IMG/VR virus record: IMGVR_UViG_3300048922_000213
Coordinates: 1-39,894 of that record
Origin: a virus
DNA: 39,894 nucleotides
Strand: one strand, 5' to 3'
The notes below the pieces were generated by a model, which was given only the letters and a program-made list of their open reading frames with translations, searched no databases and was not told where the DNA came from. Made by a program: the position numbers and the translations under genes. Below, piece by piece: positions 1 through 39,894 of this stretch (its first letter is position 1; every line of letters starts with the position of its first letter).

Positions 1-566
1 CCTTCCTGCCGGCGGTGGTCCTCGGCGTGCTGTTCGCTGACAAAATCCATCAATACCTGTTTAACCCGATCACCGTAGCCATGGCCTTGGTGGTGGGCGG
101 CATCGTCATGTTGTGGGCCGAACAGCGCAACCATGTGGTGAGCGTCGATCACGTCGACGACATGCGCTGGTCAGACGCGTTGAAAATCGGTTTCGTGCAA
201 TGCCTGGCCATGATCCCCGGCACGTCGCGCTCCGGCTCGACCATCATCGGCGGTTTATTGTTCGGCTTGTCCCGGAAAGCCGCCACAGAGTTCTCGTTCT
301 TCCTCGCCATGCCGACCATGGTCGGCGCCGCGGTGTACTCCGGCTACAAATACCGCGACCTGTTCCAGGCCAGCGACCTGCCAGTATTCGCCCTTGGTTT
401 CGTTATCGCCTTCATCTTCGCCATGATCGCCGTACGCGGCCTGCTCAAATTCATCGCCAACCACAGTTATGCGGCGTTCGCCTGGTATCGGATCGCGTTT
501 GGCTTGTTGATTCTGGCGACGTGGGTGTTTGGCTGGGTGAACTGGACGGAAGCAGCGGCGGGGTGA
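1..566 (+). CDS. uppP: Undecaprenyl-diphosphatase, 3' part (5' end outside the window)
   Basis: Membrane enzyme that dephosphorylates undecaprenyl diphosphate to recycle the lipid carrier for peptidoglycan and other envelope polymers. The open frame runs in from the window edge (first full codon at position 3) and ends with TGA at 564-566, giving about 187 residues of a family that is usually near 270. Visible are several hydrophobic segments and the family motif GTSRSGSTI near the middle, which is part of the catalytic phosphate-binding region. It is a host gene, convergent with dusA, and a perfect hairpin lies between them. The BacA/UppP assignment is secure; only the N-terminal third is missing. 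Confidence 0.95.
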
Positions 567-572
567 TGCACA

Positions 573-604
573 CGCCAGGCGGATCAATCCGCCTGGCGCG
601 TTTT
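573..604. terminator. Hairpin terminator between convergent uppP and dusA
   Basis: Perfect 12-bp stem CGCCAGGCGGAT / ATCCGCCTGGCG around a 2-nt loop (573-584 and 587-598), followed by CGTTTT on the + strand. It starts 7 bp after the uppP stop and ends 15 bp before the dusA stop codon, as expected for a shared terminator. The T-run is short, so efficiency on either strand is uncertain. Confidence 0.75.
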
Positions 605-618
605 ACGGAGGAAGGGCA

Positions 619-1638
619 TCAACGCCCTTGCAGCAACTCGCCAGCCTGATCCAGCAACGCCAACGGATCCTTGGCCTTGTGAATATCCACCGACAACAAC
701 TGGCGGAATTTACGCGCCCCCGGGAACCCGGTGCCCAACCCCAGCACATGCCGGGTGATGTGATGCATCGCACCGCCCGCCTGCAAATGCTCGGCAATAT
801 AAGGCCGCAACTGCGCCAGCGCCTCGGCACGGCTGATCACCGGCGCGCTGCTGCCGAACAACTGCTGATCAACCTCCGCCAGCAAATACGGATTGTGATA
901 AGCCTCACGCCCGAGCATCACACCGTCAAAGGTCTGCAAGTGCTCATGGCAGGCCTCCATCGTCTTGATCCCGCCGTTCAGCACAATCTCCAACTCCGGA
1001 AAATCCGCCTTCAACTGCGCCGCCACGTCATACCGCAACGGCGGAATGTCGCGATTCTCCTTCGGCGACAACCCCTCCAGAATCGCAATCCGCGCATGCA
1101 CGGTAAAACTGGTACACCCGGCATCCCGCACCGTCCCGACGAAATCACACAACTCGGCGTAACTGTCCCGCCCATTGATCCCGATCCGATGCTTCACCGT
1201 CACCGGAATCGACACCGCATCGCGCATCGCCTTCACACAATCCGCCACCAGTTGCGGGTGCCCCATCAGGCACGCGCCGATCATGTTGTTTTGCACGCGA
1301 TCGCTTGGGCAGCCAACATTAAGGTTCACCTCGTCGTAACCATGCTCCTGCGCCATGCGCGCGCAGGCGGCCAGATCCAGCGGAACACTACCGCCGAGCT
1401 GCAGTGCCAGCGGATGCTCGGCTTCGTTGTGACGGAGGAAACGTTCGTGATCGCCGTTGAGGAGGGCGCCGGTGGTGACCATTTCGGTGTAGAGCAGGGC
1501 GTTCTTCGACAAGAGGCGTAGGAAGAAACGGCAGTGGCGGTCAGTCCAATCCATCATGGGTGCAACACTAAAGCGCCGAGACAGCGTAGGCATTGATTTT
1601 ACTGGGCTAAGGCTCTGATTCTGTACCATTTTACTCAA
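619..1638 (-). CDS. dusA: tRNA-dihydrouridine synthase A, hybrid with phage-supplied 5' end
   Basis: FMN-dependent enzyme that reduces uridine to dihydrouridine in the tRNA D-loop. Family motifs are clear: SVAPMMDWTDRHCR near the N-terminus, the NVGCPSDRVQ segment with the active-site cysteine, VKHRIG and VMLGREAYHNP. The frame can start at TTG (1636-1638) or more likely at ATG (1627-1629), giving 336-339 aa. The first ~27 codons and everything upstream come from the prophage: identity to the displaced host start at 39778-39855 is exact only over the 13-bp core, while the protein LSRRFSVAPMMDW is preserved. Insertion therefore rebuilds an intact dusA and replaces its promoter. Integration in the 5' end of dusA by a dedicated group of integrases is established for many Proteobacteria. 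Confidence 0.96.
   Translation of the reverse strand: MSKMVQNQSLSPVKSMPTLSRRFSVAPMMDWTDRHCRFFLRLLSKNALLYTEMVTTGALLNGDHERFLRHNEAEHPLALQLGGSVPLDLAACARMAQEHGYDEVNLNVGCPSDRVQNNMIGACLMGHPQLVADCVKAMRDAVSIPVTVKHRIGINGRDSYAELCDFVGTVRDAGCTSFTVHARIAILEGLSPKENRDIPPLRYDVAAQLKADFPELEIVLNGGIKTMEACHEHLQTFDGVMLGREAYHNPYLLAEVDQQLFGSSAPVISRAEALAQLRPYIAEHLQAGGAMHHITRHVLGLGTGFPGARKFRQLLSVDIHKAKDPLALLDQAGELLQGR
1545..1557. other. attL core (dusA attachment site, left copy)
   Basis: TCCAATCCATCAT, identical to 39786-39798. On the minus strand it encodes the MMDW residues of DusA. Similarity continues with scattered mismatches into the phage side because the phage sequence keeps the DusA reading frame. Confidence 0.85.
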
Positions 1639-1687
1639 CGTGTTTTCGGCGTGTTTTAGGGCGTTTTCAGGCGTTTTTCAGGTCTCG

Positions 1688-1730
1688 GTGGTACGATGTA
1701 CCACTTCCAAACTGACGCGTACCACTTTCG
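1688..1730. promoter_or_regulatory. Arm-type integrase-binding repeats, left side (putative)
   Basis: Three GTGGTAC units: GTGGTAC at 1688-1694 facing GTACCAC at 1698-1704 (a perfect dyad around GAT), and another GTACCAC at 1719-1725. Written on the minus strand two units extend to GAAGTGGTAC and CGAAAGTGGTACG. The same units recur at 39707-39730 near attR. Repeats flanking the core on both sides of the attachment site fit tyrosine-integrase arm sites; this is inferred from position and sequence only. Confidence 0.55.
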
Positions 1731-1732
1731 AT

Positions 1733-2884
1733 ATGGCAGCTATCAGGGCAAGAAAACTGGCGGATGGGTCTGTGAGCTATACCGCTCAGATCCGCATCAA
1801 GCGTGATGGAGTGCAAGTCTACCAAGAGAGCCAGACCTTCGCCCGGAAACAGGCTGCGCAGGCGTGGGCGCGCAAGCGTGAATCGGAACTTGATGAGCCT
1901 GGTGCGATCGAGCGGGCGAGCCGCAAGGGCGCCACTGCCAAAGAGATGATTGATCAATACCTGCGCGAAGTCGAAAAGGCGCGGCCGCTGGGCAAGACCA
2001 AAAAGGCCACGCTCACGGCCATCGGTGCAAGCTACTTCGGCAAGCTCAACGATACCGACATCAATACGCAGTGCCTGGTGGACTTCGCCCTGTGGCGGAT
2101 GAGCAGCGAAGGGGGAGGCGTTCAGGCGCAAACCGCCGGTAACGATCTCGCGCACCTCGGCGCTGTGCTTTCCATCGCCAAGGACGCGTGGGGCTATCAA
2201 GTCGATCCCCTGGCCATGGCCGGCGCCCGGCGGGTGCTGCGCAAACTTGGCTACAACCTCAAGAGTCGCGAGCGGGGCCGGCGTCCGTCACTGGATGAGT
2301 TAGGCAGGATCATGGCCCACTATGAGGACATGCAGGCGCGGCGTCGAAGTGTCACCAACATGCTGAAGGTCGTAGGCTTCGCGCTGTTCTCAACTCGCCG
2401 TCTCGATGAAATCACCCGCATTCGCTGGGCGGACGTAGACGAGGCTGGCCAGCGAGTCCTGGTCCGGGACATGAAGAACCCCGGGCAGAAGATCGGCAAT
2501 GACGTCTGGTGTTACTTGCCAGATGAGGCGTGGCAGATACTCCAGACAATGCCAAAGGCCGGCGTCGATATTTTCCCGTACAGCCCCGAGTCTATTTCCA
2601 CTTCCTGGGCAAAGGCCTGCAAGTTTTTGGGTATCGCTGACCTGCACTTTCACGACCTTCGCCATGAGGGTGTTAGCCGCCTGTTTGAAATGGACTGGGA
2701 TATCCCGCGCGTAGCGAGCGTGTCGGGGCACAGGGACTGGAATTCGCTGCGACGCTACACACATCTACGTGGTAAGGGTGATCGGTATGTGGGGTGGGAA
2801 TGGCACGAGAAGATATTGAGGGCGCCCGTCCAACTGGGCGCCGCATCAATGAAATGGCTCAATAGGCGGGTTTTAAGCCGTTGA
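1733..2884 (+). CDS. int: Tyrosine integrase (dusA-specific prophage integrase)
   Basis: Site-specific recombinase that joins attP to the dusA attB and, with a directionality factor, excises the prophage. The 383-aa protein has an N-terminal arm-binding-like segment (about 1-60), a core-binding region (about 65-175) and a C-terminal catalytic domain with Arg at 222/223 (STRRLDEI), H307-x-x-R310 (HDLRH), His333 (SGHRDW) and the Tyr342 nucleophile (RRYTHL). The frame is open back to a GTG at 1640, but the ATG at 1733 gives the usual MAAIRARKLADG start and leaves the GTGGTAC repeats outside the coding region. It diverges from dusA and its 3' end overlaps the convergent early operon by 26 bp. Confidence 0.93.
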   Translation: MAAIRARKLADGSVSYTAQIRIKRDGVQVYQESQTFARKQAAQAWARKRESELDEPGAIERASRKGATAKEMIDQYLREVEKARPLGKTKKATLTAIGASYFGKLNDTDINTQCLVDFALWRMSSEGGGVQAQTAGNDLAHLGAVLSIAKDAWGYQVDPLAMAGARRVLRKLGYNLKSRERGRRPSLDELGRIMAHYEDMQARRRSVTNMLKVVGFALFSTRRLDEITRIRWADVDEAGQRVLVRDMKNPGQKIGNDVWCYLPDEAWQILQTMPKAGVDIFPYSPESISTSWAKACKFLGIADLHFHDLRHEGVSRLFEMDWDIPRVASVSGHRDWNSLRRYTHLRGKGDRYVGWEWHEKILRAPVQLGAASMKWLNRRVLSR

Positions 2885-3134
2885 GCTGGTTGTTTTCTTT
2901 CACAGCGGCGGCGCGTTGGAGATCGAGGTAAGCCGCCAGGTCGCCGATGTGAACCCCCTTGGCGGATTTCTGGCTCGGTTCCAGCCGGGTGATCGGGATC
3001 TTGATCTGACCACTCAACACCTTGCGCTGGAACATGTCGGGCGTGAGATGTGTGAAGTAGTCCCGGCACACCCGATCAAGCGGAATAATCGCCTGACCGT
3101 CGTACTGGGCCATCAGAATGAAAGCTGTATTCAT
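2859..3134 (-). CDS. PrtN-like (pyocin activator family) small regulator, possible excisionase
   Basis: 91-aa protein starting MNTAFILMAQYDGQAIIPLD, a start typical of the pyocin activator PrtN family, followed by the conserved body segments DYFTHLTPDMFQRKVL and KGVHIGDLAAYLD. PrtN activates pyocin genes in P. aeruginosa, but short family members next to phage integrases may act as DNA-bending or directionality factors. The segment DMFQRKVLSGQIKIPITR looks like a winged-helix recognition region. A strong Shine-Dalgarno GAGGGGAG precedes the ATG. It is the last gene of the early minus-strand operon and abuts int, the usual place for xis/cox. Family membership is clear; whether it acts in transcription or excision is inference. 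Confidence 0.75.
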   Translation of the reverse strand: MNTAFILMAQYDGQAIIPLDRVCRDYFTHLTPDMFQRKVLSGQIKIPITRLEPSQKSAKGVHIGDLAAYLDLQRAAAVKENNQLNGLKPAY

Positions 3135-3144
3135 GATGCTCCCC

Positions 3145-3393
3145 TCACATCCGAAACGATTGATGAATGAACCGCGGCGAGGCCTCTTCCGCTAGTCCTG
3201 CGTCATCTGTCTGGATTTCGCAGATAAACCGGTGCCGCTTCCGGTTGGTCGCTGTCAGTGCTTGGGTGAGGGCGGGGATAGCGTCGAGGCATTGTTCGTA
3301 GGCGGTATCTCCCTTCCAGCGTTGAGCCAGCAACACCTGGCAATCCGTCCGGGTTGCGTCCGTGCACAGATACAGCAGCAGGAAAACAGTCAT
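3145..3393 (-). CDS. Small hypothetical phage protein
   Basis: 82 aa with no recognised domain. The N-terminus (MTVFLLLYLCTD) is hydrophobic but too short for a confident membrane segment; the rest is mixed and polar. The ATG overlaps the stop of the methyltransferase gene as ATGA (3390-3393), indicating translational coupling, and PrtN-like starts 10 bp downstream. Tight packing in the operon is the main evidence that it is real. Confidence 0.6.
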   Translation of the reverse strand: MTVFLLLYLCTDATRTDCQVLLAQRWKGDTAYEQCLDAIPALTQALTATNRKRHRFICEIQTDDAGLAEEASPRFIHQSFRM

Positions 3394-5192
3394 AGCACTG
3401 TCTCCCGTTGCGCCACGCTCAGGCCTACCGCTATCGGGCGAACCCAGATCGGCATGCTATTGAGCATGAAGGTTTCACCGGACGCGGCCAGCAATAGCGT
3501 GGTACCCATCACATCGGCAATTGCTTCGGCCGCGTCAGGTGGTACCGCATTGCCGATCCGCTCACGCCACGCCTGATCACTCAGACCATCCAGCTCGAAC
3601 TGTTCTTCGGGTTCGACCAGGCTTTGCAGCGCGGCCAGCTCCAGCGTGGTGAAAGGGCGGTGCCAAGTGCCGTCGAGACTTTCAATCACGCAGGTCAACC
3701 GGTCGTTCGCTTCCGGCATGCGCGGGTCAGCTACCGACCAGCGTCCGTTGTCCTGCTTTGCACTGGCTGAAACGGCACCGCACTTGTCATTCCAGCCGAC
3801 AACGCCGTAGTGGCCACCAGTCAGATAGGCGTCACCCTTGACGCGCTTCATGCCAGGGCGGGGATCTGCGATCAACAATGCACCACTGGCAACCTGCTGC
3901 GATCCGGTGACAGTCCCAGCCGTTTTATCCCACGGGCAAACGCCCAGCTTCCGGCTACTCGCTGCCGGGTGCCAGTTATGGTATCGGGGATCCTGCACAG
4001 CAAAAGCGCCTTGCCCCGTGGTGCTGCCGGCGATGACTGTTCCGGCGGCCTTGTCGAACTGCGTTACCAAGTACTTTCCGAACCCATCGCCCGGCCTGCG
4101 AGGATCAGCAACGCTAAATGTTCCCTGTCCGGGCGACTTGACGCCGATCACCGCGCCACTGGTCTCTTCCCAGCGACGGACGCCGTACTGCTGATATTGC
4201 AGAGCACCGGCTTTGGCGCGTGGATCAGCAACCGAGAATGCACCGTTTGTTGGGCTGCTGCGCCCCGCGACGGTGCCGGCGGTGCCTTGCCAGTCGTGCA
4301 CGCCAAGGTAGCCGGCGCGATACTCGGGCACGATCACCAGATCACGCAGGTAACCGTCTTCGATCGCCAAGTCATTCAGGCTGCGCCAGTCCTTCCCGGC
4401 GGTGACGAGGGCAAGACGCACCCACGTTTTCCATTGGAGAGCTGGAACCCGGTGCATGGGGCCGGCGGCTTCGATATCGCCGGCGAGCGGCATGCGGCCG
4501 AGGATTGAGCCGACAGACTTGAGGGTTTTCTTTTCTGGCTCATACAGGAAGGGCGGTACCTTCTCGATGTGGCGCGCCACCAGCAAGAACCGTTTGCGAC
4601 TCTGAGCCAGGCCGCCGATTACACCGCAGTCGTGAGTGGTTTCAGCCACGGCATAGCCGAAGTGCGATAGCACCTTGTTGATCTGGTCCAGCAAGTGCCG
4701 GCCACGGGTTGCCAGTCGAGGGACGTTTTCGAAGACCAAAAGCGGAACAGCGTCGTCTTTCCAGGCTTCACCGAAAAGCCAGATGCAGCGTAGCGTGAGT
4801 TCGTTCAGCGCCTGATATTTTGGGGTCAGACTCATCTTTTCGGACAGCAGGCCCGACGCGCCTTTGCACGGACTGGAAATGAACACTGCGTCGGGCCGTT
4901 GGTAGTTGGCTGCACGTCGAACATCTTCGACGGTCGCCTCACGCCAACCAGGTGGCGGCTCTTTCCCGTGGAAGCGGATGTACTGATCACGGGTAAACAG
5001 ATCCAACAGCGTGCCCTTGACGCCGCTCAAACGCTCGAAGTCGGCCAGCCCAGCCGCATCAATGTCGATGCCGCCGATACATTGCCATTGCGCTTGAATG
5101 TTGCCCACGATGGGCTTGGATTTGTTGAAACCTTTGGCGCCGCCACCAAGGCCGCAGCAGAAATGAAAATGTTTGAGTGTTCGCTTGAACAT
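3390..5192 (-). CDS. DNA (cytosine-5) methyltransferase with five internal repeats
   Basis: 600-aa C5-cytosine methyltransferase that moves a methyl group from S-adenosylmethionine to DNA. Motif I (HFCCGLGGGAKGF) is at residues 10-22, motif IV with catalytic Cys109 (SSPCKGASG) at 106-114, motif VI ENV at 155-157, motif VIII QSRKR at 197-201 and motif X GNAVPP at 547-552. The target-recognition region is enlarged: residues about 292-492 hold five imperfect ~40-aa repeats, each with W..xAGTVxG followed by G-A-F-x-VADPR. No endonuclease gene adjoins it, so it looks like an orphan phage methylase protecting phage DNA or tuning expression. Start ATG at 5190-5192 follows AAAGGAAGAAGCACC, a leader shared with two upstream genes and preceded by a hairpin. 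Confidence 0.93.
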   Translation of the reverse strand: MFKRTLKHFHFCCGLGGGAKGFNKSKPIVGNIQAQWQCIGGIDIDAAGLADFERLSGVKGTLLDLFTRDQYIRFHGKEPPPGWREATVEDVRRAANYQRPDAVFISSPCKGASGLLSEKMSLTPKYQALNELTLRCIWLFGEAWKDDAVPLLVFENVPRLATRGRHLLDQINKVLSHFGYAVAETTHDCGVIGGLAQSRKRFLLVARHIEKVPPFLYEPEKKTLKSVGSILGRMPLAGDIEAAGPMHRVPALQWKTWVRLALVTAGKDWRSLNDLAIEDGYLRDLVIVPEYRAGYLGVHDWQGTAGTVAGRSSPTNGAFSVADPRAKAGALQYQQYGVRRWEETSGAVIGVKSPGQGTFSVADPRRPGDGFGKYLVTQFDKAAGTVIAGSTTGQGAFAVQDPRYHNWHPAASSRKLGVCPWDKTAGTVTGSQQVASGALLIADPRPGMKRVKGDAYLTGGHYGVVGWNDKCGAVSASAKQDNGRWSVADPRMPEANDRLTCVIESLDGTWHRPFTTLELAALQSLVEPEEQFELDGLSDQAWRERIGNAVPPDAAEAIADVMGTTLLLAASGETFMLNSMPIWVRPIAVGLSVAQRETVL

Positions 5193-5240
5193 GGTGCTTC
5201 TTCCTTTGCAGGCGATGGGGAGTTGCAGCTACCCATCGCC
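5193..5240 (-). promoter_or_regulatory. Repeated leader element, copy A (CTGCAA-loop hairpin + RBS)
   Basis: Hairpin at 5211-5240: on the transcribed minus strand a 12-bp stem (one T x C mismatch) starts GGCGATGGG, ends CCCATCGCC and closes on the hexaloop CTGCAA. Three nucleotides later comes AAAGGAAGAAGCACC and the methyltransferase ATG. Copies B (5737-5788) and C (6113-6153) have the same loop and leader but different stem sequences. Confidence 0.65.
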
Positions 5241-5251
5241 CGTCATTCAAA

Positions 5252-5473
5252 TCAGCGCGCGTAGCGCCGTGGCTTGTTCTTCTTCGCTTCCGCCCGTGTC
5301 GCCATCAGCTCGGCCCACTCGGCAGACTTGCGCTGCTGTCGGATCCGGCTGCAGGCCTGGTGCTTGCGGGTGGATCGGGCTTTGCCGCAGATGTCGCAGC
5401 AACTGGGGAGGTCAAGCCGATGGCTGGCCATGGGCGGACGTGTGCGTGCCACAGAATTGGCTGAGGGTTGCAT
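5252..5473 (-). CDS. Small basic protein with Cys pairs (possible zinc finger)
   Basis: 73 aa, rich in Arg and Lys, with a CCDICG segment and a further Cys in KHQACSRIRQ, a possible single zinc-binding knuckle; the tail ends KKNKPRRYAR. Its ATG overlaps the stop of the upstream gene as TGATG (5471-5475), so the two are translationally coupled. The function is unknown; a nucleic-acid-binding role is only a guess from composition. Confidence 0.6.
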   Translation of the reverse strand: MQPSANSVARTRPPMASHRLDLPSCCDICGKARSTRKHQACSRIRQQRKSAEWAELMATRAEAKKNKPRRYAR

Positions 5474-5736
5474 CAGGCGTCCCCCAGCAAAGCGCGGGTG
5501 AGGGCGTTGCGCTCGCCCTGGCGAGTCAGCTTGTTCAACGGCTGCACACTGTTGCGACCATTGCGAAGCTTGACGATCGCCGTTGCGCTGTCGATCTCAG
5601 CAATCTTCCCTTCGCGAACGCTGAGACTGACGCTGCGCCCGGTGCTGCGTGCAGCGACGAAAGTCACGTCATCGCCGACCTTGAAGGCGTTCGTGGTAGC
5701 CTCTGTGCCGCTGCCACTTGGGTTTTGTGCTTGCAT
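5473..5736 (-). CDS. Hypothetical 87-aa phage protein, small beta-barrel-like
   Basis: The polar N-terminal tail (about 1-18) is followed by an alternating hydrophobic pattern (VGDDVTFVAARSTGRSVSLSVREGKIAEIDSATAIVKL) that resembles a small SH3/KOW-type barrel, although no family is recognised with confidence. It starts at an ATG preceded by AAAGGAGAAGCACC and the copy-B hairpin, and its stop overlaps the next gene. Position and a strong ribosome-binding site support it as a real early gene. Confidence 0.65.
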   Translation of the reverse strand: MQAQNPSGSGTEATTNAFKVGDDVTFVAARSTGRSVSLSVREGKIAEIDSATAIVKLRNGRNSVQPLNKLTRQGERNALTRALLGDA

Positions 5737-5788
5737 GGTGCTTCTCCTTTGGGGTGGTCGGTGTCGAGGGGTTGCAGCCCCTCGGCAC
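5737..5788 (-). promoter_or_regulatory. Repeated leader element, copy B (CTGCAA-loop hairpin + RBS)
   Basis: Hairpin at 5761-5788: an 11-bp stem with one mismatch, inner part CGAGGGG / CCCCTCG, hexaloop CTGCAA on the transcribed strand. It is followed, after a C-rich spacer, by AAAGGAGAAGCACC and the ATG at 5734-5736. No T-run follows, so it is not an intrinsic terminator. Confidence 0.65.
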
Positions 5789-5815
5789 CAATTCTTTTCG
5801 GCATGAACTCGTTGT

Positions 5816-6112
5816 TCAGCCGGCGCGGCGAACCAGGTGAATCGCTAAACCTTCAAGCTGCTCGTTCCCAGCGGCCTCCTTCTGCCACTGCAAAACCTCA
5901 TCGATCTGTTTGATCGAGCAGTCATCGACAAGCAGCGTCCGCTCACCGCGCTCTAGCCTGACTTCCATGATTCCGAGCAGGCCGTGATGCGAGTACGCAT
6001 CCGCATGAATGATCCCGGCCTGTTTGCCTTCAGCCAGTTGCTGGGCTTCGATCGATCTCAGCTTCGTCGTTTTTCCCGTGCCGGCATCGCCGGTGATCAC
6101 GTGTACTTGCAT
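5816..6112 (-). CDS. Mini P-loop NTPase
   Basis: 98-aa protein with a Walker A motif GDAGTGKTT at residues 8-16 and a Walker-B-like strand TLLVDD at 59-64. It is too short for a full AAA+ or helicase domain; it contains a minimal nucleotide-binding core and little more. It lies directly downstream of the primase-helicase gene in the same operon, so a role in replication or in handling that protein is a reasonable inference. It could also be a relic of a larger ATPase, but the strong ribosome-binding site and the upstream hairpin argue that it is expressed as such. Confidence 0.7.
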   Translation of the reverse strand: MQVHVITGDAGTGKTTKLRSIEAQQLAEGKQAGIIHADAYSHHGLLGIMEVRLERGERTLLVDDCSIKQIDEVLQWQKEAAGNEQLEGLAIHLVRRAG

Positions 6113-6153
6113 GGTGCTTCTCCTTTTGAATATGCCCAGCGTTGCAGCGCCGG
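6113..6153 (-). promoter_or_regulatory. Repeated leader element, copy C (CTGCAA-loop hairpin + RBS)
   Basis: Hairpin at 6136-6153: a 6-bp stem CCGGCG / CGCTGG with one G-U pair in RNA and the hexaloop CTGCAA. It is followed nine nucleotides later by AAAGGAGAAGCACC and the ATG at 6110-6112. It fills most of the 48-bp gap between the primase-helicase stop and the mini-NTPase start. Confidence 0.6.
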
Positions 6154-6160
6154 TTGCGGT

Positions 6161-8875
6161 TTACGCGCTCTGAAAAATCCAGCAGCGCACGGTGGTGGGT
6201 TTGTTGAACATCGCGTTGCCGGCGGCTTGTGAGGCGCGCACCGAGCTGTACACGGCCTTGTTGGATTCCAGCCATTTGTGGCTGCGGCTGTTGACCAGCA
6301 GCCCGCGCAAGGTCTTGAGGTCGGCTAGGTTCTGCCGATGCTCGCTGGCCTTTTCGGCGAATTCGTTGAGGTTGATTGCGATGAGTTTTGGGTCGGTGCT
6401 GTGGTTGACCTGCGGGCCTTCGCCCAGGCTTTCGAGGTATTCGAAGACTTCCCAAAATTCGGCAACCAACGGGTGGTCTGCGCTGATCGCGGCTTGCCGC
6501 TCCAACGCCATGACCATCAGCGCCTGCTGCGTCGTGGCGACGTGGTTGTCATCGAGCGGGCAAACCAGACGCAGACAATCCACCAGAGCCATCAACTGGC
6601 TGTGGTTCTTAATGATCCGTTCCACGCGGATTTCTTTGAGCTTGCGCAAGTGCTGCTCGTGAACAAGTACGCGCTCGGCGAACTTCGCCATCACCTGTGC
6701 TTCAGCACGCACGGCCAGCAACAGGAAGTGGCTCAACTGCTCGACCGGGATCAGGTTCAGGTTGTCGGCGGCCGTGCGACTTTCCGTGGTGACTTCCGGG
6801 CGCGCAAAGTGCGATTTGATAATCCGGGTCAGGATCGCTTCGGACGCGCTGACATCGGCGTTCTGGCTGATCGCAATCGCGCCCCGGAACGGCGGTTCGT
6901 AGGTCTCGTTGCCGCTGGTCTTCATACCTTTGGTGCCGAGCGTGCCGCCGCCGTAGAAGTCCTTCAGCTCGTCCCAGTCGAAGCCCTTGGCGTGCGCCTT
7001 GTCCGGCTCATTGCGGTCGCCCTCGATCAGCACAACCGGCATGTTCGAGACCTGACCCATGGCGCGCTGCCGGCCGGCGCGGGTCGATTTCGACGGGTCA
7101 AAACCCTCATGTTCGCGGCCCAGCAGTTTCCACAGGAAGGTCAGCAGTGTGGTCTTGCCGGCGCCGGCTTCACCGGTCACCTCAAGGAACGGGAAGGATT
7201 TGTACTGCGCGCGGATCTGCTCGGCGAACAGCGATCCGAACCAGAACGCCAGGGCAACAATGCCCTTGGCGCCGAAGCACAGCCACAGCATCGGCAGCCA
7301 GTCAGTGCGGTACTGCTTGCTGTCGCGCTGGATGTGCATGGCGATCGACTTCTGCAGCGTCTTCAGTCGCAGCTTGCCGAACTCGAAAAAGTCCTCCTTG
7401 TTCACCACGCTGACGATACCGCCGCGTACAGCGAGGTCGCCAAACACATAGCAGCCGTGCAGTTTGCTGTAGCCGATGAAATCGATGGTCTCGACAGTCT
7501 TCAGGCCGAACAGCTGATCCTTCATGATCTTGTCGAGCTGCTGCCCGCTGCCGGTGAATACGGCGCCGGCGGCCATGCTGAGCAAACGCTTTTTGAACTC
7601 GCTGGCGGCCGCGACTTGGCCACCGGTGAAGGTGTTCTTCACGCTGCCGCTGTCGTGCGGGAAATCGACGCGGAAGTAGTACCAGGATTCGTCGGTGACT
7701 TCGTTGCGCTGGAAGTACAGCGCCTGTGGGTAGCAATTAGCGATTTCCACCACGCCGCCGCACTGGCGCAGGGCCTTGTCGCGGCGCTGCTTGTCGTTCA
7801 GCAATTGGTCTTCGTGGCGCTCGGAAGACTCCAGCGCCTGCATGGCCTTGTTGAATTTCTCCAGGTCCATCTTGAACCAGTAGAGCCGGCTGTCGAAGCC
7901 GAAGTGAAACTCATGACGCTCGCGCCATTCGTACATCAGCACGCCTTTCTCTGACGCGCTTTCGGCGATCAGCAATGCACCGTGGTAGCGAGCGGTGGCC
8001 AGATCCTTCTCGATCTGCTCGGCACGTTCGCTCTCGCCGTCGATGAACGCCCAGCGCTGATGCAGATCGTTCCAATCGATCTTGCGGCTGTCCGATTGGG
8101 GGATCTGCGCTGCTTCGCACTCGTAGCCCAGGGCGCGAGCCTGACGCACCCAGCGCTTGGTGTATTTGTGCGCGCCGGGTTCGTTGTCCAGTGCCCAAAT
8201 GAGCTTGGGCAATTTTCCGCCGCGCTGCCGGGCCAGCTCCTTCAGAGACTCTTCAGGGAAGAAGGCCGACGACATTGCCGACACCGCTGCAATGCCGTTA
8301 TGCACCAGAGCGATGGCGTCAAAGATGCCCTCGACAATCCACAGCTCTTTGACGTGCAGCAGCTCTACACATGGCGGGCACCACCAGTACCCACGCGGGC
8401 TATCGCCAGGCTTAAACCGCGCCTTCATCTTGCCGAACCGGTGCGGTCGGTCGATCAGGCGCTCCCAGTAGCCACCTTTCTCCAGTGCAAAGCGCACCGT
8501 CGCACTGCCGGCATTCAGCTCGCCGGAGAAATAAGTTTCCTGCGTAAACCAGCCTTGAATCAGATCAAGCCGAAAGCCACGGGCAAATTCCAGATACGCA
8601 CGGGCGGTGGCGCTGGGGTGTTGCTCGCTCGCTGGGGCGCGCTTGCTCCAATCTTCGAACAGGTCCTCATAGATTTCTTTTACGTGCCAGGTCTGGCCAC
8701 ACTTGCCCCGTCCGCAGCGGATCATCCACGGGTCATCGTGGAAGGCGTACAGCTCCTTTTTCTTGCACGCCGGGCATTCGCCCTGGCGCATGTATTTACC
8801 GGCTTTGTGTTTGAGTCCGTAGTCGGATTCAAGGCGTTGCAGAATGTCGGCGCGCAGATCGTGCTTCATGTTCAT
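6161..8875 (-). CDS. Primase-helicase (zinc finger, TOPRIM, P-loop ATPase)
   Basis: 904-aa replication protein. The N-terminus has a Cys4 zinc ribbon (C34, C37, C54, C59) of the primase type; a TOPRIM region follows with VEGIFDA (181-187) and ALDNEPG (228-234); a helicase-type P-loop GEAGAGKTT is at 568-576 with a Walker-B-like PVVLIEGD at 613-620. This matches phage proteins that prime and unwind DNA at an origin, in the manner of the P4 alpha protein or DUF927-type helicases. P2 itself uses the rolling-circle initiator gpA; none is seen here, so replication is probably theta-type from a separate origin. The start is one of two nearby ATGs (8875 or 8869). Confidence 0.88.
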   Translation of the reverse strand: MNMKHDLRADILQRLESDYGLKHKAGKYMRQGECPACKKKELYAFHDDPWMIRCGRGKCGQTWHVKEIYEDLFEDWSKRAPASEQHPSATARAYLEFARGFRLDLIQGWFTQETYFSGELNAGSATVRFALEKGGYWERLIDRPHRFGKMKARFKPGDSPRGYWWCPPCVELLHVKELWIVEGIFDAIALVHNGIAAVSAMSSAFFPEESLKELARQRGGKLPKLIWALDNEPGAHKYTKRWVRQARALGYECEAAQIPQSDSRKIDWNDLHQRWAFIDGESERAEQIEKDLATARYHGALLIAESASEKGVLMYEWRERHEFHFGFDSRLYWFKMDLEKFNKAMQALESSERHEDQLLNDKQRRDKALRQCGGVVEIANCYPQALYFQRNEVTDESWYYFRVDFPHDSGSVKNTFTGGQVAAASEFKKRLLSMAAGAVFTGSGQQLDKIMKDQLFGLKTVETIDFIGYSKLHGCYVFGDLAVRGGIVSVVNKEDFFEFGKLRLKTLQKSIAMHIQRDSKQYRTDWLPMLWLCFGAKGIVALAFWFGSLFAEQIRAQYKSFPFLEVTGEAGAGKTTLLTFLWKLLGREHEGFDPSKSTRAGRQRAMGQVSNMPVVLIEGDRNEPDKAHAKGFDWDELKDFYGGGTLGTKGMKTSGNETYEPPFRGAIAISQNADVSASEAILTRIIKSHFARPEVTTESRTAADNLNLIPVEQLSHFLLLAVRAEAQVMAKFAERVLVHEQHLRKLKEIRVERIIKNHSQLMALVDCLRLVCPLDDNHVATTQQALMVMALERQAAISADHPLVAEFWEVFEYLESLGEGPQVNHSTDPKLIAINLNEFAEKASEHRQNLADLKTLRGLLVNSRSHKWLESNKAVYSSVRASQAAGNAMFNKPTTVRCWIFQSA

Positions 8876-8881
8876 CGGGGC

Positions 8882-9115
8882 TTACTTCACTTCGCCGAGA
8901 CTTTGTTTAAGGGCGCCAATCAGGCGTTTTTGCGCGGCCATCACCGGGAAGGCCGACAGCAGCGAGCCGTGCCGTAAACCCTCGGGGATCATGCGAAAGC
9001 GATCGTCATACCAGTACTCGTTGAACTGCATCGAGTACTGGGCGCGCAGTGCCTGGAGCAGGGCTTCGGCCTGTGCACGGGGCAGTTTTGCGGTGATGGC
9101 GATGTCGATTTCCAT
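8882..9115 (-). CDS. Hypothetical 77-aa early protein
   Basis: Small protein with no recognised domain; it has an amphipathic helix (AQAEALLQALRAQYSM) and a basic C-terminus. The ATG at 9113-9115 follows the good ribosome-binding site GAGGTGG, and the stop lies 7 bp before the primase-helicase start. Position in the compact early operon supports it. Confidence 0.65.
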   Translation of the reverse strand: MEIDIAITAKLPRAQAEALLQALRAQYSMQFNEYWYDDRFRMIPEGLRHGSLLSAFPVMAAQKRLIGALKQSLGEVK

Positions 9116-9190
9116 GATCCACCTCGGATTTCAGGCAAAGCTCACCCAAACCCACGGGAAGCGGGGCAGGGCGGGTTGTTTAAAAAGGAG

Positions 9191-9562
9191 TTACTGAGGG
9201 TGGTGCTTGTGCGCGGAGTCGCGCTGTGCGAGCAGGGTCTGCGGCAGCAGCCTCGCCGGTACCGGGTAGCGCAGATCGGCACGGGTGTCGATCAAGTGCA
9301 CCACCGTGCAGTTGGGACCTTTGCCCCAGTCCACGCCGATCCACTTGCGCTGATTGATCACCTGCAATTCAGTCCAGGCGTTGTGCACCAAGCGCTCCGC
9401 CATGAAGACAGGCACCTCCAGCGAAGTGGCCAAGTGGCGAACGCAGTTTTCATAGAGCAGATCCGAGTCCACCAAGTACTGCGCTTCGTGCCGTTGCAGG
9501 TAAGTGAACGCGGCTCGCTGCATGCTGCTGCGGTAGTCGTGGGTCAACTGATCGTGGTTCAT
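9191..9562 (-). CDS. Hypothetical 123-aa early protein
   Basis: Begins MNHDQLTHDYRSSMQRAAFT. The frame is open further upstream, but the ATG at 9560-9562 overlaps the stop of the ogr-like gene as ATGA, which fixes the start by translational coupling. The middle is helical (VRHLATSLEVPVFMAERLVHNAWTEL) and the C-terminal half holds VDWGKGPNCTVVHLIDTRADLR. No domain is recognised. It is a phage gene of unknown role in the early operon. Confidence 0.65.
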   Translation of the reverse strand: MNHDQLTHDYRSSMQRAAFTYLQRHEAQYLVDSDLLYENCVRHLATSLEVPVFMAERLVHNAWTELQVINQRKWIGVDWGKGPNCTVVHLIDTRADLRYPVPARLLPQTLLAQRDSAHKHHPQ

Positions 9563-9849
9563 TGCGCACACTCCATTTCCATTTGGTCGAGCAGGTCGGG
9601 TTGATCGTTGGCGGTTTTCATCGCGGCGCGGCGCAGGGCGATATCGGCAATGGGTAAGCGCACCGATGGGTTGGCCATGCCGCTGGGACTCATTTCGTGA
9701 GTCATCTCGAACTCGGCACGCACTGACCATCCGCAGGCCTCGTTGGTGCATTGCAGATAGGCCACCCGCAGGAAAATGTGTGTGCCTTCGCTGGTGCGGA
9801 TGCGCATGCGACCGAGGCAGTGCGGGCAAACCAGTTTGTATGTACTCAC
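9559..9849 (-). CDS. ogr: Ogr/Delta-type zinc-finger activator of late genes
   Basis: 96-aa protein with the P2 Ogr / P4 Delta zinc-finger arrangement: C8-P-H-C11, then C34 and C39 (CTNEAC), followed by GWSVRAEFEMTHEMSPSGMANP. Ogr proteins bind upstream of the four P2-type late operons and recruit RNA polymerase. It is somewhat longer than the ~72-aa P2 protein because of a C-terminal tail. The start is a GTG whose bases overlap the preceding stop (GTGA). Candidate target dyads occur before P/O, V and FI. Confidence 0.85.
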   Translation of the reverse strand: MSTYKLVCPHCLGRMRIRTSEGTHIFLRVAYLQCTNEACGWSVRAEFEMTHEMSPSGMANPSVRLPIADIALRRAAMKTANDQPDLLDQMEMECAQ

Positions 9850-10319
9850 CCAGCGATCCCCCGACCGTGCAGTTGAATGGTGGCCAGCACTTCGGCGTAG
9901 CGGGCGGACATGTAGTGCACCAGAGCGTTGATGATTGCTTGGGCTTCGCAGGACTCTATGACACCGTCGTCGAGTGCTTTGGCAATGATCTGATCAACCA
10001 TCCCGCGCTTGGCGGCGGCTTTGACTGACCGGTTGTACAACTCGACGTTGTCCAGGTCCGCCGACGCGGTCAGCGGTACAAACATGCCGCCGTATTTGGC
10101 TGCGATGTAGTCCGGCAGGAAGGTTGTTCCTGCTACCTGTTCGAGGCGATGAATGTGGTCGTCGCTCAGCGGACGGCTACCGGCGTTTTCGTAGGCTTGG
10201 TTATCGAACTTTTTGAGGGGCATCCCGAGATCAGCAGCTGCGTAAATCCGGCCTCCCTGGTAGGCGCCGATTACTGCACTGACCACATCTTTCCTGTTGG
10301 CTAGAACTGGGCGTTTCAT
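9846..10319 (-). CDS. CII-like phage regulatory protein
   Basis: 157-aa protein starting MKRPVLANRKDVVSAVIGAY with AADLGMPLKKFDNQAYENAG, a pattern shared with the CII/CP76-like regulators of phages and the YmfL group. The frame extends to a TTG at 10341, but the ATG at 10317-10319 lies downstream of GGGAGGAAACC and is preferred. It probably helps decide lysis or lysogeny, or early transcription. It is the second gene after the early promoter, and its stop overlaps the ogr-like start. Confidence 0.75.
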   Translation of the reverse strand: MKRPVLANRKDVVSAVIGAYQGGRIYAAADLGMPLKKFDNQAYENAGSRPLSDDHIHRLEQVAGTTFLPDYIAAKYGGMFVPLTASADLDNVELYNRSVKAAAKRGMVDQIIAKALDDGVIESCEAQAIINALVHYMSARYAEVLATIQLHGRGIAG

Positions 10320-10348
10320 CTTCTGGTTTCCTCCCTGAGCCAACGGGC

Positions 10349-10561
10349 TTAGTTTTCAATCACGCCGTCTTTGATACCGAGCAGTACCGCGGCGCGATGA
10401 GACTCGCCCCGCAGACATTTCTTCTGTCCGTTCAGCACGGCATACACCGTAGAAGGCGTGAGGTTGTGTTGATCGGCCCAATCCTTGGCAGATAGACCTT
10501 GATGCGCGAGGCGCTCGCGGGCGCCTTGGCACGCTTGCTCCGTGGGGTATCCGTTCGGCAT
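10349..10561 (-). CDS. Cro-like DNA-binding protein (BcepMu gp16-like)
   Basis: 70-aa protein starting MPNGYPTEQACQGARERLAH, with a helix-turn-helix region (LSAKDWADQHNLTPSTVYAVLNGQ) and CLRGESHRAAVLLGIKDG, as in the small BcepMu-gp16-type phage regulators. The frame stays open upstream across the promoter, but the ATG at 10559-10561 fits the domain boundary and places the start after the predicted promoter. It is the first gene of the leftward early operon and divergent from the repressor, so it is the likely Cro counterpart. Confidence 0.75.
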   Translation of the reverse strand: MPNGYPTEQACQGARERLAHQGLSAKDWADQHNLTPSTVYAVLNGQKKCLRGESHRAAVLLGIKDGVIEN

Positions 10562-10568
10562 AGTCTCG

Positions 10569-10588
10569 TTTCGTGTGATTTCGTGTGA
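10569..10588. repeat. Tandem 10-bp repeat in the cro leader
   Basis: TTTCGTGTGA occurs twice head to tail (10569-10578 and 10579-10588) between the early promoter and the cro-like start. A period of one helical turn suggests two adjacent protein contacts on the same DNA face, or a leader RNA element. Confidence 0.6.
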
Positions 10589-10598
10589 TGACAGGCGA

Positions 10599-10627
10599 AG
10601 TATTTCCCATGATTGTGGGAATGTCAA
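10599..10627 (-). promoter_or_regulatory. Early leftward promoter with operator in the spacer
   Basis: On the minus strand a perfect -35 TTGACA (10622-10627), a 17-bp spacer and a -10 AATACT (10599-10604). The dyad TTCCCA-N6-TGGGAA (10604-10621) fills the spacer, so a bound repressor would block RNA polymerase. The half site ATTGTGGGAAT (10612-10622) recurs at 10643-10653, 31 bp away, on the repressor side. This is the expected lysogeny switch. Confidence 0.7.
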
Positions 10628-10633
10628 ATCGCT

Positions 10634-10993
10634 ATGGAGACAATTGTGGGAATTGGTGATCGCCTGAAAGAAGAGCGCGAACGGTTGGGCTTCAATCAAA
10701 CCGATTTCGCAGCGAAGGCTGGTGCCTCAAAAAACAGCCAATACAACTACGAGAAGGGCGAACGTAGCCCTGATGCGACCTATCTAGCCGCAGTGGCTGA
10801 GAAGGGAGTCGACGTGTTGTATGTGGTGACCGGTGAGCGCAAGCCCACAACGGTCGAAAGCATCAGTCCCGACACGGCAAAATTTCTTGAGTTCTATCAG
10901 CGCGTCACGGACTTGGATCGAGAGGTGCTGCTTCGTATGGTTTCGGCTTTTGCAAAAGCCGCGAGCATTGATGGGAAAAAAGAGTACGACTGA
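10634..10993 (+). CDS. CI-like repressor (XRE helix-turn-helix), no peptidase domain
   Basis: 119-aa protein with an N-terminal XRE helix-turn-helix (GDRLKEERERLGFNQTDFAAKAG...SQYNYEKGERSPDATYLAAVAE) and a short C-terminal helix (VTDLDREVLLRMVSAFAKAAS). The usual start could also be the GTG at 10646, which has a better Shine-Dalgarno (GGAG) and would give the common GIGDRLKEER beginning. It diverges from the cro-like gene and is followed by a strong terminator. It lacks the C-terminal LexA/S24 autocleavage domain of lambda CI, so RecA-stimulated self-cleavage is not expected. Confidence 0.85.
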   Translation: METIVGIGDRLKEERERLGFNQTDFAAKAGASKNSQYNYEKGERSPDATYLAAVAEKGVDVLYVVTGERKPTTVESISPDTAKFLEFYQRVTDLDREVLLRMVSAFAKAASIDGKKEYD

Positions 10994-11030
10994 CCTGGGC
11001 AATGACTGTTCAGGTGTGTAGGCGCAACAC

Positions 11031-11054
11031 GCCGGCCACGATGGCCGGCTTTTT
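11031..11054 (+). terminator. Rho-independent terminator after the repressor
   Basis: Perfect stem GCCGGCCA / TGGCCGGC around the loop CGA, directly followed by TTTTT. It isolates the repressor from the downstream membrane-protein gene. Confidence 0.9.
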
Positions 11055-11080
11055 CATGGATATAGAAAGGAGCGGTTCGA

Positions 11081-11857
11081 ATGGCTTTGAAGCCCTGTAA
11101 GTCTTGCAAACACAAAGTAGATATTTCAGCGAAGGTTTGTCCCAGCTGTGGCGTTGCCGATCCGGGAGTAACCCTGGGCCAGAAGATCGGCGGGTTTGTC
11201 ATTCTGGTAATCATTATCGCTGTGACAGTGTCGATGTGCTCTCGGGGTAACAAAGACGAGCCTGTCGAAAAGGTAACGCAGAGTGTTGCGGCCAAGGCTT
11301 ACGCGATCACTAAAGACGATTTCCAAGAGGGACGACCTCGTAAAGTTGAAGTCGTTTTACCCAAGCGTGTAAGTGACGCGGAGCTGGCTGAAGTAGCCAA
11401 GTCCGTTCGCGCCGATACAAAGTCGAAGCCCAAGACGACATTCATCGGCTTCAGGATCGAAGGCCAAAACGACAAGGCCTACTGGGCCAATGCCAGTTTT
11501 GACCCTGACTACAAAAGCTCGCTCATCGGCCTTAGCGCGCAGGACTATGAAACTCTGAAGGGGCTGGACCTGAAGGAGTATCCAGATCGGCTGGGTTCCT
11601 GGTTGCGCGATGGTGCTCTTGGTCATTTGGTCGTGTTGTACAAACGCGATGGCAAATATTCCATGGACCAAATCTTTGCGAGTGGTGGGAAAAATACATA
11701 TAGCTATCGAGCAAAGAAGCTTGCTGATGGTGGACTGCGCCTGGATGAGCCAGACAATATGTTCAATGAGTACTACGTAGTCGATGCAAAGGGGAACTTG
11801 CAGGGATGGGGTGAGAACGGTGTCTACATGATCCTGCCACCGCGTCCGGTACTGTAA
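11081..11857 (+). CDS. Zinc-ribbon, single-TM protein of unknown function (lysogenic cargo)
   Basis: 258 aa. The N-terminus has a Cys4 zinc ribbon (C6, C9, C20, C23), followed by one membrane helix (about 36-54, IGGFVILVIIIAVTVSM) and a polar domain of ~200 residues, probably outside the cytoplasmic membrane. A strong ribosome-binding site AAAGGAG precedes the ATG. It lies downstream of the repressor terminator in the same direction, a place where lysogeny-expressed genes such as superinfection-exclusion or host-fitness factors are common. No specific function can be assigned. Confidence 0.7.
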   Translation: MALKPCKSCKHKVDISAKVCPSCGVADPGVTLGQKIGGFVILVIIIAVTVSMCSRGNKDEPVEKVTQSVAAKAYAITKDDFQEGRPRKVEVVLPKRVSDAELAEVAKSVRADTKSKPKTTFIGFRIEGQNDKAYWANASFDPDYKSSLIGLSAQDYETLKGLDLKEYPDRLGSWLRDGALGHLVVLYKRDGKYSMDQIFASGGKNTYSYRAKKLADGGLRLDEPDNMFNEYYVVDAKGNLQGWGENGVYMILPPRPVL

Positions 11858-12062
11858 AACCCGGCGCAACTGCTACTTACATTTCCAATGTGGTGCATAG
11901 GTACGGGAGTAGCCATCTGGGAGGCGACACCCATTCAGTCCGGACCCAAATGATTTGGCGGGGCTGGTGGCACAGAAAAACGTGCTGAGAATGGGTGACT
12001 CCCGGGCGGTTCAGGTGCTGCGAATGGCACCCCGCCCATCACAAGGAAATGGAGTACGCACG

Positions 12063-12179
12063 ATGGAAAACCTTACCCATTTAGAGCACCTTTTTTTGCA
12101 GCTGCTGGCAAAGCTGGATGATCGGCAGAGGAAGGATGTATTGAGGATAATGGAGGCATTCGTGCAGTCATCGAGTTAA
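12063..12179 (+). CDS. 38-aa small ORF before the D-end cargo
   Basis: MENLTHLEHLFLQLLAKLDD and 18 more residues, a single amphipathic helix. The ATG at 12063 has GGAG eight bases upstream; the frame is open back to 11955 but those codons look unlike protein. It ends 7 bp before a perfect hairpin. The 205 bp between the previous gene and this ORF show no other coding signal. Real expression is uncertain. Confidence 0.45.
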   Translation: MENLTHLEHLFLQLLAKLDDRQRKDVLRIMEAFVQSSS

Positions 12180-12186
12180 GTCGCTT

Positions 12187-12222
12187 CTACGAACCCTGGT
12201 CTATAATCAGGGTTCGTAGTTT
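12187..12222. terminator. Hairpin between convergent transcripts
   Basis: Perfect 12-bp stem CTACGAACCCTG / CAGGGTTCGTAG with a 9-nt loop, followed by TTTAT on the + strand. It separates the rightward repressor-side genes from the leftward late/cargo genes. The T-run is weak, so termination could be partly rho-dependent. Confidence 0.6.
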
Positions 12223-12231
12223 ATGGTCTGA

Positions 12232-13314
12232 CTAAGTCTTTTTCTGAAGCATCGCCTCGATAATTCGAATGTATTCAGGAGACGTTGAGTCATCCGTCAG
12301 ACTGTTGTTTGAAGGGCGAAATAAAGTCGAGTAAAACAACATCCGAATTTCCTGCGCTTGCTCAGCTCTCGTACTGTCTATTGCAATGTAAGTCTTTATC
12401 ATGGTGGACCGTTCTAAAGCTTCAATCTCAAGTGCGAGATTTGTCATCATGAGTTTTACTAATATTCTTATGAGCCAAATCATAGCTGTAGTGCAAATTA
12501 CGAGAAGAGCTATGCTAAATTTTTCAGCAGGCAAAGTTATCGGGAAACCAAAAACAGTATACGTTTCGCCATTCTTATAAACCGACAAAGTCAAAAATAC
12601 GATAGTTGCTAGGAAAACAATGGCCGAACCGATAACACCGTGACGATACGATCGAGCTTTTTTGCGGTGCTTTTCTTCCCGATCGTCCCAATATTTGACT
12701 GGTTCTGCTGAGAGAATCGCATTGGTTGCCGAGGTTACAGTATTCGAAATTTCATTTGTAGCGATGTCGAGTTTCTCGAATAAATGCTCTGTAACGTCTT
12801 TTTTCGTTGTCTCAATAAATTTTTCAATTGAATTTCTTGATTCTGATATCGCGGTTTTGAATTTTTCGTGCTCACTAAAAAATGATGATTTGAATGTCTC
12901 TTCAAGGGCTGTGAGTTCGGATTTGTATTGTCCTGTGTATAGGGCGGTTTGTTGGCTTAATAGAGTGCTGAATATATAAAGTCCGGTGGAGGTTTGGCCC
13001 CTTGATGTGAATTCTTTAATGGCGTCAGCGTGGGGCTTCTCGTCGTGAAGTGGTATTGAGTGATCGCTGTGAAATTTATATAGCCTCTGGAGGTCCGCTG
13101 TACCATGCATCAATGCGTCGATTACTGTCAGATAGTTTTGTATTAAAATACGGGTCTGTTGTTCTCCAGTATGATGTCCGGCAATATTAAAGATCTTTTC
13201 CCAGTACTCTCTTTCGTTTTTGAACCATGTGAGTTGTTCAATTTCATCTAAGGCTTTGACATGGCTCAGCCGATCTGCATGCGTCACACCGAAATTTTCC
13301 ATCTGCATTTCCAT
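12232..13314 (-). CDS. Membrane protein with coiled coil, DUF6161-like C-terminus (cargo)
   Basis: 360 aa, clearly AT-rich against the phage genes around it. The long N-terminal part is helical (about 125-200, likely coiled coil). It is followed by YWDDREEKHRKKAR, two membrane helices (about 226-246 and 266-288) and the cytoplasmic motif LALEIEALERSTMIKTYIAI at 293-312. The last part resembles the C-terminal signature of DUF6161 proteins, a membrane family of unknown function seen in bacteria and prophages; this match is from memory. Three close ATGs (13314, 13308, 13302) are possible starts. It lies downstream of gpD in the same direction, as added cargo. A defence or exclusion role is conceivable but unproven. 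Confidence 0.7.
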   Translation of the reverse strand: MEMQMENFGVTHADRLSHVKALDEIEQLTWFKNEREYWEKIFNIAGHHTGEQQTRILIQNYLTVIDALMHGTADLQRLYKFHSDHSIPLHDEKPHADAIKEFTSRGQTSTGLYIFSTLLSQQTALYTGQYKSELTALEETFKSSFFSEHEKFKTAISESRNSIEKFIETTKKDVTEHLFEKLDIATNEISNTVTSATNAILSAEPVKYWDDREEKHRKKARSYRHGVIGSAIVFLATIVFLTLSVYKNGETYTVFGFPITLPAEKFSIALLVICTTAMIWLIRILVKLMMTNLALEIEALERSTMIKTYIAIDSTRAEQAQEIRMLFYSTLFRPSNNSLTDDSTSPEYIRIIEAMLQKKT

Positions 13315-13377
13315 TGTGCCTGTCAGTTCAAGTGGCCCAATGATATCAAGATTTTGACTTGATCGATTCGAAGCATG

Positions 13378-14640
13378 TCAGAGCACTTTCAAACGTCCCC
13401 ACTCACGGGCTATAGCCCGTTTCGCTGATCTTTCCGTCGCATATAACCACCGCAATCTCTTCGGCTTGCTTTGGTCGCCGGCTGTCACCGTTTTTTCCGT
13501 ACCGGTTTCTTGGTCGCGGAAGTACCCGATGACCCCTGTGAAATCGCCTCGATTCTCTTCTGCCAGTTCCTCAATCGTATCCTCCGGCAACTTGCTCTCC
13601 AGCTCCAGACTGACGATGTATCCATTGTCCGCACTGAGCGTGTGCTGAACATTCCCGCCGTACCAGATGATTTCGTCGATCTCAGGCTTCACGCCTTCCA
13701 GCGTATAGGTCAGCTCCGGTATCAAATCCGGCCTGCCCATCGACAAGGTATAGCTAAGCGTCGCGCTGCCACGCTGTAGGCGGTTGAACTCTGCCCGGGC
13801 GGCACGCAGGGCAGATTGCCTGTCGCTGTAGGTGTGCCGCAGATCCTTAAGGTTTTCGCCACCGCCGGCGATGGCTTCTTGTTTCTTGGCGCTGTTCACA
13901 TCGTAGAAGTAAGCGCGCACGCCGTCGTAGCTATCTCGGTCTGCTTGCAGGTAGCGGTGCTGGTCGCCGTCGGCGCGGGTAAGCGTGATGTGGGGCAGCT
14001 CGGCGCCGCTGGCGGTCTTGCCGCCGCCGGCCGGAAGGCACAGCAGGCAACCAGCTTTGACTGTGACCACGGCGTCGAACTCTTCGCCGATACGGCTGAT
14101 CAGGTTGGCGTCGGACTCGTTGGCCTGGTCCAGTTGCAGGATAGGCAATCCGTCGAGCGCGCCGGCGATGGTGGCGGTCAGACCGTTGCATAGGGCGATA
14201 TCACCCAACACGTCGCCGAGAGTGGTGTTGCTCCAGCTGCGCTCGCGTTTGGTTTTCAGGCCTTTCCGCAGATCTGCGGATCGGGCGCGGATACTCAGCA
14301 CGTCGGGCGCGCCGGAATGCTCGGTTTCATCAACGGTGTAAGTGCCTTTGTCGACCAGTCCGGTATCACTCCAGCCGAGCCACAACCGAACCACCGCGCC
14401 TTTTGGCGGGATGGCGAGCAGCCCGTCGTGGTCGCTGAGGGTGATGCTCAGTTGATCGGCCTCGATGCCGCGATTGTCGGTCAGGTCAAGGCTCATCAGG
14501 CGCGGGCTGATCAGTTGAGCGATGTCATTGCCGTCCACGGTGATGCGAAACGCTGGCACCGGGTAAGCCGCCTCGCGTTTATAGCGCTCGATGGTCTTGT
14601 CCAGAAAACCGGTGACGCGGGAGAGGGCGGCATCGATCAC
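13378..14640 (-). CDS. D: Tail hub / late control protein gpD
   Basis: 420-aa homologue of P2 gpD, the baseplate hub protein on which the spike sits. Family-like features are the opening YPVPAFRITVDGNDI, ISPRLMSLDLTDNRG, QLSITLSDHDG and LWLGWSDTGLVDKGTYTVDE. It starts at a GTG overlapping the gpU stop (GTGA). It is the last gene of the FI-FII-E-T-U-D operon, as in P2. Confidence 0.92.
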   Translation of the reverse strand: MIDAALSRVTGFLDKTIERYKREAAYPVPAFRITVDGNDIAQLISPRLMSLDLTDNRGIEADQLSITLSDHDGLLAIPPKGAVVRLWLGWSDTGLVDKGTYTVDETEHSGAPDVLSIRARSADLRKGLKTKRERSWSNTTLGDVLGDIALCNGLTATIAGALDGLPILQLDQANESDANLISRIGEEFDAVVTVKAGCLLCLPAGGGKTASGAELPHITLTRADGDQHRYLQADRDSYDGVRAYFYDVNSAKKQEAIAGGGENLKDLRHTYSDRQSALRAARAEFNRLQRGSATLSYTLSMGRPDLIPELTYTLEGVKPEIDEIIWYGGNVQHTLSADNGYIVSLELESKLPEDTIEELAEENRGDFTGVIGYFRDQETGTEKTVTAGDQSKPKRLRWLYATERSAKRAIAREWGRLKVL

Positions 14641-15077
14641 AGCAGCGCCCTCATGATGCTGACGCCAGCGCTGGTACCGGCGCCGATCAGGTCGATACGG
14701 TCGTCATCAATGCGCTTGAGGCTGAGGATGAATTCGATGCGGCGCGGCGTGCCGTCGCGGAAGAAAATCGTCTTGGTTTCGCTCAGGCTTTCAATGATCC
14801 ACAGGCCGTAGATCCGGCCGCTCCCTTCGACCATTGGCCACGCCTTGCCGGTGTTGGCCATCAAGCGCAAGGCGTCGAGGCTCAGGGCGCTGCCGGCGAG
14901 TTCCGGCAGGATGATGCCGGGCAGGGTGATGGAGTCATCACCACGGCCAACGAACTGGCGAGCCGGCGCGGCGCCGACGCGGTTGCTGCTGGCGTGGCGC
15001 CATTCGGTTTGGCGTTGCAGCTCCTGGTAGGCGGCGGTGGAGAGGCTGAAAACGAACATGCCCAGGGCAAGCATCAT
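14637..15077 (-). CDS. U: Tail terminator protein gpU
   Basis: 146 aa, P2 gpU family, which caps the contractile tail for joining to the head. It begins MMLALGMFVFSLSTAAYQEL and contains TEWRHASSNRVGAAPARQFVG and IYGLWIIESLSETKTIFF, typical of the family. It lies between T and D with overlapping or nearly overlapping ends. Confidence 0.92.
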   Translation of the reverse strand: MMLALGMFVFSLSTAAYQELQRQTEWRHASSNRVGAAPARQFVGRGDDSITLPGIILPELAGSALSLDALRLMANTGKAWPMVEGSGRIYGLWIIESLSETKTIFFRDGTPRRIEFILSLKRIDDDRIDLIGAGTSAGVSIMRALL

Positions 15078-15083
15078 GGCGGG

Positions 15084-17807
15084 TTACTCCAGGTCGGACA
15101 GTCGGCTGCGCTGGCGGGCGCTCTTTTCGCTGGAGACACGGGCCAGCTCGGCGCGCACGGCACGGGCGATGGCGCGCTCATCCATGCCGGGCGTGGTGTG
15201 GATGTTGATTTCGTAGGTGTCGTGGCTGTCGTAGGCAGCGGCCGGCGCCGGGCTGATGGGCGCGCGATTGTCGATCGATACTGAAGAGGATGCGGCGGCG
15301 CCGGTCGGCAACTGCGCAAGTCCGATGGCGCCCAGCGGCCCGGCCACGGCGCCGAGTGCCCGTTGCCCGGCAGATACGACTTGCTTGCCCATGTCGGAAA
15401 TTGCGCCCAGCGGCCCGTTTTGGCCACCTTCCAGACCTTGGGTCAGGCCGGCCATGGTAAAGCCGCCGAGCGCAGTGAATACGCGGGACGGGCTGTGGAT
15501 GTCGAGCTTTTCCTTGAACATGTTGATCGCCGAATCAGCGACCGAACTGACAGCGTTCTTGATCTGCCCCAATCCCGCCAGCAACCCGTTGACCAGGCCG
15601 TTGACGATCATGTTACCGAACTCGGTAAAGCGACTTGGCAGATCCACACCGAGGTAACTCAGCACCCCAGCGAAGGCCTGGTAGATCAGGCCGATGGGAC
15701 TGAAGTTTGCGAGCGTGTTGAGGATGCCGCCGATGCCACCACTAAAACCGGCTTTGATCTCGGCCCACGCGTTGCTGAAGTACAGCTTCACCGCGTCCCA
15801 GTTGCTGTAGATCAGGTAAGCCGCACCGGCGAGCACGGCAACGACGGCACCGATGGCCAGCGCTACGGGGTTGGTGGCGAAGCCCCACAGGGCAATGCTG
15901 ACGGTCCGTAGGGCGGTTACCAGTGCGCCGCTGAGTGTGCTGGCCAGCATGCGAAGGCCTTGGCCCAGCATAGGGAGTGCATTGCGGGCCAGACCGGTGA
16001 TGGTGGGGGCGAGCTTTTGCATGATTCTCAGCGTGCCACCACCCTGCATGCCGAACATCGCCATGCCGTAACGAATCACGGCAAACGGGCCGAGCAGGCT
16101 GGCCATGCCAATTGCCAGGCCACCGAATACGAACGAGAGGCCGGCCACCAGGGCTACGACTTTGACCAGTCCGCCAGCGAGTTTCGGATTCTCCCGTGCC
16201 CAAGCGCCGACCTTGTTTGCAACTTCGCCCAGGGTGTTGATCAGTTCCTTGAGTTCGGGCGCGACGGCGGCGCCGAACTCGGCCATGGCGTTGGTAAAGC
16301 TGCCCTCGGCAGCTTCCATAACGTTGGTCAGTGTGCCGAGTTGCTCGTTGACCCGAGTACGCAGGTCGGCCTGGTTCTGGAGCTTCTGTTGAACCTCGCG
16401 ATAACCGGCCAGCCCTTTGTTCATCATGGTGTTGAGGGTGGTCAGTGTCTCGGCGTCGTCACCGAACAGCTTTTTGATGATGGCGCCACGGTCTTCATCG
16501 TTGAACGCTTTCAGTTTTTCAATCTGAGCGTAGAGATTTTCAAGGCCCGCGAAATTGCCTTTGTCGTCCGTGAATTTGAACGACACGTCCTTGCCGGTTG
16601 CCTTGGCGATGTTATTGGCTTTGCCGACGTTATCTTTGTCCAAGCCTGCTTGGAAGATTTTGCGGAACGCGTTACCGGCCGAACCACCCTCCATACTGGC
16701 TTGATCCATCATGATCAGCAACGGAGCCAGCTCATTGGCGGCCTCAATCCCGGATTTCTTGATCGTATCCATCACCGGGGCAATCTTGCTGAAGCCCTGC
16801 AGCATGTTGGTCGAGTCGACGCCCGAGTAGAAACCACGCTGTATGGTGTCCATCAGCGCCATCATGTCCTTCTCAGACGTGCGGGTGGCGTCCTGCATCT
16901 TCGCCGCGAACTCGGCGGCCTCAGTCACCGGCATCTTCAACTGCACGCCCAGGTATGCCGCCGCTTCGCCGGTACCTCCAAGGATGCTCTGCGCGCTGAG
17001 GCCTTGGCGGCGCAGCATCGTCATCATTTCCTGAAAGTCGGCGGTAGTGCCTGGCAGGCGGTCGCCCAGTTTCGTCGCGAGGTCGGTGATTTTTTGGAAG
17101 TCCTCAGCGACCTTGCCGGTGTCGTCCATCATCGACACCTTCAACTGAGTAGCCGAATCCTCGTTCGGCGCGAATGCATCCACTGCTTGTTTCAACGGGC
17201 GGCTGATCGCATAGCCTGCCCCTAAACCGGCGGCACCATTGACTGCCATATCGCTGGCCAGACTTTGAGTCTTCGCCAGCCTGTTGCGCTCGATCGCCAT
17301 GCGCTTCTGCTGCGCATTCAATGCTGCCAGCCGATTGCCCTGTTCACTGATGCTCGCATTGGTGGCGCCGATCTGCTCGCGCAGCTGACGTTCGTGCGTG
17401 CCGAGGTCTTTGGTGCTGATCCCGGCGCCGTACAGTTTCGAGCGTAGCGCCTGCAACTGTTCGGACTGTTGCTGGTGCTGTTCCTTCAGCCGCTGGGCCT
17501 CGCGCACGGCCGTGCGGAAGTCCTTGGCCAAGGCCTTGGTCGGAACGCCCGTAGCGGCAAACTGCTGACTGAGCGCGCGCACTTTGTCGCGGGCCGAGGT
17601 GAGGGCGGTTTCGGTCTGCTCAGCGGCGGCGCGCTGAGTGCGCCAGGCGCTGACGTCTTTCTGCTGGGCGTTGAGTTCCTTGAGCCGGTCGCGCGCTTCC
17701 TTGAGTGCGCGGGCAGCGCCGATGCTGCCCTTGTCGATGGCCTTCAGGGGGCCGCTCGCCCGGTCGATTGCGTTGAGCAGTACCTGAAGTTTTAAATCAT
17801 TCGCCAT
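15084..17807 (-). CDS. T: Tail tape-measure protein gpT
   Basis: 907 aa; sets tail length and is ejected with DNA. The N-terminal ~180 residues are a coiled coil rich in Gln, Ala and Glu; a TP901-type tape-measure core follows with conserved FQEMMTMLRRQGLSAQSILG and MMALMDTIQRGFYSG; hydrophobic segments at about 545-600 and 650-690 could insert in the membrane. It is about 90 residues longer than P2 gpT as I recall it. The ATG at 17805-17807 overlaps the E' reading frame by 11 bp, as expected after the E/E+E' frameshift pair. Confidence 0.93.
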   Translation of the reverse strand: MANDLKLQVLLNAIDRASGPLKAIDKGSIGAARALKEARDRLKELNAQQKDVSAWRTQRAAAEQTETALTSARDKVRALSQQFAATGVPTKALAKDFRTAVREAQRLKEQHQQQSEQLQALRSKLYGAGISTKDLGTHERQLREQIGATNASISEQGNRLAALNAQQKRMAIERNRLAKTQSLASDMAVNGAAGLGAGYAISRPLKQAVDAFAPNEDSATQLKVSMMDDTGKVAEDFQKITDLATKLGDRLPGTTADFQEMMTMLRRQGLSAQSILGGTGEAAAYLGVQLKMPVTEAAEFAAKMQDATRTSEKDMMALMDTIQRGFYSGVDSTNMLQGFSKIAPVMDTIKKSGIEAANELAPLLIMMDQASMEGGSAGNAFRKIFQAGLDKDNVGKANNIAKATGKDVSFKFTDDKGNFAGLENLYAQIEKLKAFNDEDRGAIIKKLFGDDAETLTTLNTMMNKGLAGYREVQQKLQNQADLRTRVNEQLGTLTNVMEAAEGSFTNAMAEFGAAVAPELKELINTLGEVANKVGAWARENPKLAGGLVKVVALVAGLSFVFGGLAIGMASLLGPFAVIRYGMAMFGMQGGGTLRIMQKLAPTITGLARNALPMLGQGLRMLASTLSGALVTALRTVSIALWGFATNPVALAIGAVVAVLAGAAYLIYSNWDAVKLYFSNAWAEIKAGFSGGIGGILNTLANFSPIGLIYQAFAGVLSYLGVDLPSRFTEFGNMIVNGLVNGLLAGLGQIKNAVSSVADSAINMFKEKLDIHSPSRVFTALGGFTMAGLTQGLEGGQNGPLGAISDMGKQVVSAGQRALGAVAGPLGAIGLAQLPTGAAASSSVSIDNRAPISPAPAAAYDSHDTYEINIHTTPGMDERAIARAVRAELARVSSEKSARQRSRLSDLE

Positions 17808-18254
17808 CGGTGGAACTCCGCACCCTGGCGCGCTCGCGCCAGTCCATCAGTTCTTGCAGGCCCAACTGGTCCATGTCAGCCGGCGCCCAGTGAAAAACCA
17901 CGGCCAGATCGGCCATGGCGTCCTCTACGCAACGAGGGAGGCGTCCGTCCTCACCGACTTCTGCAACAAAAAATGCGCAACCTTGTTGCCGCAGGCGAGC
18001 AGGTCGGCCGGGTCCATGCCGGCGGCTTCGGTGGCGGTGATGCTCGGCGAGGTGATGCGCGGCAGCACCTTGAGCAGGGCGGCGACGTCGAGGTTCAGCA
18101 GGTCCACCAGGTGCACGCCGCGCAGTTCGCCGGAACAAGGCTTGCGCAGGGTGAGGCTGTCGATCTGGCTCTTGCCACGCAAGATCGGCGTATCGAGGAT
18201 GACAGTGTTGTCGTCAGTTGCTGGTAGGGTTTCGACGGTGTTTTCGGTTTCCAT
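17797..18254 (-). CDS. E+E': Tail assembly chaperone gpE+E' made by -1 frameshift
   Basis: Fusion produced when ribosomes slip on T-TTT-TTG (17967-17973, minus strand). The first ~95 residues are gpE; after the shift the frame reads FFVAEVGEDGRLPRCVEDAM and ends MDWRERARVRSSTDGE at 17797. In P2 the same heptamer in the same gene makes gpE+E', needed for tail assembly around the tape measure. The zero-frame codons are CAT-TTT-TTG, so the slip keeps good pairing. The E' open frame has no start of its own that makes sense, which supports the fusion. Confidence 0.85.
17925..18254 (-). CDS. E: Tail assembly protein gpE (zero-frame product)
   Basis: 109 aa, P2 gpE family: METENTVETLPATDDNTVIL, then LRKPCSGELRGVHLVDLLNLDVAALLKVLPRITSPSIT and a Cys-containing LLACGNKVAHFL. 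It stops with TAG at 17925-17927, about 40 nt after the slippery heptamer. It lies 31 bp downstream of FII. Confidence 0.9.
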   Translation of the reverse strand: METENTVETLPATDDNTVILDTPILRGKSQIDSLTLRKPCSGELRGVHLVDLLNLDVAALLKVLPRITSPSITATEAAGMDPADLLACGNKVAHFLLQKSVRTDASLVA

Positions 18255-18285
18255 GGAGTGCTCCGGTGGTCAGGGTTGAAGGTGA

Positions 18286-18801
18286 TCAAAGGCCAATGGC
18301 GGAACGCTGTTTCTCCAGCATGTCCACGCCGTTGACCTTCTCGATGAAGTTGAGCAAGTCGATTTCGATGATGTCTTCGTTGTCGACGATCAGCTTGTAG
18401 TAGCTGCAGGTGGTGGTGATGCTGTGTTCGGTGTCTTCACCTGGCTGCGCGTCGCCCATCTCGATCGTTTCGTGACGGCCGCGCACGATGATTTCCACGG
18501 CGCTGACTTCGCCGGTGTCGTCCTGCTGGAACGAGCCGGCGAAGCGCAGTTGCACGCCGGATGCGTTGACGCTGCCGAACTGCTTGAGCGCAATCAGATC
18601 CAGCCCGCCGGTTTTCCATTCGAACTGGATGCCGTCATCAGAAAAGCCGAGGTCAGCCTTGACCGGGCCGTTCATGCCACCGCCGCGATAACTTTCCATC
18701 TTGCGGCCAAGTGGCGGCGGGGTGACGCTTTTGGCAACGCCTTGGTAGGTGTTGCCGTCGTTGAACAGGTTCATGTTTTTGAGTTTGCGAGGCATGGCCA
18801 T
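18286..18801 (-). CDS. FII: Major tail tube protein gpFII
   Basis: 171 aa, almost the length of P2 FII. It begins MAMPRKLKNMNLFNDGNTYQ and has the family block TPPPLGRKMESYRGGGMNGPV, then GLDLIALKQFG. It forms the inner tail tube. It follows the sheath gene and precedes E, the P2 order. Confidence 0.95.
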   Translation of the reverse strand: MAMPRKLKNMNLFNDGNTYQGVAKSVTPPPLGRKMESYRGGGMNGPVKADLGFSDDGIQFEWKTGGLDLIALKQFGSVNASGVQLRFAGSFQQDDTGEVSAVEIIVRGRHETIEMGDAQPGEDTEHSITTTCSYYKLIVDNEDIIEIDLLNFIEKVNGVDMLEKQRSAIGL

Positions 18802-18847
18802 GGCGTTGGTCTCCGGGGTACGGACTCCCCCGCAGGGGAGCGCCGAT

Positions 18848-20017
18848 TCAGGCGTTCACTTTGCTGGCGAACTGGATCAGGTAGCGGTCGGTGATGCGCT
18901 GGCGAAGCGTCAGGTCTTCCAGCGGCGGCACGGGCGTGTAGTCGTAATCGAGGTAGAGCTTGCCGGCCTTGAGCGTGTCCTTGTCGTTGATGTCTTCCGG
19001 GTACCAGCAGTCGCCGCCGATCAGGTAGCCGCTGCCGACCATTTCGCGGAACTTGGCCTTGATGCTCTCGATCATGTCGCGCACCAGGGACGGGTGCATG
19101 GGCTTGTCCACGGCCCACATCTGCGCTTCGGCCATGGTGTCGGCGAGGATCTGCGCGGTGCGGGTGTAGTTCTCGAAGGCAAACAGCGGATCGTCGCTGC
19201 ACGTGCGGCTGCCCCAGAAGCGGAAGCCGCCCTCGTTGATCAAGGTGGTGACTTCGTTGCCGTTGAGGTAATTGGCATCGGTGGCCGGGTTTTGCAGATC
19301 CCAGAACACGTCGGCGCTGATGCCGGTGACGCCGTTCACTGCGACGTTGGACAGGGTTTTATGCCAGCCCACTTCCTGATCGATCTTGGCGCGCAGGCCG
19401 AGGGCACGGGCGACGGCCGAGGCGTTCACGGTGGTACTGGTGACAGTGTCCCAGTTCTGGAAGTCCGGCCAGATCACCATGACTTCGCGGGCGCCGAAGT
19501 TCTCGCGATAGGCTACGGCTTCTTCCTTGGTTTTGCAGTCCCAGGCACTGACATAGGAGAAGGCGCGCAACTGCTGGGCAATGCTCGCCAGCGCCGTGGC
19601 CACGGGTTGGCTGTCGAGGCCTGGCACGCCGAGGATGCGCGGCACCATGCCGACTTTCGCCTTGGCGGCGAGCAACGCTTTCATGCCGGTGTATTTGCCA
19701 TCGGCGGTGGTGGTGCCGATCAAAGCGCTGACCGTTTCCGCCTCGGTGGCGCCCGCTTTGACGCGCACGACGATGGTGTAAGGCTTGGTCTGGTCGGCAA
19801 TGGCTTGCAAGCTGGAGGCGAGGGTGCCCGTGGTGCCGGCCTTGCCGATGGCGGTCTGCACGTTGGTGAGCAGTATCGGCGTGTCGAGCGGGAAGACGGT
19901 AGCGTCGGCATCGTCGGCCGTGCAGACCAGGCCGATGACGGCGGTGGGAATGGTACGAATGGGGCGGGTGCCGTCGTTGAGTTCGAGCACCCGCACGCCG
20001 TGAAGATAATCGGCCAT
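18848..20017 (-). CDS. FI: Tail sheath protein gpFI
   Basis: 389 aa, contractile sheath. The start ATG at 20015-20017 gives MADYLHGVRVLELNDGTRPI, a family-typical opening; the open frame upstream to 20053 is not needed. VIWPDFQNWDT and the C-terminal YLDYDYTPVPPLEDLTL, followed by QRITDRYLIQFA, are characteristic. A TGT-N13-ACA dyad lies 77-95 bp upstream, fitting the start of a late operon. Confidence 0.95.
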   Translation of the reverse strand: MADYLHGVRVLELNDGTRPIRTIPTAVIGLVCTADDADATVFPLDTPILLTNVQTAIGKAGTTGTLASSLQAIADQTKPYTIVVRVKAGATEAETVSALIGTTTADGKYTGMKALLAAKAKVGMVPRILGVPGLDSQPVATALASIAQQLRAFSYVSAWDCKTKEEAVAYRENFGAREVMVIWPDFQNWDTVTSTTVNASAVARALGLRAKIDQEVGWHKTLSNVAVNGVTGISADVFWDLQNPATDANYLNGNEVTTLINEGGFRFWGSRTCSDDPLFAFENYTRTAQILADTMAEAQMWAVDKPMHPSLVRDMIESIKAKFREMVGSGYLIGGDCWYPEDINDKDTLKAGKLYLDYDYTPVPPLEDLTLRQRITDRYLIQFASKVNA

Positions 20018-20093
20018 GGTTTTGCCTGCGCAGTAAATGGGATGACAGTGCACAGGCTGCCGCGCGCGCGCCGGATGGGCGAGCGCGCGTAGT

Positions 20094-20112
20094 TGTATTG
20101 GCTGGATTTACA
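20094..20112 (-). promoter_or_regulatory. Candidate Ogr-binding dyad upstream of FI
   Basis: TGTAAATCCAGCCAATACA on the minus strand: TGT-N13-ACA with outer TGTA/TACA symmetry. Its centre is 86 bp upstream of the FI start, leaving room for a promoter and a leader. The same spacing occurs at 24557-24575 and 32497-32515. Confidence 0.6.
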
Positions 20113-20134
20113 GGGGACGAAAACCGATGGCGCG

Positions 20135-20560
20135 TTACAGAGTCATTTCGCTCAGCCAGCTCGGTGCTGAGGGGCGATGTTCTGCGAGGGGAAACTCTCC
20201 CGCTTCCGGCCAGTTGCGAAGGGTTCGGCGGTAAGTCTGCAGGTCGGTGTATTGATCCGGGGATAAAGTCGTCTCGACGCTCGCCTCCAGCTCGTCCCGA
20301 TGCCTAGCAACAACGCCGTCAGTAGAGGCCAGCTGCACATCGCGCCATGACCGCTCAACTTCCGCGAAATATTCAAAAGATGGCACGGGCGGATCGATGA
20401 GCAACGGGTAGCCATCTTCACCCCAGCCAATGATTTTCCCCTGACCCTGCCCGGCCATAAGCGCGGCATGCGCTTCGGCGGCGATTTCCACCACATCCCC
20501 GGGCATTGATACGTGAATAGCTGAGTCGTAGAACCCGCCAGTAGATTTCGAAGCAAACAT
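20135..20560 (-). CDS. Tail fibre assembly chaperone (gpG-like)
   Basis: 141 aa. The segment IIGWGEDGYPLLIDPPVPSF and the later LSPDQYTDLQTYRRTLRNWP are typical of fibre-assembly proteins that end in a helical 'YR..LR.WP' block. The ATG follows GGGAGGCC. It lies immediately downstream of the fibre gene, the position of P2 G. Fibre genes and their chaperones are often exchanged together. Confidence 0.8.
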   Translation of the reverse strand: MFASKSTGGFYDSAIHVSMPGDVVEIAAEAHAALMAGQGQGKIIGWGEDGYPLLIDPPVPSFEYFAEVERSWRDVQLASTDGVVARHRDELEASVETTLSPDQYTDLQTYRRTLRNWPEAGEFPLAEHRPSAPSWLSEMTL

Positions 20561-20569
20561 AAGGCCTCC

Positions 20570-22072
20570 CTAGTAGCCGACGGCGATCCAAGTAAATTGA
20601 TCAGGGTACGTTGCGGCGGCGTTTCGATACTTGAACCCGGTAGCCGTCAGGTAGTTGTTATGGAAGCTGGTACTTCCCTCATTCTGCCCAAAGACCAGAG
20701 ACATCGGCCCAACTGGGAAGGCGACCGGAAAGGTGACCAAGTAATCAGCCGCTGTTGCCAGAGCGCTGCCCCATTGAATAATCAGGCCGCCTGGCAGCTT
20801 CTGATAGCCGTTAGCCGCAAGAACTGACAGGCCTGTGCCACCGACTGCGATCCAACCTGTTCCCGAAGAAACGAACTCTGACGCAACACCCTCGCCAAGA
20901 ACGAGAGTGGACAAACCCGCCGGGGCGCCATTAGGCCCAGAGAAGTTGCCGTTGACGGACGCCACCGTAACCTTCGTGCTGCCCGCCGATGCCTGAATAT
21001 AAAACTTTGTCCCAGCAGGCATTAGCGTCAGATCGGGCAACGTGAGGGTAATCGATACCCCGTTTGCATAGATGTACTTGCCAGCATCCGCAGCCGTCAA
21101 AACCGTGTTTGTCGTGTAAGTAACGTATCCGGCCAGACTGCCCGACGCCCGCCGTACAAACTCGGTCGTAGCGATTTTCAGGGAGCTATCAAAAAGAGCC
21201 GGCGTATTCGCCGTCGGATTGATCAGCGCCGGCGAATTGATGGGCGCAAAGCCTTGGGTCACGTTTTGGAACGTCAGCGCCGTGGTGCCCGGGACAATCG
21301 CGCCGTCGGTGATCAACTGCCAGCGGGTATCGGCCAACGTCGTGCCCTGCTCGACCGACACCGACAACGCCGAGGTCACCTCAGTATTTGAGTCAGCATC
21401 TGCCGCGCGCGACCAACCAGCTGCGGCGGCCACCCAAATGCCGTTGTCCTTGGCGGCGTTCTGATTTTTCACCAGCACCCGGTCACCGACAGCCAGGGCC
21501 ACGCCGTCGATCGACTGAAGCCCCGACAGCGCAATATTGGCCGTCGTCGCGGCCTGCACCGACTGCTTGCTGTCGAGCTTGTACAGTTCTTCCAAAATCT
21601 TCGTATCGACGTATTCGCGAGTGGCAAGCACCACCGACGGGTCAATCTTCAACTGAATGTTCGACGTGCCGCTGGTGATGATGTGCATCCGCACGACCTG
21701 GTTACGGCCGGAACCTTGTGCGAGCAATGGCTTGTAGCTTGGCGCTACGTTGGCCACGGCTGAGAACACGCCGTCCTTGTCTTCGAGGGCCAGTTCACGG
21801 ATCCACCAACCGCCTATATCTGGTGGGAGCACCAGCTCGGCGATAAGGACGTTGTCGTCGGTCGGCGATACGCGCAGTTGGTTGAGTTGGGCGCGGTACC
21901 GCTGATTGATCAGCTTGGTCTGCGCGGGGCTGGGTACCGGATCGGTGCCGTTGGCATCACCGATCAGCATGTAACGCGGTTCCCACGGAATGCCGAGGGC
22001 GTCGCAGTTGGTTTTCTTGGCGGCGCCCAGTGTCGTCAGCATGCCGCCGAAAATAGAGTTCTGATCAACCAT
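20570..22072 (-). CDS. Tail fibre protein (gpH-like)
   Basis: 500 aa, receptor-binding fibre. The N-terminal ~150 residues (TTLGAAKKTNCDALGIPWEP, LPPDIGGWWIRELALEDKDG) form the conserved tail-collar attachment domain. A middle repeat-like region follows (KQSVQAATTANIALSGL, GVALAVGDRVLVKNQ), and the C-terminus (NGYQKLPGGLIIQWG...FPVAFP...FTWIAVGY) is a gp53-like tip as in R-pyocin and related fibres. Its start overlaps the gpI end by 8 bp. The C-terminus is probably the host-range determinant. Confidence 0.9.
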   Translation of the reverse strand: MVDQNSIFGGMLTTLGAAKKTNCDALGIPWEPRYMLIGDANGTDPVPSPAQTKLINQRYRAQLNQLRVSPTDDNVLIAELVLPPDIGGWWIRELALEDKDGVFSAVANVAPSYKPLLAQGSGRNQVVRMHIITSGTSNIQLKIDPSVVLATREYVDTKILEELYKLDSKQSVQAATTANIALSGLQSIDGVALAVGDRVLVKNQNAAKDNGIWVAAAAGWSRAADADSNTEVTSALSVSVEQGTTLADTRWQLITDGAIVPGTTALTFQNVTQGFAPINSPALINPTANTPALFDSSLKIATTEFVRRASGSLAGYVTYTTNTVLTAADAGKYIYANGVSITLTLPDLTLMPAGTKFYIQASAGSTKVTVASVNGNFSGPNGAPAGLSTLVLGEGVASEFVSSGTGWIAVGGTGLSVLAANGYQKLPGGLIIQWGSALATAADYLVTFPVAFPVGPMSLVFGQNEGSTSFHNNYLTATGFKYRNAAATYPDQFTWIAVGY

Positions 22073-22691
22073 GGGGATATACGTCCAGTTCGTCGAGGGT
22101 GTAGAGGCTCACGCCGCTGTAACCCCGGACGGATACGTCGATGTCCGGGTTATTCCAGGGGTACACGTCGATTTCGTCGCCGTCGTAAACGGCGAAGCCA
22201 ACGAAGGCGTCGAGTCGGGTTTCAAGAATGATGTCGAGGCCGGTGAGATGGCGGGTGAGCGGCTTGGCGTCGTCGATCAGCCAGACCAGTTCCTGATACA
22301 TCGCTTCGGTGATGCCGGAGTCGAGGACGCCGATGCGCAAGGCAAAGGTGCCTGGAGTACCAGGCGGAACGGTCTGCCACCATTCCGCGACCTCGATCAG
22401 ATAGCCCAGCGGTTCTACCACCCGGCGCAATGCCCCAATGGTGCCCTTGTGCGAGTGCACGTAATAGGCGGCTCTGCACGCGGAACGCTTGGCGGCCTCC
22501 GACCATTTGCTGTCCCAGCGATCCACCGAAAACGCCCACGCCAGGTACGGCAGTAAGGGTAGGGGGCATAGGTCAGGGTTGTAGAGCGTGCGCAACGGAA
22601 TCGGCACGCGCTGGATTTCTGCCAAGGCCTGCGCGGCTTGGCGTTCCAATGGTGTCGAATTGCCGGGTAGCAATGGCTGGTAGGTCATCAC
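22065..22691 (-). CDS. I: Baseplate protein gpI
   Basis: 208 aa, P2 gpI family: LLPGNSTPLERQAAQALAEI, IPLRTLYNPDLCPLPLLPYL and AWAFSVDRWD. It links wedge and fibres at the baseplate edge. Its ATG overlaps the J stop. The C-terminal ~30 residues (YDGDEIDVYPWNNPDIDVSV) look like an added variable tail. Confidence 0.93.
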   Translation of the reverse strand: MMTYQPLLPGNSTPLERQAAQALAEIQRVPIPLRTLYNPDLCPLPLLPYLAWAFSVDRWDSKWSEAAKRSACRAAYYVHSHKGTIGALRRVVEPLGYLIEVAEWWQTVPPGTPGTFALRIGVLDSGITEAMYQELVWLIDDAKPLTRHLTGLDIILETRLDAFVGFAVYDGDEIDVYPWNNPDIDVSVRGYSGVSLYTLDELDVYPHG

Positions 22692-23599
22692 TCAACCCCT
22701 AGTGTCAGTTCCACGCTCGTGCAATACGGCGCCTGGTATTTGGTGGCGACGATGTCTTCCCAGTCTTCCAGCACTACTTTGCGCACGCCCTCGACGTGCA
22801 GCGCGGCATGCACGATGGACTCGGAAACTTCCAATGCGAGGCGCCGACGCTGATGCACGAACTGGAGCAACTGGGCTTCGGCCGCTGCGAGTACTAATTC
22901 AGTTTCAGGACCGTTGCTCAACGGGTAGATCCGCGCCTTGATCTGGTAGTTGATGATCTCGGCGCCCTGGACGGTGAGGCGATCCGCGACGGGGCGGCGG
23001 TCGTCATCGCTGAGGTAGGTTTTGACCTTGTCGAGCAGAGCCGGGGACGCTGTTCCATCGCCCAGCACGGATTGTACGGTGACCACGGCTTCGGCCGGCG
23101 CCGGGCTTTCGGCGGTGGCGTCTGCGACTTGTCCGTCAGCGGATCGGGCGTGAAAGATGTAGCTGTTGCGCGGGCCGGCAGTGCTGAGGCCTTCCCATGC
23201 CATTTGCGCGCGTTCGCGCAGGCTGTCGTCGCTTTCCATCAGCTTTGGGAGGGGCGGTACGGCTGTCGGGTTTGCAGCCTGAATCACCAGGCGCTTGACG
23301 TTGAAGTTGGCGGCGAGCTGTTCGAGGTCGGTGCCCTTGGCCAGGGCGAGCATATTGGCAACGGATGCTTCATTGACTCGCTGACGCCAGACGGTTTCGC
23401 GGTAGGCGTTTTCCTCGAGTAATTTGGTCAGCGGCTCCGACTCCATGTTGAGGCGTGCAGCAATCTCCGCTTGTTCCTCCACAGGCCAGAGGCTGACGGC
23501 GTAGGCCTTGCGCTCGGCGAGGATCTGCTCGTAATCGATCTGTTCCACGATCTGCGGCGCTGGTAGTTGGCCGAGGTCGATGGCGACGAAAGTATTCAT
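22688..23599 (-). CDS. J: Baseplate wedge protein gpJ
   Basis: 303 aa, about the size of P2 gpJ; contains AYAVSLWPVEEQAEIAARLN, EPLTKLLEENAYRE and RQRVNEASVANMLALAKGTD, hallmarks of the family. It overlaps W and I by a few bases in the V-W-J-I-H operon. Confidence 0.95.
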   Translation of the reverse strand: MNTFVAIDLGQLPAPQIVEQIDYEQILAERKAYAVSLWPVEEQAEIAARLNMESEPLTKLLEENAYRETVWRQRVNEASVANMLALAKGTDLEQLAANFNVKRLVIQAANPTAVPPLPKLMESDDSLRERAQMAWEGLSTAGPRNSYIFHARSADGQVADATAESPAPAEAVVTVQSVLGDGTASPALLDKVKTYLSDDDRRPVADRLTVQGAEIINYQIKARIYPLSNGPETELVLAAAEAQLLQFVHQRRRLALEVSESIVHAALHVEGVRKVVLEDWEDIVATKYQAPYCTSVELTLGVE

Positions 23600-23940
23600 A
23601 CGCTGCCTCCCAGTTGCAGAGGCACGCTAAGGCTCAGCGGCTGATTGTTATCGACGATGGTGCCTTCGAATTCTAGCGACGCTTGGCCTTGAAGATTTGC
23701 CCCGATGAACTGGATGCGGCTGAGGCAGATGCGGGTTTCCCAGCGCATCAGGGCCATGATGGTGGCGGCGTATACCTGCAAGCGGGTGAAGTCGTTAAAC
23801 GGCTGATCCACCAATTCGGGGAGCAGGCTGCCGTATTCGCGGCGCATGACGCGGGTGCCGATGCGAGTTGTCAGAACATCGGTGATGGACTGGGCGATGT
23901 GTTCGACCAAGCCGAGGGCTGCGCCGGTTTCTCGGTTCAT
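23596..23940 (-). CDS. W: Baseplate protein gpW (T4 gp25-like)
   Basis: 114 aa. It has the gp25-like pattern HIAQSITDVLTTRIGTRVMR followed by EYGSLLPELVDQP. It initiates the baseplate wedge. ATG overlaps the V stop. Confidence 0.95.
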   Translation of the reverse strand: MNRETGAALGLVEHIAQSITDVLTTRIGTRVMRREYGSLLPELVDQPFNDFTRLQVYAATIMALMRWETRICLSRIQFIGANLQGQASLEFEGTIVDNNQPLSLSVPLQLGGSV

Positions 23941-24509
23941 TCCGGTTTCCCCGTTTTCGCGCCGCCGGGCATGACGCCGCCGTGCAGGTGCTTCAAAAGG
24001 CTGATGCCGGCCGCGACGACATCTTCGGAGGCGGTGAACGTGCCGGTGATGTTCTGGTTGCCGGTCTGGGTGTAGTCGCCCTCATGGGTGATCGGGCCGA
24101 CGATGTTGATGCCGCCGGTGCTGATCAGGTTGGTGGTGCCGCCTTCGGCCAGCTTGGCGTTGAGGTGGTGCGCGACGCTGTCGTACTCGATGACGGTGCC
24201 GTCGCGGTAGGTGCAGCGGTGCAGGCCTCCGCGGTCGCCGTTGGCCGGGATGTTGTCGCTGAACAGGCCGGTCAGGACGATGCCGTTGCCGAGTTGGCCG
24301 GAGGGGCTGAAGAGGATGACCTGCTCGCCTTCGGTGGGCGGGTTCCATTCGCGGTCGGCACCGGCTCGGGCGGCGACCCATGGGAGCCAGCCGGTGGTGA
24401 GCGTTCCGGTTTTAACCTGCACGCGCGGGGGCTTCATCTGGACGGCTGCGATGGTGCCGAGGCGGATGAGGTTTTCGATCAGGCGGGCGAGGGTGGCTAA
24501 GTCGTTCAT
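23937..24509 (-). CDS. V: Baseplate spike protein gpV
   Basis: 190 aa, P2 gpV / phage Mu gp45 type membrane-piercing spike: an N-terminal OB-like part (KPPRVQVKTGTLTTGWLPWV, PPTEGEQVILFSPSGQLGNG) and a C-terminal beta-helix segment (HLNAKLAEGGTTNLISTGGI, HEGDYTQTGNQNITGTF). It is the first gene of the V-W-J-I-H operon; a TGT-N13-ACA dyad is centred 57 bp upstream. Confidence 0.93.
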   Translation of the reverse strand: MNDLATLARLIENLIRLGTIAAVQMKPPRVQVKTGTLTTGWLPWVAARAGADREWNPPTEGEQVILFSPSGQLGNGIVLTGLFSDNIPANGDRGGLHRCTYRDGTVIEYDSVAHHLNAKLAEGGTTNLISTGGINIVGPITHEGDYTQTGNQNITGTFTASEDVVAAGISLLKHLHGGVMPGGAKTGKPE

Positions 24510-24556
24510 GGCGCCGATGGTGGCGCCATGAATCCGGGAATGCAGCGTCCCTAACT

Positions 24557-24575
24557 TGTAAGCATCTTTCTCACA
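24557..24575 (-). promoter_or_regulatory. Candidate Ogr-binding dyad upstream of V
   Basis: TGTGAGAAAGATGCTTACA on the minus strand (TGTAAGCATCTTTCTCACA on the plus strand), TGT-N13-ACA. It lies in the 84-bp gap between the cargo nuclease gene and V, where P2 has its V late promoter. Confidence 0.6.
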
Positions 24576-24593
24576 ATTGATTCATTGAGCATT

Positions 24594-25676
24594 TCATCGT
24601 GGTAAGGAAAGTAAAAAGCTGTCGGTTATTTCGAATAGAAAATCTGTTGGATCGCTACCTTTTTCTTTCATTTCTAACATTTGACAAATTTGCGTGTCAT
24701 TCAGGATTAGGATGAGTTTTCCCGATTCGCGCATTGCTCCTTGGGCAGTTTTCAATGCGCTTGAGTGCGCACCCTCTCTGGTAAACATAATTGCGACACG
24801 CCTAAGACCCTTTTCTAGAAGATATTTTTCTGTGGTGAGTACTTGCCCTTGTTTGATAGGGGTTTCGTAGTTTTTGAACTCAAATATTATGTACCGACTA
24901 TGCATTTGTTGCAGGATGAAGTTCCAGAAGTCAGTAGAGGGGATAATGCGGCATACATAGTCGAAACGATTCAGCTCATCGTCTGTTCCATGTTGTTTGC
25001 TCCAGCCAGCTAGATGGTCGGAAAATAAAAATTTTAATATTCTTTCACATAGCTTTTCATAATCGCTCCATTTTTTTTTACCTTTTGGCATGGCGCGAAG
25101 TTCTTTGCAAAGGTCGGAACCTGTGGTGTCGATAGCACCACGAGTCGCTGGGTCTACGGGGGAGGGCTCTGGAGCTGGTACTTCTATATTTATTTCATTG
25201 TGTTGCCGAGGCGCTACTTCTTTTTCGGTTTCATAGAAATCTTCAATTGAAGTCGAAGAATAGTTTGGTTCTATTTCCAATATTGAATACAGTTCTTCTG
25301 TTAGCTCGGGAGAAGATGAGGCGAAGTGAAAGAGTATTTGGCGATCAATGATGATGATGTCATATAAGCTGGCTAAGTGAAGTTTTTGATCGTTTGTGAT
25401 TTGGCATGACGTAATCAGCATACCCCCAAGCTTTGGGTCTTTTGCTCTTTCGTGCTGTATCTGATTTGCAGCATTGCTAAGTAGCTTTAGTTGTGCTCGT
25501 TGAGTTTTATAGTGTTTAACTTCCGTTGCCCAGACGTGTTCGCCTTTCTGAATGTGAAAATCTACAGAGGAGGATTTCGTTTTGTAGAGCGTGTATCCGC
25601 TGTGCCTAAAAAGTTTATCTACGAATGCTTCAAAATTTCTGCCGGCTTGTATCAGATCTTCCATGTGGTTCGCCAT
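24594..25676 (-). CDS. Cargo protein with two PD-(D/E)xK-like nuclease domains
   Basis: 360 aa, AT-rich, inserted between tail genes S and V where P2 carries orf30. Domain 1 (about 10-115) looks Mrr-like: FEAFVDKLF with E16, VDF with D39 and TEVKHY with E52/K54. A Pro/Glu linker (about 155-180) leads to domain 2 (about 200-340) with YEKLCERIL (E207), RFDY (D239) and IIFEFKNY (E266/K268), then Q276. Both sets match the D...ExK metal-binding core. It is not a phage structural gene. I infer an antiphage or anti-plasmid effector expressed from the prophage; no named system is recognised and no partner gene is adjacent. Confidence 0.72.
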   Translation of the reverse strand: MANHMEDLIQAGRNFEAFVDKLFRHSGYTLYKTKSSSVDFHIQKGEHVWATEVKHYKTQRAQLKLLSNAANQIQHERAKDPKLGGMLITSCQITNDQKLHLASLYDIIIIDRQILFHFASSSPELTEELYSILEIEPNYSSTSIEDFYETEKEVAPRQHNEINIEVPAPEPSPVDPATRGAIDTTGSDLCKELRAMPKGKKKWSDYEKLCERILKFLFSDHLAGWSKQHGTDDELNRFDYVCRIIPSTDFWNFILQQMHSRYIIFEFKNYETPIKQGQVLTTEKYLLEKGLRRVAIMFTREGAHSSALKTAQGAMRESGKLILILNDTQICQMLEMKEKGSDPTDFLFEITDSFLLSLPR

Positions 25677-25728
25677 TCACTGTTGTTGGACGAGTAGTGC
25701 CGTTTTTTTGCCTTTCTGGTTTGTCAGA

Positions 25729-26187
25729 TTACTGTATCAGGTAGGCTAGCAAGTGGTCTTTAACCAAATTTATATCTGACTCTCTGAATCCAAGTAGCTC
25801 ACGTCGCTCGTAGCTCACATCCGGTGCACCTCTTTCCGGACGATCCTTCAAACCGAATTGATGCACCCGAGCAATCCGCGCTATTCGACCGGTAAAGCCC
25901 ACAGTTATCGCGCTACCGTCTGCTTGTACTTTCAGAAAACTGACCGTGCGTAGCTTCTGAAACATCCTTACCTTCCGCTTCACCCGACCCTGTTTACCAC
26001 GCAGATTGCGCTGCTTTCGCGGCGCGTACTTGCTGCCATCGGGGTTCTGCTGGGCAATTATTCGTTGCTGCTGGCTACGACGTAATGCCTGGCCAACACT
26101 GCGGGCCAGCTTGTTGCGCGATGCCGGCTCAAGCTCGCCGATCAGTCCCGCCGCCCAGTCCTCCAGCGCCTCCAACCGATTGGTCAT
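25729..26187 (-). CDS. S: Tail completion protein gpS
   Basis: 152 aa. The family block RSVGQALRRSQQQRIIAQQN is followed by PDGSKYAPRKQRNLRGKQGR, with IARIARVHQFGLKDRP further on. The start is the ATG at 26185-26187 overlapping the R stop (ATGA); an in-frame upstream codon at 26202 is unlikely. It closes the O-to-S operon before the cargo gene. Confidence 0.93.
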   Translation of the reverse strand: MTNRLEALEDWAAGLIGELEPASRNKLARSVGQALRRSQQQRIIAQQNPDGSKYAPRKQRNLRGKQGRVKRKVRMFQKLRTVSFLKVQADGSAITVGFTGRIARIARVHQFGLKDRPERGAPDVSYERRELLGFRESDINLVKDHLLAYLIQ

Positions 26188-26660
26188 TTCGGCAGTACCC
26201 ACTCGCTGCCGGTGCCTTGGGCACCAGGTATCCAGTTAGGATCCAGGTAGTCTGCCGCTCGTTGCGGTTCCCCAGGATGGCGGACGGTTGTGTTGCCTTG
26301 GTCGTCCTTGCCCACCACCACGCGCTCGGTCAGGGGAAGGGTCAGGCTCATATCGACTTTGCTGTTGTCGAGAATGTCAGCCTCGAACTGAATGCCATCA
26401 GCGGCCTTGTTCAGGTTCTCCAGCAGCTCGGATTGGTGGACGCTCAGCCAGCCGAGCAGCGGCAGCATGACGCTGTCGGGGTGGCCGGCGAAGTCGATGA
26501 GGATGACCTGCAGGTCGAAGCGGTACTCAAACGAGAGCGTGTGAGCGGCGGTGCAGCGGATCTTGCCGTTGTCGATGAAGATCAGCAGCCGGTCAGGGTT
26601 GTGCTTGAGTTCGGCCACGGTGGCGAGCAGGTGGGCTTTCAGGCTGTCGGGCTTGTTCAT
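26184..26660 (-). CDS. R: Tail completion protein gpR
   Basis: 158 aa starting MNKPDSLKAHLLATVAEL, with DRLLIFIDNGKIRCTAAHTL and FEYRFDLQVILIDFAGH, the P2 gpR signature. The ATG overlaps the Rz1 stop. It acts at the head-tail joint together with S. Confidence 0.93.
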   Translation of the reverse strand: MNKPDSLKAHLLATVAELKHNPDRLLIFIDNGKIRCTAAHTLSFEYRFDLQVILIDFAGHPDSVMLPLLGWLSVHQSELLENLNKAADGIQFEADILDNSKVDMSLTLPLTERVVVGKDDQGNTTVRHPGEPQRAADYLDPNWIPGAQGTGSEWVLPK

Positions 26661-26914
26661 CGCTGAGCCTGCTGGTGTTGGTAAACCATATCGACCTGAC
26701 TTGCACAATCCGCCCAGGCGGCCTCGACGCGATCCTGATCAGTCAGTTGATCGCCGTTATTGCGCGGGCCGGTCGCCGGTAGGGTGCAGGGCACCACGGC
26801 TGGACAGCCACTGACGATAAGCGTCTGCGCCGATGAGGGCGGGGCGCTCGCGCAGCCGGCGAGCAGCATCAGGCAAAGGCTGTGCAGCCCAATTGCGTAG
26901 GTCATCGTTTTCAC
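26657..26914 (-). CDS. Outer-membrane spanin Rz1 (LysC), nested in Rz
   Basis: 85-aa lipoprotein: a signal sequence with lipobox LAGC (Cys at residue 21), then a Pro/Ser-rich stretch. It bridges to Rz and fuses inner and outer membranes at lysis. The first two thirds lie inside the Rz gene in another frame, the classic nested spanin arrangement, and it ends at R with ATGA. Confidence 0.85.
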   Translation of the reverse strand: MKTMTYAIGLHSLCLMLLAGCASAPPSSAQTLIVSGCPAVVPCTLPATGPRNNGDQLTDQDRVEAAWADCASQVDMVYQHQQAQR

Positions 26915-27200
26915 GTTTCAGAGCCTCGATGGTGAGTTCGCGCTTTGCCAGGCCTCGGCGCAGTTGATCCTGGTGCGTGCGCAGTGTGGTCTGGGCGTTG
27001 CGTTCCTGTTGCAGGGTGTCGCGCAATGCGTTTGCATTGGCGAGGTGGCGTTCGGCTTGTTCTCGGGCGCGGCTAGCGTCTTGCTCGGCCAGTCGGGTTT
27101 CCTTGTTCGCCCCGCTGATGCGCAGCTCCTGGCTCCAGATCAGCAGCCCCAGCGCTGCAAGCAATGCAACACCGAGCAAGGCCTGCCGCAGGACGCTCAC
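26757..27200 (-). CDS. Inner-membrane spanin Rz (LysB)
   Basis: 147 aa with one N-terminal membrane helix (about 5-23, ALLGVALLAALGLLIW) and a periplasmic coiled coil (about 35-105, rich in Glu/Arg/Gln/Leu). The start is GTG overlapping the upstream stop as GTGA. It contains the Rz1 gene in another frame. Confidence 0.88.
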   Translation of the reverse strand: MSVLRQALLGVALLAALGLLIWSQELRISGANKETRLAEQDASRAREQAERHLANANALRDTLQQERNAQTTLRTHQDQLRRGLAKRELTIEALKRENDDLRNWAAQPLPDAARRLRERPALIGADAYRQWLSSRGALHPTGDRPAQ

Positions 27201-27403
27201 GCCCGGTACCAGCCGAGCTGATTCATGTCGCGGATATCCAAGTGCTGGATCGGGCCACGAATGATGATGACTTTACGTTGAGGATTCTGTATTCGGAGCG
27301 CATCGCGCAGCTGCACCATGTCCTGCTGATCGCTGTCCTCCGGCACAACCAGCAGATCGCCGTCTTGGACATTCAGCCGCTGCACCGCGTCAAAGTCGAT
27401 CAT
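27197..27403 (-). CDS. Hypothetical 68-aa protein in the lysis cassette
   Basis: MIDFDAVQRLNVQDGDLLVV and 48 more residues. The ATG overlaps the endolysin stop (ATGA) and its own stop overlaps the Rz start (GTGA), so it is embedded in the lysis operon by coupling at both ends. No membrane helix and no recognised domain. The pattern DLLVVPEDSDQQDMVQLRDALR and KVIIIRG suggests a small alpha/beta fold. Confidence 0.75.
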   Translation of the reverse strand: MIDFDAVQRLNVQDGDLLVVPEDSDQQDMVQLRDALRIQNPQRKVIIIRGPIQHLDIRDMNQLGWYRA

Positions 27404-28245
27404 GCTGCCACCGCCTGCCCACAACCGCAGTCGTCGTGCCGTTCGTAGGCGCGTTGGAGTTTGATGTCGTACAGGTTTCGCTGGTAATCCGGTCCGTTGT
27501 ACAGCTTGGCAAACTCGGCCCACTTGCGGCCCTTCAGCGCCTTGTGCAGCACCGGGTCGGTCTCGATGAAGCGGACGAATGCATCGAACTGCTGCGACTC
27601 GCCGGCGCTCATGGCCGCGACGAAAGCCTGCACGCTGCTGTAGCCCAGGCGCTGCCAGTGAAAGCCCATGATCTGGAACGCGCCCCAGGAGGCGGACTCC
27701 AGTGCGGCGGTGTCATCGATCAAGCGAGCAGTTGCCAGGCGCTGGTGTTCGGCGCTGCCGCCGGCATAGCCACCCGATTTCGGATTGACGATTGCAGGGT
27801 TGGTCGCCGCCAACTGGTCGGCGTGTAGTTTCAGCGCTGCCGGATCGTCGCCTTCATGCCGCACCTTCGACAGTTGGCGATACATGATGTGGCGTTCGAA
27901 CAAAATCACCGGTTTGCCATTGTCGAGGAAGCCATTGCCCTTTGACTCGACTTCATTGACGGCACAGACGCTGGCCAGCGGCACGCCCAAGCGCTCCGCA
28001 GCACTGACCAGATCGGCGTTTCTCAGCAACTGCTGGCAGTCATTGCCGGCGAGCGCGGCCTGCGTTTTGTTGCCGGCGATTCCGTCGACGACCAAACCGA
28101 CTTTGAGTTGATAAGCGCGCACGGCGGCTTCGGTGGTATCGCCGTAATCACCGTCGATTTCCAGCTTGGCGCCGTGTTGGTTGAGGTTCTTTTGCAGGGT
28201 ACGCACCGTTTGCGAGCGATCCCCATGACGTAAAGTGGTGGTCAT
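27400..28245 (-). CDS. Endolysin: peptidoglycan-binding + N-acetylmuramidase
   Basis: 281 aa. Residues about 5-65 form a PG_binding_1 domain (LRHGDRSQTVRTLQKNLNQH, IDGDYGDTTEAAVRAYQ), and the rest is the phage N-acetylmuramidase domain (ASVCAVNEVESKGNGFLDNG, PVILFERHIMYRQL) with the likely catalytic Glu in VNEVESKG. The frame stays open far upstream, but the ATG at 28243-28245 gives a normal domain start. It has no signal peptide and so relies on the upstream holin. Confidence 0.92.
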   Translation of the reverse strand: MTTTLRHGDRSQTVRTLQKNLNQHGAKLEIDGDYGDTTEAAVRAYQLKVGLVVDGIAGNKTQAALAGNDCQQLLRNADLVSAAERLGVPLASVCAVNEVESKGNGFLDNGKPVILFERHIMYRQLSKVRHEGDDPAALKLHADQLAATNPAIVNPKSGGYAGGSAEHQRLATARLIDDTAALESASWGAFQIMGFHWQRLGYSSVQAFVAAMSAGESQQFDAFVRFIETDPVLHKALKGRKWAEFAKLYNGPDYQRNLYDIKLQRAYERHDDCGCGQAVAA

Positions 28246-28255
28246 GCGTTTGCCC

Positions 28256-28615
28256 TCAGCAGGTGGGTGGGTTATTGCTGGATGCCTCGGAACAAAGCCG
28301 CCGAGCTTCGGCTCTCGCGACTTCCTGCATGGTTGAGTTTCCGCCGGCCTCCCAAGGTACGAAGCCCGGTTTTTCTGCCCAGCTTTCGTAGATGCGGCGA
28401 GCGTTGGCTTCGATTTGCAGCGCTGCTGAGTCGTCTGGGCATTTGGAGCGTTCTGCTTCAAGCGCTTGGCTCTTAAGGCGATCGAGAAAGCTGCACATCT
28501 GTAACTGTGTGTGCTTGATTCGGTGTTTGCCACTCTCACAAATTGTCAGAACTTCTGCTCGGAACTTCTCAAGTTGCTCGACTCGTTGCACAAGCGTTTC
28601 GTGCGTACTTTTCAT
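28256..28615 (-). CDS. Hypothetical 119-aa protein between holin and endolysin
   Basis: MKSTHETLVQRVEQLEKFRA..., a helical, charged protein with a Glu/Lys/Gln-rich first half and a Cys-Pro segment (SKCPDDSAALQI). The ATG at 28613-28615 has the strong AAGGAGG seven bases upstream, which decides the start. No membrane segment and no known domain. Its role in lysis timing is unknown. Confidence 0.7.
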   Translation of the reverse strand: MKSTHETLVQRVEQLEKFRAEVLTICESGKHRIKHTQLQMCSFLDRLKSQALEAERSKCPDDSAALQIEANARRIYESWAEKPGFVPWEAGGNSTMQEVARAEARRLCSEASSNNPPTC

Positions 28616-28641
28616 GCTGCCTCCTTGGGGAAATAGGGCGC

Positions 28642-28965
28642 TCATAGCTGTTCTACCTTGCGGGTAAAAAATTTCCTTGCTGCGGCGCGGGTACCTTCGA
28701 CGCCCAGAAGTCCGATGGCGCCGCCGAAGAATGGTGCGGTCGAGACGGGTATCCCCAGCAGCGACAGCCCGTGACTGACGGAAACGGCGAGGGCACCGCA
28801 GAGCGGCGCTTCGATCAGCATCCGGCGCCAGGTACCACCACCGTAAATGACGCGAAGCCCCGCGATGACCAAGGCCAACAAGCCGGCATACAGGGTGGGC
28901 CAGTTCTGTTCGAGCCAGGCGGCGAGCCAAGCCCAAGTGTCGGGACGGTCAGGCATGCGTTTCAT
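28642..28965 (-). CDS. Holin (phage lambda-type holin family)
   Basis: About 107 aa starting MKRMPDRPDTWAWLAAWLEQ; two or three hydrophobic helices: LYAGLLALVIAGLRVIYG, LIEAPLCGALAVSVSHGLSL and GIPVSTAPFFGGAIGLLG. It ends in a basic tail (RKFFTRKVEQL). It makes the inner-membrane lesion that releases the endolysin. Alternative starts are 28992 and 28956. It follows gpX, the holin position in P2 (gene Y). Confidence 0.85.
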   Translation of the reverse strand: MKRMPDRPDTWAWLAAWLEQNWPTLYAGLLALVIAGLRVIYGGGTWRRMLIEAPLCGALAVSVSHGLSLLGIPVSTAPFFGGAIGLLGVEGTRAAARKFFTRKVEQL

Positions 28966-29010
28966 TCCATGATCCAGAGTGGTTGGGTTCAATGGCGTGG
29001 TGCGGGCGCT

Positions 29011-29223
29011 TCAGTCCCATAGGTTCACCATCTGCCGTTGCGGGGCGGCGGCTTGGGCTTCTGGCATTTGCACCAGGAGGCCTTGCGGCAAGGTCGGGCC
29101 GTGGTCGGCGAGTCCGGGGTTGGCTTCGAGTACTGCTTCGGTCACACCGGCGGTGCGGCCGTAGTGACGCCAGCACAGGGAGTCGACGGTGTCGCTCTGC
29201 TGGGCTCGGATGCTGACGGCCAT
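29011..29223 (-). CDS. X: Tail protein gpX (LysM-like)
   Basis: 70 aa, about the size of P2 gpX: SDTVDSLCWRHYGRTAGVTE and VLEANPGLADHGPTLPQGLL are typical of the LysM-like small tail protein at the inner baseplate. Its ATG overlaps the L stop as TGATG. Confidence 0.93.
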   Translation of the reverse strand: MAVSIRAQQSDTVDSLCWRHYGRTAGVTEAVLEANPGLADHGPTLPQGLLVQMPEAQAAAPQRQMVNLWD

Positions 29224-29693
29224 CAGATCAACTCCACGGTGGTGCGGCCGAGGCCGAGGAAGTCGCGCACGGCCCAGCGCTGGTCGCGGCGCAGTTCGTC
29301 GATGCTCGGGGTCAGTTCTTCGGCGTTTTGGTTGCCGCTGTTGGTGCTGTCGTAGGAGCGATAGCGCTCGCAGATTTCCGCGCCGGTCGCGGCGTAGATC
29401 GCCCGCTGATAGAGGTGAACGAGTTCAGACTTATCCTCGATCTGCTCGGCCGGTACGTCCGCAAGCGTGTCGTAGCCTTCGGCCTGCTTGGCGCGGCGCC
29501 ATACGGCGAACTCGCGGTTCACGCTGATGGCGGCGGCGATGGTCGCGGTTTCCAGACGGATCGGCGTGACGCTGGAGTCGATGCGCAGGGTTCCGCGCAC
29601 GTCGTCGAGGTCGATCGATGGCCAGAATGGGTCGGTGTTGATGTGGCCGCTGGGGGCCGGAGTAGTGCTGCCGCCCGCTACGAATCCGCTCAT
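29223..29693 (-). CDS. L: Head completion protein gpL
   Basis: 156 aa, P2 gpL family: FWPSIDLDDVRGTLRIDSSV, then RLETATIAAAISVNREFAVW and the C-terminal RDQRWAVRDFLGLGRTTVEL. It closes the capsid connector after packaging. A 104-bp gap with no coding signal separates it from gpM. Confidence 0.93.
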   Translation of the reverse strand: MSGFVAGGSTTPAPSGHINTDPFWPSIDLDDVRGTLRIDSSVTPIRLETATIAAAISVNREFAVWRRAKQAEGYDTLADVPAEQIEDKSELVHLYQRAIYAATGAEICERYRSYDSTNSGNQNAEELTPSIDELRRDQRWAVRDFLGLGRTTVELI

Positions 29694-29797
29694 GAATCTG
29701 CGCTCTGTTGTAGGTCGCCGGTGGTCGGGGCTTCACGTTCAGGAGGAGCGGCCTGGCCGATCCGCCCCGAGCCGGCGGGGTGCGTGGGGACGCTCGG

Positions 29798-30499
29798 TTA
29801 GCTGCCAGCGGCAGCGAGTTTGTTGAGCAGGCGTTCGGCCCGCTCCAGATCCTTCTTGCCACCACAGGCGTCGTGCAGGTCGATGGCTTTTTTCAGCAGG
29901 TCGATGCCGGCCTGCACCTGGCCGGGTTGGCCGGGCTTTTCGTCGGTGATGCCTTCCAAGGTTGCGCGGCCCATGGCGAGAAACAGCTTGGCGCGTGCCT
30001 GGTCCGGCATGTCTTCGGCGTCGGTCAGTTCGGCGGTGCGGTGCAGGATGGCCAGGTCGAATGGCTCGCCAACTTTCTGCGCCTTGAACGCGGCGGTCGC
30101 GACTTCCTCGGCGACCAGGCAGCCCAGTGTGCGGGCGAAGCGGTCCGGCATGACCATCTTGTGTTGCAGCACGTACTGGGCGATGTCGAGGCCGCCAGTG
30201 AAGTCGCCAGCGTCGAAGCGCCAGACCATGACGGTGGTCATCACTTCATCCTGCGCACCTTGACCGGCCTCCAGCACGCCCTGCACGTAGGGGATGTATT
30301 CAGGCAGTAGCTGACGTTTGAGTTCGGCCTTGCCCTGGTTCGACTGCACCTGTTTCAGGCGCAGGCGGTCTTGCAGTAGCTGGTTGAGCTGATGTTCGTA
30401 AGCCGTGGCGCCGGCCATGGTTTGAGTCGGCTCAGTCGCTGCCGCCTCGATGGCGGCAGTAACTCGTTGAAAGTGCTGTTTGGCGAGGCTGCTGGCCAT
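29798..30499 (-). CDS. M: Terminase small subunit gpM
   Basis: 233 aa: ASSLAKQHFQRVTAAIEAAA, later MTTVMVWRFDAGDFTGGLDI and a C-terminal helix near GIDLLKKAIDLHDACGGKKD, the P2 gpM pattern. It recognises cos and, with gpP, cuts and packages DNA. It lies directly downstream of N. Confidence 0.94.
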   Translation of the reverse strand: MASSLAKQHFQRVTAAIEAAATEPTQTMAGATAYEHQLNQLLQDRLRLKQVQSNQGKAELKRQLLPEYIPYVQGVLEAGQGAQDEVMTTVMVWRFDAGDFTGGLDIAQYVLQHKMVMPDRFARTLGCLVAEEVATAAFKAQKVGEPFDLAILHRTAELTDAEDMPDQARAKLFLAMGRATLEGITDEKPGQPGQVQAGIDLLKKAIDLHDACGGKKDLERAERLLNKLAAAGS

Positions 30500-30502
30500 G
30501 GT

Positions 30503-31519
30503 TTAAGCCTCAAGTTCGATATTTTCGATCAGGCAGCCGAGGCCGTAATCCTCTACGACGTAGGCGTCGTTGCTGGATTCGTAGTTCTCGATACGGTTTT
30601 TTTCCGGCGCTTCTTTCACGTAGCGACGACGTCCGCCGATCTGCCAGTAGATGGCGAGGTTGGCCAGTGAGGTGATCAACGCTGCACCGTCCGGCACATA
30701 CGGGACTTCGACCGGCTGCTTACCGCCCATGCGCTTTTGCGACAGGATCATGTCGGTGGCCAGCTTCTCGGATGCCGGCTGTTCCTTGTTGATCAGCGGG
30801 AAGTATTTGTCGTGCACCAGGTTGCTGCCGAGGATGACCACGATGCCCGGGTCTTTGCGGTGCCACGGGTCGATGAGGTTGGCGACGGCGTCGAACACTA
30901 GGGCGTCGAGGTTGTTGTAGTCCGCGCTTGCGCCTGTACCGATGACGATCTTGCCGGCAGCCTTACCGTCCTTGAGAACGCGGGCAGGGGCATTGGTGCG
31001 GTACTGCTGAAGCCAGCCGATGTTGACGTCCTGCAGCAGTGGGTTGGCCTGACGGTCGGTGGTGGCGGCAGCGCTGACGCCGTTGAAGCCGACCATGATG
31101 CGGTCGAGGGCTTGGCGCTTGAGGATCGCGTCGCGCAGGCGTGCCTGGAAGTCTGGAAACTTCGCCCATGCGTCGAGCTGCGCGTAGCGGATCGCGGTGT
31201 CGAAGTCGGTGTGCTTGGCTTCGTAGCCTTTCTTGTCCAGCGACGACACGTCGCGAGGTTGGCGCACACCATTGCCGGTGGTGTCGGTGCGGCCGGCGAT
31301 AGTGCTGCTGACGCCAAGACCAACTTTTTCGCCCTGCAGCTCATCGACGCCGATGATGCCGATCTGGCCGAGGAATTCGCTGGATTCCTGCATGCGGGTT
31401 TCCAACGTTTGCTGCACGGTCGGATCGACCGCGAAGGTGGCGGCGGTCGAGGACACGCCGTTGAGGCGTGCCAACTGGCTCAGGTAAGCGTTGAAGTGTT
31501 CGCGAGTGTCGTTACGCAT
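30503..31519 (-). CDS. N: Major capsid protein gpN
   Basis: 338 aa, P2 gpN family (HK97 fold): MRNDTREHFNAYLSQLARLN opening, LGVSSTIAGRTDTTGNGVRQPRD and QIGGRRRYVKEAPEKNRIEN. It forms the icosahedral head. It is placed between scaffold O and terminase M. Confidence 0.96.
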   Translation of the reverse strand: MRNDTREHFNAYLSQLARLNGVSSTAATFAVDPTVQQTLETRMQESSEFLGQIGIIGVDELQGEKVGLGVSSTIAGRTDTTGNGVRQPRDVSSLDKKGYEAKHTDFDTAIRYAQLDAWAKFPDFQARLRDAILKRQALDRIMVGFNGVSAAATTDRQANPLLQDVNIGWLQQYRTNAPARVLKDGKAAGKIVIGTGASADYNNLDALVFDAVANLIDPWHRKDPGIVVILGSNLVHDKYFPLINKEQPASEKLATDMILSQKRMGGKQPVEVPYVPDGAALITSLANLAIYWQIGGRRRYVKEAPEKNRIENYESSNDAYVVEDYGLGCLIENIELEA

Positions 31520-31562
31520 GGATATCGTCCTTCGTTGATCGGGGCTGTGGGTGGGCCGACTG

Positions 31563-32393
31563 TCAGCAGTCGGTCATGACCTTGTTGTCGCCACCGGTTA
31601 CCGGAGGGCGGGTCTTTTGGTTGTGGTCTTGGGTGGTGGAGAGCTTGCCCTTCAACTCGGTGAAGTCCTTGCTCAGTTGATCAAGCTTGGTGCTCAGGCC
31701 TGCGGAGAATTTCTTCTCGGCGGCGAGTTGGTCGGGCAAATCTTTGACGTGCACCGCCACGGCCTCGACGGCCTCACTGATCTGCGAGAACTCGGCGTCG
31801 TCCTTGGCCTGTTTGCCGCCCAGCAGGGCTTGCACTTTGCTGAAAAGCTGGGCGCCGAGGCTCGGTTTGTCCTCGATTTCCTCGAAGGTCAGCTCGGTCT
31901 CCATCGCTTCGGTGAACATGGAGGTTGCGGAGTAGTGGCGATCCTTGAACGGGCTGGCGTCGGGCTTCTGTGCTGAGAACGCCAGGACGTCGGTACCGAG
32001 GCTGGCCGGTGAGTCGGTGATCGCCAGACCGACGATGTAGGCCTCGCCGGTGTCGGCGAAGCTGTCATCGATTTCGATGGACGTGTAGATCTTCTGTTTC
32101 GCCTTGTTCATGGCGATCAGGTCGGCGGTCGGCTCGACCTGCGCGAACAGGGCCAGTTTTTTCTGGCCGTTCACGTCAACTTCTTCGGTTTTCACGGCCA
32201 GCACATCGCCGTAGGCCTTGAACGGGCTGTCAGGCAGCAGGCTGCGGAAATGCTCCAACCAAATGCGGGCGCCATAGGTGGCGGGGTTGAAGTTCTTCGC
32301 GGCTTGCTCCAGCCAGCTGCGTTTGATGGTGCGCTTGTCCGAGGTAGCGCCCTCGACGGCGACGCGGAACCAGTTGCTGCGAAATTTCTTCAT
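31563..32393 (-). CDS. O: Capsid scaffold and maturation protease gpO
   Basis: 276 aa from the ATG at 32391-32393. With this start the P2 gpO protease residues fall in register: Asp19 (ATSDKR), His48 (IWLEHF) and Ser105 (IYTSIEI; Ser107 in P2 as I recall), so the catalytic triad is intact. The C-terminal part (about 195-265) is a scaffold helix (AEKKFSAGLSTKLDQLSKDF). It guides head assembly and cleaves gpN. It is the first gene of the O-to-S operon and divergent from P. Confidence 0.95.
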   Translation of the reverse strand: MKKFRSNWFRVAVEGATSDKRTIKRSWLEQAAKNFNPATYGARIWLEHFRSLLPDSPFKAYGDVLAVKTEEVDVNGQKKLALFAQVEPTADLIAMNKAKQKIYTSIEIDDSFADTGEAYIVGLAITDSPASLGTDVLAFSAQKPDASPFKDRHYSATSMFTEAMETELTFEEIEDKPSLGAQLFSKVQALLGGKQAKDDAEFSQISEAVEAVAVHVKDLPDQLAAEKKFSAGLSTKLDQLSKDFTELKGKLSTTQDHNQKTRPPVTGGDNKVMTDC

Positions 32394-32496
32394 GCCGGGA
32401 ATCCTCATTGCTTGGGGCGCCTGCTGTTGGCTGAGCAGTGCGTTGCGATGAGGGGCATGGTCGTGACGCGCGCGAGTTGCGGCAACGAGGCGGGAC

Positions 32497-32515
32497 TGTA
32501 AGGGCGGGGGCTACA
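32497..32515. promoter_or_regulatory. Candidate Ogr-binding dyad between O and P
   Basis: TGTAAGGGCGGGGGCTACA, TGT-N13-ACA with TGTA/TACA symmetry, in the 169-bp gap between the divergent O and P genes. Its centre is 57 bp from the P start and 113 bp from the O start. It could serve either late operon. Confidence 0.6.
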
Positions 32516-32562
32516 AAGGGCGGTGCTATTGAGTCGCGGGCGCGGGCGGCAGCATCGCGGCC

Positions 32563-34320
32563 ATGACTACGACCGAACTGCTGCCTATTGACCCGCGCCG
32601 CCAATCCAAGTTTCTCTACTGGATGGGTTGGCGCATCTGCGAGATTGCCGAGGCTACGGGCGAAAAGGAAAAAACGCTACACAGCTGGAAGGCCCGCGAC
32701 GAGTGGGACCGGGCTGACAACATCGAACGCATCGGCGGGGCACTGGAAGCGCGGTTGGTGCAACTGATCCTCAAGGAGGGGAAAAGCGGCGGAGACTTCA
32801 AAGAGATTGATTTGCTGCATCGGCAGTTGGAGCGGCAGGCGCGCATCCAGCGCTTTCAGGGTGGCGGTACCGAAACCGATCTAAACCCGAATCTGGCGAA
32901 ACGCAACGCCGAGCCGAAGAAAAAGGCTGTCAAGAACGAGATCGACGAAGACCAGATCGAACTGCTGCGCGAGGCCTTCATTGATGGCTGTTTCGACTAT
33001 CAGAAGGACTGGTACCGCGCCGGCAATCAGCGCACACGCGTCATCCTCAAAAGCCGGCAGATCGGCGCGACTTACTACTTTGCCCGGGAGGCGTTCATCG
33101 ATGCGCTGGACACCGGGCGCAACCAGATTTTCCTGTCGGCTTCGAAGAACCAGGCCTACCTGTTTCGGGGCTACATTCAGGCGTTCTGCCGCGAGGTGAT
33201 TGGCGTCGAACTGACCGGTGACCCCATCGTGTTGCCCAACGGCGCCGAACTGTTTTTCCTCGGCACCAACGCCCGCACTGCTCAGGGCTACCACGGCAAT
33301 TTTTACTTCGATGAATTCTTCTGGACGTTCAAGTTCGAGGAGCTGAACAAGGTCGCTTCGGGCATGGCGATGCACAAGAAGTGGCGCAAGACCTACTTTT
33401 CCACGCCGTCGAGCATGGCCCACGAGGCGTACACGTTCTGGACGGGTGAGCGCTTCAACAAGGGCAAGCCGGCCGCGCAGCATACGAAGGTGGACGTGTC
33501 CCACGGCGCGCTCCAGCAGGGGCGGTTTTGCGAGGATCGGCTGTGGCGGCAGATCGTCACGATTCTGGATGCGGAGCGGGGCGGGTGCGACTTGTTCGAC
33601 ATCGAGGAATTGCGCCGCGAATACAGCCCCGAGGCGTTCGCCAACCTGCTGATGTGCGAATTCGTCGACGACGGCGCGAGCATCTTTCCGCTGACCCTGT
33701 TGCAGTCGTGCATGGTGGACAGTTGGGTCGAATGGAACGAGGACTACAAACCCTTTGCCATGCGCCCGTTTGGCGATCGACAAGTCTGGATTGGCTACGA
33801 CCCGGCCGAGACGGGCGACTGCTCCGGCATGGTCGTGGTCGCGCCACCGCTGGTACCGGGCGGCAAATTCCGCATCCTCGAACGCCACCAGTTCCGTGGC
33901 ATGGACTTCGCCGCGCAGGCTGCATTCATCAAGAGCGTCTGCGACCGCTTCTGGGTGACGTACATCGGCATCGATGTCACCGGTCTGGGCAGCGGCGTGG
34001 CCCAGCTGGTGCGCCAGTTCTTCCCGGCGGTGACCACCTTCAGCTACTCACCGGAAGTCAAAACCCGTCTGGTACTCAAGGCGTATGACGTGATCCACAA
34101 GGGCCGGCTCGAATTCGATGCCGGCTGGACCGACATGGCCCAGTCGCTGATGGCGATCCGCAAAACCGTCACCGCCGGCGGACGCCAGTACACCTACACC
34201 GCCGGCCGCAACGACAACACCGGCCACGCCGACCTGGCCTGGGCGCTCTTTCACGCATTGCACCACGAACCGCTTGAGGGGCAGACCACTGCCAACACCG
34301 GGCGCATGGAGATTTACTGA
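32563..34320 (+). CDS. P: Terminase large subunit gpP
   Basis: 585 aa. Features: an N-terminal helix-turn-helix-like segment (ICEIAEATGEKEKTLHSWKA), an ATPase with atypical Walker A LKSRQIGATYYF and Walker-B strand NFYFDEFFW, and a nuclease domain with IGYDPAETGDCSGMVVV and later GRNDNTGHADLAWALFHAL. It cuts cos and drives DNA into the head. The stop overlaps the Q start. Confidence 0.96.
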   Translation: MTTTELLPIDPRRQSKFLYWMGWRICEIAEATGEKEKTLHSWKARDEWDRADNIERIGGALEARLVQLILKEGKSGGDFKEIDLLHRQLERQARIQRFQGGGTETDLNPNLAKRNAEPKKKAVKNEIDEDQIELLREAFIDGCFDYQKDWYRAGNQRTRVILKSRQIGATYYFAREAFIDALDTGRNQIFLSASKNQAYLFRGYIQAFCREVIGVELTGDPIVLPNGAELFFLGTNARTAQGYHGNFYFDEFFWTFKFEELNKVASGMAMHKKWRKTYFSTPSSMAHEAYTFWTGERFNKGKPAAQHTKVDVSHGALQQGRFCEDRLWRQIVTILDAERGGCDLFDIEELRREYSPEAFANLLMCEFVDDGASIFPLTLLQSCMVDSWVEWNEDYKPFAMRPFGDRQVWIGYDPAETGDCSGMVVVAPPLVPGGKFRILERHQFRGMDFAAQAAFIKSVCDRFWVTYIGIDVTGLGSGVAQLVRQFFPAVTTFSYSPEVKTRLVLKAYDVIHKGRLEFDAGWTDMAQSLMAIRKTVTAGGRQYTYTAGRNDNTGHADLAWALFHALHHEPLEGQTTANTGRMEIY

Positions 34321-35342
34321 TGACCGAACAACTGGCCAACCAGACGTTGCCCGCTACGACACCCGCCACTGGCGCGGGAACTCAGGTGTTTTCCTTCGGC
34401 GAACCGACGCCGGTGCTGGGGGGGCGGGAGGTTTTCGATTACCTGGAGTGCTGGTTCAACGGGCGATGGTATGAGCCGCCGCTTTCGCTGGATGGGTTGG
34501 CCCGGTCGGTGGGGGCGAGCGTGCATTTGCATTCGGGGTTGATGTTCAAGCGCAACCTGTTGAGCAAGACGTTTATCCCGCATCCGCTGTTGTCGCGGGC
34601 TTCGTTTGAGCAGTTTGCTTTGGACTTTCTGTGTCTGGGAAATGGCTACCTTGAGGGTCGTCGCTCGCGATTGGGCGGGGTGCGCAAATTGGAAACGCCT
34701 TTGGCCAAGTACATGCGTGCCGGGCCGGATGGGCAGTTTTACCAGGTGCGAGGGTGTAAGGATGAACACGCGTTTGAGCCGGACAGCGTTTTTCATCTGC
34801 GGGAGGCGGATCTACACCAGGAGATTTATGGGTTGCCGGAGTGGGTCAGCGCGTTGCAGTCGGCGTTGTTGAATGAGTCGGCGACGTTGTTTCGGCGCAA
34901 GTATTACGAGAACGGGAGTCATGCGGGGTTCATCTTGTACATGACGGATGCGGCGCAGACCGAGGCGGACATTGATGCGTTGCGCAAGGCACTGAAGGAA
35001 TCGAAGGGGCCAGGCAATTTCCGGAATTTGTTCGTCTACTCGCCGACCGGCAAGAAGGACGGAATTCAGCTGATCCCAGTGAGCGAGGTGGCGGCGAAGG
35101 ATGAATTCAATTCGATCAAGAATCAGACGCGGGATGACGTGCTGGCGAGCCTGCGTATTCCGCCGCAGTTAATGGGGATTGTGCCGCAGAACGCGGGTGG
35201 GTTTGGGTCGATTCGGGAGGCAGCCCAAATCTACGCGGCCAATGAGCTGGAGCCGATTCAGACGCGGATGATGCAGTTGAATGACTGGCTTGGTGAAGAT
35301 GTTGTTCGATTCAGAGCATACGAAATCGGGCAAGAGAATTAA
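34320..35342 (+). CDS. Q: Portal protein gpQ
   Basis: 340 aa, P2 gpQ family: FSFGEPTPVLGGREVFDYLE, then CWFNGRWYEPPLSLDGLARS and, further on, LRIPPQLMGIVPQNAGGFGS. It is the dodecameric DNA gate of the head. It is the last late gene before the cos end. It overlaps the P stop by one base (TGATG). Confidence 0.96.
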   Translation: MTEQLANQTLPATTPATGAGTQVFSFGEPTPVLGGREVFDYLECWFNGRWYEPPLSLDGLARSVGASVHLHSGLMFKRNLLSKTFIPHPLLSRASFEQFALDFLCLGNGYLEGRRSRLGGVRKLETPLAKYMRAGPDGQFYQVRGCKDEHAFEPDSVFHLREADLHQEIYGLPEWVSALQSALLNESATLFRRKYYENGSHAGFILYMTDAAQTEADIDALRKALKESKGPGNFRNLFVYSPTGKKDGIQLIPVSEVAAKDEFNSIKNQTRDDVLASLRIPPQLMGIVPQNAGGFGSIREAAQIYAANELEPIQTRMMQLNDWLGEDVVRFRAYEIGQEN

Positions 35343-35465
35343 CTTTTTTGTTGATCAGAAATAAGGCAAGTCTGTTTGCTGAAGAAAGATGATTTTAATG
35401 CTTTGGAAGTGAGGCAAGGTTTGTGGCTTAATACTTTTTCTCAGCCAAGGACTGTCGGAGTCACT

Positions 35466-36284
35466 GTGATCTACGAAAAAAAAGAAGAGACGAGTATTAA
35501 ACATATACTTGGTGTGGTCTTGCTGGCATGTGTTTTGATCGTAGAGTTGTTCTATCTATATGTCGATTTTTCGAAAGAATTTTGGGGGGTAAAATTTGTT
35601 GATGTGGTGAATATTATTGCTCAGTTCGCTACCGCGGGAGCGTTTTATCTAGGGTTTCATCAGTATCATAGAAATAAAAAAGTAGAACGGCAGGCCGTTA
35701 TAGTTTCGGAGTGTAAAAATTTAATATTGAAGATGGTGGCCGTAAGCAAGGAGTTTAGGGTTGGGGAAGAAACCAGTTTCTCTAATATTAAATATTGTTG
35801 CGAAAAACTTGGTAGTCTTGGCGCTGATTTCGATATATTGTTTACTGCCGTAGATGAGGGTATACAAAAAGCAATAGTTAGGATGCACTGGCAAGAAATG
35901 TATTTTAATGAGCTTCAGCATGTGATGCAGAATCTCGAGCTAGGCCCGGCTCTTAATGTTTTTGGTGATGCTCGTTCCTATTATCTTATTGTTCTGCATG
36001 AGGCTCACAAGAAAGCTGATGATGAGAAGGTCTTGGATATGTTTCGAAAGTATTTTATTTCAAAAGAGATATTGAGTAACTACGTAGAGTCGGGGTTGGT
36101 GCGTTTTAAGTTTGAGTTTCCAGATCTCTATATGTTCTTTTTGTTCTATTTTGAGAGTGAGAATACAGATGACTATATGTACGGAAGTATCTCGCGGTTG
36201 GATGCTAGGGCGAGAGCGCCAGTGATTGCTGCTATTAAGGATGCATATAAAATCGACATCGAAGATTTTTCTACTGAAAAATAA
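35466..36284 (+). CDS. Two-TM cargo protein beside the portal gene
   Basis: 272 aa, strongly AT-rich. From the preferred GTG at 35466 (CGGAG six bases upstream) it starts MIYEKKEETSIKHILGVVLL; a TTG at 35376 is an alternative that would add 30 residues. Two membrane helices (about 13-33 and 43-65) are followed by a ~200-aa helical cytoplasmic domain ending DAYKIDIEDFSTEK. No family is recognised. Membrane anchor plus helical cytosolic domain is a common layout for abortive-infection proteins. In phiCTX the cytotoxin gene occupies the equivalent slot between Q and cos. The role here is unknown. Confidence 0.65.
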   Translation: MIYEKKEETSIKHILGVVLLACVLIVELFYLYVDFSKEFWGVKFVDVVNIIAQFATAGAFYLGFHQYHRNKKVERQAVIVSECKNLILKMVAVSKEFRVGEETSFSNIKYCCEKLGSLGADFDILFTAVDEGIQKAIVRMHWQEMYFNELQHVMQNLELGPALNVFGDARSYYLIVLHEAHKKADDEKVLDMFRKYFISKEILSNYVESGLVRFKFEFPDLYMFFLFYFESENTDDYMYGSISRLDARARAPVIAAIKDAYKIDIEDFSTEK

Positions 36285-36314
36285 TAAATCTTATAAGGGG
36301 GCACTGCTCCCTGT

Positions 36315-37022
36315 TCAAGGTTTAGTCACAAATCCTTTACCCGAGCAGATCGAGCATTCCTCGCTTTGCCCGAATCGGTCACGACAGACGGGGCATGTGC
36401 AGAAAGCTGCTGACTCGATAAACGGGCGTAGCCTTTCAAACGCGCGCAAGTCCCTCTCCTCTTGAGCAACCTGTGCCGCATCAACCAGAGCGCGATAAGC
36501 GTCCGGATCGTCTAGGGGCTTGCAGTCAACCCCGGCAATTACCCGGTCAGTTTCAATCAACCGGTATTGTCGTCCATTCATTTCTAGGATCAGTCCTGCA
36601 ATTTTTCCGATCTTCCGGGAAAGACCCAAAGTCAAGCGCACACCGTCCGTATCGGAGTAAACCTTCCCGTCATAGGTAGACGAGGCGCCGCGCGGTTCCT
36701 CAGTCGTGAAGTTGAAGATCGAGCGGCTGATTGTGCCCAGCAGCTTGCCATTGGTGACCTGCACGACGTTGTAGGTCGATGCGCCACGGTATTGATCAGG
36801 CGAATTCTGCAGCTCCTCGACGGTGTGCCAGTAGGCTGCATCTGCCATCTCGTTCATATCAAACCGCTCAAGCTGATCGATCAGCCCCTCGTCAAACAAC
36901 GCAGCTGCCATCTCGTGGAGTGTTTCCCGGTGCGCCTCGGGGTTTTGCATTCGAAAGTCCTTATCGTCGAGGGTCAAACGCCATCGCTGCATCCTGAGAG
37001 CTTTAGCCTGTCCGAAGTTCAT
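36315..37022 (-). CDS. LexA-box-controlled protein with C-terminal zinc ribbon
   Basis: 235 aa starting MNFGQAKALRMQRWRLTLDD; the frame allows a start at 37031. The N-terminal half is helical (EAHRETLHEMAAALFDEGLI), the middle mixed beta (YDGKVYSDTDGVRLTLGLSR, MNGRQYRLIETDRVIAGV), and the C-terminus carries C208, C210, C213, C223 and C226 in CTCPVCRD...CSICSGKGF, a zinc ribbon of the DnaJ-like CxxCxGxG kind. No known family can be named with certainty. A near-consensus SOS box lies 22-41 bp upstream and Q lies on the other side, so it is an SOS-induced gene at the cos end. An antirepressor role, as for Tum of phage 186, is a hypothesis. Confidence 0.72.
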   Translation of the reverse strand: MNFGQAKALRMQRWRLTLDDKDFRMQNPEAHRETLHEMAAALFDEGLIDQLERFDMNEMADAAYWHTVEELQNSPDQYRGASTYNVVQVTNGKLLGTISRSIFNFTTEEPRGASSTYDGKVYSDTDGVRLTLGLSRKIGKIAGLILEMNGRQYRLIETDRVIAGVDCKPLDDPDAYRALVDAAQVAQEERDLRAFERLRPFIESAAFCTCPVCRDRFGQSEECSICSGKGFVTKP

Positions 37023-37043
37023 GAAAATCAATCGCTGTACAAA

Positions 37044-37063
37044 TACTGTATGTGCGTACAGTA
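37044..37063 (-). promoter_or_regulatory. LexA (SOS) box
   Basis: TACTGTATGTGCGTACAGTA contains CTGT-N8-ACAG exactly and agrees with 16 of 20 positions of the E. coli-type consensus TACTGTATATATATACAGTA; the pseudomonad core CTGT-N8-ACAG is complete. It lies just upstream of the minus-strand gene at 36315-37022. Confidence 0.82.
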
Positions 37064-37162
37064 ATCGGCTCGGTGAGTTAACGCGAGCGTGGGGCGACGA
37101 GCTGTCACGAAACTGGGGGAATTGGCGTGCTTCACGGTGCTAGTGACGTGCTACACGCACTT

Positions 37163-37198
37163 GGCGCGCGCCGTCGTCCCCCCACCTCGCCTGCGCGC
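37163..37198 (-). other. cos site (putative cohesive-end cut site)
   Basis: On the minus strand GGCGAGGTGGGGGGACGACG follows GCGCGCA and is followed by the palindrome GGCGCGCGCC. The P2 cohesive end, from memory, begins GGCGAGGCGGGG; 11 of the first 12 bases agree. GCGCGC blocks on both sides give the dyad expected around a terminase cut. It lies between Q and the other end of the genome, exactly where P2-like phages have cos. Confidence 0.7.
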
Positions 37199-37391
37199 TA
37201 AATGGGCCTTTTTTTCCGCAGCCCTGCACTTGATCACGCGCGGCTAAGGTCAGGCGCTGCAGAGTAGGCTGTGAAGGTCAAAAAGCCTGCGAATCCCTGC
37301 GTACTTGGGCCGTCTGATGGGACAGATCAGGCGGAGTGGAAGGCCGGTAGAAGAATCTAGCCGATGCGTGTTTTTCCAAGAACGCCAGCGG

Positions 37392-37676
37392 AAAAAAGTA
37401 ATGTGGTAATTCGAATATCGGAACACTGGTGAAAGCCCCGTATTCATTGGCTTTGCTGGCTTACTTCAAAAAGTAATTTTGAGTAATGAAAAAGGTAACA
37501 CGCTTGTAAGTGGTTGATTTGCAAGGGATGTATAAAAGGAAAAATTACTTCCTAGAAAGGTAACTACCTTACCTCTGCATTACTCAAAAATTACCTTTCG
37601 CCAAACCTTCGCAGTCCAGTGAAATCTAGTCTCTCAGACGAATCGAATGTTCGGATTACCAAAATAACCTTTTTCC
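37392..37676. repeat. Iteron-like cluster of GGTAA / AAGTAAT motifs
   Basis: Within 285 bp: AAAAAAGTAAT (37392-37402) then GTGGTAATT; AAAAAGTAAT (37468-37477), GAGTAATG, AAAAAGGTAAC (37489-37499); AAAAATTACTTCC; the dyad AAGGTA-AC-TACCTT (37557-37570); ATTACTCAAAAATTACCTTT (37579-37598), which is the inverted counterpart of 37468-37488; and GGATTACCAAAATAACCTTT (37653-37672). AT-rich, gene-free, direct and inverted copies. A candidate replication origin or regulator-binding region. Confidence 0.5.
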
Positions 37677-37868
37677 GATACCGTTCCCGAAAAAAGGGCA
37701 TCACTTATCAGGCGGTACAGCCGATCACCTCGCCACTTACTCATGCGAATGATGAATACACTCAACCGCGCAGGTCGTTTACACCCGCACGGAAATGCTT
37801 GTAGGGACTGCTTGGGCGGACCGCGCAAACGAGTTGTCCCGCTTGGTGTGGACATGGGATGGGTGGGA

Positions 37869-37881
37869 CGAAAGTGGTACG
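37869..37881 (+). repeat. Isolated CGAAAGTGGTACG unit
   Basis: Identical over 13 bp to the reverse complement of 1718-1730, one of the arm-type units beside attL. It lies 1.9 kb from attR, too far for a normal arm site; it may be a relic or chance. Confidence 0.4.
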
Positions 37882-38183
37882 AAGATTTGTAGGCGGCGCT
37901 GGAAGCCACGTGTGGAAAGCCCTACAGAATCAGCTGATCCAATCCAACACGGCGGATAAGTTTAGGGTGCGGGGGGGATCAACATTGGGATCCGGGTAAA
38001 CGACGCTAATGCGCGGATTTGCAGGGATGTATCTTGGATTTAATAGAGACGTGATCGGATGCCTTCAATACTCTGAACGCCTATATCGCCGCATGCGGAG
38101 CAATATCGAGGATCTGGAGGCGATCACGTTACAGCCCATATGGGATGTAAATATCGTGGTCTGCCTCCGATAACTACTGAATA

Positions 38184-39551
38184 TTAGCGAGTCATATGTT
38201 GATTTAACTCATCAAAAAGAATCGCCGTGCATTCGATGTGCTCTTGTTTTATTGTTTGTTTTCTGTCTAGTAGGCCTTGTACTTCTTCGGTAGCGGGTCG
38301 TGCGGCTTTTGTACGGATATCTTTTGCGTTTATGCACGAAAATAGATAATTAGGGAATTCTTTTTCGAGCTCGATCCTATCATCTTGCTTGTCAGCGTCT
38401 AGGATCGCGGCAACCTTTTTGTATCCTAGATCTTCTAAAATACGGCAAAGATGTTTTATGTTTCCTGCACCGCCTGCTCCCCAGCCAAAGAAACTGCCAG
38501 TAATTTTCTTTTCTAGCTGGTTAGCTATTTTTGGAAGTAAAATTACGTCTTCTTGGCCTTCTGTGAGAATGATTTGGTCCTCTTGGAAGAAAAGCTCTTT
38601 TGCATCGAGACCAAAAACATGTGGGTTGAATATGTTGTCACCTGACAGTCTAGCAAGTGCCTGTCTTGACTCCGGAGTAGTTTGATTAATTGTGGTGCCA
38701 TTCGTGCCGGTAGTCACTCTCGCTAAATAACCATGACTGGACAGCGCCTTAAGATCAATAAAGTATGGAGAGTGTGTTGCTATGATTATTTGTCTGTCCT
38801 TAGAATATTTGTAGAGTAGAAGCGCCAGCCTTTTTTGAAGGCTTGGGTGTAATGACAGTTCTGGCTCATCAATTATAATTACGTCTTCAGGTTTGGAGTC
38901 ATGGAGTGCGTCGGCTATTGCAAATATACTAACGATGCCTTCGCCCATCCCATCACTGGAGTGAGAGCTTTCTCCATTATAAAACTTTAAGAAATATGAG
39001 CCTTGGTCTGTTTGGTCAATTGACCAGGTTGGGGTGAATGTAAGGACTTCGGCAAGGATTTTATTGAATTCAGTAGGGTCTTTAAGGATGTTGAAAAGTC
39101 TATTGGAGAACCCATTTAGCGTCGATTGACGTTGATAGCCGATCTGTGATTGTTGAGATTGTTGCTCTCGTGTCCAATGTCCTTTTCCAAAATAAGGTTC
39201 AAAGGCACGTCGCGATGGCAGAGAAAAAAAGTTAGTGGCTGTACTTACATTGTTCTTGGTTGTTTCGCTGCTGCCCTTGGCTACAGATATAATGGTTTCT
39301 ATTTTTTTGTTAACTAAGAATTTTATTTCAACAAAATCTGTTGCTGGGTTTCGAGTTCCTGAAGTGAAGCTGGGTGGTTCGCCTCCGCCTCGAGCCTTGA
39401 GACATTCTAAAATCGAAGATTTTCCAGAATTATTTGGGCCAGTAATTATCGTAATTCCACTGCCTAACTCTCCATTAGGAATTGCAAAATCAAGACGACC
39501 TTTGTTTTTGAATCCCCTGTAGCCATAGATTTCAATTCTTTCTAACGCCAT
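38184..39551 (-). CDS. OLD-family ATPase/TOPRIM nuclease (cargo, probable defence)
   Basis: 455 aa, AT-rich. ABC-type ATPase: Walker A GPNNSGKSS at 38-46, signature-like SSDGMGEG at 198-205, Walker B VIIIDEPELSLHP at 224-236 and H-loop His260 (IATHSP). TOPRIM: EGQEDVILLP with E331/D335 and ILDADKQDD with D385/D387. This is the OLD (overcoming lysogenization defect) architecture; the P2 old gene excludes phage lambda and is also located near cos. It is shorter than P2 Old (about 586 aa as I recall), and no UvrD-like GajB neighbour exists, so it is a stand-alone class 1 type rather than Gabija. ATG at 39549-39551 follows AAGGA; the TTG at 39558-39560 is less likely. Expressed toward cos. Confidence 0.85.
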   Translation of the reverse strand: MALERIEIYGYRGFKNKGRLDFAIPNGELGSGITIITGPNNSGKSSILECLKARGGGEPPSFTSGTRNPATDFVEIKFLVNKKIETIISVAKGSSETTKNNVSTATNFFSLPSRRAFEPYFGKGHWTREQQSQQSQIGYQRQSTLNGFSNRLFNILKDPTEFNKILAEVLTFTPTWSIDQTDQGSYFLKFYNGESSHSSDGMGEGIVSIFAIADALHDSKPEDVIIIDEPELSLHPSLQKRLALLLYKYSKDRQIIIATHSPYFIDLKALSSHGYLARVTTGTNGTTINQTTPESRQALARLSGDNIFNPHVFGLDAKELFFQEDQIILTEGQEDVILLPKIANQLEKKITGSFFGWGAGGAGNIKHLCRILEDLGYKKVAAILDADKQDDRIELEKEFPNYLFSCINAKDIRTKAARPATEEVQGLLDRKQTIKQEHIECTAILFDELNQHMTR

Positions 39552-39706
39552 TTTAAACAATCCTTATTTTATATTTTGTTACCATTCTTTTTGGGCGCCA
39601 AGCTTGATCTGTGCCTCTATTGGCGGGACACCCCAAGTGGCCGTACTGGTGACGGCAACGAGCATAGCTTGGAGTGGTGGAGAGCGAATAGCTCAAGGGC
39701 GCGGAG

Positions 39707-39730
39707 GAGAGTGGTACGGAAGTGGTACGG
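39707..39730 (+). promoter_or_regulatory. Arm-type integrase-binding repeats, right side (putative)
   Basis: Two direct units, GAGAGTGGTACGG (39707-39719) and GGAAGTGGTACGG (39718-39730), 11 bp apart. They share AGTGGTAC with the units at 1688-1730 and lie 56-79 bp from the attR core. Together the left and right sets flank the core, as in attP of tyrosine-integrase phages. Confidence 0.55.
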
Positions 39731-39777
39731 ATGGCCGGCGATGGTTCTGTAGCTCCCGTGTTTCGTGGTCTGTAGTC

Positions 39778-39855
39778 TTAGGCGTTCCAATCCATCATCG
39801 GGGCGACGGAGAAGCGGCGGGAGAGTGGGGCGGGTGTGGCGGAGATAGGGGACAT
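39778..39855 (-). pseudogene. dusA: Displaced 5' end of host dusA
   Basis: Reading from ATG at 39853-39855: MSPISATPAPLSRRFSVAPM, MDW, then two residues and a stop in phage sequence (TAA at 39778-39780), 25 codons in all. It is the original dusA start cut off by the insertion. The rest of dusA is at 619-1557. The native dusA promoter presumably lies beyond the window. Confidence 0.93.
39786..39798. other. attR core (dusA attachment site, right copy)
   Basis: TCCAATCCATCAT, identical to 1545-1557. Excision between the two copies would restore the host dusA with its own first codons. Confidence 0.85.
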
Positions 39856-39894
39856 TGGCGGTTCTGGATTGGGTGGGGCTGGGAGGTGGGGGAG

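What the first reader, a model, noticed from the sequence alone, without database searches (positions are those of the whole stretch)
5193..6153. Three hairpins with the same CTGCAA loop and different stems, each before the same RBS leader
Seen directly: the only three non-overlapping gaps in the 6161-5192 part of the early operon (before the mini-NTPase, the 87-aa protein and the methyltransferase) each hold a hairpin closing on the hexaloop CTGCAA (loops at 6142-6147, 5772-5777 and 5223-5228), followed by AAAGGA(A)GAAGCACC-ATG. The stems differ in sequence (GGCGATGGG.., CGAGGGG.., CCGGCG..) yet remain paired, which is covariation and points to a structured RNA rather than a recent DNA duplication. 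No T-run follows, so they are not simple terminators. A binding site for a phage or host RNA-binding protein, or an RNase processing signal that sets expression of each gene, is inferred.
Basis: partly seen in the sequence, partly recalled or inferred. Interest (0 to 1): 0.72.

Follow-up and report, generated by a model that had tools for sequence, protein, structure and literature searches.

The report
Repeated RNA hairpins at gene starts
A group of Pseudomonas phages puts the same kind of small RNA hairpin, with an identical six-letter loop but different stems, just before the start of many unrelated accessory genes, which looks like a shared translation-control tag that I could not find described and whose reader is still unknown.

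Summary
The window is a P2-like (Peduoviridae) Pseudomonas phage. All three gaps after the primase hold a hairpin with loop CTGCAA followed by AAAGGA(A)GAAGCACC-ATG. The same element occurs 1-4 times per phage, always in the accessory block behind the same primase. It precedes more than 20 unrelated gene families and matches no Rfam family. Stems covary: in 69 sequences all 12 pairs show two-sided changes, and 41 orthologous hairpins show compensatory swaps. Among loops found without assuming their sequence, CTGCAA (254) and CGGCAA (86) dominate. 127 of 128 loci with several copies use one loop type throughout; random mixing predicts 66. The element extends into codon 2 (ATGCA).

Best reading: a cis-acting RNA tag read through its loop by a trans-acting factor, most likely phage-specified, that sets translation of accessory early genes. 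It works like Mu Com/mom but is not a member of that family. A small basic zinc-finger-like protein behind the most conserved hairpin is the leading, unproven candidate. The hairpin lies upstream of the ribosome footprint and by prediction neither hides nor frees the Shine-Dalgarno sequence. Processing signals, terminators, DNA operators and pure recombination linkers fit less well.

The parts
6136..6153 (-). Hairpin 1: arms 6148-6153 / 6136-6141, loop CTGCAA 6142-6147, before the 98-aa NTPase-like gene
   Evidence: covariance model hit 53.5 bits, E 1e-14 (the window copies are in the model's alignment)
6113..6126 (-). Start leader AAAGGAGAAGCACC, followed by ATGCA (6108-6112)
   Evidence: shared by hundreds of sites in related phages
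5760..5789 (-). Hairpin 2: GGTGC CGAGGGG [CTGCAA 5772-5777] CCCCTCG A CACC, before the 87-aa gene; the most conserved hairpin position
   Evidence: model hit 72.1 bits, E 4e-20; 41 distinct orthologues with compensatory changes
5737..5750 (-). Start leader AAAGGAGAAGCACC, followed by ATGCA
5693..5702 (-). Second nucleotide motif AGGCTANCAC inside the 87-aa gene at +35 to +44 from ATG
   Evidence: 136 of 147 occurrences in 2.9 Mb of loci lie in hairpin-led genes; codon 13 GCT in 97 of 98 distinct 5' ends while codon 14 middle base varies
5211..5240 (-). Hairpin 3: GGCGATGGG T AG [CTGCAA 5223-5228] CT C CCCATCGCC, before the DNA methyltransferase gene
   Evidence: model hit 45.8 bits, E 3e-12
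5193..5206 (-). Start leader AAGGAAGAAGCACC before ATG of the methyltransferase (here ATGTTC, not ATGCA)
5816..6112 (-). Hairpin-led gene: 98-aa P-loop NTPase-like protein
   Evidence: weak Pfam AAA-type hits, PHROG 7795
5473..5736 (-). Hairpin-led gene: 87-aa protein with the exchangeable N-terminal leader MQ..EATT
5252..5473 (-). 73-aa basic protein with C-X2-C-X8-H-X2-C motif (PHROG 10699); in many relatives itself directly hairpin-led; candidate loop reader
   Evidence: all zinc-protein loci tested carry hairpins
3390..5192 (-). Hairpin-led gene: 600-aa DNA cytosine methyltransferase
   Evidence: Pfam DNA_methylase E 7e-13
6161..8875 (-). Primase/helicase gene that always precedes the hairpin block in relatives (not hairpin-led)
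   Evidence: PHROG 1139; present in all 41 hairpin loci with enough upstream sequence

Best explanation
Each hairpin is part of a movable 5' control module: hairpin, then 14-nt Shine-Dalgarno leader, then ATGCA. The module is placed in front of accessory early genes of one clade of P2-like phages. The mRNA forms the hairpin just upstream of the 30S footprint. A trans-acting factor reads the hexaloop (CUGCAA or CGGCAA, one type per phage) on a stem whose sequence hardly matters, and so sets translation (or stability) of all tagged genes together. Shown: hairpin, covariation, leader, position, one loop type per phage, extension into codon 2. Inferred: that a trans factor exists, that it is phage-specified rather than host, and that it acts on translation. 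Speculative: that the factor is the small C2HC zinc-finger-like protein encoded behind the most conserved hairpin, and that it activates, as Mu Com does on mom.
For: RNA pairing: 12/12 pairs with changes on both sides, covariation score 0.433 against 0.135 shuffled and 0.06-0.11 with partners slid. Orthologous hairpins swap pairs A-U/G-C, G-C/C-G and U-A/C-G. Loop selection: best hexaloop upstream of leaders, loop sequence not assumed, is CTGCAA 254 and CGGCAA 86 of 371. One loop per genome: 127 of 128 loci with two or more copies, random mean 66, maximum 79. Prophages with both loop types come from overlapping host groups, so host species alone does not set the loop. Geometry: stem end to ATG 19-23 nt in most of 133 distinct hairpins with stems of 5-15 bp. 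Optional tag: families found with and without the hairpin start ATGCA only, or far more often, when led (82-aa family 8/8 versus 1/58; zinc protein 15/15 versus 9/59). Phage-specific: 16 host chromosomes show strong hits only at the prophage locus, bar one second locus in one genome. Candidate reader: 41 of 41 zinc-protein loci scanned carry hairpins; the protein is small, C2HC and +7 to +14 charged.
Against: No reader was identified. Prophages L133, L136, L140 and L143 have hairpins but no zinc-protein hit. On gene trees the loop type changes 4-8 times and no early protein stands out; no residue column predicts it cleanly. Phages with a single hairpin carry other or inverted loops (TTGCAG, TTACAG, TTGGCC, TTGCCC, CTGCTA), so the loop is not essential there. 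Predicted SD accessibility is the same with native and shuffled hairpins (0.55 both), so there is no thermodynamic switch. Structure searches with the zinc protein (pLDDT 76) and the 77-aa protein gave nothing useful.
Confidence: 0.5

Rival explanations
1. Modular linker: the hairpin, leader and ATGCA are kept mainly as a conserved junction through which accessory genes are swapped by homologous recombination, as proposed for boundary sequences of other temperate phages (own knowledge); any regulatory role is secondary.
For: More than 20 unrelated ORF families follow the module. Behind the most conserved hairpin the block hairpin to AGGCTANCAC is followed by unrelated ORFs. Some first-gene hairpins look copied from the other position.
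Against: Recombination linkers need sequence identity, but stems differ almost completely between sites while pairing and loop are kept. Conversion of only a 6-8-nt loop between otherwise different hairpins is implausible.
Confidence: 0.2
2. Cis-only element: the hairpin acts without a specific partner, by stabilising the 3' mRNA after cleavage or by uncoupling translation from the upstream stop codon.
For: Hairpins sit between an upstream stop codon and the next SD. Stem and distance to the start are kept. Single-hairpin phages tolerate varied loops.
Against: Without a partner the loop should drift faster than the stem. Instead it is nearly fixed and matched across all sites of a genome. SD accessibility is unchanged by the hairpin in prediction.
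Confidence: 0.15
3. A host RNA-binding protein (not a phage one) reads the loop, and loop types reflect tolerated variants.
For: Hairpin-type elements also occur in phages of Stenotrophomonas, Azotobacter and possibly Acinetobacter.
Against: Host chromosomes contain no other strong copies, and both loop types occur in phages from overlapping Pseudomonas groups. The A-rich or GGA motifs of Hfq/Crc and RsmA (own knowledge) are not in the loop.
Confidence: 0.1
4. Base-pairing with a phage small RNA or antisense hairpin carrying the complementary loop.
For: Inverted loops TTGCAG and TTGGCG exist in single-hairpin phages and would pair with CTGCAA and CGCCAA.
Against: A scan of 76 early regions found no conserved complementary hairpin that follows the loop type.
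Confidence: 0.05

Closest known systems
[quoted passage not shown]
   Same: Multi-copy, one orientation, SD-bearing conserved sequence at start codons of non-structural genes, partly with an inverted repeat just upstream; differs by phage subgroup; linked to unrelated genes.
   Different: SAS is another sequence (GGGATAGGAGCCC) in unrelated phages. ESAS repeats share a consensus and do not keep RNA pairing, so its authors favour a DNA-binding protein. Here stem sequence is free, pairing covaries and the loop is fixed.
Com/mom of phage Mu (PMC6483171)
   Same: Small zinc-finger protein gene close to a DNA-modification gene; protein binds a hairpin upstream of a phage gene start and activates translation; the native Mu target GAAUGCCUGCGAGCAUCCC can be drawn with hexaloop CUGCGA, close to CUGCAA (loop drawn by me).
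   Different: Com recognises CC(N)2-3GAG, absent here; Com is a CCCC finger and the 73-aa protein is C2HC with no Pfam hit; Com has one known target gene, here many genes are tagged.
Coat-protein operator hairpins of RNA phages (MS2, PP7; own knowledge)
   Same: Short hairpin with conserved loop and tolerant stem, read by a phage protein to control translation.
   Different: Those hairpins contain the SD or start codon of one gene; here the hairpin ends about 20 nt before ATG and is repeated.
T4 intercistronic UUCG hairpins (own knowledge)
   Same: Repeated stable hairpins between phage genes.
   Different: Those are stability or terminator-type tetraloops; here the hexaloop is of no known extra-stable class and varies by phage lineage.

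Membership tests
SAS/ESAS (cluster K mycobacteriophages) | 13-bp GGGATAGGAGCCC within 3-7 bp of the start | tested here: not met
   Leader is AAAGGAGAAGCACC
SAS/ESAS (cluster K mycobacteriophages) | Multi-copy, at starts of non-structural genes only | tested here: met
   1-4 copies, only in the block behind the primase
SAS/ESAS (cluster K mycobacteriophages) | Inverted repeats with a shared consensus that do not keep RNA pairing | tested here: not met
   Arms have no common sequence and pairing covaries
Mu Com/mom | Trans protein belongs to the Com zinc-ribbon family | tested here: not met
   73-aa protein has no Pfam or NCBIfam hit and is C2HC, not CCCC
Mu Com/mom | Hairpin with CC(N)2-3GAG in the loop upstream of the target start | tested here: not met
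   Loop is CUGCAA or CGGCAA; motif from PMC6483171
Mu Com/mom | Loop-dependent translational activation | not testable with these tools
   needs reporter assays
Rfam families (release 15) | Match at or near a family's gathering score | tested here: not met
   Best match 26 bits against cut-off 45 on the wrong strand, E 0.05
Intrinsic terminator | GC stem followed by a T-run on the transcribed strand | tested here: not met
   None on the minus strand in 5000-6400
MS2/PP7-type operator | Hairpin overlaps SD or start codon | tested here: not met
   Stem ends mostly 19-23 nt before ATG

The most novel reading that the evidence does not exclude
A phage-encoded RNA address system: each phage lineage tags all of its accessory genes with one loop type, and a matching reader controls them as one regulon, so captured genes join the regulon by acquiring the hairpin-leader-ATGCA module. 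The inner motif AGGCTANCAC would be a second recognition or joining site of the same system.
Probability: 0.4. Interest if true: 0.85.

Novelty: new variant of a known kind. Interest (0 to 1): 0.72.

Why it matters
If true, unrelated accessory genes of a widespread phage group, including DNA methyltransferases and many unknown small proteins, are held under one post-transcriptional switch. It would give a ready marker (hairpin plus ATGCA) for genes newly captured by these phages, and a loop-reader pair that could be used like MS2 or Com tethering. It also offers a clear case, unlike SAS/ESAS, in which start-associated repeats work as RNA.

Tried and rejected
Rfam: nothing. Simple duplication of DNA: rejected, stems differ while pairing is kept. 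SD occlusion or release by the hairpin: no effect in prediction. Promoters or terminators: none on the sense strand. Antisense RNA with the complementary loop: not found. AlphaFold2 models of the zinc and 77-aa proteins had no informative PDB match. RsmA and Hfq/Crc were considered and rejected because their motifs are not in the loop. A search of open-access papers found no description of the element; subscription literature was not searchable.

Full report
WHAT WAS CHECKED. Loop CTGCAA alone is only mildly unusual in this window, and hairpin 1 folds no better than shuffles, so the case could not rest on the window alone. The window is a P2-like Pseudomonas phage; close annotated relatives (Dobby, D14A, Sirocco) are Peduoviridae, genus Citexvirus.

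FAMILY OF ELEMENTS. A scan of viral contigs for the leader alone (no hairpin in the pattern) returned 120 stretches. Most of the copies in this type of phage have the hairpin directly upstream, and chance matches of the leader elsewhere do not. All 41 such hairpin loci with more than 5 kb of upstream sequence carry the same primase. An independent scan anchored on the primase (55 loci, not selected for hairpins) showed 2-4 copies in about 20 Pseudomonas prophages. It showed single or variant copies in some relatives from Azotobacter, Lysobacteraceae and possibly Acinetobacter, two CGCCAA-loop copies in Stenotrophomonas phages, and none in most Comamonadaceae relatives. A third scan anchored on the 73-aa protein gave hairpins in 41 of 41 loci searched. 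In 16 host genomes of 4-7 Mb the strong model hits lie at the prophage locus, with one second locus in one genome. In the window the model finds the three sites at 46-72 bits and nothing comparable elsewhere; these three are in its training alignment.

STRUCTURE. On 69 diverse elements all 12 pairs show two-sided changes. The covariation score is 0.433 against 0.135 in shuffles and 0.06-0.11 when partners are slid. Because that set mixes positions, I repeated the test on 41 distinct orthologous hairpins. Pair 2 is A-U in 21 and G-C in 19, pair 9 is G-C in 31 and C-G in 9, pair 10 is U-A in 22 and C-G in 17, all with at most one break. Taking the best hexaloop hairpin at each leader whatever its loop, 254 are CTGCAA, 86 CGGCAA, and no other exceeds 3. 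Some loci there overlap or are near-duplicates, so the counts are not independent events. Of 128 loci with two or more copies of the main loops, 127 use one loop throughout, against a random mean of 66. P. aeruginosa phages use CGGCAA with leader AAAGGAGAGACACC (or a one-base variant) at all their sites. The stem ends mostly 19-23 nt before ATG.

THE ELEMENT REACHES INTO THE GENE. After ATG the next base is C almost without exception and usually CA. Gene families that occur with and without the hairpin show that this belongs to the element. The 82-aa family starts ATGCA in 8 of 8 hairpin-led copies and 1 of 58 others, the zinc protein in 15 of 15 and 9 of 59. The window methyltransferase (ATGTTC) is an exception. 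More than 20 unrelated families are led. The gene behind the most conserved hairpin also shares about 15 codons ending in AGGCTANCAC at +35. Third positions there are fixed (GCT in 97 of 98) while an amino-acid-changing middle base varies, which is selection on nucleotides. The selection of 5' ends partly used GCT itself, so that number is somewhat inflated; the positional result is not affected by that choice. Unrelated ORFs begin right after it.

MECHANISM. What is shown: a covarying RNA hairpin with a lineage-wide loop, at a fixed place before a conserved SD, as an optional tag on accessory genes. What follows by inference: a reader of the loop. The hairpin lies outside the usual 30S footprint and does not change predicted SD accessibility, so I favour an activating or stabilising role over occlusion. 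The 73-aa C2HC protein (charge +7 to +14) is the leading candidate by gene neighbourhood and by analogy with Com. Four hairpin-bearing prophages (L133, L136, L140, L143) lack it, and gene-tree and residue tests do not single it out. Loop type is not set simply by host species: both types occur in prophages of overlapping Pseudomonas groups.

COMPARISON. Not in Rfam. SAS/ESAS is closest in layout but differs in sequence and, by its authors' own analysis, does not keep RNA pairing. Com/mom is closest in how it may work, but sequence motif and protein family differ. I therefore call it a new variant of a known kind: start-associated phage RNA control elements.

LIMITS. No expression data, no partner, and inverted or variant loops in single-hairpin phages show that loop identity is not universal.

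Noticed in passing
window 5693-5702 (minus strand) and +35 of homologous genes in many loci: Nucleotide-level motif AGGCTANCAC inside the coding region, also further downstream in Xanthomonad phages L151, L153, L128; unrelated ORFs begin right after it. Function unknown; in L161 it could act as an internal SD before ATGCGTTATGAC.
   Followed up: partly
L178, L140, L135, L138, L161, L144, L137 (genes behind the conserved hairpin): The same roughly 15-residue N-terminal leader (MQ..P....EKATTP) is fused to unrelated proteins: 87-aa domain, zinc protein, Arc-like protein and others.
   Followed up: partly
L161, L185 (TTGCAG), L129 (TTACAG), L152 (TTGGCC), L220 (TTGCCC), L153 (TTGGCG): Single-hairpin phages carry loops that look like the reverse complement of the common loops, as if the loop segment had been inverted between the stem arms.
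   Followed up: partly
L075 minus strand, about 6514 and 7299: In another contig a terminator-like hairpin with T-run stands directly before TCAGGAGAG(A)ACCATGCAA, twice; a possibly related start module without the conserved loop.
   Followed up: no
window 5760-5789 plus strand: Hairpin 2 read on the opposite strand is followed by AATTCTTTTC and scores as terminator-like (no more than chance in number), so it could stop antisense transcription; not so for the other two hairpins.
   Followed up: no
window 9849-10319 (minus strand): CII-like protein matches NCBIfam YmfL-family regulator (E 4e-51) and is present in all 25 Pseudomonas phage loci with CTGCAA or CGGCAA hairpins examined but in 1 of 20 hairpin-less relatives.
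   Followed up: partly
G004 contig C113, 20774-20831 (genome of L140): A second strong hairpin hit (69 bits) outside the primase locus found here, probably another prophage; not examined.
   Followed up: no
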